From Cafeteria roenbergensis (Eukaryota; Sar; Bigyra; Bicosoecida; Cafeteriaceae), in contig VLTN01000067.1 of the NCBI GenBank assembly GCA_008330645.1, positions 1-64,000 of the forward strand: a stretch of DNA of 64,000 bases, given 5' to 3'. The notes below the pieces were generated by a model. The model ran no database searches, was not told the origin of the DNA, and saw only the letters and a list, made by a program, of their open reading frames with translations. A program made the position numbers and the translations under genes. Positions within the stretch are counted from its first letter, which is position 1, and the number at the start of each line of letters is the position of its first letter. Of the stretch, positions 1-64,000 are shown one piece after another.

Positions 1-3000
1 CCCGAGCTACACGGTGGCACCGAACTGGCACACGGAGGTGGACGACTTCCCGACGGATCAGTTCACCGTTTCGTTCTGGGCCAAGTCCGTTGGCTACTGG
101 CACACAGGTGGCAGCACCCAAACGAAGTTTCTGTTCCACATCAAGGGGCCGAACAACTTCAACCTGGCCTCCATCTACGCGTACCAGGACGACCTTTACG
201 TGACTGTGATGGACTACAGCTACGGCTACACCTACAACTACTGGCAGCCGTCGTCCACGTCCGAGCCCACTTGGACCCACGTGGCCCTGACGTTCAACAC
301 CAGGGAGTCGTCATGCGCTACCCGTACCATGGTGTACATAGACGGCATCCTCAGGAGCAACTACTGCTATGGAAATGGGGAGGCGCTCACCCGCAGCGCC
401 AAGATTCTTCTGAACGCCAGGTGGTACTCATCCACCTACACTGACTCGTATGCCAACCCCAGCTACACTGACTACACTGGGATGTCCATGGCAGAGTTTG
501 CCATCTTCGACAAGGCGCTCGACCCAACGAGCATCGCGACGCTGGCAGCCGGCCAGGTGCACAAGTCCCACGCGGATCTGTACGCCCTGTGGAACGGGGA
601 CAGCGCGGTGACCACCGATGGGCGCCAGTTTTCGTACTGGAACGACACCAAGAGCGGCCGCCGCATCCAAGACACCCTGTCCGCGGGCGCATTCCCTGCC
701 GACGTGGCGGACTTGTTCCACCCGAAGGAGGGGGTCTTGACCGAGTCAGAAGCAGAGATGACCGGCAAGGACTTCCGTTTCACCAAGTACATCCAGTTTC
801 AGCGGTCGTCGAACCCTGCTCTCGGCTATGCCTACTGCTACGCCAACTATGGAGGCTACCTGGTGCCCTCCAGTGGCTATGGCTTCCACATGGCCTTTTG
901 GACGCGCTTTGGCCGGCTGTCGGAGGCTGGCCGTGCAGCATCGTACCAGACGCTGGTGTCGGCCTACTACAGTTCCAGCAACCAATTCAGCGTGTACAGG
1001 GGCTCGGATTCGGATACGACGCTCAACTACTTCATCGGTGACCGCCAGGGCACCATGGCCAACGGCTGGCAGAACGACGCCAACTGGCACTTGTACACCT
1101 TCGAGTACGCCCGCTCGTCGAGCTGCTCGGACTACTGGGCAGCACGAGTCACCGTGGACAAGGGGGATGTCGTGGATTCTTCTGAGACGTGTTCGTTTTC
1201 TTCGTCCTACTATTGGACGCACTACTACTCATACGACATGGTCATTGGGCGCCGGATCCAGTCGTCGTCGTACGGCTCGTACTCAGCTTCCACGTGCAAC
1301 TTGTACCTCGACATTGCGCAATTCGTGGTCTACCAGGGCGTGTCTGATTCGTCTGTGAACTTCATGCTGACCCCGGCAGAGCTGGCTTCGCTCTACGACG
1401 CGACCGACCTGCCAGCGACGATTGGTACCAAGAGCGTCAAGTACATGTACGGCTATCTGACTACTGACACGGAGGCCTATGCCAGGGGCTCTCACTCAAG
1501 CGTGTCTTCGAACGACGACATCAACTATGTCTACAGTCACTCCACAACTTCGACAACCTATCGCATTCAACTGCGGCACATCAAGCACCATCCATCCCCG
1601 TCCCAAGTACGTGAGCGACAGCCGACGGAACGCAATGGACAAGCGTCCCGAAGGCGGTTCTTTTGCGCACTGGGACATCCGCAACGACGAGGGCCTGTCG
1701 TACCTCTCGTCCAAGTCGCCGCATTCGGTGACGAACTGGCCTGCAGGCGACTTCAGCGTGAGCCTGTGGCTGCGAGCGACGGGGGGCATGGTGCAAGGCA
1801 CCGGCACCACAGCCACGCTGCTGTCGTTCGCCTCCAGCGGCGCCACTCCAGCCTTTGAGCTCCGCATGTCCAGCTCGTTCACGGGTCCGCTCACAATCGC
1901 GCTGGGAGAGGAGAGCGTGTCAACGTTCGCCGGCTCGACAGACCAGCTCGCGATGGGTCTGTGGCGTCACCTGGTAGTCACCCGCGAGATGTCCACCGGC
2001 GAGGTGAAGGTGTACTTGGAGAAGGAGGTGACCAACGTGGGCGTCTTGGCTGCCGGCTCTGCCACAGCTGCCGGGGACGGGTGCCTTGTGGTGGGCGCGG
2101 GCCAAGTTGGCTCGCCCTGCACAGGCATGTCTGCGTCCTCTGGGTTCCGGGGCAACGTCGCGCAGCTCAGCGTGTGGTCTCGCGTGCTGTCTGCGGCGGA
2201 CGTGGCGGACCTGTGGCTCGCAACGCCGTCTAGCTACCAGCCAGGCCTGGCGATCTCGCTCAACGCCGGCACTGCACCCACCGTTGTCTCGGCGGGTGAG
2301 TGGTTGGACGCCAGCACGTCCACCGACGAAGCGCCTGTGCTGGTCGCCAGCGGTGTGGCACCACCGACATGGAAGGAAGGGAGCCTGCTCGCGACGTATT
2401 ACTCGTGCGGCAGCTCAAGCTACTCGTCCTATGGCTACAGCATCTATGGCGGCCTGTCCACGCCGTCTGGTCTTACTCTTACAGTGAGCAGCTACTACCA
2501 ATGGCTGTGCATTTGGCCATCGGGTGTCATGGACGACACCTACTCGATCTACACCTCTGGGTCGTCCAATGCTAATAGTGTGCCAGCCCTTGAAAACGCG
2601 ATCGCAGCTGCGAGCGACCAGGCACTGATCGTGCTGATGTGCCCCTACAACGGCTGCTACTTGAGCGGCACGGCCTCGTCCAACGTGCTGTTCCAGTCGA
2701 TGAAGCTCTTCGGCGCCACGGAAGACAAGTTCCCGACGACGAACAAGCCATACCTGCTCATCGGGCGCAAGGGGGATGCCAAAGCCATTGTGAACGAGCT
2801 CTCAGACTACGGCACTTGTATTGAGGGCAAGGCCTCGGTTTTCGGCGATCTCGGCTCGACGATCACGATGGAGGCCGCCGACGGCAACCTGACAGAGGCT
2901 TCGCTCAAGCAGCCGGGCCTGAATTTGGCGCTCTTGGACCAGCACTCCCGCTCCGTGATTGGGCAGGGGTCCTTTTCGATGGCTGTCGAGGGCTGGCAAG

Positions 3001-6000
3001 GAAGCAAGGGCGTGCAGCAGTTCCTCCAAGACGCCCCCACCGATGCCGTGCTCGTGGGGGCTGTGCAGTCGCCATTCATTGGCGAGCTTGACGCCGCGAC
3101 CAAAGAGGCCCTGTCGGGCAGCTTTGGCGTGACTGTGCCGCAGACCTTTAGCATGGGGACCTCGTGGGCGTTCTTCGGGCTCAAGAACGCTCCACCGTCT
3201 TCGATGCCATCCGCCCACTCGCGCACCGGGGCAGTGAACCTGACATCGATCATGGAGTGCATGGTGCAGTCGCTCAGCATGGTCACGCCGGAGAACCTTG
3301 GAGCTACGGGTGTGACGGTTGGCTTGCCGCTGGCGTTGCAGCCTCAGGCGCAGTCGTTTGGCTTCCTCATGACGCGAGAGTCGCGGTGCGGGAACACGAC
3401 GTCTGCCGCGTTCGACGTTGCCACGTCAACGGGGTCCGTTGTGCTGGTCAACCCTGCGTCCCTGAATGCAGCGAGCTGCGACACGCATCGCCTCTTCGCC
3501 GGGTCGTTCTCGAAGCGCTTTGCCACGGCCTGGCGCGCGATGCGAGCCAACGGCAACTCCGCCGAGACGCTGTGGGAGTTCGATCACGGTCTGACGGCCG
3601 ACCCTGCTGACCTCGAGGTGTTTGCGGAGATGCGGTGCAAGTCGTCCAACAACGCTGGCTTTGTTTTCCAGCCCTCGTCATCGGTGCCCTCGACCGACTA
3701 CCCCCAGGTGTACAGCTCTGGGACGTACAATCTGCCATTTGGCGGCTTCACGTCCTGGTGGAGCTCCTCACAGGTGCGAACAATGGTGAGCGCGCCCAAC
3801 TGGATGTCGACATCGACGTCGTACGACACCCGCCGACCGACCGCATGCTACATTCCTCCCCACTACGGCGGCGGCATCAACGTGATGCCAGCCGACAACA
3901 GCGCGGAGGTGCGCGTTCGCATCGACAAGCTAAGCAACTCTCCCAGCTATGACTCGGGCTGGAGCGCCATGATGGCTCGCAACACCGCTGACTCGTACCG
4001 GGTGTTCGCCCACGGCCTTGGCAAGCTGCCTGATCGCCTTCGCGTGCTCATCCGCTCGGAGGAGACCAGTACGTGGGCGAGGGAGATGCACTCGCAATGC
4101 GACCGAGTCGCGTTGACGACTGACAACAACCCAAATTATGCTGGCGGTTGCGTGTACGCCTTTGACGAGGTCAACGTGTACGTATGGCTGCCAGTTCGCA
4201 ACGACGATGGCTCGAACATGTATGCCATGGCAGCGTATGCCTGGGGAAGCAACCAACGGAACGTGCTCATCTCGTCCGTGAGCGTCCGCGTGCAAGGCTG
4301 GGCCTCCGTGCGGCATGCCGACTACGAGTCAGATTGGCTGCGGATGGTGTCCGGCGATCCCAGCTCATCGCTCTCTTACCGCGAGGTGAATCACGGGCTG
4401 GCGGCGCTTCCGGAGCGTGTGGACGTTGCGGTTCGCTCCAGCAGTGCGAGCGCGCCAGGGGGCTACATCCACTTCGGGTCTGTGGGCATGTACGCCGGCG
4501 GAGGAGCTGACGACGCAGGCATCACATCGGCGTTCAACGAGGAGCAGGTGCGGATGTGGACCTCAACCAAGCTGGGCCGCGCCGCCTTTGTCAAGGACGG
4601 CTGGGGTGCAGAACAGAACACGTTCGAGTCTGCCACAGTGGACGTGAAGGTCCGCGCTTGGCGCATCAACTACGAGGCTGAGCATTCCGTGGGCATCGTT
4701 GACATGAAGATTCAGGACGTGAACTCGCCGCCCATCGCTCCGCCTCTCCGGCTCGCAGTCGTGGAGGACGCAGAGCAAGGCACCGTGATCGGGTCGTACA
4801 CCGGCAGCGACCCGGACGCTCTTGCGTTCTTGACCTACCGCATCATCGGCGGCAATGCCGATGAGACCTTCGCGGTGAACCCGGTCACGGGCCAGGTGTC
4901 CGTACCCAGGCCGTCCATGCTCAACTACGGCCGCCACCGGCGCTACCTCTTGCTCATTGAGGTGTCTGACGGTGCGCTTGTGGACACCGGGGTTCTCACC
5001 ATTGACGTGGAGAACCGCAACTCGGCTCCCAAGCTCTTCAGCAGCGAGTTCGAAGTCTACGAGAGCTCCCCGTACGGTACCCCTATCGGAGACGGCATGG
5101 TGGCCGAGGACAGGGACGAGGGAGACACGTTGCTCTTCGCCATTGTGGACGGCAACATTGGCAACGCTTTCCGAATTGGAGGCTGCTCTGGCGAGCTGAG
5201 TGTGAACGAGCCGGTGATGTTCGACTACGAGGCAAGGCAGGCCATTTTGCTCACGATTGGCGTCACCGATGATGGCCAGCCGCCGCTGAACGACACTGCG
5301 CTTGCTCTGGTGCACATCCTGGACGTGAACGAGGCGCCCGTGTGCTCGGTCGGAATGGAGAGGTCGATACTCGAGAACGAGGCTGCCGGCTCCCCGGCAG
5401 GCCAGCCACTGACCGCCTCGGATCCCGAGAAGCAGAGCCTTCGCTGGACGATCGAGTTCGGGGACGAGTCGGGTGTGGTGTACATCGACGCTGCTGGCTA
5501 CATCCGCGTGCAGGAGACGTCCAAGGTGGCGATCCCAGGCTCGACCATCAACTTCGAGGCGAGGAAGTCTTATCAGCTAGGTGTGCGCGCAACGGACGAC
5601 GGCGTGCCGCCGCTGTCGTGCACCACAACTGTGACGCTTACCATCAAGGACAGCAACGACGCTCCGACCAAGCCGGCCACGCCGCCCGTCCTGTTTATCC
5701 AGGAGAACAGCGACCCCGGCGTGATCGTTGCCCGCTTCCCCCTCGTGGACGAGGACACCATTGCCGCGGGGTCCAACGATTCTGTCACGCTCAGCATCGT
5801 GCCCGGCAGTCCAGGCTACGACGAGCTCACCATGGCGCACGACCCACGCACCCAGGAGGCTGTGATCCGCGCCACTTCGGTGAACCTTGACTTCGAGGCC
5901 TCCCCGTCGTTCATCGTGCAGTACACGGCCACCGACGCTGGCGGGAACGCTCGGGGCCCCCCCAGGGGCTTCACGGCCAACTTTACCGTGCAGCTGATCA

Positions 6001-9000
6001 ACATCAACGACCCGCCCACCTTTACGCACCCCAACGCTTCGGCGATCGAGCTGACCATCGGCGAGCATGCTGCGGCGGGAACCCCCCTTCGACGGTACAC
6101 TGGCGACGGCCAGGCGCCGGGAGTGGCCGAGTATGCCGTGGCCTACGACCCGGAGGGCAACTCGTTCGCGTTTGACGTGGACGCCTTCTGCACCATGTCG
6201 GAGGCCAGCCTGCCCGTGGGCGACCCGGCTCGCTGCGACGTCGCGGCTTCCCGTCAGCGGCAGGCGGAAGGCACCCAGGGCGTGCCGCCGTTCACCGCCC
6301 ACCCCACCCTTGGTAACTTGACGATGCGGGACAACTCGATGCTGGACTTCGAGACCGACCAAGTGGTCATGCTCTACGTCCGGGCGCGGGACACCGGCAT
6401 CCCGCCTGTGTCGCAGCATTTGACGGTGAGGGTGCACCTCATTGACGAGAACGACGCTCCCGTGATGACGTGCCCGACGGACACCGCCGAGGGAAAGCAT
6501 GCGGCCACGCTGGCACCACTGACGATCGCTGGCAAGCCATTCCGCGCGTGCAGAACGTTCCAGATGCCCGAGACTTCGATCGCGGGCTATCGGTCCCCCG
6601 GCTTCTTGCTCGCGGCGACGGACGAGGACAACAACCAAGTCGAGTTCCAGGTGGTGACTGGCATGATTGGAGGCGACGAGGCGCTGCCTGCCGGCTACGC
6701 CGACGGGTCCGAGCTCTTCGAGGCCAAAAACTCCATGGCTGGCGGGTACGTGCCCGGAGAACTGGCGGTCAAGGTGGGCGGCAAGTTTGACTTCGAGACC
6801 AGGCCCAACGTGGTGCTGTTGGTGCGTGCGTACGATCTGCCCAGCAAGCCCGGGTGGACGTCGAATATGTCTGAGCCGGTGCTGGTCGTTGTTGAGCTGA
6901 CTGACGTCGACGAGGCGCCGCAGTGGCGCACTGATGCCGACGGCAAGGTGCACCGCTTCGTGTCCACCAACTTCGAAGCCGGAGCCCACATCGGCAAGGT
7001 GCTTCCAGCGTTCGACCCGGAAGGCGCCTCCGTGATCTTCACTCTGGAGGGCAGCAGCACGCTGTTCGAAGTGGACTCGGCTACCGGGCAGCTGTCCCTG
7101 AAAACCGCTCTCCCCGGCACGGCAGCCATCGGAGACACGTTCGAGCTCGACCTGACAGTGTCCGACGGGGAGAAGGAGCAGCGGTTCAACGGCATTGTTG
7201 TCGTGAAGGTGGTGCCACCCAACAACCCGCCCGTGGTGGCGGACCAGTCAGCGACGGTGGCCGAGAACAGCCCCGCCGGGACCCTGTTTGGGGATGTGCT
7301 CACTGCAACCTCTGGCGATGCTGGCCAGACTGTGTCTTTCGAGATCGAGTCGAGCGTGCCGGCGTGGGGTGTCGACGCGATCCAGGTGTCGCCTGCCGGG
7401 CAGCTGTCCGTCAAGGCGGACATGCTGGACTTCGAGAACACGACGACCATTGTGCTTTCTGCCTACGCCGTGGACAGTGACCAGGCCGCTCCAGCGTACT
7501 CGCCTTTCACGATCACGGTGACGGTCTCCGACGCGGATGACATGCCCGAGTGCGTGTCTGGTGGCCTCGTCGTGAGCGAGACGGTCCGCTTCAACGACAC
7601 CGTGCGCGTGGGTGATATTTTCTGCGCCGACCAGGATCTGGACTCCTTCACGGTGGGAGTGCCCACTTCGCTTGCCAATGCCTTCTCTGTGACAGATGAG
7701 ACGGAGCCGAGGTTTGCCAACAACTCCATCAACGCGTGGCTCAACTCCACGAGCAACAACACCGACCCTGCCTCACTTGAGCTTCGCTCGGCAGTTTTGG
7801 ACTTCCTGGTCAGGCACCAGGCGACGGACGTGCGCCGATTCGCTGTCTTTGCGTTCGACCAAGCAACCGACCTGATGGACTACGAGAACAAGTCTTCCGT
7901 CCCGCTGCACTCGTACCACTTGCCCATCGAGCGTCGGGATGCCCTCACCCGGCAGGCGGACGTGCTTGTGATGCTTGAGGATGCCAACGAGCCGCCCATC
8001 GTTGTGACGCAGGGCTTTACGGTGGCCGAGAACGCGTCCATTGGCTTCGTTGTGGGCACCGTGGAGGCGTACGACCAGGATGCCAACGACACCATCTCCA
8101 TCTCGGTGGAGAACACCGACGGCAAGTCCAAGTTCGTGTTCGACGAGGCGACGAACCAGATCCGCGTGAGCGGGGCGCTCGACTACGAGCTGGCCTGGAG
8201 CTTCGACATCACCATCCTGGCCAAGGAGACGACGGAGACGCGGCCCGTTGCAGAACGCCTGGAGACCCGCGAGCCCGTCCCGGTGACGCTGACGGACGTG
8301 AACGATCTCAAGATCGACGGCGTCTCCGGCGACATGCCCTTCGACACGCGCGGCGGCGGGAGGCTTGTGCTGACCGGCCGCAACTTCGGCTTCGCCAGCG
8401 GCGAGTTCAGCCCTGCCGTGGACGTGCGCTTCGGCACGAACGCCGACCCGCACAAGTTCCGCGCCACCGCCTGCTCGGTGAGCAAGCCCAACACGGAGAT
8501 CACGTGCACGATGCCGGAGGGCGCCGGGTCGGGCCTCAAGGTGTGGGCCAGCATCTCGGCCCCGACCGCGCCCAACGGCGGCTACACGCAGAGCGGCTGG
8601 AGCTCGGACGGAGTGTCGCTCGCCTATGCCCCGCCTTCGCTGAACAGCACCGCGCGCGTGGGCACCGGCGTGATGTACACCGACGGCGGCGACGAGTTCG
8701 AGGTCCGCGGCGACATGTTTGGCCCCGTGGGCACCAACGTGACTGTGGAGTACGGGATGGAGGGTGCCTCTGGCGGCGACGGTGAGGCAGGAGAGGCCAC
8801 CGGGTTCGAGGACGCGTCGACGTTCCGCTTCAAGGCGACGGACTGCAGCGTGGTCGAGGCTCACGTGGCCATCCGCTGCAAGTCCGCGGCAGGTGTGGGC
8901 AGCGGCTTCGCGGTCCGCGCCAACGCGGCGGGGCAGGACAGCGGGTCGCTGCCGAACGCGCTCTCGTACGATGCCCCCGTGATCACGGGGGTGGAGCTGT

Positions 9001-12000
9001 ACAGCAGCGCCTCCGCGAGCGGCGACATGCTGCCGGCGCTGAACACGCGCGGCGGGGAGTTCATCGTGGTGCGCGGGCGCAACCTTGGCTTCTTCGCGGC
9101 CACTGGCAACGGCGGCGGCGCTCGCAGCGCCCCTGCCGCGCACTGCATGGCGGCGGGCTTCTCCGGGAGCTGCAGCCGCGTGCTGAACAACCACGACAGC
9201 GACGCGAGCAACGACATCGAGTCCTTCCCCTACTCCGTGGCGGTGTGGTACGGCTTCCCACAGGCCTCCCGCGACGCCGAGGCCGACGCGCTGCGCCCGC
9301 CCATCGTGGTGGCCGCCGAGATCGCGTCGCAGGACCAGCAGCGCCGCCTCTTCCGGCCCACGTGCCAGGTGCTGCAGGCCCACCGCGCCCTCGTCTGCAA
9401 GGCCGTTCCCGGCTACGGCGGCAGCCTCGTGCCTGTGGTGCGCGTCGCGGGCCTCGAGTCGGTGTCCGTGGCCCCCACGGCTGTGGTTCCGGCGTCGGCG
9501 ATGTCCTACACGGTGCCCACGGTGGTGGATGTGACCGGCGACGGCTCCTTCAACGCTCTGACCAAGGGCAACCAGGAGGTGTTCCTGGCCGGCGACTTCT
9601 TCGGCCTGATGCAGCACAACGCCGTTACCAAGGTGACCTACGGCCCGACGGGCACGGAGTACACCGCGGCGTCGTGCCTCGTGACGGCCGACAACATCCA
9701 GGTGACCTGCCGCACCGCGCCGGGCGTGGGCCAGTTCCTTCAGTGGCGCATCCAGATCGGGAACCAGTGGAGCCCGCTCGCCGGCAACACGTCCTACTCC
9801 TCGCCCGTGATTTCCTACTTCTCGGGCGACGGCTCCTCCAACGCGCAGACCGTGGGTGGCGATGACGTGTTCGTGCAGGGTGACAACTTCGGCTTCGAGG
9901 ACAGCAAGGTGGACTTCGTGGTGTACCGCATCGTGGGCTTCGATCGCGACGTGCGGTTCGAGGCGGCCAACTGCTTCATCTTCACGGCGCACACGATGCT
10001 CAAGTGCCGCACTGCGCCGGGCGCAGGCAAGGTCCTCGAGTGGCAGGTGTCCATCGCCGGGCAGACGTCGGTGGATCCCGTGACCGGGTACGGCCGCCCC
10101 CTGATCGAGGCGGTGGGCGCCCCGGGCGGAGCCGCGAACGCGCAGAGCCTGTCGACGGACGGCGGCGAGACGATCGAGCTCAGCGGCGCCAACCTGGGCC
10201 CCTCGGCGGACCCCGGGCCCTTCCTGGACTGGGTGCGCTACGGCCCGACCGGCGGGGAGTACTTGGCGACGAACTGCAGCCTGGACGGCGCGGGCCACGT
10301 CAAGCTGACGTGCCTGACTGGGGCGGGCGTGGGCGGCCCGCACGTGTGGAAGGTGAGCGTGGCGGGCTTCGTCTCCGAGATCTCGCCGCTCGTGGGCGGC
10401 GTGACCAGCTACGCGGCCCCCACCATCTCCCTGCTCCAGGCCAGCGCTGGCTCCGACGCGCCCGTCCCGACGATGGGTGGCACAATGATGACGCTGGTGG
10501 GCACCGACTTCGGCCTGCGCGACCCGACCGTGACGGTCAAGGTCGAGATGGTGCTGTCGGGCTCCCAGGGCTCGCGCACCATCTCCATCGAGCCCGAGAC
10601 GCCGACGCCCGATGCTGGCGCGGACATCGCGCAGGCGATCGCTGGCTCCAGCTTCGCGGCAGCTGGCTTCGCGGGGCCGTTGGAGGTTGTGCCCGGCAAG
10701 GGCTGGACGACGCGCAGCGGCGCACCCGGCCACAGCAACGGCCGGCCACTGCAGGCGCTCAAGTTCCGCATCCCGGCGGGCTTCGGCAAGGACGTTCCCG
10801 TGCGCGTGGTGGTCCGCTCGGCCGCGCCCCTCGACCCGTCGGCCCCTGGCGCGTCCGGCAGCCCGGTGACGATCCGCTCGAGCGCCGCCACCTTCTCGTA
10901 CGACGCGCCGGACATCTGGTACGTCAACCCGCGCCTGGCCACGGAGCCCCAGTGGGACGGCTGGTACCAGCTGGACATCATCGGCGAGAACCTGTGCAAC
11001 GGCGAGCTCGGCTGCATCGTGGTGAGCGTGAGCGACCGCACGAACACGTCCGACTTCGGCACCATCGGGTTCGTGAACGACATCAGCGTGGGCCAGAACA
11101 CGATGCGCGACGCCGAGAGGCACGACCGCGTGACCATCTTCGTGACGAACAAGCAGGGCGCAGTGCGCATTTCGGTCGGCAACCAGAAGTCCATCGTGAA
11201 GGCCTTCTCCAGGCTGGCGCCGGCGCTCGGCCGCGAGCAGTCGTACAGCTCTGAGACCTTCTCGTCGGACGGCTCGGGCGCAACCATCTCGCTGCGCGGC
11301 TGCAACTGGGTGCGCGGCGAGACGCTCGTCAAGGTGGGCGGCTACGACTGCGTGATCCAGTCCTTTACCGACCCCACCAACCAGGCAGAGGACCCCGGGT
11401 GCAGCCGCGAGGAGTCGCAGGCGACCATCGTGTGCGCCCTTCCCGCCGGCGTGGGCAAGGAGAACGCTGTGACTGTGCTGATCCAGTCCGGCGACGGCAG
11501 TTCGCTGTCCTCGGACGGCGGTTCCAGCCCGACCCCCACCCCGTCGCCGACCCCCGCCGCCGCGTCCCCGTCTTCCTCGCCGGCTGCTGCGGCGTCTGCG
11601 TCAGCCACAGCCTCGCCGTCAGCCACGCCAACAGTCGCCGCCTCCCCTGCACCGTCCACCGCGACGCGTCGCATGCTTGCGGCGGCGGCGGCGCCTGTTG
11701 CCGTGGCAGCAGCAGCCCCGGCGGGCCTGCCGGCCGCAGCGGCGCCCGTCCGCGTGGCCGCCCCGTCTCGCCCCCGCATGCTGCAGGCCTCTCCCACCCC
11801 GTTCCCGGCCTCGGACGTGACTCCCGCGCCCCAGTTCGAGCCGGCCTCGTACTCGGACCAGAACGTCGTGCCCCAGGCCGCGGCTTGCTCTTCCAACTGC
11901 ATTGAGTTCCGCGCCCCCGTGATCACCAGCATTTCGATGCGTGACGGTATCGCGGCGGACCGCGCTGCTGACGGAGGGGAGCGCGAGCTGGTCGCGCTCA

Positions 12001-15000
12001 TCGTCGAAGGCACTCCCTCGGTGTCGATCGAGCTGCCCACCCACGCGTCGGTGCTCGTGTTCAAGGGCACGGACTTCGGCCTTCGCGGCATGGTGGTGCT
12101 CCGGCCGCGCGTTGGCTCCGGCGCCTCGCCCATCATCGTGTACCCCGACCCCGCGGCGGGCGACTGGACGTCCACGCAGGTGACGGCCCGTCTCCCGGGC
12201 AGCGAGGGCCACGGCTGGACCGTGGAGCTGTGGCAGGGCGTGACCGTTGCGGACGCCAACCGCGGCCCGCAGATGCAGTCCTCGCCCGCGACCATCAGCC
12301 TCAGCTACCGCTACCCCACGGTCTCGCTCGCCACCCCGCTCACCATCGGCACTGCTGGCGGCGAGGTCGTGACGGTTGTGGGGCGGAACTTCGGCGTGAG
12401 CGGCCCCAGCCTCTTCGTGCGCTTCCCCGGCGGCTCCTGGGTGGCGGCGCCTCTCGCAATGGCGGGCTCCTCGTCTTCGGCCGACTTCGGGCACACGCAC
12501 GCCCGCTTCGTGGCGCCGGAGGGCCAGGGCGCCGCAGCCGATGTGGAGCTGATGGTCGAGGTGGACGGCCGCCAGATGCCGCTCGCCCTCCGCGGCGTGT
12601 TCGGCTACCGCGCCCCCCGCCTGCAGTCGGTGTGGCCTCGCTCTGCGCCCACGGAGGGCGGCACGGACGTGGTTATCCGCGGCACGGACCTCGGCCGGTT
12701 CGGCGACCTGCTGCTGCAGTGGCAGGGCGACTTCGGGGCCCCGCAGCAGACGAACTGGACCGTGCTGTCGCACAACCACACCGTCATGGTGGCCCGCGTC
12801 CGCGCCGGCGCCGGCGTGAACCGGTTCCTGAAGGCCAGCATCTCGGGGCAGACGAACCCCGACTCGGACCTGCTGTGGAGCTTCTCCCCCCCGCGCATCG
12901 ACGACATCTCGCCGCGCAGCGGCCCCACGGTGCCCGACGTGCGCAAGGGCGACGAGACCAGGCTGACCGTGACCGGGTCGTCCTTCGGTGTGCGCGGCGG
13001 GAAGCTGACCATCGACGGCAAGCTGTGCGAGATTGTGTCCCACACCCACACGCAGATCGTGTGCGAGATCCCCAGCGGCATGTTCGCGGACCGCGTGGTG
13101 CGCTTCCAGAACGACGACTCGGTGCCGTCCGGCGTGTCCAACGCGGCCTTCTACCGCGACGCCCGGTGGTCCACGACCAACGCGTCCTTCTCGTACGACC
13201 CGCCCGCTGTCACCGGCGTGGACCCCAGCCGTGCGAACGCGGAGGGCGAGCCGCGGTTCGTCATCTACGGCCGCAACTTCGGCCCGCTCCAGACCGAGAC
13301 GGCAGTGATGGTCGGGTCGCAGGTGTGCGCCAACGCGTCCTGGACGAGCGACGAGCAGATCAGCTGCGCCATGATGCGGGACCGCGCTGGCCGCAAGAAC
13401 CTGACCGTGGACGTGGCCGGACAGCGCAGCTACTTCTCCGAAATCGACTTCCGCGTGCGCGTGACGCTGGTGTGCCAGGTGGCGTGGTACGGCATGCCGG
13501 GAGAGTACTGCCTGCCGTGTCCCGTGGGCGCCCTCTGCGACGAGAACGAGATCTACACGCCTGCGTCGGAGCCCGGCTTCTGGCGTTTCGACTTGATGAA
13601 TGCCCGGCCAAACGCGAGCGCGCAGGCGGAGAAGGCCGCCGGCAAGGAGGTGAGCGACGACTCCCTGTGGGTGTACGACGTGAACGGCGGCAAGGGCAAC
13701 GAGAACTGCCCCGCTGAGCGCCGCACCACGCGGCCGTCGTGCCAGGTGTACCTGCCGTGCCAGCCCGCCAAGTCCTGCATCGGCGACAACAAGTGCGCCG
13801 CCGGCTACACGTCCGAGCGCTGCGCCTCCTGCTCCGAGGGCTACTACCGCCTGGACGGCGAGTGCGAGGTGTGCCCGCAGAACCCGGAGCTGATCATCCT
13901 CGGCTTCATCGGCCTCGGCATCGTCGGCGTCGCCGCGGCCTACATGGCCCAGCGCAGCAACATCAGCATGTCCATCGGCATCATCGCCGTGGACTTCTTC
14001 CAGGTGCTGGCCATCTTCGCGCGCAGCAAGGTCAACTGGCCCGAGCCGCTCCGCGTGCTCTTCCGCATCCTGTCCGCGTTCAACCTCAACCTGGAGCTCA
14101 CGGCCCCCGAGTGCCTGGTGGAGAGCTTCGGCGCCGTGGAACGCTTCATGGGCACGCTGCTCATCCCGGTCATCGCCGGCAGCATCTTCCTGCTGATCCA
14201 CCTCGTGAAGCTGGCGTACAAGGTGTGCGTGAAGCGCGTGGACAAGGAGGCCCGCAACGCGCACCTCCCGACCATGATCGCGGCCTTTATCGCCATGTTC
14301 TACTTCCTCTACCTCTTCCTCTCCCGCACCGTCTTCGAGGTGTTCAACTGCGCGCCGACGGACCCGTCCGACGGCAAGACGTACCTGCAGATGGTGTTCG
14401 AGGAGTGCGGCCTGCCCGGCGGCGTCCAGGAGACGCTCATGCCGTGGGCCGTGCTGGCGCTCATCTTCTACGTGATCGGCTTCCCGGTCGTGTCCGGCTA
14501 CTTCCTGTTCAAGCACAAGAACGACATCAAGAAGGACCAGCTCCTGTTCCTGGTGAAGCTGCCCGAGGGCAAGGAGGAGTACGAGCGCGCCGCCCGCGAG
14601 CTCAAGGTGTACCGCCTGCGCAAGTACATGGGCCGCCTGTACCAGTTCTTCGTGCCGGGCAAGATCTACTGGGTCGAGATCATCCTTGCTCGCAAGTTCC
14701 TCATCTCCATCTCCACGCTGCTGTTCCAGCAGACGCCCACCTTCCAGTTCGCCATGATGCTGCTGGTTCTCTTCGGCGCCTACGCGCTCCACGTGAAGAA
14801 TGTGCCCTACCTCAACGTGTCAGAGCGCGACGCCATCCTCGCCAAGTGGCGCGACGAGAAGGGCTCCGCCAAGCAGGAGGAGATCAAGCGCCTCGTCGCC
14901 GGCGCCAACCGCAAGGCGACGCGCCGCAGCTCCATGGCGGCCGAGCGGCCCAAGTCGATGGTGCAGCACACCACGATGGAGGTGCAGAAGTACATCTACA

Positions 15001-15872
15001 ACTACAACACCATCGAGGCGGTGCTGCTCTTCGTGGCCGTGCTCACCTGCCTCTCTGGCATCATGCTCAACTCGTCCCGGTTCGAGTCCGCCTACTACGC
15101 CTCGCAGCGCGACACCATCACCGGCATCATCATCGCCATCATCGCCGTCACGCTGCTGTACGTCTTCTCCGTGGTCGTGTTCGAGGTGATCAAGGTGGTG
15201 CGCCCCGAGCTGTGCGGCGCAACCGTGGTGCCGAAGAAGGGCAAGAAGGGCGCCGCTGGCAAGGGCGCCGCAGCTGGCGGCAAGGTCTCGCTCGAGGCCG
15301 AGACGGAGGACAAGCTGGACATCATGGCCAACCCCATGCACGAGGAGATGTCGGCCTCGGAAGGCATCACTGCGGAGTCCGTCGCAAGTCTCCGGGCCGG
15401 CACCGTTTCGCAGGAGCAGCTTGACACCCTGTCACGGGCGTACGCTGGACTGTTGGACCGCTTCAAGGCGCTCGAGAAGGCTTCGTCGCAGGGCGGAGCT
15501 GACCCGACGACAGCAAGCCCCCGCGGGGCATCGCGCAACCGCCTGTCTCGCATGAGCATGGCCAAGGGGAAGGTTGCTGGCCGGAACGAGTTCAGTCCGT
15601 CGATGGCGACAGCTGCGGGCTCTGCTGGCCTGTCTTCGCCCGGTGCCAGCCCTGCAGGGGCATCCGCGCTGTACCTGAACCCGACGACGCGCAAATCGGT
15701 GCGAAGCTCCCGGTCCAAGTCGTCGCTGCTCAAGTCTCCCAGCTCGGCACGCTCCCCCCTTGTGCTTGGCACTGAGTCTCCACTTCACGTTGTGGGCGCA
15801 ATGCCACCGCCACCGCCATCGGCCAGGCCGAAGAGCGGTGCAGCTGCGGGCAAGGGTCCTTCAAAGCCCTGA
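1..15872 (+). CDS. Giant cadherin/IPT multidomain membrane protein (5' partial)
   Basis: At least about 5,290 residues are visible; the frame is open at the left edge, so the N-terminus lies outside. Order by nucleotide: two LamG-like folds (20-560, 770-1400); a third LamG (1650-2230); two ILEI/FAM3-like folds (2390-3180); three 'HGL' repeats (3545-4680); ten cadherin-like repeats (4740-8310) with linkers such as DVNEAP, DINDPP-like and DENDAP; about fourteen IPT/TIG domains (8310-13450), most with GRNFG-like turns, interrupted by a Ser/Pro/Ala linker (11510-11830); a Cys-rich stalk (13465-13890); about eight hydrophobic helices (13890-15220); and a Ser-rich cytosolic tail with a short coiled coil. 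The topology implies a huge extracellular adhesion or sensing part on a polytopic membrane domain of the TRP-like type common in protists. The reading frame shifts near 1555-1575, with no room for an intron. Domain calls are by pattern; function is inferred. Confidence 0.85.
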
Positions 15873-16473
15873 TTGGCATCCCCACGTCTTCCCATCTTTG
15901 GTGGTGCCTCGTGACATCACACCCGGCCTCGAGAGAGCGGCTTGCTCCTGAGCTCTCGAGGCAACGGCGTCCCCAACTCGTTGCCTTGGATTGATCGACT
16001 CGTTTGAAGTTCGTTCGCGCATTTGCGCATTTCTGTTACCAGCGTTATGTCGTGCCACTTTGCTGCAACTGGCGTCCGTTCTCCCTGGTGGGAGACGCGT
16101 TCTTGCCTGCAGTGGCTGGCTTGCTGCTGCGTCAGCGAGATGCTGACGCGGTGCGGTGCTTTCAAGCCCGCTTTCGCTCCGACCAGAGTCTGGCTCCTAT
16201 TTTCGGCTCGTATTCATATAGGAGGAGCCCGATTGCGTGCACTGGCCTGCCTGCGCAGTCTTGTGCTCTCGATGAAGAGGCGCATGGTCTGTCGCACTTC
16301 GCGCCACCTGTGGTGGCGGGTGTGGCCATGTTTCCAATCCAGAGCTCCCCTCAACGCAGTCACGAGCTGCCGCCACGTTTTCCGCACCTGGGCCACACAC
16401 TCTCGTCGCAGTCCCTGCGTTGGCGAGGCTGCGGCCAACACAGTTTTTAGCTGAATGATGCGAGACAGAAGCG
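15873..16473. other. Intergenic: 3' flank of the giant gene
   Basis: About 600 bases between the stop of the giant gene and the terminator of the tRNA. Short open frames exist but none shows a domain, a clear start context or the GTGAG/GCAG splice signals used elsewhere. I see nothing else in it. Confidence 0.5.
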
Positions 16474-16478
16474 AAAAA
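16474..16478 (-). terminator. Pol III terminator of tRNA-Thr
   Basis: On the minus strand a run of five T begins about eight bases after the tRNA discriminator base. This is the usual RNA polymerase III stop signal and supports a nuclear, transcribed tRNA gene. Confidence 0.8.
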
Positions 16479-16485
16479 GGAAGCG

Positions 16486-16557
16486 TGCCTCAACCAGGGA
16501 TCGAACCTGAGACCTCGACATTACTAGTGTCGCGCTCTACCACTGAGCTATTAAGGC
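16486..16557 (-). tRNA. tRNA-Thr (anticodon AGT)
   Basis: The 72-base cloverleaf folds fully: acceptor GCCTTAA pairs with TTGAGGC (one T-G wobble), discriminator A. The D-arm contains GCTCAGTGGTAGAGC, which is also the A box. The anticodon stem CGACA/TGTCG closes the loop CTAGTAA, giving anticodon AGT for Thr codon ACU (wobble inosine expected). The variable loop is five bases and the T-arm TCAGG-TTCGATC-CCTGG is a canonical B box. There is no intron and no encoded CCA. It is alone in a gene-poor stretch. Confidence 0.95.
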
Positions 16558-19500
16558 TGGCACGAGCGAGTGCGTCGAAAAGTACATATACATTTGATAG
16601 TGGATTTTCCCCAGTGAGGCCTTTGCCAATCAAGCCTGCTGTTGCTTTTCAGCAGAACTTGCTTTCTTATTGAGTTTTTGCGTACCTGTGTCAATATGTC
16701 TCCCAGCTTGCGGAAGGCCTCAGCATTTTGGCCATGTTTCGGCTGAGCCGTGCACACTTTACGCGACAATGTATGGAGGATAAGACCGTCGATTTCCCCG
16801 CCTCTTTGGCCTGCGCTGCACTGTCCAACAGTACCGAAATGCTCGTGATGTGCACGCCAGCCTCGAGCACATCGCCGCTGCCGATTGCTTGTGAGCCAAG
16901 GTACAAGAGTTCGGGCATCGCCACTCCCGGTTCCTCGCTGGTCATGCTCGAGGCAGGTCAGAGGCAAAGACGTTGAAATTGCCCGGGGCTCGCTTTAGTT
17001 TGTGCGCAACCAACAGCAGCAGGAGCGATTGAGCACGTTCACAGTCGCACGAGTCGCTTGCGGGCTTCATTGACGAGAGTGTAGCCCACGTGGCATTGCT
17101 TAGCAAGCCATTGTAGCCTGCGAGGCATTTTGCACAGAGAAGCGCAGTCGCCATGGCAAGCACTGCGTGTTGCCTAGCGTGCATCATTTCAGATCTGGCT
17201 GTGGAACACGTGGGCCCTGGCACCGAGGCTGGCTGGGCCGCATCCAGAACCCTGCAACTGCCCGCCCCAACGCGAGGCGTCAAGCACCCGCCGGCACTAC
17301 CAGGGCGAGGTAACAATGAGCCCCAGCTGGCAATTCTCCGCCCCGCGCGGCGAGGAACCAGTTGAGAAGGGCGGCCCGAAGATTGCCTCGTCACTGAACA
17401 TGGATCTGAGTCACAATCCGGGACATTCAAGGTGAGTCGGAGTGGCCCGGTGGTTGTGGCCTCACAGATGGGAAGCAGGTTGTCCAGGGGAGCGCGAGAA
17501 CGGCCGTTGTGTTTTCCAGAGGGGCTGATCGGCCGTTCCAAACAGGCTAGACGCGGACCACGAGATTGCAGGGATTGCTCGGTTGAATGCGCGAGCCGCA
17601 TAAAATCGCGTAGTTTGAGAAAAATGTGGTCTCGAGGGCGCACAGCCGGAAGAGGAGATTCTATCGGAAAGCTGGAGGGCAACAGGCAATCGTTTTGTGT
17701 CTTTCCTCGCAAGCCGCGACGGCGGGGGGAGGATTCATCTCGCGATGGTCACCGACCCCGGCAGTGCCAGGATAACGCTCGAAGGCGAGAGGCAGACACT
17801 ACTGGCAAGCGGAACTTCCCGTCTTGAGGGCCCCTGGTCTGATCCCCCCCCCCTTCCCTCTTCTCTCGCACAATCAAACTGAAGGGGGACCCTCTGTGCA
17901 CGGCTTGGACGGGAGCCCCTCAAGGTTGACGACGTGGAAAGCAAAACAACCTGTTGAAACTTGGCACTTGAGCGGTTGGACACGACGATGCGGTTCATCA
18001 TGGCTGGTGGAAGCTGGGCAGCGTGATGCACAAGGCCAAGTCCGGAAGTACCAGCTAAACTGCAATGCCGCCCAAACGACCAACCAAACCAGAGGGTTAG
18101 CTGAACAAACTTTCGGCTGACACTGGAGCAAAGCACTATCAAACAGTGCCACAGCCGGAGTGGAAACAACAGAGGAAGCACAGCAAGCAGAAGCGCTCGT
18201 GAACAAAGAGTGTGCAAGGTTTCCAATGTCCAAGCCGACCTCACAAGTGCCTGTCAAACCAGGCTAAACTGATTCTTATTGTACAAGCATTGGAAGTGTC
18301 AAATTTTCTGCAAGTACTGATATTTCCGCTGTCGGCACTGGCATGCGGGTTCATGGCTGAGCGGTTGCCTGCGGGTGTGGAAAACGCCTGCAAAGGTTGC
18401 CAGTGATTGCAGAACAACGTGGTTCGCGGAGAGACATTTGCAATATCTTGCATTGAAATCTCCTTGTTCCGGACGCAATCAAGTTGCGACGGTTGTGATT
18501 GTCAGCCACTGATATCGCAATCACCGCGCGAGCACCACCCTGAACTTTTGTAGTCTGCTTGCAAACTCAGCGCTTAGACAGCAGATGGTGGTTGGCTGCA
18601 TGTCGCACAGTCGCACTGAAAGGACCCGTCATACTCTCCAGCACCAAGCACATGGTGAACTCAGTCCTGATTTTCACAGCCTGTCGAAGTTGAAACCAGT
18701 TTCCCAGCCCCAATCAGTACGCCCATGAACTAGCAATGTCTGAATTTCTCGAAGACACACGCGATCGGATCATCAAGGCCGATAGTTTGATTTTGCGAAG
18801 CCCGGCCAGTCAGCTGTGTTGCACGACGCATCACAAGTTTTGCAACCATGCATCCAGGTGGCCGCGCAACATGGATGCCTCGTACACCTAGCTTCAGACG
18901 ACACGCTGTCATCGGTGCAATCCGTACAGTTTCTGTTGCAACGCGCTGTTGCGACTCCTTGTATTAGCCGATTCTGCTTTTTGAGCAGCACCATGTTCGT
19001 GATGCGGATTGATTCATTATTTTTTGCATGTCTCATTGTTGCTTTCGTTGGTTTGGCTTCGCTCTTTTTGAGCGCGGTTTTGACAATTGTTTTCCCGCTG
19101 CCTCTTCTAGTTGGCCTCCCACGCCCCAGATTGCTCACATTGTTGAAAAGTTTCGGACAACTATTCCCTTGCGATGATGTTCGAGAGTGGCGGCAGCGTT
19201 GTTGCCATTTTGGACGTGGCGAAGCCAATGTGTTCTTGTTTGCAGCGCATTTTTGATCCTCTGTTTTACGTTGCTTTACCAGTTTCCTCCGTGTATAACA
19301 GCTCCGGCTTCCGCGCGATGCTATGGATGCTTCACGCCGGCTTGGCAGTACTTTGACGCTTGATGCTTGTCTACTCCGACGAGCGACTTGGTTGATTGGT
19401 GTGCTTCAACTTTTTGGAGCTCTGTTGGCTTGTCGATGCTTCGCATGCGTTTGTCGCGGTGCTGCAAGTTTGTGGTGCCGTCAGGTCTCGCGAATGTGGC

Positions 19501-19872
19501 CGGAGACTTGCTCGCTTCTGACAGTTGCTGGCACGCACCCTTGTTGTGCGTCTGGTTGCTTTCCGGCCCTCTGGGCTCCAGGCCCAACTTAGCTCTTTGG
19601 TCGTGCCCTTTGGTCAACTGCTCCAATCTATGAGCAGACTGTTTTACAGGACCACTTTCAGCTTGTCAGACAAGTCACTGGCTTGAACCGACATGGGTTC
19701 GTGTTGCTGCCTGGTGCTTGTTGGCTGCCTTATTCTGCTTCCAGAAGCGGGTGCCCAGTGTGGGCGGGAGCGATTCTTGCGCTCACCGAGACGTTGTTCA
19801 CTCAGCACAACCTGGCGAAGCTGACACACATTCCCTGGTTGCCTGGCATGTGATGCTTGGCGATCAGCAGGC
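16558..19872. other. Gene-poor stretch of lower GC
   Basis: About 3.3 kb without a recognisable gene. Base use is visibly poorer in G and C than the flanks, most clearly at 18200-19700, where the plus strand is T-rich. Open frames here are short and lack domains. One weak two-exon candidate (17316-17827) is described under findings. There is a C10 run at 17844-17853. I see no transposon ends, long repeats or further RNA genes. Confidence 0.55.
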
Positions 19873-20622
19873 TCATGCTGTCTTGGTTGCAGGTTTACTT
19901 GCCCCGAATGGGTTGTCTTGAACTGCCATTCGCACCGCTGCAGCGAGCGGAACGAAGAACCAAGGGGCGTTGAGGGCGCTTACCAGCACCGGGAACGCGG
20001 TGGAGGTCGAGCCATCGAGCTCCTCCATCATGATGACGAAGACATTGGTCATGATGACACAAGCCCACGCCACGGTGGGCAGGCGGGCGGCCTTGTTGCC
20101 CACCCAGTAAGCCCAGACGGCCCAGGCGTAGAACGGGCCGAACAAGAGGCTGTCGCTCCAGATTGTGGCGCGCCACCATGCCGCCCGGGCAATGAGCGGG
20201 GGATCAAAGTTGCAGCCGTACCAGCGGATGATGTCGACGGCTTGCGATGGTGGCCACGCGGGGTAAGTCGGCCATGCGCCAAAGACTGTCGCGCCTCCGG
20301 CGCCCCACGGGACAACCTCGCGCAGAGCTTCGCAGCGCGTTCCGTCTGCGGCTGGTGGCAAGCGCGGGGTGGGGGGGGGTGGCTGTTGGGGGCGGGCGGG
20401 CCTGCGCGGCAAGCTTGTGGTTGCGCAAGGGTCGACTCCGCACTCAAGGCCGCCCTAGCGGCCCGCACCGCCCTCACCTGGGTCCGGGTTCGCTGGCGCA
20501 GTAATCTGCTCAATGTCGACCACATAGGTGATGACGAAGAAATTCAGCAGGAAGAAGCCGATGAGCGCCAAGTCAAACGGCCGAGCCCAGATTGGCAGAG
20601 GCCGGGGAGCGCGAGCAGCCAT
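19873..20622 (-). CDS. EXPERA-domain membrane protein (EBP/TMEM97-like)
   Basis: Two exons, 20478-20622 and 19873-20345, joined by a phase-1 intron (GTGAGG...GCAG), give 205 residues. Four hydrophobic helices are visible: residues 15-34 (after the motif RPFDLALIGFF), then around IWSDSLLFGPFYAWAVWAY, WACVIMTNVFVIMMEEL and NAPWFFVPLAAAVRM. The FDPPL, W-D, FGPFY and NAPW positions match the EXPERA family, which includes emopamil-binding protein (sterol isomerase) and TMEM97 (sterol/NPC1-linked, endoplasmic reticulum). An acidic EE pair lies in the third helix. Whether it is an enzyme or a sterol-binding protein cannot be told. It is divergent from the MAEA homologue with 226 bp between starts. 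Confidence 0.85.
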
Positions 20623-20848
20623 GGTACCGCAGCACGCTCAAGCAAGGCTTCTTCCTTGCGAGGCTTCCCCAGCCTGGTTGCACCAGCGGGTTGGAAGGGT
20701 GCCTCCAGGGCCCCGGCGAGCGCGTTGCGCAGCACCCGCAGAGCCACAGCTTCAATCGCGAGGGTTGCAATTTGCCGGCCCTGCCTGCGACGGTCGCTCT
20801 CGTGCACCCCAGCGCCAAGGAGGGAGGGGTGCACTCCGCTTCAGAGCC
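20623..20848. promoter_or_regulatory. Shared divergent promoter region, EXPERA / MAEA
   Basis: 226 bases separate the two opposed start codons, so both promoters and both 5' UTRs must fit here. No TATA box is evident. The call rests on spacing only. Confidence 0.45.
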
Positions 20849-22953
20849 ATGGAAGCGCAGGGCGTTGCCGTGCCGTTGTTGGAGTTCAGTGCAAGCTTCC
20901 GCACTGTGCAAAAGCTGGCGGAGCGCGAGGTGCACGCGCTGCAGTCCGAATTCGAGGCTGCTGGAACATTTTCAGCGACGGCGCTTGACCGCGCTGCAGC
21001 CCTTCACCGGCAGCTGGCCGACTTCAAGCTGCAAGGCAGCCGTGCTCTGACGACGGTTGCGGACCGGTGGGACGAGGCCGGCTGGTCTCAGCCCCTTTCG
21101 GGTGCGCAGACGGATGAACTTGTTGCAGAGTTCTTGCATCGGTGAGGGTTCGCCCTCGGTCCCATACGGTCTACATTGGTTGTTGTCTGGCCCCGGGGAC
21201 CAGTGGGAGCGTTAGCGTCCGCCCTCTGAGTCCGCGATAGGCGGGGTCTTGAGGTCGTTGCACAGTCAGCCGGCTGCTTGCGCGCGCATGTCGATTGCTG
21301 TCGCGCAGAAACGGGTTTCCGCAGGCTGCTTCCAGGCTTGCTGCGGAAGCTCGAGGCCATGTTCCTTGGAGAAAAGACGCCCCGTCGCTTTCATGCCGGC
21401 TTGCTGTCGATGAGGCGGTGCTAGTGTCCATTTCCGGCGCCGCATTGGCGCTTCGGGCCGGCAACCTGGAGCCGGCGCTGCAGTGGGCGATGGACCACGC
21501 CTCCCGCTTGCGGCGAGTCGGGTCTTCGCTACTGCTGGAGCTGCGCGTGGCTCAGTTTCTGGAGCTGGTGGCACTGGGGCGCCGCCCCGAGGCCATTGCC
21601 CACGCCGAGCTGCACCTTGCTCCGGCTGCCATGGCTGCCCAGTGCCCCGCGCCCACGTTGGAACCCGCAGGTGGCGCGCCCGACCAAGGGGTCGCGGCCC
21701 CAGCTCACAGGCCTGGCCGTGACGTGCTCCGTCGCCTGCAGCAGCTGATGGGGGTTTTGGCCTTCTCGCGCCCCGCCTCGTGCGGCGTGCCTGACGTCGA
21801 GCGCCTCTTTCGCCCGGAGCGAGCCGCCGAGCTCGCCACCTTGTTCGAGAAGGACGCATCGGAGGCGGCTGCGCTCCTCCCCTCCAGCTCCCTCCGCGCC
21901 GCTCTCTTCGCCGGCGCTGCCGCACTGCGCTCGCCGTTCGACGCCTGTCCAGGCTCTGCCAGGGGCGGCGCCCCTTCCGTTGAGGGCACCCGGCGGAGGT
22001 GGATGGAGCGCACTGCCCTGTCGTCCGCGGCTGCTGCCTCCGCAGCCGCCGCTGCCAGGGCGGCCGGACACGACTCCGCCCGCGCGACCAGGGAGGGCGC
22101 TATCGCGGCCGTCAACGCCGCCCGCCGCACCCAGCGCGACCCGTCGGCGCGCGCCTCACTTGCTGCCGAGGCCCACACCGGCACGCGCTCCGCTGTTGAG
22201 GGCGTCGCCCACACGCCGCGGGCTGCCCTTGCGGAGTCGCTCTGGACTGTGCGCGAAACCGCCCCGCTGCTGCGCAGGGAGGGATCCCGGCTGCTGTGCT
22301 CGCTCACTGGCTTGCCGCTCGGCGGAGCCGGTGAAGCGGGGGCCGGGCGTCGCGGCCGCGCGCCGGCGCTCGACGCCGCGCCTGCCCGGAATCGCACATC
22401 GCCGTCCGCTTCAAACGGCTCTGCCAGGACGACGGAAAGCCCGGCTCTTGCGGCGCTGCGGCGCGCGGCCTCCGCCCTCGACTGCTCCTTCCCGGAGCTC
22501 CCGGCGGCCGAGGATGGCGGCGATGCGGACGGGCGGCGGCGGCGGCGGGCTCCGCCAGGGAGGCGGTCGGCGTCGGTGGCGGCTGAGGGCGTGGCCGTGG
22601 GGCAGGTGGGCGAGGCCGGCTGGCCCGGTCGGCCCGTGGCTCTGCCCTGCAGCCGGGTGGTGGGAGATGCCGCGTTGCTTGTGCACGAGGTCGAGCGGCG
22701 CAGGCAGGAGCTCGGCGACAGAGCGAGCGAGGCAGAGGCCCGCCGGGAGCGGGACGCGAGACTGCCAGAGCAGGCGGTGCCGGCCTTTGACGACGCAGAG
22801 CGGCTCCGCGAGGCGGCTGCGGAGCTGCATTCGGCAGAGCTTGCTGCGCGCATCGACGACGCCGCCAAAGGTCTCGAGTCGCTGGCGCGGTTTCGCTGCC
22901 CATTCACGGGCGCCTGGATCACCTCGCGCGACTTGCGCAGAGTCTACCTGTGA
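20849..22953 (+). CDS. MAEA/GID9-like subunit of the CTLH E3 ubiquitin ligase
   Basis: Exons 20849-21141 and 21309-22953 (phase-2 intron, GTGAGG...GCAG) give 645 residues; human MAEA is about 396. The N-terminus (VPLLEFSASFRTVQKLAERE) matches the MAEA family start. The junction recreates the LisH/CTLH helix (AEFLHR-NGFPQAASRLA). The CTLH/CRA part follows (GNLEPALQWAMDHASRLRR, VAQFLELVALGRRPEAIAHA, MGVLAF). The family's C-terminal RING-like fold is recognisable as LLCSLTGLPL, PVALPCSRVV and RCPFTGAW...RRVYL, but it is split by an Ala/Arg-rich insert. In yeast and animals the complex targets metabolic enzymes for degradation; that role here is inferred. No other CTLH subunit lies in the window. 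Confidence 0.82.
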
Positions 22954-22963
22954 CCAGCGCGGC

Positions 22964-23127
22964 GGCGGGCGCGGGCGTCTGTGGCAGCGGCGCTGAGTGG
23001 GCGGCCGGGGGCATGCGCGGCCGAAGCAGACTGCATTCGAGGCGGGCGCGGGCGTCTGTGGCAGCGGCGCTGAGTGGGCGGCCGGGGGCATGCGCGGCCG
23101 AAGCAGACTGCATTCGAGGCGGGCGCG
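22964..23127 (+). repeat. 77-bp tandem repeat, 2.1 copies
   Basis: Bases 22964-23040 are repeated without change at 23041-23117, followed by ten more matching bases. The unit is GC-rich and lies just after the MAEA stop, in the 465-base stretch between the convergent MAEA and FABP genes. The rest of that stretch (to 23418) shows nothing I can name. Identity of the copies suggests a recent duplication. Confidence 0.95.
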
Positions 23128-23418
23128 TTCTGGCCAGGGGCAAGGAAGCGCAGCCGGCAGCCCCGCCGTCTCTCTCACGCAACTGCCGCATCCGGGCGCA
23201 GCAGGCACGCCCGGGGGCCCGAATGCAAGCGAGCGTCCTGCGCGATCCGCCGCGACTCCGCGCGCTGCTTGTCCACGCACGACGCAAGGCGGAGCGACGT
23301 CCCGCAGAAAGCACACCGGCCGACACGCGACGAGCAAGCGCGCCACGTCGGCGGCGTCTGCGGACAGGGCCGCAGCAGGCCGGCGAGGCGCTGGCACTGG
23401 GGGCAGCCCCGCGTTGCG

Positions 23419-24204
23419 TCACTCCACTCTCTCGAGGACGCGGCGAATGAGCAGGACGGAGCCGTCCCCGCGGGTAATCTCAATGGTGTGCGCGACGGTA
23501 TCGTCGGGCTGGGGGCTGAAGCGGGCGACCATGCGGCCGGCGGGGTCGCGCTTGTTGGGCGAGGCCCCGGACACCAGGACATCACCTGCGGGCGCACAGG
23601 CGACCGAAGCAGCGAGCACAGCAGCCGGGCGGTGGGGTGGCGCGGAAGCCGCCGAGCGCGGGGGGAGACGCGCGCCGTGGGCAACTGCCGCCGCAGGGAG
23701 TCAGCAGGGACAAGCCCCTCTGGCAGTCAGGCTGCCCGCAGCGCCGGCAGCAACGCACCATCTTCAGTAAGCGTGACGGTGACCATGCTGGTGCTCATGG
23801 GCGTCTTCCACTCAATCTCCTGCGAGGTTGGTTGCACGCGGGGAATCAGCGGCTCCGGCGTTGCAGACCAAGTTTTTCCGCGCGCGCGCGAGCAGCTTGC
23901 CAGCGTGGCCGTTTGGCCCGTCTCCGCGCGGAAGCGCAGCCAGGAGCGAGGGAATGTGTCTCACAGTCCCAAACTCGCCCCCGTTGTCGGTTTTCTTGCC
24001 CATTGGGCCGGCCATGACTTGGCGGAAAGTTGTTCCTGTCACAGTGAGCTCCATAACTGGCGCTTGCCGCTTCGCTGCCTGGCGCAGCAGCCAAGACACG
24101 CCCATTTCAACCAGAAACGGCTCGATCGATTCGCTCTTGGCCGGGTTGGGCTTCCACTTGCCGTTCAGCCGGGAGGGGGGAGCGGCACTTGAGGTTGCAG
24201 CCAT
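23419..24204 (-). CDS. Fatty-acid-binding-protein-like protein A
   Basis: Three exons (23965-24204, 23759-23819, 23419-23585) give 155 residues. Introns start GTGAGA and GTGCGT and both end GCAG. The start has the FABP pattern: GKW, then EPFLVEMGVSWLLRQAAK (compare F-M-x-x-x-G-V-x-x-x-x-R in animal FABPs), then strands TELTVTGTTF-like, EIEWKTP and a terminal GDGSVLLIRRVLERVE. Length and order fit the ten-stranded lipid-binding barrel of cytosolic FABPs. Ligand unknown. It lies head-to-tail with a paralogue (197 bp apart) that shares both intron positions and phases, so the pair arose by tandem duplication. FABPs are best known from animals. Confidence 0.75.
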
Positions 24205-24401
24205 GTCGGTGGGATCCGCGCGTCCTGGTGCGCCAAGGGAGGGGGCTTGGGCGCGGAACTGGAAGCACGCCGATAGGAGTCGGCAGGAGTCTTCACAGGA
24301 GCGGCTCGCGTCGCTGGTGTGCGGCTTTGAGTGAGAGTTTGCGGCCGCGGTCAACGATTCATTTGGCGCAAGGTAAATATTTGGCGACCAACCTCCGCCG
24401 T

Positions 24402-25253
24402 TCAATCTGCACGCTCCAAGATGCGACGAATGAGCAATTCTGAGCCATCACCGCGGCTGATGTGCATGGTCAGCTGCAGGGTGCCGTCCGGGAGAAGCGT
24501 GTAGGTGGTCACGAGTGTCCCTTTCGGGTCCTTGGCGTTTGGCGAGGGGCCGGTCATAGAAATGGCGCCTGCGACACACGGGGCGAGTGTGGGAAACGCG
24601 TGCAGACAGTGATCAGAGGGCTGACAGGGGCGACTCGCGGGGCGGCCAGGGATCAGGCTCGCGCTACACCGTTGCGCTAGCCGCCGCCAGCGTGCCGCAT
24701 GCTCCACCCCGCTCCTCCACCGCGACGCGCAGTTGCCTCTCACCTTCGGCCGAAAGCTCCAGCTTCACCTTGCTGGTGCCCCCCGGAGTGTGCCAGTCGA
24801 TTTCCTGCGCAATGTGTTGCCATCAAGCAGCAGCAGCAGTCGCAGCAGGATACAGTGGCCGTCATTGACGCCTCGTGATCGCGCGCTTGGCTCTTGGGCC
24901 CGCGGCGCCACGGGGCACCGGATGCTGATGGCCGATCCAAGGGACGCGGACTTGCGGTCAACCGCGGGTCGCGCCTTGCGATGCCGCTTGCCATCCCGTG
25001 CGCAAGGACGGCCCCTCACCTCCCCAAACGTGCCCTCGTTCGCCTTGCCACTGCCAGAGTTTACCACGGCGCGGAAAGTGGTGCCCGTGACCGCAAGCTC
25101 GGTGATGGGGGCGGACCGCTTGATCGCCTTTCGCACGAGCCAAGGGACTCCAGCCTCGGCCAGGAAGGGCTCGAAGTCGTCGCTCTTGCTGACGTTTGGC
25201 TTCCACTTGCCGGTGTACTTGGTGATGTCGATAGAGGATGCGGAGGCGGCCAT
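24402..25253 (-). CDS. Fatty-acid-binding-protein-like protein B
   Basis: Three exons (25020-25253, 24744-24804, 24402-24568) give 153 residues from the ATG that aligns with paralogue A. An earlier in-frame ATG would add an Arg/Ala-rich leader and cannot be excluded. Introns are GTGAGG...GCAG and GTGAGA...GCAG, at the same codons and phases as in paralogue A; exons 2 and 3 are even the same length (61 and 167 nt). Key stretches are TGKWKPNVSKSDDFEPFLAE, GVPWLVRKAIKRSAPITELA, EIDWHTPGGTSKVKLEL and GDGSELLIRRILERAD. Predicted cytosolic lipid carrier; the ligand is not predictable. It diverges from VWA8 with 301 bp between starts. Confidence 0.75.
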
Positions 25254-25554
25254 GGCTGCGAAGCGCAACGTCACACCGCGAGCGGGCGCTGGGTCGCGCG
25301 ATTTTGCTTTGGCCCCCGGCATCGGCCCGAAGCTGCGGGCCAAAGCCCCGGAGCCAGACAGCATGTGCGCGTGGCACGCGCTCGGCCGGTCTCACGTCTG
25401 GTCAACAGTGCGGCTCAGTGCAAGCTCCCGCTGCGAGGCACATTTTGGCAGAGCCCGCGAGGCCAGCCGAGCAGGGAAGCTGCCGTCGTTGCCGACTGGT
25501 TTTGGCTGCGAGCGTCGCCACCACACCGCAGAGAGTCGGGCCGCGTGTGGTGAT
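25254..25554. promoter_or_regulatory. Shared divergent promoter region, FABP-B / VWA8
   Basis: 301 bases lie between the opposed start codons of FABP-B and VWA8. No motif stands out. The call rests on spacing. Confidence 0.4.
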
Positions 25555-28500
25555 ATGAGACGGGCGAGCTCGCTGACGACCACCAGGGCGCTGCGGCGCC
25601 CCACGGGCGCCTTGAGGCTCTCGCGGCCCATCACTACGTCAGGCGGGGCCGTCAGCGCCCGGCACGTGGCCATTGGCGACGTGCATGCAGTGGTCCCCTC
25701 AGCCGAGACGGCGGACCTGGTGCCGCACGGCAGGCTCCCTGCGTCGGTGGATGCAATGGAGCCCGCCACTTTGCGGCGCATGCGGTGGCTGTTGCAAAAG
25801 TACGCCATGCGTCAGGACGTGCTCATTTGTGGCCCGCCCGGCCCCGAGCGGAGGAGGTTAGCGCTCGAGTTTGCCGAGCTGCTCGGCCTCGAATGCGAGA
25901 TCGTAGCTCTGAGCAGGGACACCACGGAGTCGGACCTCAAACAGCGGCGGGAGATCCTGGGGAACGGCAGCGCGGCTTGGGTCGACCAAGCGCCCGTGCG
26001 AGCCGCTCTCCGCGGGCGCATGCTCATTCTCGACGGTCTGGAGCGCGCGGAACGCAACGTCCTCCCCACGCTAAACAACCTGCTCGAGGCACGGGAGCTG
26101 TCGCTGGAGGACGGCCGGCTCGTGGTCAGTCCGCAGCGCGCTGCCGCGCTGACTTCGGCCAGCGCCTCGGCTGCGGGAGCGGCGGCGCTTCCACAGGGCC
26201 TGGTGGCAGCGTCGGACCGCTTCTGGGTGGTGGCCCTTGCCACCCCTTCCCCGCCATACCCCGGCCGGCCGCTGGACCCACCGCTTCGCTCTCGGTTCCA
26301 GTCCATGTGGATGTCCCCGGAGTTGGGGCCCGCAGGGGCCCTGTCGTGCGGCACCGGCGGAGCGGCCGCAGGCCCAGCCACCTCAGAGGCGGCGCAGGCC
26401 GCGCAGCAGGCAGCCAGGGACTTTGTCAGCGCCGTGGACATGCTGTCCAAGGGAGCGCAGAGCTCCCTCTCTGGCAGGGGCGGCCCCGACGGCGGCGGCG
26501 ACCGAGCTGACGCGGTGGCGCAGCTTGCCGGCGTTCTAGGCGCTGGCGTGGCCGTCCCCACCGTGCCCCCGTCGGTTCTGCGCTCCTGCGCGGGCCTGTA
26601 CGCGGCCTTCCCGGAGACGGAAGCCGCAGACCCTGCCGCCGCTATCTCGCGGCTCTTCCCGCCGGCGTCTGCGGCGCTCGCCCGCCTCAGCGGCGGTGGG
26701 AACGACGGCGCCGGCAGCTCCGCCAACGGTGGGATCGTGGGCGCGCTCGCCGCAGCGCTGCCGGCCCGGGCGACTGCGCCCGGCGCAGGCACGCGGCTCG
26801 TAGGGGTGAAGCCGGCGGGGGAGGGCAGCCAGTCGGTGGTGGTGCAGTTCGACGGGCCAGGCGGGCGGGCAAGCGCGACGATGCCTGTGAGCGGCGATGC
26901 TCCGGCGCTGTCCAGCAAGGCCGGCCGCGCGGCGAGCGCTGCTGGAGCGTGGGTGCGGTGGGCGCCACAGGAAGACCTGCTGGCATCCATGGCCAGGGAC
27001 CTCGCCACTGGCCTCGACGTGGCTCTGGTGGGAGCGCCGGGGAGCGGAAAAACGGCCCTCGTGCGTGAGGCGTGCCGGCGCCTGGGCCTCGGGTGGGCGG
27101 CCGATGAGGCAGGCCACAGCGCAGTGTCGGTGTTCCCGCTGCACAGTGAGCTCACGGCCAGAGATCTGCTGGCGTCTCGTGACACTGGCCGCGACGGTGC
27201 GACGCACTGGCGCGCCTCCCCGCTGGTCGAAGCAGCCGTTCGCGGCCACATTGCTGTGCTGGATGGCGCTCACCGCCTGCCGCCAGACACGCTGGCATCC
27301 GTCCTTGGGCCGCTGCTCAACGAACGGTCCATCACGCTGCCAGAGGGCACCGTCCTGGCGCCGGCTCGTGCAGGCGACGCGCCCGCAGGCGGGAGCGACG
27401 CCAGCTTGGCGCGCATCGGCCGACTCGTCGCGGCTCCGGGATCGGGCGCGCTCGAGGCCGCATGCGACGTCATCCCGGTGCACCCCGGCTTCCGCGTGGT
27501 GATCCTCGGGGAACCATCCGGCTCCAGCGCGGGCAGCGCGGCGGCCGGCCAGGCCTCCGTCCCCGCGGCGCCATGGCTGCACCCTGAGATGCTTGGCCGC
27601 CTCGCTGTGCACGCGGTTCCCGACCCCCTGCTGCTCAGCGATGCTGCGGCGGCGGCGGCCCAGGACTCGGCCGCCGCGGGCGCCGCCGCTGCCGCTGCCT
27701 CTGACGCGCTGCCGACGGATGCGTTCGTCGAGCGCGTGCTTGAGGCAGCCGCTCCGCGCGCATCCGCCCAGGGCCGCGCGGCCGTCCGCTCTCTCGCGCT
27801 GCGGCTCAGGGAAGCCGCGTCGCGGGCCCGGAGCGCGGGAGACGGGGCGGTACCCCCGACGCTGTCCTTGCGCCAGGCCCAGCGCCTGGCGCGGAGGCTC
27901 CCCGCCCTGTCCAAGGACGCCACAGCCGCTGCCGCGAGCGATTCCGACGCCCAGGCACGCGGCACTGCAGAGGCAATTTCGCGAGCTGCCTGGGACACGC
28001 TGCTCGTGCAGTTTGCGCCGGGGGAGGTACGCGACGTCGTCCGGACCGCCATGGCCCGCACGCTTCAGGATGCGGAGCTGCCGGTGCCGTCGTCACTGCA
28101 GGCGGATCTCGCCCACTCTGGGGCTGCGCAGGCAAGCGGCCAGGCACAGCGCCCTCGCGTGGAGCCCATTGCTGAGGCAGACGTCGACGCGCTGCTCGCT
28201 GCCTGGCCCGCCACCCCGGGGTCCGTGCCCAGCCTCGACGCGGAAGGCTCCTGCCTGGCCGTGCGTGTCGGCGACGCAGTCCTCCCCGTGCTTGCCCCAG
28301 GCGACCGCTCTTTTGTGCCCGCCGTGGACTTCGTGGACACGGACGAGCACTCCCGCGCCCTCCGTGACGCCATGGTGGCGCTGGCCAGCGGGGAGCGGGC
28401 CGTCAGCCTCATCGGAAACCAGGGCGCAGGCAAGAACCGCGTCGCTCTGCGCCTGCTGGAGCTCATCGGGCGCGAGCACAGGTATGTCCAGCTGCACCGC

Positions 28501-31500
28501 GACACGACAGTGTCCCAGCTCACGTCCACGCCCACGTTGGAGGAGGGCAGGCTCGTCTGGGCGGACTCGCCGCTGATCCGGGCCGCTATCGAGGGCCGGG
28601 TGGTGGTGGTTGACGAGTGCGACAAGGCTCCGACAGAGGTACTGGCAGTCATCAAGGCTCTGCTCGAGGGCCACGTGCGCCTTGCAGACGGAAGGGAGCT
28701 CGTGGATATGGCAGGCGCCGCTGCGCCAGCGCCAGACTCGACGGCCGAGGTGGAAGCGGCAGCAGTGGCGGCGGTGAAGGCGGGCACGGGTCCTGTGCAG
28801 GCACCAGCCGGAAGGCGGGTGGTGCCCATCCACCCAGCCTTCCGCCTCGTGGCGCTGGCGAACCGCCCGGGCTGGCCATTCCTTGGCAACGACTTCCACG
28901 CGTCTGTGGGCGATGTCTGCTCCACAGTGGTGGTGGGCGCGCTGTCCCCTGCGGAGGAGCTGCTCGTGCTGCGGGCAGCGGCCCCCACTACGCACGACGC
29001 AGCCCTTCGTGCCATGTGCGCCGCCTTCGCGGAGCTGCGCTCCTGGCACGAGGACGGCCGGCTGTCGTACCCGTTCAGCCTGCGGGAGGCTGTGGCGGTA
29101 GCGCGGCACATGGAGGCCTTTCCGGCCGACGGGGCAGCTGCTGCCGTGCGCGGCGTGCTGGCATTCGACTCCGCGTCCCCCGAGGCGCGAGGGCTGATCG
29201 AGGACGTGATGGCCTCTCACGGAATTGTCATCGCCCTCGGCGATTACGAGGAAGCGGCAGACCCCGGCCTTGCCGCACCCCGCGCCAGACTCGAGGAGCA
29301 TATCACTGTGGACTTTCACGCCGCAGCCAGCGAACCCGTCGGGGCGTGGTCTGGCGACGACGCCGGACGCAGGTGAGCCGTCCGCGTCGCTTGCCCTGCC
29401 ATTGCCCTTCCCCGAACCCCCCCCCCCCCTCCCTCCGTCCGTCCCCCCACGGCGCCGAATTGGCGGCTTTGTGCCTCCTCCCCTTGATGCTGTCCGTCCC
29501 TCGACCTTGCTGGCCTGTGATGTCGCTGCTGGCGCTGACTGTGTCCCGCGGCATTCCAACGTCGCGCGACCCGGTGTTGGTGTGCAGCTGCCCCCATGCA
29601 CGACGCGGCCAGACACACCCGACCCACCCTTTCCGCCCCGCACCCGCGCCCCGACTGACGTCTGTCTCCCACGTGTTTCTCACGCCCGCTGCGCGGCCAC
29701 CGCAGGAGCGTGGCTGGCGTTTCCCAGCTCCGCCTCGGCGTGCGTGCCTGGGTCCCCAGCAGTGCATCTGTGACGGTGACCCACGGCTCTGACATGCGGG
29801 TCCGGCTCACTCGCGCCCTGGCCGCTTCCGCCGGCAGCGGTGGGGAGTTCGACGAAGAGGTCGCGCGCTTCCGCGCCCTCCCGGCCCCGGACGCGGCCAC
29901 GCCTGCCGCGCACCGAGGATCCGTGGCTGCCACCTGTGGCCTGCAGCCCGGCGGACTTGCAGTGGCCGTGTCGGCTCCCAAGGGCAACCTCATCCTTCAC
30001 CTCTTCTCCCGCCTTGCACCCGAGTCTGACTCCGTGCTCGGCCTGGGGCCGGACCGGTCCAGCTGCATCGTCAACCTGACTCCGGCGCTCTACGGAGTGC
30101 ACGCCGGCGGGCTGTGCGGCAGGGCTGGGGCCGGAATGTGGGAGTCGTTGCCCACCACGCGAGGGCTCGCAATGTGCGCTGTCGACACCGGGGCGGCCGT
30201 TGACGGGGCGGTGGCGCTTGTCGTGCCCGACCTCCCGTCCCTGCTCATCGTCGAGCAGCCGAGGGGCCGGCGCGGCGCCTCATCCCTGCCTGACGTCTGG
30301 GCGGTGGACCTGCCCGCGCTGGCCAACCCCGCCGAGCGGGCCAGTGCCTCGTTTGCCGACCGGATCGCGCGGGCGACCAGGGCAGTGACTGCGGCCGGCC
30401 GCGGCAGCAGCAGTGCTGGGGACACTGGCCACGAGAGCTGGCGCGTCTGCGCCGGGTCCAGCAGCTCCCAGCAGTCTGCGACAGCCTTGGCAGTGTGGCG
30501 AGTGGGGGGCCAGGAGCTCGCCCTGGCCGATGTTGCACAGCTGGTTTCGGCACCCGGAGGGGGCCGCCGCTCGGGCAGGTCGGGAGTTGCGCAGTGGGAC
30601 ACAGTCCCGCTCGACGGTGCTCAGATCGGGCTCCCAGGCGCTGGGCTGCAGGCAGTGGTGCCTCTCTCATCGCACGACCCTCAATCCCTGCGCTGGTTCG
30701 TTTCGCTCACGGACGCGCGCGGCCGATCAGCAGGAGCGGTGCTCGAGGGCCGTCTGGGCAGCGGAGAGTGGACGCTGGAGCGGTCCGTCGCCGAAGGGGA
30801 GGCGGGCAGTCTCGTGCCGCTTGACCTCGGCGCGCCCTCCGCACTGCTGGCTTTGGAGCCGCAGAGGCTCGCCAGTGAGTCAGGTGTGCTGTACACTGCA
30901 ATGCAGTCACCGGCAGCTGACTCAGACGCTGGGCAGCCCGGCTCCGGCGTTGCCGCGACCGGCGCGTCTGCGATGCGGCTGGCTTGGCCGTACCAGCGCC
31001 CCCCCAGCGGGACGAAGGACGCCCTGCTTCGGGTGGCGTGGCCCAGTGAAGGCAAGGCTGCCTTCGCGCCGGCGCTTCCTCCCGTGGTGGGCCACTCCCG
31101 AGAGGCGGTGACGGTGGAAGCCGGCATTAGCTTGTCCAGTGACAGCAGCCGCCACGGCGCCCCTTCCGTGCGCGTCATTCATGCGGCAGACTCGTCCGGC
31201 ACCGTTGTGACTCTCGGCAGCGCGCCTGGCGGGGATGCGCAGGCGCAAGCCGAGGCCAGCGTCGCCTCCATCGTCGGCCTGCACCTGCTGCCGGCGCCGC
31301 CGGCCAGGCCCCACTCCCCAGCAGCAGAGTCTGCGGCAGCAAGCAGCGGCAGCGGCAGCGGCAGCGCATCGCTCGTTGCAGCGGTCCACGCCTCGGGCCT
31401 GGTCCGGGTACTCGAGCTCGTCCCCTCCCAGCAGCTGCGGTCCTTGCAGGCGTGGGCGGCCGTGGCCGGCGTGCCGCTGCCCGCTCACTCGCTGACCGGG

Positions 31501-32865
31501 AGCTCGGCATCTGTCGCGGCTGGGATGGTGTCGCGCATGGCCGCAGCGCTTGCCAGCGCACGGGCCGGGACAGCCGCAGGCGGCGCCACCCGCCTGAGCG
31601 TTTCGGCTGACACGGAGGGCGAGGCCAAAATGCTCCCCTTTGCGCCTGGCAGCCGTCCGGACGACGGCGACTCGCTGAGCCCGCCAAACCCACGCGGGGA
31701 GCCCAAGCTGGGCAAACACGACCCGGACAACGCTCCCCACGTGGGCGGCAACCAGTGGGCAGGCGGGACTGGCGGCTCAGACACGGCCGGTCTTGGAGGC
31801 CGCGGCGGGCCGTATCGGCTGGACAAGGGCCACCGGGTGCACCAAGTCAGTGACGAAGCCAAGGCCGCCGTTCCCGAGGAGCAGAAGCAGCGCGCCCGGG
31901 AGCTGGCGCGCAAGGCGCTGGCCTCAAAGCTGGCGGAGCTGGGGATGGCCGAGGAGGATGCGGCTGAGTACGCATCGCTGCGGTCAATGGTGGGCCCCGA
32001 AATCGCTCGGCTGCGCGGGATCCTGGCCTCAGCCCCTCGGCGCGGCGGCGAGGACGAGCGCGTGTGGGTCCGTCACGAGACGTCTGGGGAGCTGGACGAC
32101 GCCAAGGTCGTGGATATGGTCACGGGGTCGCGCTCCGTGTTCAAGCGTCGCGCTGACGCTCCCCCCCCGGACCTGGCGTCTCCAGCCGGCCCCCGCCCTG
32201 AGCGCGTGACGCTGTTGCTCGACTGCTCGGCCTCCATGTACCGCTTCAACAGCGAGGACAGCCGGCTGCACCGCGAGCTCGAGGCGACGGCCATGGTCAT
32301 GGAGGCGGCGGCAGGCCTGCAGCACCGCTGGGACTTGCGCATCGTGGGCCATTCGGGCGACTCCGAGGCCATCGACCTCATGGATCCGACGTTTTCGGTT
32401 GGAATGCGACTCCATCGCTCTCGCCGCGGCCGCCCAGCGGCCGCCCAGCGGCCTTCGGTCCTTCCCAAATCGGACGCCGAGCGGTGGGCGTTGCTGCAGC
32501 GCGTCATCGCCCACACGCAATTCTGCGACTCAGGGGACCACACGTTGCCCGCGATTCAGCGGGCAACGCGGGAGCTGGCGGCGCCTGCCCCCGGTGGCGG
32601 GCCCAAGGGCGGCCTCGTGATCGTGGTGTCGGACGCGAATTTGCGGCGCTACGGCATTCAGCCGCAGTCGCTGGCCAGGGCGCTCTCGGCGCATGTGGCG
32701 GATGGCGTGGACGCGCACTATGTGGCCATCGCGCAGTTCGGCAGAGAGGGGGAGGCACTTGCAGAGGCGCTGCCGCGCGGTCGCGGCCATGTTTGCGAAG
32801 ACCCGCGTGAGCTGCCCGGCGTGCTGCGGCGCGTGCTGATGCAGCGAGCTGACGCGCGCGCGTGA
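25555..32865 (+). CDS. VWA8: VWA8-like mitochondrial AAA+ ATPase with von Willebrand A domain
   Basis: Exons 25555-29372 and 29706-32865 (phase 2, GTGAGC...GCAG) give 2,325 residues; human VWA8 is about 1,905. The start is an Arg-rich, acid-free leader typical of a mitochondrial presequence. AAA1 (residue about 92) carries GPPGPERR, the same degenerate Walker A seen in VWA8 proteins, followed by ALSRDTTESDLKQRREI and RAERNVLPTLNNLLE. AAA2 (about 492) has a full Walker A, GAPGSGKT. AAA3 (about 955) has GNQGAGKN, LHRDTTVSQL, Walker B VVVVDECDKAP and LANRPGWPFLGNDF. The C-terminus (about 2105 on) is a VWA domain with MIDAS-type DCSAS. VWA8 is a matrix-side ATPase of poorly known role. Extra length is mostly Ala/Gly/Ser-rich inserts. 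The intron contains a C13 run at 29417-29429. Confidence 0.93.
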
Positions 32866-33125
32866 GGCCAGGGCTCCCGAGCGCCAAATCAGCACCAGGC
32901 GCGACGGACGAATCCTAGTTGCAGCTGCAATGGTCACTCGCACAGACAAAGACATGAACGTAAAAATGCAAGGCGGGCAGCTCGCTGCGGGCGATGACAA
33001 TCGCAGCCAAGCTTCGCGTCCAGCGATCAAGCGCCGTGCCCTGCCGTGGCCGCTCCAGCCGCTGCAGCTGACCGAAGGCGCGGCGGTCGCCAGCAGCAGC
33101 ACGGCAACACACTGCGCTTGCGAGC

Positions 33126-35633
33126 CTACGGGTCGCCTCCCATTTGCACGATGCGCGCCTGGAGCGCGCGGACCGTCTCCTCCAGCTCTGCAAGCCGCGT
33201 GGAGGTGGAGGCCACCCGGCGCGCCGCCAACATCTTTGCCGCCTCCACCGACGTCCACTCCGCGGGAGGGGGCGGCGTCGTGGCTGCTGTTGGCGAGCCC
33301 GCCGAGCTCTGCGTCAGCGAAGGCGGGGGCATCTCCTCCGCCTCCACGGGTGGCTCGGGCCCGCAGTCTGCCCCCGCCTCCGGGAGCATGGTCTGGGGCA
33401 GGGGAGCCCCCGCATCTGGCCCGAACGCAGCCCGAGAGCGCCTTGGGGGACGGCTGCCGGCCCGGCGGCGGCCAGCCGCGGCCGAGGCAGGGCGGCCAGG
33501 CGCCCGCTTACTCGTCGACCGCCGGCGTGGTTGCGGGGACGGGCGGCGGCGAGCGGTATGCCTGTGCTCGCGTGTGGCCGCTCTCATGCTGCTGCTGCTG
33601 CCTCGGGCTGCTGCGCCGGTCGACGTCCAGACGGGCAGGCCGTTCGCTCGGGCCTGAACGCGCTGCCGCGATCGTGACGGGCGGACAGGGCTCGCGTGGA
33701 TGGGCTCGCTGCGGCCACGGGATGACCCGCGCGGGCGGGCGGATGCTTGCGCGTTGGTCCGCGGCGCCGAACGAGGCTGCCCGCCGAGCTGGACCGAGGC
33801 GTGCCAGCGCGCCGTCTCGGCCGCAAACGGCCTGCCGTCCCGAGAGGGAGGCGCCCGCGGCGGAGTGACGGGCCTGCGCGCCGGGAGGCCCGCTGCTGCC
33901 GGCGTTTGGCCTTGCGTGTGTCTCTGCCTCGTCGGCGGAGCCCGACGCCGGGAGGACGTCCGCGACCGCCGAGGGGCCGGGCCCGCCAGCAGTGCGTCCC
34001 CTGCCGCAGCAGCGTGCCGAGACGGCTCAGCAGGCCCTGGAGCGTGGCTGCCGTGCTGGCCTGCAGCAGGAAGCCGGGCTGCCCGCCGGGGGCGGGAGGC
34101 GGCCCTGGAGGCAGGGCGCCCTGCGTGGTTGTCGGCCGGACGAGCGCGCCTCCGCGCCCTTGAGCCGCCGCGGGGCCGCGACGCGGGCCGCTGCGGGGAG
34201 GCGCGGCGCGGTGCCGGGCCGCGAGACCCTGCGCGGCGCCGCCCCGTCCCGGCGCGTGGAGCCGACGCCCGCGCCGCGCCGCGCCCAAGCGTGGACCTGT
34301 GAGCAGTCCTGCGCCCGCCCGGGCGGGCCAGGCCGCTGTCCGCGCGCGGCTGTTCGGCGTCCGCACCGATGACCTCCTGAAGCGCTTGCGTCGCGGCGGC
34401 CATTGCCCACGAGTCAGCCGCCAGCCGGCCGTGCGCTGCCCTCGCGGGCTCTGCAAGCTCGGGAGCCGTTGCCCAGTCCTGCTGGGCGCGCGCTGCATGG
34501 GACTCGTGGCCGTCTGCGCCGCTGCCGCCCCACGCGCCCTGGAGGGAGGAGCCGTGCGCAGGGGCTGCCGGCCCCTTGCTAGGGCCGGAACGGCGCCGAA
34601 GTTTGCTCGAGCCCGCCGTGCGCAGGCCGGCAGCGGTCCTGTGCCGGGCGCTGCTGCTGCAGCTGCTGCTGACGTGAGGCTGCTTGTCCGCCTTGCGACG
34701 GCCGTGTGCCGGCCCCGCAGCCGCAGCGTCCGGCCTGGCGGTCGGCTGGCGGGCACTCGATGCGACGGGGAGCTCCGGCTCTCGGGGGCGGGGTGCCCTC
34801 GCAAGGGCAGAGCGCGCGGAGCGCGACACTCGAGGCTCTGCCGATCGCGGCGCCTGCATGAGCGCCTCCAGCTCAGCAGCGGCCGCCATGGCTTGAGCCA
34901 CGGCAACCGCCGAAGCGCGGTTGGAGGCGTTGGCCCTGGCCGAGTGGTCGCGAGGCGACATCCACGGCCGCGCCGCCGAGGTGCCGAGGCGCGACCCGGT
35001 GGCAGCGGGGCCCGTCGAGCCAAACGGGCCCTGGCTGTCGGCCCGGAGCTGCGAGGCCGCGTCTGCGGGCTGTGAGGGCGCCGCGCCGGCGCCTGCCGGA
35101 GCGTCCACTTCCTCCCACCCGTGAAGCGTCTCCGGCTCTGCCACGATGCGCCGAGGCAGCAAGTCGTCGTCGGCAAAATCCGAGGCGCCCGCGACGGCGC
35201 GCAGGGCCCCGTTGACGGCCAGGATATCCTCCAGCGCAATGTCAGGGCTCCTGGCGGTGGCCAGATCGCCACCCTGCCCCGGAGAGCCGCCCTGCACGCC
35301 TGGTCTCGTGCCGGGAGCGCGCGGGTCGGACGCCATCGACGCTGCTCCGAGCGTGTCGTCGGGATGCTGGTGGGCGTCCTCGACGCCGATGGCGCGGGGC
35401 ACGGCCCCAAACGGAGCTCGGGGGCTCCCTCGCGAGCTGTGCCGGGGCGTGGTCCATCCTTCGCCCGTGCCCGATCCCCGGTCAGACACGTCAGGGCTCC
35501 ATGCGGCTGCAGATGAGTCCACCGCGCCCACAGGGACGGCCCACGACGAGCCCCTCGGCGCGCCCTGCAAGTCTCCGGGCAGGTTGAAAGCGGATGTCTG
35601 GTGCAAGCCCCCGGTCGGCAAGTCGCGAGCCCA

Positions 35634-35672
<39 letters not shown>

Positions 35673-36335
35673 CTGGGCAGCGGCGGCAGCGTCCTTGCGG
35701 CCGCCATCCGCAGGGAGTCCTTGGGCGGAGTCGGCTACGGTGGCAGAACGAGCCCCAGTGTAACGACTGCCAGCCGTGCCAGTGGCCTCTGCCCTGCCAG
35801 GCACGGCTTGGCCGGATGCGCGACCGCCTGGCGCCGAGGCCGCTGTTCCGTCTTGACCGGCATCGCTGTCTGAGTCGGAGTCTCCGAAGTCATCCAGCCG
35901 ATGAGCTGGCGCGCGGGCGACCTGTCGGCTCGTGGCGGCTGCTGCCTCGTCTTTGAGCTGATGTGCTCCGCCTTGGGCTCTGCCGGGCGCCACCGGAGAG
36001 CGCTGAAGACGCGACGTCGGCGCGCCTGCTTGCTCCCGACCCCCTCCCACCGCGGGGCCGTCCGCAGGGAGGGTGCTGGCGACAAGGACTTGCGTTGGCT
36101 GAGCCGCTGGGCGGCTCTCACCGTCGATGCTCAAGTCGCTGTCGCTGTCGGCAAATGTGCCAAGCGCGCGCTCATCCTGCCGCTTCTGCGCAGAGCGAAG
36201 GGGGCTTGGGTCCGGGCCAGACGCCAGGTCCTCGTCGCTGCTTCCCCAGTCGTCGTTGGAACCCGACTCAGATCGCGCGGTGGAGTGCAAGGCGCCGCTG
36301 GCGAGGGCTTGGCGCGAGGCCGTCTCGGCGCTCAT
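33126..36335 (-). CDS. Hypothetical disordered protein with poly-Asp tract
   Basis: A single 1,069-residue reading frame. I do not recognise a family. It opens with Ser/Asp-rich acidic clusters (GSNDDWGSSDEDL, DSDSDLSID, DFGDSDSDSD), carries 13 Asp in a row at about residue 222, has a moderately ordered patch near 400-440 (SPDIALEDILAVNGALRAV) and then a long Arg/Ala/Pro/Ser stretch rich in RRR and SR-type pairs. It ends with a predicted coiled coil (RVASTSTRLAELEETVRALQ). The acidic head and basic middle suggest a nuclear or RNA/chromatin-associated scaffold, but that is only inference. It runs toward VWA8, 260 bp away, and no intron is needed. Confidence 0.6.
35634..35672 (-). repeat. GAC trinucleotide repeat (13 units) coding poly-Asp
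   Basis: Thirteen uninterrupted GAC codons on the minus strand inside the disordered-protein gene. A pure codon run of this kind is prone to length change by slippage. Confidence 0.95.
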
Positions 36336-37780
36336 TCGCCCGACGCTTTGTTGTCTCCGCCTCGCCTCGCTTCGGCTTCAACAGCACCGTCAGCCAGGTC
36401 AAGCCTGAATCAAGTCGAGGGTGCCCAGCGAGCGGGAGTCGGATCGGCTCCTTGGTCGTGGCCTGGCGAGAGCGTGCGGACGCGCAGAAACGTTGGCTCG
36501 GGCTGCTCGCAGCGACGGCCGGGGTCTGCTCGGCAAAGGAGCTGCAGGAGCTGGCAGGCTTGCTAGCACGAGCGCGGGAGCCTTGGAGCCTTGCCCCTGC
36601 GCCCAGTCACTCTGCTGTGCCCGGGAGCGGTAGCCTCGCAGCGGCACTCACGCCACGATGCAGAGCGGCCAGTTTTCGCAGATTGGGCAGCCGGCGCGCG
36701 GACGGCTCCCAGTGCTTCGTTCAGCCTGCCGGCCGCGCCCCACGAGCCGCAACACCTTCGCATGGACTACGAGCCCGGCTCAGCCTTGGTGCTGCGAGGC
36801 CCTTGTCGATTGGCACTCCTTCCCGAAGGCCGAGTTGCCGTCCCGCCGCATCCTTTTTGCGCAAGCCCAGTCGAGCCGAGTGCTGGGGGCTCCCTGAAGA
36901 CGGCCGCACGGAATCGCCAATGCGTGTGTCCTCTGCTCCAGTTGGTTCCTTGTTCGATTGCGAATTCGAGCGCGATGTGAATTGCCCCGGGGCTGGTTGG
37001 TAGCACACGCGCATCGAGCAGATTTCGCTGGAGCGCGAGAGGTCGCGCGTTGCGATGGCTGGCGGGTTCTTGGGCGCACACGGCGCTCCACGTCCAAGGC
37101 TTGCCGAGGCGCCCGAGCCGATGGCAGCTCGGGAACCACCGCCCCGGGAAGCGGGCTTCTGCCCTCGGGTTGCAGGCAGCAGCGAATGCTCGCGAGGATG
37201 CAAACATTTTGCCCCCCTCACGCCCGCCGCGGCCGAGGACGTCGGTTGTTTCCGTCGCACGAGTGGGCAGTGCGGCCTGAGCAGTGCCAAGCGCCCTCCC
37301 CGAGAGCACTCCCTTGAGGATTCTCGCTGCCATGGTGCGTTCGTTGGGCTGGAGGGGGCTCCCGGTCCCGCGTGCCGCCGGGCTTGCCTCGACGCGCGCT
37401 GCCAGCCCCTCGACGAGGAGATGCCCGCTTGACCGCCAGCCGAGCCGCCCGCGGCGGGCCTTGCCCCTCGAGCTACCGGCGCTTCGACTCCGGCTAGTTG
37501 GCACTAGCCGGCCGCCTTGCAGCTGGATAGCGTGGCTCTCGGCCCGGGGGACAGCCGAGGGCGGGGCGAGGCAGCGAGGCGCCGCACACGCTGAGCCGCC
37601 GGTGCCCTGCGCAAGACCCGCTGCCCAGCAGCCACGTTGCGTGGCAAGGGGCGCCGCCCCGTGCCTGTCGCGGGGACCGCCCGCAGTGGCTGCTCCGACG
37701 ACGCAGCCATCGCGCGCGAAGCCACGCCCTGTGCTCCTCGTTGCGGCCGAAATGCCTGTTTGCCGCTTTTTTCGCAGGCC
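36336..37780. other. Long divergent intergenic stretch without a supported gene
   Basis: About 1.45 kb between the start of the disordered-protein gene and COX6A, much longer than the other divergent spacers in the window. The pyrimidine tract plus GCAG ending at 37777, three bases before the COX6A start, fits the acceptor rule of this genome, so part of the stretch may be a 5' UTR intron of COX6A. Short open frames on both strands show no domain. Confidence 0.45.
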
Positions 37781-38250
37781 ATGATCCGCTCCGTCGCCCG
37801 CACCGTCAGCCGCGTGGCTGCCCCCACCCCGATCCGCACCACCACCCGGCGCATGATGAGCAGCGACGGGACCCACGAGGAGATCGTCCGTGAGCGCTCC
37901 GGCCCCCGGCGCTCTGGCCTTGAGCGCGCTGTGCAGTGCGGGTCAAGCCAGACTTTCGCTTCCTCCCCCGCTGATCATTCCCCACGACCCCTCGCCCCCC
38001 GCCCGCTTCCCGCACCGTCCTTGCAATCGCAGAGACCGCCGACATGTGGTTCAAGATCTCGATGCTCGGCACCGCCGCCACCATCGTGCCCTTCGGCCTG
38101 TACATGGTGTACGTCGAGTCCTCCCATGGCGACCACCACCACGAGCAGCCCGCCTACGACCACCTCCAGATCCGCTCCAAGAACTTCCCGTGGGGCAAGT
38201 GCGACCTTCTTGACTCCAAGTGCAAGAAGGCCCTCGCCGCCAGCGCCTGA
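37781..38250 (+). CDS. COX6A: Cytochrome c oxidase subunit 6A
   Basis: Exons 37781-37889 and 38033-38250 (phase 1, GTGAGC...GCAG) give 108 residues, the usual size. The start (MIRSVARTVSRVAAPTPIR) is an Arg-rich mitochondrial presequence. One membrane helix follows (around MWFKISMLGTAATIVPFGLY). The family signature is clear: HHHEQPAYDHLQIRSKNFPW, matching HHHE-P-Y-L-IR-K-FPWG of COX6A. The protein is a nuclear-encoded small subunit of complex IV in the inner mitochondrial membrane. A likely 5' UTR intron ends just before the ATG. Confidence 0.95.
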
Positions 38251-38470
38251 GTGCCCTCCTGCAGGGGCGGGTGGGGTGAGCGCAACTCGCTGCCCTGAAC
38301 TAAGCCTCTTGTGAAGCGCATTCACGTCGCCCAAGATTGATTCCCAACACGTCTTTGCGCTGCACCAGTGCACACCTACTGCAGAGGCTGTCGCGAGGGC
38401 ACATTGGCCACCCGACACGAACTGGGGACGAGCCCACACACACACGCAGCGCAAAGCGCAAGTGAAAGCC

Positions 38471-39477
38471 TCAGCCGCGCCCCGGAGGGGGCATTCCCTG
38501 GGGGTAGCCGCGAGGGGGCATGCCAGGCATGCCGGGAGGCATGCCGTGCATCCCTGGAACCGAGCCGGGCATGCCCCGCGGCATGCCTGGGGGCATGCCT
38601 GGGTGCATCGCGGACATGCCGGGGCCTCCAACGCCCGCAACGGGCCCGGCAAGGCCGGCCGCGGGCCCAGCCATGCCCATGGCGGCGCCCGCAGGGGGGA
38701 GCGCACCCCGCCCTGCCGCGCGAGCCACACCTGGTCCGGCAGCGGCAGCAGCCTTGGCCTCGCCGCGTGGCGGGGCCTCAACCTGCAGGGAGATTACGGA
38801 GGAGCCGCGCAGGATGACGAGCCCCAGCACGCGCCGCTGCTCCTCCTCCACCGCTGAGCCTGCGGCGGGCAGAAAAAGTAGGAAAAGAGGGAGCGACAAG
38901 GGGCAACGGGGCTCGTGACGGTTGGGGCGCAAGCCGGGCGCTGCGAACTGCCACTCTTTGGGCTGGCTCACCGCTGGCCTTGCGCGACTTGACCACGCGG
39001 AACTCCTCAGTCTCGCCGAGGACAAGGTTCATGAACTTGTCAAACGCCAGGAGAGTGCCGACGAGCTGGCGACTGCGCACAGAGGGCCAAGAGACGGGCG
39101 CGCCGGCAGTCATGTCGGGACCCTTGCGCCAGCGCCATGCGGCCGCGGATGCAAAGCCCGGCGCCGAACTCACTTGTCCGAAATGGTCACACGCATGCGG
39201 TAGTTGATGTAGTGCAGCATCTTGGAGGAGCGCTTTGCTGCCTGCACGGACCGGGGCGGGAGGCGGGGCGGCGGGCTTGCATCGCGGGCGCGCCGGCCTC
39301 TGGAGAAGGCAAGGCGACGACGGGGCGCGCGCGTGCTGGGGGCTGGGGTCGCTGGAACGCACAGACACACGGGCGTGTGCTTCGGGAGGCAAGCGAGTCC
39401 CCGGGGGGAGCCAGGGGGCGGCGATGGCGAACGCGGTCGCTGTCCCCGAGCGGAACGCGGGTCCAGGCGCTTACCAT
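38471..39477 (-). CDS. SNRPB: Small nuclear ribonucleoprotein SmB
   Basis: Four coding exons: 39475-39477 (the ATG only), 39174-39241, 38972-39072 and 38471-38859, 186 residues. Introns start GTAAGC, GTGAGT and GTGAGC and all end GCAG. The Sm fold is intact: [19 protein letters not shown], then [20 protein letters not shown] (Sm1), EEFRVVK, and the Sm2 part [20 protein letters not shown]. The tail carries GVARAAGRG and Pro/Gly/Met-rich PPGMP repeats, as in SmB/B'. It belongs to the heptameric Sm ring of U1, U2, U4 and U5 snRNPs in the nucleus. It diverges from the KH-protein gene with 295 bp between starts. Confidence 0.95.
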
Positions 39478-39772
39478 GTTCACAGGGGCGCCACAGGGGC
39501 GGAGAGCGAGACGAAGGTGGTGCCTTCCTGCTGCTGGCGCCTTCCGAGAGGCGGGTGGGGGTGGGCGGGGGGCTGCGGGCAGCGTCGCTGCCAGCCCGCG
39601 ATGGAGGCCGATGTTGTTGCTCGGCCAAAGTCACCAGCAAGGCTCTGCACGGCTCATCTCAGGATCGTTGCCCGCTGGCGCCCTTTGCGGGCGGCCCCGG
39701 CCCCTGGGGCTCGCACTCTCGCTGGCCAACTGCCACCGGGATTCCCTTCGCCGCTCGTTGCTCTTGCGGATC
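39478..39772. promoter_or_regulatory. Shared divergent promoter region, SmB / KH protein
   Basis: 295 bases between opposed start codons of two RNA-binding proteins, each with an intron almost directly after the start (after 3 and 15 coding bases). Such 5'-proximal introns can boost expression in other eukaryotes; here this is inference. Confidence 0.4.
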
Positions 39773-42146
39773 ATGGCTACTGAGTCCGTGAGTCCCTTGG
39801 CCCGCAAGCCGGCCCGCCTCACTCCCGCCGTTCCGCGGGAACTGTTGCACCAGATTGTGGGCGCCCGCGGCTCGCACGGAGCGTCCACAGTCGCCCCGCA
39901 CGCAAGATGTGCTGCGTCCTTGCTCGTGCGCCGTCTGGGGTTGCACCGCTCCGGCAAGCCAAGGCGCACGGGCCGCAGCAGCTCGCCCGGCAGTGCTGCC
40001 AAAGTCGCGCCAGCCTGCAACCCTTTCGGACTCCTTCTCTTGCCTTCGCGCCCGCCCATGGAGGCGGCCCTGTTGTGGCCTCGCGTTCCGGCTCCAACCT
40101 CCCCCCATTCCCTCCTTTCCTCCCTCCTGAGTGACTGCGCAGGCTGCCGCACCGGTTCCCGAGGAGGCTCCCGTGACCACTTCCGCCGACGAGCAGGCGC
40201 CTGCCGCCGCCGAGGCCGCCGAGGCCGCTGCCCCTGCCGAGGCCGCGCCTACCGAGGCCGCGCCTGCCGAGGAGGCGGCCGCCCCAGCCGAGGCTGCCCC
40301 GGCTTCGGAGGAGGCTACTGAGAACCCTGCGCCCGCCGCTACGGAGGCGGCGTCCGCGCCTGCCCCCTCCTCCGCCGAGGATGCCCTCGCGCAGGCCAAG
40401 GCCCGCGCCATGGCAGTTGCGGCCAAGCTCTCGGAGCCGTCCCGCAAGCGCGAGCGCGAGGAGGGAGGCAGCGAGAGCAGCGACACCATCCTCATCCCCG
40501 AGGGCGCCGGCGGCGGCATGGTCGACGTCAAGGGCGTCATCGAGGCCGCTGCAAGCCAGTGGGAGAACGAGACCGGGTGCCGCGTGCAGCTTCGCGGCCC
40601 CGCGGAGGGCGCCGGTGGCCAGTCCGTCGTCATCAACGGACCCTCCGACGAGGCTGTGGCCGACTGCGCCATGCGCGTGCGCCACATCGTCGACAACCCT
40701 CAGGCAGCGATGGAGCTCCGCAAGCAGCAGCTCATCGGCGGCGATGCAGCGTCCGCTCCCGAGGCCGTCCCGGGCCTGGCGCCAGCCCCCGCGATGGGCA
40801 TGGCTGGCCACTACGGCGGCATGCCAATGGGCGGCGGCATGCCCATGGGAGGCGGCATGGGTGACGCCGGCGCCGGAGGGGAGACCATGACGGTGCCCAA
40901 CAACCTTGTCGGCGGCATCATCGGCCGCGGCGGCGAGACCATCCGCCGGCTGCAGGCCGAGACGGGTGCCACCGTGAAGGTGGACTCCGACGCCGGAGGC
41001 GTGGACCCGGAGCGCCCCAGGAACATCACCATTTTCGGCCCCCCCGAGGTCATTGCTAACGCCAAGGCCCAGATCCACGGCCTTGTCGAAGAGAAGCGCG
41101 CCTCCCTCAACGCAGGAATGCCAGCTGGCATGCCGGCCGGCCTGTCCGCCATGGGCGGCATGGGCGGCATGGGCGGCACCTCCATCGTCGTCCCGGTGCC
41201 CAACGAGTCTGTTGGCAGCGTCATCGGCCGCGGAGGCGCCAACATCCGCATGCTCGAGTCGCAGACGGGCTGCCGCATCCAGGTGCCCAAGGCCCCCCCC
41301 GCGGAGGACCCCGCGAACCGCCACGTGCAGGTGACCGGCTCCAGCGCAGAGGCCGTGGAGAACGCTCGCCAGATGATCTTCACCACCATCCAGAACGAGC
41401 GCGCCATGGGCATGGGCGGCGGCATGGGCGGCGGCATGGGCGGCGGCATGGGCGGCGGCATGGGCGGCCCTCGTCGCGGCATGCCCGGAGGCGGCGTGGA
41501 CTACGTGGACATCCCCAACGACCGCGTCGGGTCCATCATCGGGAAGCGTGGCGCCGTCATCAACGAGATCCAGCAGATGACCGGCACCCACATCGACATC
41601 CCCTCCGAGGGCGCTGGTGGCATGGGCGCAATGCGCCGGGCCACCATCACCGGCCCTCCCGAGGCCGTGGCCATGTGCAAGCAGGAGATCACTCGCCGCC
41701 TTGCGTCCTTTGACGATGGCTACGGCGGTGGCGGCGGCGGCGGTGGCGGCTACGGCGCTCCCGCGGCCGGCGGCTACGGCGGCTACGGTGCTCCCGCGGC
41801 CGGCGGCTACGGCGGCTACGGCGCTCCGGCAGCTGGAGGCTACGGCGCCCCTGCTGCCGGCGGCTACGGCGCGGACTATGGCGCCTATGGTGCTCAGGCC
41901 GCTGGCGGCTACGGTGCGTATGGCGCGCAGGCTGGCGGCTACGGCGCGCAGGCTGGCGGCTACGGCGCGCAGGCAGGTGGCTACGGTGCGCAGGCTGGCG
42001 GCTACGGCGCGCAGGCAGGTGGCTACGGCGCGCCCCCCCAGGCAGGCGCCGCGCCTGCCTCCACTGCCGGCTATGACGCGTCGGCGTACGCAGGGTACGG
42101 CGCGCAGCCTCAGGCGGGCTGGGGTGCCGGCGGCCAGCAGCAGTAG
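39773..42146 (+). CDS. KH-domain RNA-binding protein, FUBP/KSRP-like
   Basis: Exons 39773-39787 (only five codons, MATES) and 40143-42146 (phase 0, GTGAGT...GCAG) give 672 residues. After an Ala/Glu/Pro-rich head there is a degenerate KH-like stretch lacking GxxG (residues about 119-190), then three good KH domains: VGGIIGRGGETI (about 253-325), VGSVIGRGGANI (350-425) and VGSIIGKRGAVI (456-530), each with the RNA-gripping GxxG loop. GlyMet-rich linkers separate them, and the tail is GYG repeats. The layout is like far-upstream-element-binding/KSRP proteins, which bind U-rich single-stranded nucleic acid. The target here is unknown; nuclear location is likely. Confidence 0.85.
41934..42030 (+). 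repeat. 21-nt coding minisatellite (GGYGAQA units)
   Basis: About five near-identical 21-base units encode GGYGAQA in the tail of the KH protein. Upstream (41725-41900) looser GYGAPAAG units are present. Gly-Tyr-rich tails of this kind often support phase separation in RNA-binding proteins. Confidence 0.85.
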
Positions 42147-42475
42147 ACTCGCCCGCCGCTCGCAGGCCCGCCCCCGATCGTGCGCCCCGACGGACCTCTG
42201 CCCCCCTGTCTCAGCGCGCGCCTCTCCGTGGCGTCGGCAGAGTTCCCGCTTTTCGTTTGCTGCTTCTGTGCGATTCGTCGCCGTGCCCTTTGTGCGCCGC
42301 CGCCGCGCCCTGCTGTGCTATGAGCCTCGCATCCACACTGCATTCGCGCGCTCGCCCATGCATCAGCGCACTGCAATGCACCGCGAACGCCCTGCGCGCG
42401 CACCAAGCCTTCGTCGCTCCTCTCCACCCCCTCCCGCGCCCCTCGCGGGCCGGGCCGGCGGCTGCAGAGGCGGAT
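42147..42475. other. Convergent 3' flanks of KH protein and DBR1
   Basis: 329 bases between two convergent stop codons, to be shared by both 3' UTRs. No gene or repeat is seen. Confidence 0.5.
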
Positions 42476-44767
42476 CTAGTCCAGCGACAGCTCGTTGTCG
42501 TCGGCGCTGGCTTCAGCCGCGGCTACCCCAGCCGGCTTGGGAGGCGGCAGGCTGGCGGCCAGCGAGGGGCGGCCCGGCGGCGGCAGGCTGGCGGCCAGCG
42601 AGGGGCGGCCCGGCGGCGGCAGGCTGGCAGCCAGCGAAGGCCTCGCCTTGTTGGCGCCTGCCCGCCCATCGATATCAAGCTCGTCTGGGTCGGCGGAAAC
42701 TTCCCCCGACCCAATCCCGACGGCTGCGAGCCCTCGCTGTGAACCCTGCGCCTGCGCCTGCGCCTGCGCCTGCGCCTGCGTTGCGGCCATGGCCTCGCGG
42801 GCCCGCTGCATCAGCACCGCCGGCGGCACGAGCCCGCCTTGCCTTATCATGGCGGCGAGCTGCGCCGCCGGAACGTGCGGCAACGGGCCCTGCGCCGCGG
42901 CCGCTGTGTGACCGCCGCCGGGCGCCCCAAATCCGCCGAGCGCTCCGCCGCCCATGCCCCCGAATCCGCCCATCGCGCCACCCGAAGCTCCAAAACTGCC
43001 CGGAGAGGGCCCACCCGCGAAGCCCACACCGCCAGCGTGCCCGCCACCCCCCCCTGGCGCCCTGCCGCCCCACGGCGCGGCGCCGCCCCCACCACCCGGA
43101 CCCCCTCCTTGCCTGCCCCGGGCGGCTTCCGCACGGATGCGCTCGTACTCTTCCGGGGCCAGGGGCCCGGCGAAGGGCACGCCGTTGAACGCAGCGTGGT
43201 CCAGCTCCAGGGCGAGGGCGAGCGCGTCGGTCTGGGGACTGCCTCTGGGGGCCGGCTGGGGCATGCGGGGGCCGGGGTACCCCCACTGCGTGGCCATGCG
43301 GCCTCGACGGGCGGGGTTGCCGTCGCCGTGGCCACCAGCGCAAGAGGAGCCGGTCGACGAGCTGGGATCGAACCCCTCGGGGCATCTGAAGGCCGGCACC
43401 GTCTGCGGGCACTGAGGCGGGATGGCAACGGGGCCGGCGACGCTGGATCCCTCGCTGGCAGGGGCGGCACCCGCGCCACCGGACCAGTCCCCTGCACCAA
43501 ATGCAGCGCGGAGGGCCGCCTCCGCTGCGCCGACGTCCTCCCGCGAGGGGGCCAGCCGCTCCCCTGAGAGAGCGAGCGTGCCCTGCGGCACGGCCGGCCT
43601 TGCAGCGGCGGCAGCCGCCTTTCCGAAGGCCTTGCGGAGCACGGCGCACCACTCCGGGTCGAAGCAGAGCGATGCGAGGGACGCCTCTTCGTCCCCGACG
43701 TGGTCCGGGATGGGCACTTCCACCACGTGCAGGAAGGATCGGCCGGGGATGGGCTTGTCCAGGGCCAGGAAGCGGGTCACAGCCGGCGCCTCCGCGGCCG
43801 GGCCCTCCCCGTCGCCGCCCGAGTCCCCGCCTCTGCCCTGGGACGCGACGCGGGCGGCCTCGGCCGCCTCCTCCGCCGCCAGCTCCCCGGCTCCGGCCAG
43901 GACGTCGGCGGGAGGCGGCTGCATGGGGTGCCTGAGGAGGGCAGCATACTTGCAGTGCAGGTGGGCAGAGAACCAGAAGGCGGGCCGCAGGGACCGCAGG
44001 ACGAGCGAGGCGGCCGGAGAGCCCAGCTGCCCGCGGTGAATGTCAGACTGGAAGTGGCGCTTCAGGCTGCGCCAGTGGCCGCGCGACACGGCGCTGATCG
44101 GCCAGTCGTGCGACGCGCACACGTCAAGGCCCGGCCGGAGCGCTGCGGCAGCGTCCTTTGCCGAGCCTGCTTCCGCGCCTGCCGGCCCATCGCTGCGGTC
44201 GCTCCGCAGCGCAAGCAGCATGGCCGTCTCCTGCCAGCGCTGGTGGTAAACCGCCGACATGCTGCCCCCGTAGAACGGCGGCCGCTCGCGCCTGGGCTTC
44301 CAAAAGTCGTGGCTCTTGAAGATGCCGGACATCCCGCCGATGCGCACGCCGCGGAACTTGACGACGCCAGAGTTGCCGAGGAAGTAAACCCCGGGCGCGG
44401 CCCACCCGCCCAGGGGGAGCTCCTGCAGGTGGCTGCTCGCCTCGTGGTTGCCGCCGATGAACACGACCGGGCGGGGCACGGCCTTCTCGCCGGAGTAGTA
44501 CTTGTAAAAGGTGTTCATGGAGCGGTATTTGAGCGGGCACTGCATGGTTTCCAGGTCCTGCTCGTTGCGGACGGCCTGGAAGTCGCCGCAGCACAGCACC
44601 AAGTCGATGGGCACCCCCTCGAACCTCTCGGCATGCTCGACTGCCTCAAAGATGCTGTCGAGCTCGCCGTGCGCGCAGCCCTCAACTGCAATACGCACCA
44701 CGCGCCTGCCTTTGGCGTCCCGCTGCGGGGCCGATCGGCGTGGCCACTCCTGCCCCGGTTGGGACAT
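42476..44767 (-). CDS. DBR1: RNA lariat debranching enzyme
   Basis: One exon, 763 residues from the ATG just before the conserved core. It is a metallophosphoesterase that cuts the 2'-5' bond of intron lariats in the nucleus. Motifs in order: VEGCAHGELD (about residue 26; family EGC-HGELD), CCGDFQAVRN, KYYSGEKAVPRPVVFIGGNH with GGNHEASSHLQELP (about 104), VRIGGMSGIFKSHDF, ASHDWPISAV (about 218) and FSAHLHCKYA (about 267). These supply the metal ligands. After the catalytic and DBR1 C-terminal parts there is a Gly/Ala-rich tail with PPPG repeats ending in an acidic DNELSLD, like the acidic end of other DBR1 proteins. It is longer than human DBR1 (544) because of the tail. Confidence 0.96.
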   Translation of the reverse strand: MSQPGQEWPRRSAPQRDAKGRRVVRIAVEGCAHGELDSIFEAVEHAERFEGVPIDLVLCCGDFQAVRNEQDLETMQCPLKYRSMNTFYKYYSGEKAVPRPVVFIGGNHEASSHLQELPLGGWAAPGVYFLGNSGVVKFRGVRIGGMSGIFKSHDFWKPRRERPPFYGGSMSAVYHQRWQETAMLLALRSDRSDGPAGAEAGSAKDAAAALRPGLDVCASHDWPISAVSRGHWRSLKRHFQSDIHRGQLGSPAASLVLRSLRPAFWFSAHLHCKYAALLRHPMQPPPADVLAGAGELAAEEAAEAARVASQGRGGDSGGDGEGPAAEAPAVTRFLALDKPIPGRSFLHVVEVPIPDHVGDEEASLASLCFDPEWCAVLRKAFGKAAAAAARPAVPQGTLALSGERLAPSREDVGAAEAALRAAFGAGDWSGGAGAAPASEGSSVAGPVAIPPQCPQTVPAFRCPEGFDPSSSTGSSCAGGHGDGNPARRGRMATQWGYPGPRMPQPAPRGSPQTDALALALELDHAAFNGVPFAGPLAPEEYERIRAEAARGRQGGGPGGGGGAAPWGGRAPGGGGGHAGGVGFAGGPSPGSFGASGGAMGGFGGMGGGALGGFGAPGGGHTAAAAQGPLPHVPAAQLAAMIRQGGLVPPAVLMQRAREAMAATQAQAQAQAQAQGSQRGLAAVGIGSGEVSADPDELDIDGRAGANKARPSLAASLPPPGRPSLAASLPPPGRPSLAASLPPPKPAGVAAAEASADDNELSLD
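42543..42641 (-). repeat. 36-nt coding repeat in the DBR1 tail, about 2.8 copies
   Basis: Units start at 42543, 42579 and 42615 and encode PSLAASLPPPGR. The first two copies are identical, the third nearly so. It lies in the low-complexity C-terminal tail of DBR1, outside the catalytic fold. Confidence 0.9.
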
Positions 44768-45127
44768 TCTGGCCGGCTGCGCTGAGAGCGCCCAGAGTGC
44801 GGACCAGGCTGCCAAGGCAAGGCGCGAGCGAGCAGCGCTTGCGTCCAAGGCAGAGCCGGAAGCGTGCAAGCCGCTTTCGCTGCTGTGCCAACCGCGCTGG
44901 AGCTTCGGGCTTGTGGCCAAACGCCGCGCGCTCTGGTGCACGCGTGCGCGTGTGTGGGTGCGGCACGGCTGCGCTGCCGGCGAGGCGAGCGGAAGCGACC
45001 CTGCGTTCGGGAAGCAGAGCGTTGAGCAACATCGTGACTTCGGGGCGGGCCCAGCCCCGCGGGGGAGGGAGGGGGCATGACGACGACGCAACGCATGTGT
45101 CTGGGGCGGAGATCCGCGCGGCGTGAC
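44768..45127. other. Spacer between DBR1 start and the next minus-strand gene
   Basis: 360 bases holding the DBR1 5' flank and the 3' flank of the upstream gene. The DBR1 frame stays open upstream of its ATG here, but the sequence does not resemble the conserved protein. Nothing else is seen. Confidence 0.5.
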
Positions 45128-46826
45128 TCAGCTGCGCTCCTCGAAGGAGGCGTCGATCACGCGGCCGCCTCCCCGCTGCTTGGGGCGAGAGGCCGCGCTG
45201 GAAGCGTCGCCGTCCGGCCAGTGGACACGCGCGCCCGTGGCCTCGTCCACGGCGGCCTGCTTCTCCTCGAGGATCTCCGACATGGCCATGACGAGGGAGT
45301 CAGACTCGCCGCCGTTCGCCTGCGCGTTGGTCTGCACGAAGCGCTTGAAGCTTACCGGCTTCTCCGGCACGGCCAGCTTGAACGCCTCGGGGGTGTCGAC
45401 TCCCGGCTTTCGCACCAGAAGCTCGGCCGACACGGGGTCGAACTCCAGGAGGGGGAGCGCGTCCCTCATCATCTCGGTGAAGGTCTTGACATCCGCCTCC
45501 TTGCGGGCCGAGGCCGAGTCGTCGTCGCCGCCGTCGCCGTCGCCGTCGCGGGCGCCCGACCTGCCCTTGCGCGAGCGGAGCACCTCGGGCTGCGCCTGGA
45601 CGCCCTGGGACTGCTGGTGCATGCGCCGCATCCGGTCCACGAGCCCCTCCCCCGTGTTCTCCTCCGGACTGTGCCCTGCCCCGATGAAGGCCTCCCAGGC
45701 AGAGACAAGGATGCTCTTCACCGCCGCGGCCTTGTTGTCCATCTTGAGAGCGACGTAGAGCTCCTTCACGCTCACCGGGCGGATGTCCTTGGCGGCCACC
45801 GCGGCATCGTAGATCACGCCCTCCACGCGCGCCACGCCCATGCTCCTGAGGTCACGGTCGGCGTCGTCTGTGGTGTCGTCCTGGTCGCTTGCCTCGCGCA
45901 TGCGGAGGGGGCACTCCAGCGTGATCACAAGCTTGTTGTCCACCACCTCCAGGGACCGCATCACCATCATGGCGGGGTTGATGCCAACGGGAATACCAGC
46001 GCCGCTGCGGGGATGGCGGTGGATGGGGTGGGGGGGGGAGCGAGGTCGCCGGCCAGTGGAAGCAGGCGGCGCGGCAGAACGAGCCCGGTGTCTCAGTCAC
46101 GCTGTCCAGCCCAACGCGCTCGCTGCCGCGCGCGCCTCTCAACCACGCGACACCTGCACAGGGGCTGAGAGCTACCACTTGTCTGGAGGCCGAGCCACCA
46201 CGGGGCGGGCGCGGTTCCCGCCCGACGGCGGCGGCACGCGAGAGGCAAGGACTCGGGGCCCTGCGCCGCAACGCTCACAGTGCTGCAACGTCCTTCATGG
46301 ACCGGAGAAGGCCCTCCTGGGTGATCTGGGCAGCGCTGCCCGCGAGGAAGGTCTGGATGCTCTGGCGGCGCATGGCGCCCTGCATGATGCGCCTCACGGA
46401 CAGCATCATCACGCGGGAGAAGAACGCCCGCTTCGACTCGGGCCACCCGGCCAGCCGGGCCATGACGTTCCGCCCAACCATGAGACCCGCGATGCCCAAA
46501 GAAACCTTGAAGACGGCCACAGGGAAGAACGCGGTCACACCAAGGAGCCCGAGCCCCGAGTAGGCGAGCACCCGCCCCAGCGGCATGTCCCCCACTCCCT
46601 TGCCACCCTTCCCCTTGCCCCCTTTGCCGCCAGCGCCACTGCCCGACATCCCTGGCATTGCCGGCTGCGTTGCCATCGGTCGGACGCCCTCGAAGCTGGG
46701 CATGGCCGCGCAAGGGGCTTCAGTGCGACGACGGTCGTCAAACCCAGCCGCCGCCCGGGCCAGGGCGACCGGGGACCGCCGCAGCGGGCCCACCGCCCGC
46801 GTGGCAAGCTTGCTTGCGCTGCGCAT
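45128..46826 (-). CDS. Putative mitochondrial membrane protein, unknown family
   Basis: I join two exons, 46279-46826 and 45128-46004 (phase 2, GTGAGC...GCAG, 274-nt intron), to give 474 residues. The donor overlaps what would otherwise look like a stop codon, so naive calling gives two genes. Evidence for joining: exact frame match, the same splice signals as 16 other introns, and meaningful sequence across the junction (SMKDVAAL-GAGIPVGINPAMM). The head (MRSASKLATRAVGPLRRSPV) is Arg-rich without acids, like a mitochondrial leader. After a Gly/Lys linker comes a hydrophobic hairpin (about 88-120), then basic helices, then a soluble part (LEVVDNKLVITLECPLR), an acidic Asp-rich loop and TPEAFKLAVPEKPVSFKRFV. 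I do not recognise the family. Confidence 0.65.
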
Positions 46827-47339
46827 AGCACTCGCCCTTGGGGCTGCCAGAGCTGAGCAGGTGCTGCGTGTCGCTCGAGCGCAAGGCGCAAAGCGCGAGA
46901 CACGCGGGCAGAGCCCTGCCGGAACCAGCGCGGCGGCGCCATTTGCTGTGTGAGGGGGGACGCTCTCGCGCGTGTGGAGCGAGCGTTGCCGGGCGTTAGC
47001 CCAAGATTGGGGCCCAACGCGTCTGGCCCTGAACCCAAACGTCTGGCTCCTTGGCGACGCGTTTGGAGGTGCATGGTGGGTTGGCGCGGCGAGGCGCGCT
47101 CATTAGCGTGTTCTCTTGAAAGCAGCGACCTGGCAGCCGCCATAGTCGGCGCACCAAACCCGCGTCGTGACGCACTTTGGTGCCAACGTCAATGTGGAAA
47201 TCGGCCGTGCGCGCTGTATCGAGCGGCAGGCAAGCTCACCACAGCTGCAGCTCTGCAAGGCCAGTTTGAACAGGGCCACGGCTGCGCGCACACCCCGTCA
47301 CCCAAGGGCTGCCTGCAACGTGGCAGCAGGTTCTGGGTA
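46827..47339. promoter_or_regulatory. Divergent spacer, mitochondrial protein / MCM10
   Basis: 513 bases between opposed starts; both promoters must lie here. No gene or clear motif is seen. Confidence 0.4.
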
Positions 47340-50300
47340 ATGTCTGACGCCCTCGCAGATAGCCTGGCGGACGAGCTATTGGGTGAGCTCGGCGTGGCTT
47401 GCTCATGCTTCGAGCCGCACGTGCCATCATTCACGCGCGGGCGAGCGCCTTGCGCCCGCCGAGCGAGCGCCCAGGCCACATGTCCTGCCGCGTTGTGACA
47501 ACATCGGCGTTTTGACGCCGCTTGCGTGTCTTGATGAGCGACGGGGGCGTGGACGGGACAGCAAGCGCCAGCCAGAGCCCGCAGTTTAAAACTCAATGCC
47601 CTGACCGTCGCTTGCCACGATCTCGCAGGCTTGCTCGACGGCCAAGGCGCGGAATCGCCAGTTTGCGACACCGCGGGTGCGCCAGATGACAGCGAGCTGG
47701 AGCCAGGGCCTGCTCAGTCTTCGGTGTCGCCGTCGCCAGTGGCCGATCGGCCTGTCGCGGCCCCAGCGCTGCCGCCTGCGCCGGCGAAGGTGCCCGAGAG
47801 CATCGGCCGCGCTCGCCGCGCGAGCAGCGTGCTTCCCTCGTCGCTGTTGGGCGGGCTTCGCCGTGGCGCGTCGTCGACAGCATGGCAGGCTGCCGACACC
47901 GGCAGCGCCGTGGCCGACGGCAGCGCGGCAGGAACCGGCACTCCGTCCGTGTCGCTGATGAGCGGGGGCGTGGCCGCACGTGGCTCGTCGCCGGCCCACG
48001 GCTCTGCTGCCAACGGCGCGTCGTCGTCGTCGTTCCGATGCCCCGTGTCAGGGCTGGAGGTCGACCACGCCAGCGTGACAGAGCAGCAGCTGCGGATGAT
48101 GGGGTCGGGCAGAGAGAGCCTGTCTGTGGCGGACACCACCCGCATCAGCGCCGACGCCATGCTCGACAAGACCAGCCACGGCAAGGAGGTCCTTGTGGTG
48201 GGATGCCTCACGTCGAAATCGCCGGTGAAGACCTCGAGCAAGGGGACCAAGTTCCTCGTCTGGACCCTGAGCGACCTGCGCGGGTCGGAGGTGACCACCA
48301 CTCTCTTCGACGAGGCCTACTCTGAGCTCATGCACGAGCAGCCTGGGCAGCTCATCGCGCTGGTGGCGCCGCGAGTGGTCAAGTCGGACGACTCTTCTCG
48401 CCGTGCCGCCGGCAACGGCCCCATGCGCAGCAGCGGCTTCATGCTCTCGGTCGGGGAGGCCGGGCAGGTCGTGGTGGTGGGGCGGGCGGTGGGCTGCGGC
48501 CAGTGCGCCTTCCAGAAGCGCGACGGAGGCCGATGCCGCATTCCGGTGGACACGACTGCGCAGCGCTTCTGCCACCTCCACTTGCAAGAGTCATACAAGA
48601 AGGCCCGGTCCGGCAGAGCCCAGTTCAAGCAGGCGTCCGGGAACATCATGAAGGGCGGCCTGCCGGCGGCACAGCAGGGCCTCCGCTCGGCGTCGCAGGG
48701 CACGTACAGCCTCGGCAGAGCCGCAGCAGCGGGCAAGGCCATGCTCAGCAGAGCACTGCAGCAGAACAGGGCGAAGCTCGGCCTCCCGCCGCCCCCAGCC
48801 GCCTCGGACGTGCCCAGAGCGACTGCCCTCGCCTCCGGCGGCGGCGGCGCGGCGGGCTCTGCAGGCGACGCCCAGCCTCAGAGAGCAGCCGCGTCGCGCC
48901 TCGAGGTGCCTGCGGTTGTGGAGCTGGAGCCCAGGGCAGTTGGGCTCGCGGCCCGCCGCCTGCTGAAGGAGTCGCTTGCCAGGCGGGGCGGCCTGTCTGC
49001 CGCGACTGCAGAGCTGAGCCGCACGCTGGACGCGCTGGCGCCCTCGGCGAGCGAGCAGGACCGCCGGTCGCTGGCGGCCGCCGTCGCCATCGGCCGCCAC
49101 AACATCGCGCTGCTGCGGGACAAGCGCGCCGCTGGTGCAGCCGCCGGCTGCACCAGCGGCGGCTCCTCGCCCAGCCAGCCGGCTGCGGCCGCGCCTCCAG
49201 GCGTGCGCAGGAGCGGTTCCAGCGTGGGGCTCCTGGGGGCGATTCCGGGCACGGCAGGCTCGCGCTCTGCGCCCTCGTCTCGCTTCGGCATCCGTGGCCC
49301 CGGCGGCCTCAGCGTCACGGCGGCCAGGAGCGGAAGGATCGCCGCTGCGGTCGCGGCAGCTCCCTCCGGCTCGGGCGGCTCGGGGACAGTGGCCTGCGCG
49401 CAGGACGCCCGGTCGGCGCGCCGTGCGCGGCTGGCCAGAGGCTACACGCCAACGGGCATGGGAGCGCTTGGCGGCCCCAGCGACTCCGGATCGTCCTCGT
49501 CGTCATCGTCGTCATCGGCGCCGTTGGCTGGGCGCGCCGCTCGCCAGAGCTCCGCTAGCCGCGTGATGCAGGCTGGCGACGCCGCCGCCGCCTCCCGCCT
49601 GGCCTCAATGGGCCGCCTCCACGCGAACGCTGCAGCCGTGCATGTCTCCAGGGCGACGGGCGAGGACCCCCGCGTGGTGGCCGGGAAGCTCGCCCAGGGG
49701 AGGGGGGCGGCGGCAGAGCTCACGTTCGTGGGAGGGGGACGCAGCGGCCGCGGCGGCAGGGCGAGCAGCCGGGGCGAGGACGCGTTCACCGTGGCCGAGG
49801 GGGGCGAGGTGACTCTCGACGACGGCCGAGACTGCTCCTCGAAGCGAGACGGGAAGCGAGACGGCGGCAGGGCCGGGCGCGTGCTGGGTGCCATGCTGAG
49901 GCAGAGCGGCGCGACGGAGGTGCTGGCCGAGCAGGCTGAGGCGGGGGCTCGGGGCTCGGCAGCAGCAGGCGCAGCGAAGGGCAAGGTGCTTGCCCTGCGG
50001 GCGGAGGACGAGGTGCTGATGGAGGGCGCCAGGGGCAAGCGGGCGAGGGCGGGGTCCGCGGCGCCGCTGCCCTCCGGGGGCCAGATGCAGGTGGTGTCGT
50101 CGCGGGCGAGTCGCGGGCTGCAGGTGGCCAGCGTGGCGGGGGGGCACAGGGTGCTGGTGAAGGGGCGGGAGGAGTACCAGGCAGCCGTGTTCCAGCGGGC
50201 GGAGGCGCGGCGACGGGCCGCGGACGATGCCGCGGCCGGCGACTCCGCCGAGCAGGGGAGTGCCGTTTGCAGGGGACTGCGCGTCGCGCTTCGGGCCAAG

Positions 50301-52523
50301 CACGAGCGGGACCAGGCAGAGGGCGCGTCAGCGGCGGCGCCGCCGCGGAAGCGGCTCCGGCCGGGGTCATCCCAGCCGGCAGAGCCCGTTGTGGACCTCT
50401 CGGCGGACGCCGGGAAAGGCTCAGCGGGCGCCGGCGCCGTCGGGCTGTCCAAGACGCTATCACCTTTGTTCCGGGCCAAGTCCGGCACCGCCCCCGCGGA
50501 CGAGGGAGGCCCGCTGGGGGACGCGCTGTGGGAGGCGCTCGACCCGTCTCGGCTCAACGCACGTGCCGCTGCGCCGGAGCCAGCGCCGGTGTACGCGGAG
50601 CGACCTGCGCCCGACCCGGAAACCGTTTCCATGAGCCTGCCGCCCAGCAGAAGCGGCAGCGGCAGCGGCAGCCTCTGGGAGGTGGACGCGGCCAGGCAGG
50701 AGGAGGACGATGGGGAGCTGATGGCCGCCGTGATGCGAGCGGAGGCAGAGGAGGCGCGGGCGCGCAAGGCGGCACAAGCGGCCCGGCGCGCCGTGGAAGC
50801 AGCAAGACGGGCGGTTTCGCGTGGTCCGGTGGCGCCTCCCCCGATACCCATGGCTCCTAGGAGCGATGGGGCGGCCGTGGCGCGCGGAAGTGGATCGGGG
50901 CCAGAGCCAGCGGCCTCGGCTGATGCGTCGCCGGCTGCTCCGTCGGCACCTTCGCGGTGCGCTGCTGGGGACGTGGCCCCGTCGTCGGCCCAGCCACGCG
51001 CGGAGTCGGGTTCCGGCAACCTTGGGGCAGCGATCGAGAGTGCACCCGCTCCAGCTCCCTCTGCACGCGCAGGCAAGCGGCCCCGCCCCAGCGATGGCCC
51101 TCACGCCAGCGCAGAAGGGGCCCTGTCCGCGCCCGCTGTGCTGCTTGCGCCTTCGCACGCAAGCTCTCTCCAGCGGCGTCGTGGCGCGTCCGCTGCCGGG
51201 GCTTGCCCTCAGGCGGCAGGCGCGCGGGCTGCGAGCGGCGGCCCAAGCCCCCAGGCATCTACCCCCGGCGCGACCGGCGGCACATCTGCCCCCTGCGGAG
51301 CTCCCGCCGGCACATCTGCCCCCTGCGGAGCTCCCGCCGGCACATCGGCCCCCTGCGGAGCTCCCGCCGGCACGGCTTCCGGCCGCCCCGCGGTCCGCCT
51401 TCGCCCGATGCGGCTGCCGCCTGGGCTGAACCCGAGCACCCGCGCTGCGGCTGCAACGGGGCTGGGCGGGTCGCGAGAGGTGAGCAGTGGCGTTTTGGTC
51501 GACGCCACGGGGATGCCTGTGCGCACTTCGTGCAACGAGCCGCTGCGAGCTGCAAACAGCGTGAGCGGATTCGGCGCCGCTGCCGCAGTCGAGCGAGCAA
51601 GGGGGGCGGCGAAGGAGCGGTACTTGCGCCGGCACCTCGGGGATGGCGGCGAGGATGGGGCTCGCCTTCGCGAGGAGCTGCGGCGGAAGGAGGCCGAACG
51701 GGCGCTCGCAGAAACAGCGCCTCGAGACACAACAAAAGCGGGGGCGTCGTCGCTGCTGAACGACTTGCTTGGGGAGGTGCACACCCGCCCGGGGTTCGTG
51801 CGCAACCGCGACGCGCTCATCCCTTTGCCGGGGACCGAGCAGGCTGCAATGGCAAGGGGTGCAGCCCACGGGCTGGCTGAGGCGCTGAGGCGGCGGGCAG
51901 CGCGCGGGACGGGGACGGCCGGCACCAGCACTGGCACCAGCACACCGGAGGGCGCCAAGTCTGGTGGCGACAAACGCGCTGCGGCCACGGACACGCCACC
52001 AACCGCGGACTCCAAGGGAGGCGCCGCTCCCACGCTGTTCGGCGGAGGCAGTCTCTCGTCGGCGGAGGCGGCGCGCATCTTCGCTGCGCGCAGCAGGTAC
52101 GCCAAGAGTGCGGAGCAGGAAGCCATGGACCATGCGATGGAGACAGTGGACCGCCTCGCGGCGCTGGAGGACGTTGCTGAGGCCGCGGAGAGCTTTTCAT
52201 CCGTCAAGGGCACCGCGTACGACTGCAGGCAGTGTGGCCGACAGTTCAGCCGCGTGCCCGACTCGTGCAAGGAGCAAGGACACAGCCTCAGGGCGGTGCC
52301 GATCACCAAGCACTTCCGCTCGTGCGTGGGGTGCGGCAACCGCGCGACGGGGCCTCGCCCAGCGAACCAGACTGCCACCGCTTGTGCCAAGTGCGGCAAG
52401 CGCGTCTGGAAAGCCGCGTCCGTGCGCTCTATCCGGGCGCCCGACAAGGGCCTCACTGCGCGCAAAATGGACGCGCTCAAGCCGACGGGCGGGCCCGAGG
52501 TCAAGAGCTTGCGGTATGGGTGA
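47340..52523 (+). CDS. MCM10: Replication factor MCM10
   Basis: Exons 47340-47382 and 47629-52523 (phase 1, GTGAGC...GCAG) give 1,645 residues. The small first exon supplies the start (MSDALADSLADELLG). MCM10 binds DNA, CMG helicase and polymerase alpha at replication forks. The central domain is clear: OB fold (KEVLVVGCLTSKSPVKTS to VAPRVVK), then the CCCH finger with CAFQKRDGGRCRI and FCHLHL. The C-terminal zinc ribbon also matches: YDCRQCGRQF, SCKEQGHSLR, SCVGCGNRATG and CAKCGKRVWK. Human MCM10 has about 875 residues; most of the extra length lies in Ala/Arg/Ser-rich stretches between the two DNA-binding parts. The EEP gene starts only 141 bp after its stop, in the same direction. Confidence 0.93.
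51279..51368 (+). repeat. 30-nt coding repeat in MCM10, three copies
   Basis: Three 30-base units encode GTSAPCGAPA in the low-complexity region of MCM10; the copies differ by single bases. Outside the zinc and OB parts, so probably of little functional weight. Confidence 0.9.
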
Positions 52524-52664
52524 ACGTCAGTCCACTTGCCGGATGACGTCATCCGCGATCAAAACGCAGGCGAACCGACCCGCCATTGCGTCCACCCACC
52601 AACGCCTGCATTCTGCACGACACCGCACTCGCGTCTCGCGCTCTTTGAACCAGAGCTCTCCCGC

Positions 52665-55229
52665 ATGGCTGCAGCAACGGAGAGCGCGCCGGCCCCCGGG
52701 CTCCTTGACGGCTTGCCGCTCCTTGACAGCTACTCCCGGAACCAGCTCTCTGGCTTCAAGCTCAGGTCGCGGACCCCGCTTTCGCCGAGCGACCAGCCCA
52801 CGCTTCGGCACATCTACCTTCGCGAGGCGCCAGGGGGGACCCTTCCCAGGAGCAAGGACAAGGCAATTGCAAGGATCCTGGAGCTGCAGGTAGCGCGGCT
52901 TGCACGCGCCAGCGCAGGCGCGGAAGCCTCCGACAGCGACGAACCGGCCCTCGGTAGCGACGCTGATGAGGCACACGACAGCCTTGACGCGGAGGCTCGT
53001 GCGGCTTCGCGGCTCTTGGCTGCCGAAGCTGGCGCAGCGTCGGGCGCGGGTGCGGCAACGCCGCCGAAAACGCCCCCTAGGACCTCCAGTGCAAGCCCCG
53101 CGCCATGCTCGAGTCCGTCGGCACTAGCCTCGCCGTGCGATGCCGTCGTTGCCACCGTGCTTGGGGCGGACCTCAAGGGTCTGCGGACCATGGCCAGGGA
53201 GCTCAAGCTCAAATTTCTCGACACATCGCGCTCCGCTGAGCTTCGAGAGGTCGTGCTGCTGGGCAAGGCTGGCTTCGTGTGGGACGCGGTGGCCAAGGTT
53301 TCCCCCGGAATCCGCAGCCCGTACGTGGCCTTCGGCGACGGCGTTGAGCTGGGCGTGCTGGTGAAGATTGGCGGCCCCACTCCCAAGCAGCTGCTGCACG
53401 CCGAGATCGCCCTCATGCTGGCGGACCCTGGCACCAGCGCGGACGGGGGATCGGGCACCCGCGGTCGTGCCAAGGGGACCAAGAACACAGCCACGCGCAT
53501 CAGGGACTGCATCGTGCGCCTGCTCGCGCGATTGGTCGCCAGAAGAGACGGAAAGGCGCCGCCTGGAGGCACGCGCGACGGATCAGGGACGCCCGCCGGC
53601 GGGGTGAGGCCACGAGATGCCATCGTGTCTCCTTGGAGCGCTGCGCCGACGCTGCGCAGGCAGCTGAGCCGCGGCTGTCTCGATCGCGTGCCTCCCGCTG
53701 CCACCGCGGAGTCGCCCCGAGCTGGGAAAACTGTGAGGGTGGGGTCGTGGAACCTCCGGCGGTTCAGCTGCTCCTCGCTGTCAATGCGAGACATGAGCGA
53801 CATGGTCGAGAGGCTCTGGCGATTCGACGTTGTTGTGCTGCTCGAGGTATTTTCGGGCCCCCATGGCTCGGCGAGGGACGCGGTGAGCCAGCTGTGCAAA
53901 CAGCTCGACGACAGGACGGGTGAAGCCGGGGCGTGGGGATTCATTTTGTCCCCTGAAGCCGGGGCAGCGCCATCCGAAGCCGGCGCAGCGGCAGCGACAA
54001 GGAGCGGCGCAGCCGGCGGGGAGCGGGCCGCAATGATCTGGCGCCGAAGCAGCGCGGTGTGTACGTCCGTCGAACCGGGGACTGAGGATGAAGGCGGGCA
54101 CTGCATCAGCTTCGAGGAGAGCGGAGCCTACCAGCCCGCCTTCAAGTACTTCGCTCGGCCCCCAATGGTCGCGTCTTTCCGTTGTGGCGAGCTAGACTTC
54201 GTGGTAGTCGGCTACCACGCTGTGTGGCACCAAAAGTCGGGATGGAAGCTTCGGGGTGACGCCGCGCGCGAGGTGGAGTTTAAGAACCTTGCGGTGGCTG
54301 TGAGCAGCCTCCGACAGCAGATGGGCGAGGTTGCGGCAGAGTTGGAGGAATCTGACCCCGAGCAGGCCAAGTGCCTCAAGTGGGCGCCGATCCTGGTGTG
54401 CGGCGACTTCAACGCCGAGCTCCTTAATTCGTCTCAACACGCGCTGTTCAACCCGCTTATCCACGTTGGCGGGGAGTGCTTGCACTCCACTGGGGAGCCG
54501 ACTGTCATTGCCACGGAAGAAGCCAAGGCCAGCGCCTTTGACATGATCTGGATGTTCCCGGCCCTCGCCACCCTGGAGGCCACCCATCGCATGCTCGAAG
54601 CGACGCAAGCTGAAGAGGAGGCTGAAGAGGAGGCTGGAGCGGACAGGGAAGCGACGGCCGGCGAATCACAGGCGGAGCTCGACTTGGACGCCGCCTTGCC
54701 AGAGGCGCCAGCAGGGGACGCTGACGGGGATGCTGTCATGGTCGAGGTCGCAAGCTACGGCATTGACGATATCATGGGCAGAATTCGCGGCAATCTGACG
54801 AACGAAGGGGAGCTGCCTGAGTCCGGCGCGCCTTCGTTTTCGGTCTCGCCGAAGCCGGAAGCGCTCAAGGCGGTGGGCGATGCCATGGCCTTGCTGGGCA
54901 TTCCGTTTGCATCAGCAGTAGCACAGGACCCGGAGCTGCAGGCTAAGGCGCTCGTCAGCTTCGCCAGAAGCATGGTCTCAAAGTCGCTCTCCGACCACTG
55001 CGCAGTGTGGGTAGAGCTGCTTCCGACGCATATGCCCGTCGGAACGGAATCACAGATCGCAGGCCGGCTTGACTCGGCTATTGAGCGCTGCACCGCGGCT
55101 GCAGGCGTCGCGACGAAAGTCAAGCCTCGTCTCACGAAGCTGCCAATTGCCCAGGTCGGAGCCAGGGTCAGCGGAGGGTTTGATGCGGATGACAAGGAGC
55201 GCTTTGTGAGCGGGAGCATGTTCGCTTAG
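52665..55229 (+). CDS. EEP-fold (endonuclease/exonuclease/phosphatase) protein
   Basis: One exon, 854 residues from the ATG after the MCM10 stop. The C-terminal half (residue about 355 on) has all landmarks of the DNase I/exonuclease III fold: VGSWNLRRF, FDVVVLLEVF with the catalytic Glu, VVGYHAVW with the His, ILVCGDFNAE (about 579), FDMIWMF and the terminal SDHCAVWVEL (about 775). Nuclease activity is therefore plausible; the substrate is unknown, as the family also includes phosphatases. An Ala/Glu-rich insert sits before the last motif. The N-terminal half contains an Ala-rich stretch and an ordered module of unknown family (about 170-250, KGLRTMARELKLKFLDTSR to GVLVKIGGPTPKQLLHAEIA). No signal peptide is seen. 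Confidence 0.8.
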   Translation: MAAATESAPAPGLLDGLPLLDSYSRNQLSGFKLRSRTPLSPSDQPTLRHIYLREAPGGTLPRSKDKAIARILELQVARLARASAGAEASDSDEPALGSDADEAHDSLDAEARAASRLLAAEAGAASGAGAATPPKTPPRTSSASPAPCSSPSALASPCDAVVATVLGADLKGLRTMARELKLKFLDTSRSAELREVVLLGKAGFVWDAVAKVSPGIRSPYVAFGDGVELGVLVKIGGPTPKQLLHAEIALMLADPGTSADGGSGTRGRAKGTKNTATRIRDCIVRLLARLVARRDGKAPPGGTRDGSGTPAGGVRPRDAIVSPWSAAPTLRRQLSRGCLDRVPPAATAESPRAGKTVRVGSWNLRRFSCSSLSMRDMSDMVERLWRFDVVVLLEVFSGPHGSARDAVSQLCKQLDDRTGEAGAWGFILSPEAGAAPSEAGAAAATRSGAAGGERAAMIWRRSSAVCTSVEPGTEDEGGHCISFEESGAYQPAFKYFARPPMVASFRCGELDFVVVGYHAVWHQKSGWKLRGDAAREVEFKNLAVAVSSLRQQMGEVAAELEESDPEQAKCLKWAPILVCGDFNAELLNSSQHALFNPLIHVGGECLHSTGEPTVIATEEAKASAFDMIWMFPALATLEATHRMLEATQAEEEAEEEAGADREATAGESQAELDLDAALPEAPAGDADGDAVMVEVASYGIDDIMGRIRGNLTNEGELPESGAPSFSVSPKPEALKAVGDAMALLGIPFASAVAQDPELQAKALVSFARSMVSKSLSDHCAVWVELLPTHMPVGTESQIAGRLDSAIERCTAAAGVATKVKPRLTKLPIAQVGARVSGGFDADDKERFVSGSMFA

Positions 55230-55727
55230 CTTGCGCGGCAGCTTTGCGTTTGCTCATGCGCGCAGTGGAGCCGAGTGCTTGAGTCTGCCATGCCTCTGCC
55301 CAACAGTAGGGACTGCATTTCGCCGGCAAAGCTGAGAGCCTCACAGGCAACGCAGACCCGACCACCGCATAACATGATGACACGACAACGCTGACCCCAG
55401 CGGCTTGCAGTCACAGCTGGGGCGCTCGAGGTCCAGGCAGCAGGAGCAGAAGAGACGGAAGGGTGGCTTGCACGCATTGCAAACGCCTGCCGCTTGTCCC
55501 GTTCTGTCCCGCGCCCGAGAAGCTCCGAGACGGGTTGTGCCTCAGGCAGCAACGGCGCCCCGAATTGGGCGTTTCCCGTTGCTACCGTCACAGGCAGTCT
55601 TGTCGCGAGGCTAGCTCGGTGCGCCGTCCGCAGCTCGCCGAGCCAGCCGCTCTGGCACCATTACACCTCGCACTGCCCCCCCCCCCACACTCCCCACACA
55701 CCTTCCTTGCAGCGGCAAGGCACGGGT

Positions 55728-55746
55728 GGGGGGGGGGGGGGGGGGG
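55728..55746 (+). repeat. G19 homopolymer
   Basis: Nineteen G in a row in the TrxR/EEP 3' region, 41 bases after a C11 run on the same strand. The exact length may be unreliable, since such runs are hard to sequence. Confidence 0.9.
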
Positions 55747-55877
55747 ATCACGTGCAAATGGCGGCGGTGCACACAGCGGCATGACTCAGCCTGAGCGGAC
55801 GGCGCCCAGCAAGCCCCGCGGAATCCGAGGATTCACACGATTGCGGCGGAACTGCAACCAAGCCAATGAAACGGGCC

Positions 55878-55911
55878 GCATCAGCACACGGGGCGGGTGC
55901 AAGCTGGTCAC
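55878..55911 (-). promoter_or_regulatory. Weak SECIS candidate for TrxR
   Basis: On the minus strand, about 370 bases after the predicted Sec codon, GTGAC and GATGC flank a hairpin (CAGC/GCTG and CAC/GTG pairs) with a C-rich loop. The arrangement recalls the SECIS quartet (UGA opposite GAU) and the CC variant of the apical motif. The stem is short and bulged, and the usual AUGA and apical AA are missing. It is the best match I found by eye, not a firm call. Confidence 0.18.
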
Positions 55912-56270
55912 GCGCCGGAGCTGGGCCGCACGGTGCGTGGCAGCTCCAATCCTGACAAGAATTGGAGTCACCACGTGTGCAGCTCAGACCGCAGCGCGCT
56001 CGCGAGCACCCGTCGTGCCGTGCGGGCCCTACCGCAAGTGGCCGCATCGCGACCTTGGAAGAGGATTGACCGGCGCCAGCAATGGCGCCGCACCAACGCC
56101 CTCCGGTCCGCTGAGGGGAAGTCGGGCAACCAGGATTGCCCTCGGGCGCGCGCACAGGGCGGCGAGCGAGACCTGAGTTCACCCAGCCAATGTGTCATGG
56201 CCTGGCGAGTCAGTCAGCTGCTCTCCGCGCCGCGCGCGCGCTCTTTCCCCTCAGACGAGAGCCGGAGGGC

Positions 56271-58779
56271 CTAACCTCAGCAGGATCCCTTCTCGATGGG
56301 GGCCCCCGAACTGCGGGAGACCTCCAACGAGGTGAGCTCCTCCGCCACGGTGGGGTGGATTCCCACAGTGTCGCGCAGGGCCGTGAATGTGAGGCCCATG
56401 CGCATGGCGGCAGCGAAGCCCTGGGTCACCTCGCCCGCGTTGGGGCCGAGGTAGTGCAAGCCGACGACGCGGTCGTCGCGAAGGTCGACGATGACCTTGG
56501 CAAAGGCGGACTCCTCGTGGCGGTAGTAGTTGAGGGACCACTCGAGCGGCTTGTACTTGGAGAGGAAGGCATCCACGTTCTCGGCGCCCAGCTGCTCCTC
56601 GGCGGCCTCCTCTGAGAGGCCGATGGTGCCGTACTCGAGCGGCGTGAAGACCGTCGTGGCCACGCAGCGGTAGTCAAAGCCGGCCGTGGAGCCGGCGAAG
56701 AGGCGGCGCGCGAGGGAGCGGCCGGCCTGGATGGCCACGGGGGTGAGCTCCGGCTTGCCTGCGACGACGTCGCCGATGGCGAAGATGTGAGGCACGCTGG
56801 ACTGCTCCTCCGTGCACACAATCTTCCCGGAGCGGTTCGTGGTCACGCCGGCGTCCGCGAGGCCCAGCGAGGAGGTGTCCGCGTCGCGGCCGATGGCGCA
56901 GAAGACGGTGTCGAAGTCAGCTGACGCCTCCTTGCCGTCTTCGTCCTTCCAGGTGACGGACTTGCGGCCGGAGGTCGCGGTTGCGGCTTCAGCGGCCGAG
57001 GACGAAGAGGAGGCCGCGCCCTCGATCTTGACGGGGGTGCAGTGCGGAAGGATCGTGACGCCGCGGCGCACGAGGTCCTTCTCGATGAGCACCACGCACT
57101 CGCGGTCGAAGCCGCGGAGCAGGATGGAGCGCACCATGAGGGTGACCTTGAAGCCCAGGCCGGCCAGGAAGCCGGCCGTCTCCAGGGCGATGTAGCCGCC
57201 GCCGATGATCAGGGTCTCTCCCGGCGCGTTGGAGAGCTGGAACACGTCGTCGGAGGAGATGGCCAGCTCGGCGCCGGGGCAGGACAGGGCGCGGGGACGG
57301 CCGCCCACGGCCACGACGATGCGCTTTGCGGTCACGGTGGAGGTCTTGCCCTGCTTGTCGCGCAGGCTGACCTCGTGCGGGGTGCCTGTGAGCGATGCCA
57401 GGGCGTTCCTGTAGGTGACGGAGTAGTCGCGGAGCTCGCCCTTGTACCCGAAGTTGAGGCCCGCGATGTGGTCCTGCACGTTGCCGACGAGCTTGGACCA
57501 GCGGATGCCCAGGGTCGGAGCCTTTGGCTCGCCCTCCGCAGCCGCTGCCGCGGCGGCCGACGCCTCGGAGCCCCATCCGAAGAACGGGAGGTCCTTGGCC
57601 TCCTCGGCCAGCAAGGCGGAGCGGTGCATCAGCTTCTTGGGGATGCAGCCCACGTTGACGCACGTGCCGCCGAGGCCCCAGCGGGTGCCGGCCGGGGAGG
57701 GCTTGACGAAGTCACAGAGGCAGACGTTGGCGCCGAGCTTGGAGGCCTCCTTGGCGCAGGCGAGGCCGCCGGAGCCGCCGCCGATGACGAGCAGGTCGTA
57801 GTCGAAGTGCGCGCCGGCCGCGTCGGCGGAAGCCGAGGCCGTGTGGGTCACCTGGGGCTGGTGCAGCGCGCCGCCGCCGCCGATGCGGCCGCGGATGAAC
57901 GCCACAACGGCATCGGCATCTCCAAAGGCCACGGCCGCTCCGTCGGTTCCCTCAGCCTCGCGCGCCACGGCAACGCACTGGGAGCCCGCGGTGGGGGCGC
58001 CCGCGTCGCCGATGTCCTGCGCCGCGCGAGCCAGGGAGGACAAAAGCGCAACAGAGAGCTCGCCCGATGGCGAGCAGCAGCCCTGAGGCACAGCAGCAAC
58101 GGCTTGGCTTCGCCACGGAGCGGGTGGCGCGAGATTTCCGGGGCAGCGGAGCCAGGAGCGCGGCTTGGGCGGGGCGGGAATGAAGGGCTCACCTTGGTGG
58201 CATCGGCCCACCAGGCCGTCACCGCCGCGCCGTCCGCAAGCGCCTCAACAGTTGGGTCCGCGAAGGAAGTGCTGTCGAGGATGGCCGCGCCAGCAGCCGC
58301 TTTGCTGGCCAGCTCAAGCCCGGCGTCTGCGAACGATTCGAATCTCAGAGAACGAGCCGAGGTCAGGTGACCGACCCCTCTGACCCCAGAGGGGAGCAGC
58401 TGCGGCTGCCACGTCGCAGCAAGCTCGGGCTTTCGCCGCTCCGGCGCCAAGCGGCAAGGCTGGGGCCTTGCGCGAGCGCGCGCTGCCGTCTGCGTAGGCT
58501 GCTCGCTCGCTCACCTGCCGCCACGCCGGCGATGAGCAGCTGGACCTTGCCCGTCAGCCCACGGGCCTTGGGGGCGGCCTCCGGCTTGGCCGGCTCAGGG
58601 GGCGCGGTCGACACTACATCGCCCATGCCGAAGCCCTCGAAGCGCACAGGGGCAGACGTGGCCGCAGCGCCCGAGTCGGAGACATCCAGGCCCGGCATGA
58701 CGCTGGTGGTGGCGGGTGCCATGCTAAAGGACACCTGGCTGCCGCCCCCGCCGCCAATGTCGAAGCGGATGGGATCCAT
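56271..58779 (-). CDS. Thioredoxin reductase, predicted selenoprotein
   Basis: Exons 58515-58779, 58193-58326 and 56271-58016 (GTGAGC...GCAG twice; phases 1 and 0) give 714 residues if TGA at 56277-56279 is read as selenocysteine. The end is then Gly-Ser-Cys-Sec-Gly, followed at once by TAG, the layout of the Cys-Sec-Gly tail of large thioredoxin reductases. The core is the FAD/NADPH disulfide reductase: DLLVIGGGSGGLACAKEA, GLGGTCVNVGCIPKKLMH with the redox CVNVGC, GGGYIALETAGFLAGLG for NADPH, CAIGRD, and the dimer-interface HPTVAEE that forms the His-Glu pair. A Ser/Ala head and a thioredoxin-like module without CxxC precede it. It reduces thioredoxin using NADPH; cytosolic or mitochondrial location is open. 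Confidence 0.92.
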
Positions 58780-59654
58780 TGTGACTGCCCCGGCGACTGA
58801 TCAGGTCGTGGGGGTTCGGGCGAGGTCACGGAGAGGCGAGGGAGCTGGGCTCCACGCGCTCGTCCGCAGTGCCGCTCGGCCACGCCCTTGGGACACGGGC
58901 CGTCGTGACTGGGCAGTGCCGACAGAGCCCTGCGTCAGGCTCCCACACGTCCCAACGCCCCGCTTCGGCGGCCGCAGGCGCGCCTTGAGCTCCCGTCTTT
59001 TGCACAGTCTGTGAAGCTCTCTGCCCTGAGGAGGGCAGATGGCGCCAAAGGCCCTCGTGGGCAGGCCTCAACGCCCCAGAGCGCATGTTTTTTTGCCGCA
59101 CGCAATAGTTCATAACTCTGTCGACGGTGTTCGCGCATGCGACTAGAACCGTCGCCCCAACGACGCGGGGCGCGCGGTGACTGCGCCGTTCTTGGCTCCG
59201 TCTTGTGGCTGTGAGTGCCGAGCGATGAATTGACTCTGGCGCAAGCCCGCGCGCTCGCATCCGCCTGGCCGTGCAACACACAGCAGCCCTTTTTGTTGTG
59301 TGTGTCACGGCCGAAGCAGCAAAGCTTCCATGGGCAGGACGATTGCACGGGGTGGGGGTGGGGGAGGGGGAGGGATGCGCCGACCAGCGGGCGGCTCATC
59401 AGATGCGCGGTCGCGCTGTTTCCCAAAACAACATCCAACAGACGCCCGTGCAAGTGACTCCGGCGTTCACGGGCGCCACACTCTAGCTTCCCGGGTCGGG
59501 GCATGCCCAACGCCGGAGCTCGGCACCGCAAACGGCTCACAGTTCCAGGCTCGTGCCCGCACCCGCCCGCTCGCCTGCGCGGGCCAACTCCAGAGCTTGG
59601 AGCCGATGGGGGCTCTGCAGCCGCTCGGCCGCGGCAATCGCCACCGCTGCCGCC
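58780..59654. promoter_or_regulatory. Divergent spacer TrxR / EF-hand protein with G-quadruplex motif
   Basis: 875 bases between opposed starts. At 59349-59374 the plus strand has five G-runs (4, 5, 5, 5, 3) separated by single bases, a textbook G-quadruplex motif, about 280 bases before the EF-hand gene start. No gene is recognised; short open frames lack domains. Confidence 0.5.
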
Positions 59655-62350
59655 ATGGGCGCGGGGGACAGCCGCCCTGCGGCTGTACCGCTGGATGGCC
59701 TGGCCAAGGGCGACATCCTGCTGCTGGGAGGGACCCAGGAGACGGACATCGGGGCTTTGCCGCGCGGCCTGGTGCAGGGCGTCGTCGCTGCCCAGCGCAC
59801 CAACTCGTTTGCCACCCAGAAGCAGCGCCTCAGCAGTGAGACCGCGCGCCCTCCGAAGCGCGGAAGCTCGCGTGTGCCTGGTTGCGAGCTTCCCTGAGCT
59901 TCCCGCGCCTCATGACCGGCTGCCGCGCAACTGCCGCTGCCTCGGCAACCGGACAACGCCTCCCAACGCGCCGGGTGTCCCCGCCGCGCGCCATGCCCGG
60001 GCTCCCGATGCGCCCGGGCGCGCTGCAGCACCACCATCGGATGTAGTGTCGCGCTGTGCCATTGGCGTTTGGGGCGAGGCCCTGGGGTCTGGGTCTGCAT
60101 GCCGCAGCCCTGCGGGGCGCGTTGCCGGGCACGCCGCTCCGAGAGCTGACGACCTTGACGCTCGGGCGCCGCATTCTTCCGTTCGCAGGCTGGACTGCCG
60201 TTGCCATTGTGCTGCAGCACAAGCAAGACAAGTACTTGCTTCGCCCAGACGCTGACGGGCTGCAAGTGCAGCCTTTGCAAGCCGGCCTTGCGCTGCTTGC
60301 TCGGGCTGGCACGGCGATTGCAGTTCGCCGCCCAGTCCTGCCGCCGCCCGAGGCAGCGCGATTCGGAGCCACGCTGGATGAGCTGCTTGTCACGGCAGCC
60401 CGGGGCCTTCGGTGGGACGCGTTCCTGCCGGGCCAAGGCCCGGGATCGGCCGCACCCGCCTCGGCGCGAGCGAGGGGGCACGGCGTTGCCTCCGGCCCCT
60501 CATCTGCCACCCTCGGGCTCTTCGGGGGGTCCAAGGCGGCAATGCACGCCAGCCAGTCTGGCGCCCCCAGCTCGGGCAGCGGAGCTGCCTCCAGCTCCTC
60601 CATGGCTCGCAAGCGACTCGCGTCCTCCCGGATGCTTGGTACGTTCTCCAAGGGATCCCCGGCCAAGGGCGGGGCCCCGTCCCTCCGCGCCCCTCCCGGC
60701 TCGAGCTCCCGCCACCTGGGCGGGGCCTCTGCCTCCAAGCACCGCTGGAACATGGCACAAATGGCCGTGATGGGCTCGGCGGCAATCCTTGCAGCTCGCA
60801 AGCCGGCGCAGTCCGCGCCGCTCCCCCCGCCCCTGCTCCGCACCAGAGCGGCCGCGGGCGGCGTGCCTGTCCTCGCCCTCTCCGGGCCGGGCCGGCCAGG
60901 GGACCAGCTCGGCCCGGCCCGCGGACCCGCGGCCAGCGACCCCGCCCGCGGAGCAGGCGCCTCCCGCACACCGCTGACAGCCAGCGCCCTCGCAGAGGCC
61001 GCGGGGACGAGCGTTCCCGCTCCGCGGCCGCTGTCCGGCGCAGGCCTGGGCGAGTTCGAGCGGCGGCTGCTGCGACTGGTGCTGCCCCGCTGCTGGTCGG
61101 CAGCGAGGGAGCTCTCCCCCACGCAGCTCGTGGAGGTTCGTCGCGCCTTTCACCGCGCCGACCGCGACCGCTCCGGGGCAATCGACGCGTCGGAGGTCCG
61201 CTCCTTCCTTGCCGACGTCCGCGGGCGGGCGGTCACCGAGGCGGAGTCGCGCGCGTTCAGAGAGCTGGTCGACGCTGACGGCGACGGCCTCCTGAGCGAG
61301 CGCGAGCTGGTCATCGGCCTGCAGCGCGTGCCCCTGCGGGACTCTGCCGTGCCGGACGGGGTGGACCTCGATGCCATCGTGTCTGCTGAGACGGTGGCGT
61401 CGGTGCTGGAGATAGCGGGGCTCCTTGTGGCGAGGCGGTGCGTGGACGCGCCTGGCATGCGCAGGGCGGGAGACAGCGGGTCGGGGCGCCGCAAGAGGGG
61501 CGGGGGAGCGCGAGGCCCGCTCGAGCAGGACTCGGACGAAAGCGACGACGGTGACGACGAGGTCCTCGACGACAGGCGGGCTCTGGCTGCCGCGGGGCTG
61601 GTTGTGCCGAGACGGGCTTCGGCCAAGGTGGCCCCAGCTGGGGGTGGCGGGATGGACGCGGGCTCCGCACCGCAGGCCGCTTCGGGCGGGGGGGGCGGCT
61701 GGGGTCGCCGTGCGGCTCGCGTCGCGCCGCACCCCGACGAGGCGTTTGAGCCCGACGCAAAGCTGGCCCCGGGCGCTGCGGCGGGCCGGCGGGACGAACC
61801 CAGCACGACGAGGTCCGGCCGGTCAGCCCGCATCGGGAAGCTTCCCATGGTGCACCTGGGCAGCGTGGTGGTGGTGGACGCGGACTCGTCCGTGTCCCTT
61901 CACTTCCGCCCCGCGTCCTTCTCGACAGCGGCCGCGGGGAGGAGGGAGCGGGTGCGGCTGCGGGCCGGACGTCTCGAGCCTGAGGCGCCCGTGCTGGTGG
62001 ACGCTCGCGGCACCTCGGAGGAGGAGGCTGGGCCAGGCAAGCGGGGCAAGCAGACGGTGCTGGGGTCGGCGCTTGCAGCCGCAGCAGGGGCGCTCGGCTG
62101 CGCTGCGTCGCACGGCTTTGACGGGTGGTACGGCGAGGCCACGACTGAGGACGACGAGCTGGCGGGCCCGCGCCCGGCGCCCGACAAAGCCGCAGCTGAG
62201 GCCAGTCTGAGCAAACTGGCAGCTGGCGACCCTGCCGCCGAGGACGCCTTTGTGAGACGCACCATGGAGGACTTGCGCTCCAGAGACGGCGCGGGCATGG
62301 TTGCCGGCAGGCCTGCCAGGCGGAAGAAGCGGCCGAGCAAGCGCCGGTGA
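59655..62350 (+). CDS. EF-hand protein with a YiiX-like (permuted NlpC/P60) N-terminal module
   Basis: Exons 59655-59835 and 60189-62350 (phase 1, GTGAGA...GCAG) give 780 residues. Two canonical, adjacent EF-hand loops are present: DRDRSGAIDASE (about 383) and DADGDGLLSERE (about 422), so calcium binding is expected. The N-terminal 110 residues (LAKGDILLLGG, then TNSFATQKQRLSSWTAVAIVL, then KYLLRPDADGLQVQPLQAGL) resemble the start of permuted papain-like YiiX/NlpC folds, where GD(I/V)-L and W-S-H-V-x-I-V are typical. Here the His position reads Ala, so the module, if real, is probably inactive. The middle is low complexity; an ordered strand-rich patch (KLPMVHLGSVVVVDADSSVS) and a basic tail end the protein. 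Function unknown. Confidence 0.72.
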
Positions 62351-62724
62351 GCGGAGGGCTTCCCCCCCCCACCTGGGCGGATCGCCCATTGTGCCTGTAG
62401 CCTTTGACGCACACGGGCACGCCTGGACCGGTCGGCGTTTGCAGCAAGAGATCGACTGAGTGATTGAGTGAATGAGAAGAAGCCGTTGCGAGAGCTGGAC
62501 CATTGCCACACGACCGCGTGGCCGGCTGGGCCTGCGGGGCTGCCGAGCGGCCAGGAAGCGCGCGGGCAAATGCGCAAACGCCGACTCTGGCGAATTGCGA
62601 AACCTTTCGGGGCGCGCACGACAGGCAGCACCACTGGCACTCGCTGAACTGGGGAATGGGGTGGGATGCGTGGGGGGGGGGGGGACGCAAGCGCGCACCA
62701 CGGGCTGCGCGCGCCGGCAGGCTG
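62351..62724. other. Convergent 3' flank
   Basis: 374 bases between two convergent stops; contains a G13 run (62672-62684). No gene is seen. Confidence 0.5.
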
Positions 62725-62922
62725 TCACGCTGAGCCGCGAGCCATGAGCCTGGCCAGGGCAGCACGCAGCACGGCGTCCAGGCTGACCTGTCCGGACGTG
62801 GCACCACCGTGCTTGGCCGCCTTGGCGGCCGCCTTGGCGATGGCCCGAGCAACTTTGCGCTCTTCGATGCCGAGCGTCGCGGATGCCGACGTGATGAACT
62901 GCGACACGCGGGTTGCGTCGGA

Positions 62923-62953
<31 letters not shown>

Positions 62954-64000
62954 GCGTCTGGAGAGGGCGCGTCGCCCTGCGTCGGCGCCGCTGCCAAGGA
63001 GGCCATAATCGCGGCAGCCTGCTCCAGCTTGCCCTCCTGCGTCGCAGACGCACCTTGAGAGGAAGCTGCCGGAGGCACACCCGCTCCCCTCTCAGAGAGT
63101 GGCTTGCTGGGGCTGCAAGACGCCTCCGTGGCGGCCGACAGCTGGAAGTGGGGTCCCCTGACAAAGCAAGGGTCTGGCTCGACGTCCCCGCTCGGTGGCG
63201 CTTGGCTGTTCGGCTTGACCGGCGGGCGCACGGGCGTTTCCGGCCAGGAGGCCGTTGCTCTGGGTGGCTGGGCCGCGCCTGCCATGGCGGCTGCCGGATC
63301 AGCAAAGGTGACGCGGCGGCCGCCTCCGTTGGCTTCGCTCGGAGTCTGCTGCGGCGAGGCCGAGGCGGCAGTGAAGACCTCCTCATTGCGCCCTGCTATG
63401 TGAGTCCGGAACACGTCGCTTGGTCTCTGCTGCGATCCCCGGCGGCCCGGAGAGCGGACTGCGCCAGGCGTGTCGGGACCCTTGGCGGAGAGTGCCAACG
63501 GGCCGCTAACCGCAGGCGAGGGGACGGCGCCGGACGGCGCAACCGCTCGCTCCGGTGGCTGCGACATGAGCGTTGCCTCTACCTCTGTGCTGCTGAGCCT
63601 CGCCGGCTCGGCGAGCGCTCTGCGAGGAGCTGCTCCGACCGAGGCAGCCCCAAGAAGCAACCTCCTCCTCCTGCGAGGCGACCCGGCGAGTCCCGGCGAC
63701 GTCGCGGGCGGGCCTGCCGGGCCCGAACGCGGCGACGGGCCAGACAGCACGCTGGCAAGCGCCTGGCCGGCCCCGAGGCGACCGCCTTGCCGTCGCAGCG
63801 GGCTCGGAGAGCGCGAGTGCGCGCCCTCCGCCGCTGGGGGCCGCCGCACGAAGCGAAGGGGCTGGTCGCTTGACGGGCTGCTCAGGTTTGACACGCTTGC
63901 AGACGGCGGCACGGGGGCTGCGCGCTGGCGGGCGGAGAGGCGGATGTCGCTGCTGAGGCTCGATGCGCCGCTGCTCGAGCCAGTGGCCTGCGTGGGGTTG
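62725..64000 (-). CDS. Low-complexity protein, 5' partial
   Basis: The frame is open through the right edge, so the start lies outside; about 424 residues are visible. Most is Ser/Pro/Ala/Arg-rich and likely disordered, with SP and RSPSP sites that could be phosphorylated. An Ala-11 run and a short ordered C-terminus remain (ATRVSQFITSASATLGIEER, then KVARAIAKAAAKAAKHGG, then VSLDAVLRAALARLM), which looks helical. I do not recognise a family. It converges on the EF-hand gene. Confidence 0.55.

Follow-up and report, generated by a model that had tools for sequence, protein, structure and literature searches.

Animal thioredoxin reductases of the large type terminate in the motif Gly-Cys-Sec-Gly. 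In the gene of rat TrxR1, the selenocysteine (Sec) codon TGA is followed by a Gly codon and a stop, and a SECIS element is located in the 3' UTR. Outside the animals, a survey of 36 algal genomes (PMC7539508) reports a Sec-type TXNRD in more than half of the genomes and ranks it among the four most widespread algal selenoproteins. The present analysis concerns a 64,000-nt stretch of genomic DNA (the window) from Cafeteria roenbergensis, a heterotrophic flagellate of the Stramenopiles (Bigyra, Bicosoecida). Sequenced strains of this species are named C. burkhardae in a later paper (PMC8547959). For strain BVI, the genome report gives a GC content of 70.1% (PMC6972860); when the window is divided into 16 blocks of 4 kb, 15 of these have a GC between 61 and 74%. 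GC drops to 55% at positions 16001–20000, a block that carries a tRNA-Thr (16557–16485). Endogenous virophage-like elements of Cafeteria are described as low-GC stretches in PMC8547959.

On the minus strand of the window, a gene for a thioredoxin reductase (hereafter TrxR1) is predicted with the following features:

58515–58779, minus strand: putative exon 1, N-terminal extension (ATG start, open frame, GT donor at 58514)
58193–58326, minus strand: putative exon 2, N-terminal extension (flanking AG acceptor and GT donor, phase matching exons 1 and 3)
56271–58016, minus strand: exon 3, encoding the large thioredoxin reductase domain and ending with Sec codon, Gly and stop (matches to TIGR01438, rat TrxR1 and Pfam)
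56277–56279, minus strand: TGA, predicted Sec codon (after the conserved last Cys; TGA at the equivalent place in a paralogue)
56271–56276, minus strand: GGT (Gly) and TAG, the true stop (read from the sequence; GGA TAG in the paralogue)
55529–55599, minus strand: predicted SECIS element in the 3' UTR (GTGAC core, 11-bp helix II, unpaired GAAA, helix III, CTGAG)

If the three exons are joined at these splice sites, which were chosen from the sequence, the reading frame remains open and would encode a protein of 714 residues (Sec and Gly counted) of about 73 kDa. The thioredoxin reductase frame (ORF 58211–56277, minus strand) is uninterrupted until the TGA. In frame with it, positions 56285–56271 of the minus strand read TCC TGC TGA GGT TAG, corresponding to Ser-Cys-(TGA)-Gly-stop. 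The first-pass annotation had described TGC TGA GGT TAG after the last Cys codon and Ser instead of Gly before this Cys; both are present as described, the Ser in TrxR1 and its paralogue alike.

The exon 3 product matches the Pfam families Pyr_redox_2 and Pyr_redox_dim and reaches 557.9 bits with NCBIfam TIGR01438 (TGR subfamily, cut-off 475.85). Its best match in a phmmer search of PDB chains is rat TrxR1 (E 7.6e-147), with an alignment covering query residues 132–644. Within this alignment, GGTCVNVGCIPKK contains the N-terminal redox site CVNVGC and is aligned with rat TrxR1. At the opposite end, the final Cys of the ORF (Cys644) is aligned with Cys497, the residue preceding the Sec position of the rat enzyme; we take the aligned PDB chain to be the rat protein, in which Sec498 and Gly499 presumably follow. 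Large (high-Mr) Sec thioredoxin reductases combine glutathione-reductase-like FAD, NADPH and dimerisation domains with a C-terminal Cys-TGA-Gly-stop, and both characteristics are found here, the latter in TrxR1 as well as in the paralogue. The motif GCUG with Gly before Cys is replaced in both paralogues, which carry Ser. This exchange was treated as affecting a variant and not a defining position, since the Cys-Sec pair forms the redox site of large thioredoxin reductases.

The TGA could alternatively be an ordinary stop, in which case the enzyme would end in Gly-Ser-Cys and the trailing Gly codon and TAG would be due to chance or be relics of an ancestral Sec form. Counted over both strands of the window and irrespective of reading frame, TGA is followed by GGN at 117 of 1259 TGA triplets and by GGN plus a stop at 6 (0.5%, TrxR1 site included), and these six occurrences speak for an ordinary stop. 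Among the 54 Cys-TGA pairs of the window, one continues as Gly-stop, namely the TrxR1 site itself. The 12-mer TGCTGAGGTTAG occurs at two sites in the genome. Its other copy, on contig C18, was rejected as a reductase end because the preceding frame lacks any likeness to reductases; the string alone proves nothing, and it is the position that counts. Judged from the sequences, the recurrence of the ending in the paralogue is a stronger argument against chance than the counts in the window. That a stop, a Gly codon and a second stop would hardly coincide at this very place by chance, as had been suggested initially, is borne out by the counts for Cys-TGA and TGA and by the same ending in a diverged gene.

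The paralogue, a second gene for a Sec-type thioredoxin reductase, is located on contig C27 in at least three matched pieces (L020, positions 4071–4079 and upstream). It ends in Ser-Ser-Cys-TGA-GGA-TAG and shares 47% identity with TrxR1 in the main match and 46% in the last exon. Conservation beyond the TGA, which the first-pass annotation had proposed to seek in relatives, was examined in this within-genome paralogue, where Gly codon and stop are kept; retention of Cys-TGA-Gly-stop despite 47% identity argues against an ordinary stop. Downstream of the ending, positions 4164–4252 of L020 can be folded into a SECIS-like structure with a GUGAC/GA loop, a broken helix II, an unpaired GCAA and a helix III. 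This element is weakly better than its shuffled versions (z -1.5, 19 of 200 shuffles as stable), and Rfam gave no SECIS_1 match downstream of the paralogue. As a separate observation, a T-arm-like string, GGGTTCGAACCCC, is found 15 nt after the TAG of the paralogue, at which ARAGORN detects no tRNA.

Downstream of TrxR1, a cmscan search of region 54900–56700 detected the Rfam family RF00031 (SECIS_1) at 55599–55529 of the minus strand with 26.9 bits and an E value of 0.014 (counted across 4227 Rfam families), the match spanning model positions 1–64 of 64. It is situated within the region 55230–56270 of the minus strand, in which a SECIS search had been recommended by the first-pass annotation. 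The score is below the gathering score of 35, which counts in favour of an ordinary stop; this value is a curated database threshold and not a structural feature. With a minimum free energy of -42.4 kcal/mol (z -3.9), the stretch is more stable than all of its shuffled versions (0 of 200 as stable). The predicted fold consists of helix I, an internal loop of GUGAC opposite UG(A), the 11-bp helix II, the unpaired GAAA and helix III. The structural hallmarks of a SECIS element, a UGA/GA core, helix II and unpaired AA on the 5' side, are all present, and the distance between Sec codon and SECIS core amounts to 689 nt. Such a fold downstream of TrxR1 speaks against an ordinary stop. An inverted pair of a C-run and a G-run at 55674–55760, likewise in the 3' UTR, attracts numerous weak hits in Rfam, most of them to families of microRNAs.

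Pattern scans were compared with a background comprising both strands of loci from the same genome, counted in strand-bases. The strict pattern yielded one match for TrxR1, the only one in its 1.5 kb, and none for the paralogue, SPS2 or the background (72,010). A looser single-hairpin pattern matched twice in 2.5 kb of TrxR1, the SECIS candidate being the better match, and neither in the paralogue nor in SPS2; its ten background matches in 72,010 include three of lower energy than the TrxR1 element. The loosest scan produced 503 background matches in 72,010, a few of them lower in energy than the TrxR1 element, and carries no weight on its own. A structure descriptor, composed after inspection of both TrxR folds, gave one match for TrxR1 (the only one in its 1.5 kb), two for the paralogue (one multi-branched and discounted) and none for SPS2 and GPx. 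In the background, it matched twice in 85,012, once as a multi-branched fold and once as a single, much interrupted stem, and for this reason the paralogue element taken alone would be a chance event of a few per cent. A genome-wide search with RF00031 gave no match at E values up to 10. Since this search also missed the SECIS candidate of TrxR1 itself, it provides no evidence of absence.

Of the components for Sec decoding, tRNA-Sec, SepSecS, eEFSec and SPS2 are all found in the genome. The tRNA-Sec on contig C25 scores 71.3 bits with RF01852 (gathering score 47) and is typed by ARAGORN as tRNA-SeC with anticodon tca. SepSecS is encoded on C20 in two stretches, with an ORF scoring 377.3 bits. 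The eEFSec on C5 displays the Pfam domains eEFSec_4th and euk_SelB_III; its best solved match is 5IZK, annotated as 'Selenocysteine-specific elongation factor' (E 5.1e-84) and presumably the human protein. A selenophosphate synthetase on C19 contains an in-frame TGA directly before GCKVSQEK, a position which we take to be the Sec site of SPS2. These genes agree with the earlier proposal that the organism possesses Sec machinery. The absence of tRNA-Sec or EFSec, named at that stage as evidence to the contrary, was checked in the genome, and both are present. A genome that encodes tRNA-Sec, SepSecS and eEFSec argues against an ordinary stop at the TGA of TrxR1.

For PSTK, TIGR03575 gave no match in the genome. 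A KTI12-like P-loop protein (C4, C157) marginally resembles an L-seryl-tRNA(Sec) kinase of solved structure (E 0.21), which ranks fifth behind spastin and another AAA protein, and the sequence may be regarded as a weak PSTK candidate. The two copies of this P-loop protein region (L032, C157:9581, and L033, C4:323157) differ at 646 of 3471 positions without realignment; lying on the small contig C157 and the large contig C4, they are possibly alleles left in the assembly. Six L7Ae-domain matches were judged by eye to be of ribosomal, NHP2 or 15.5K type, and none of them was recognised as SBP2.

In addition to SPS2, a glutathione peroxidase gene on C52 carries a TGA within ANTATY-TGA-GLTVSNYEGLNSL, presumably at the Sec site of GPx. 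The presence of TGA at known Sec sites in these two genes further argues against an ordinary stop in TrxR1. However, no SECIS element was found for either of them, which again favours an ordinary stop: Rfam detected no SECIS_1 across about 1.3 kb downstream of SPS2 and GPx or in a 141-base stretch of SPS2, and the structure descriptor found none within 1.5 kb. Their elements either depart from the common form, lie elsewhere or were missed. A hand-picked stem-loop of SPS2 was dropped as a SECIS candidate, as its fold is not that of a SECIS and 191 of 200 shuffles were as stable (z +1.45). The selenophosphate synthetase (L009 on C19, minus strand) carries a long Ala-rich tail. An open frame, in which RNase H-like motifs were recognised by eye, starts no more than about 0.7 kb beyond the stop of this gene and limits the room for the 3' UTR of SPS2. 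A search for Rdx proteins (SelT/SelW) gave two matches. The better one, a SelT-like protein on C66, is a Cys form, since it contains CSSC; the second was taken as spurious, as no gene was recognisable.

In conclusion, with a probability of roughly 95%, TrxR1 is a nuclear gene that encodes a large, animal-type thioredoxin reductase with a penultimate selenocysteine and the C-terminus Ser-Cys-Sec-Gly. The original reading of the TGA as Sec, giving Cys-Sec-Gly-stop, is supported at the sequence level by the aligned Cys, the SECIS candidate, the machinery genes and the ending of the paralogue. On balance, an ordinary stop appears very improbable. Decoding of TGA as a standard sense codon, or selenium-free read-through by a code change or general leakiness, can be practically dismissed, as its sole point is that the frame extends by one codon, whereas the tRNA with anticodon TCA is identified as tRNA-SeC by both ARAGORN and RF01852, the TGAs are situated at Sec positions of these genes and the SPS2 frame itself terminates at TGA.

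For the Sec-containing enzyme, read-through and splicing are predicted from the gene, and the catalytic cycle is derived from knowledge of mammalian TrxR. The SECIS element in the 3' UTR would bring eEFSec, loaded with Sec-tRNA[Sec], to the UGA at 56279–56277, where the ribosome would insert Sec, add the following Gly and terminate at TAG. In the folded enzyme, electrons would pass from NADPH via FAD to the disulfide of the N-terminal CVNVGC site and then to the C-terminal Cys-Sec pair, which in turn would reduce thioredoxin. If the TGA is taken as a stop, the thioredoxin reductases appear two residues short and lack the catalytic Sec.

The N-terminal extension of TrxR1 (window 58779–58193 and the start of exon 3) comprises about 200 Ala/Gly-rich residues. 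With the spliced N-terminus, Pfam returned no family at E values up to 10, a glutaredoxin domain included, and its 13 matches in a PDB search are all antibody fragments or linkers. A CxxC motif is absent from its sequence. The extension may be a decayed thioredoxin-like fold. A more specific reading, which we consider unlikely, is that of two diverged Sec TrxRs, both with Ser-Cys-Sec-Gly and a GUGAC-type SECIS with helix III, and one of them with a decayed thioredoxin/glutaredoxin N-terminal domain. If true, heterotrophic stramenopiles would possess a novel TGR-like domain architecture.

In the open-licence literature, no publication was found on selenocysteine in bicosoecids or on a Ser-Cys-Sec-Gly ending, and titles retrieved for Cafeteria and selenoprotein concern only diet, nutrition, health or the Aureococcus giant virus; with this restriction, the search does not show the gene to be unpublished.

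Comparison with known systems reveals that TrxR1 shares with mammalian TrxR1 (rat, 3EAN/1H6V) the FAD/NADPH/dimerisation chain, the CVNVGC site and the aligned last Cys. Unlike the rat enzyme, the flagellate protein carries the N-terminal extension of about 200 residues and two Ala/Ser-rich insertions, and its ending Ser-Cys-Sec-Gly differs from the Gly-Cys-Sec-Gly of animals. With TGR (e.g. 2X8C), it shares a TIGR01438 score above cut-off, and the phmmer alignment with the TGR chain begins at its residue 76. However, in contrast to TGR, the extension contains neither a detectable glutaredoxin domain nor CxxC. The surveyed Sec-type TXNRD belongs to algae, whereas the present host is a non-photosynthetic bicosoecid, and bicosoecids are absent from the groups listed by that survey (section 5; PMC7539508). 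Since the Sec-type enzyme is already widely reported in algae, a Sec TrxR in the flagellate is to be expected. The differences from the known type are small and comprise the replacement of Gly by Ser ahead of Cys-Sec, seen in both paralogues, and the N-terminal extension, in which no domain was detected. The genes indicate that a bicosoecid flagellate decodes selenocysteine, which extends the known distribution of selenoproteins by a heterotrophic stramenopile and leaves ideas of the mechanism unchanged.
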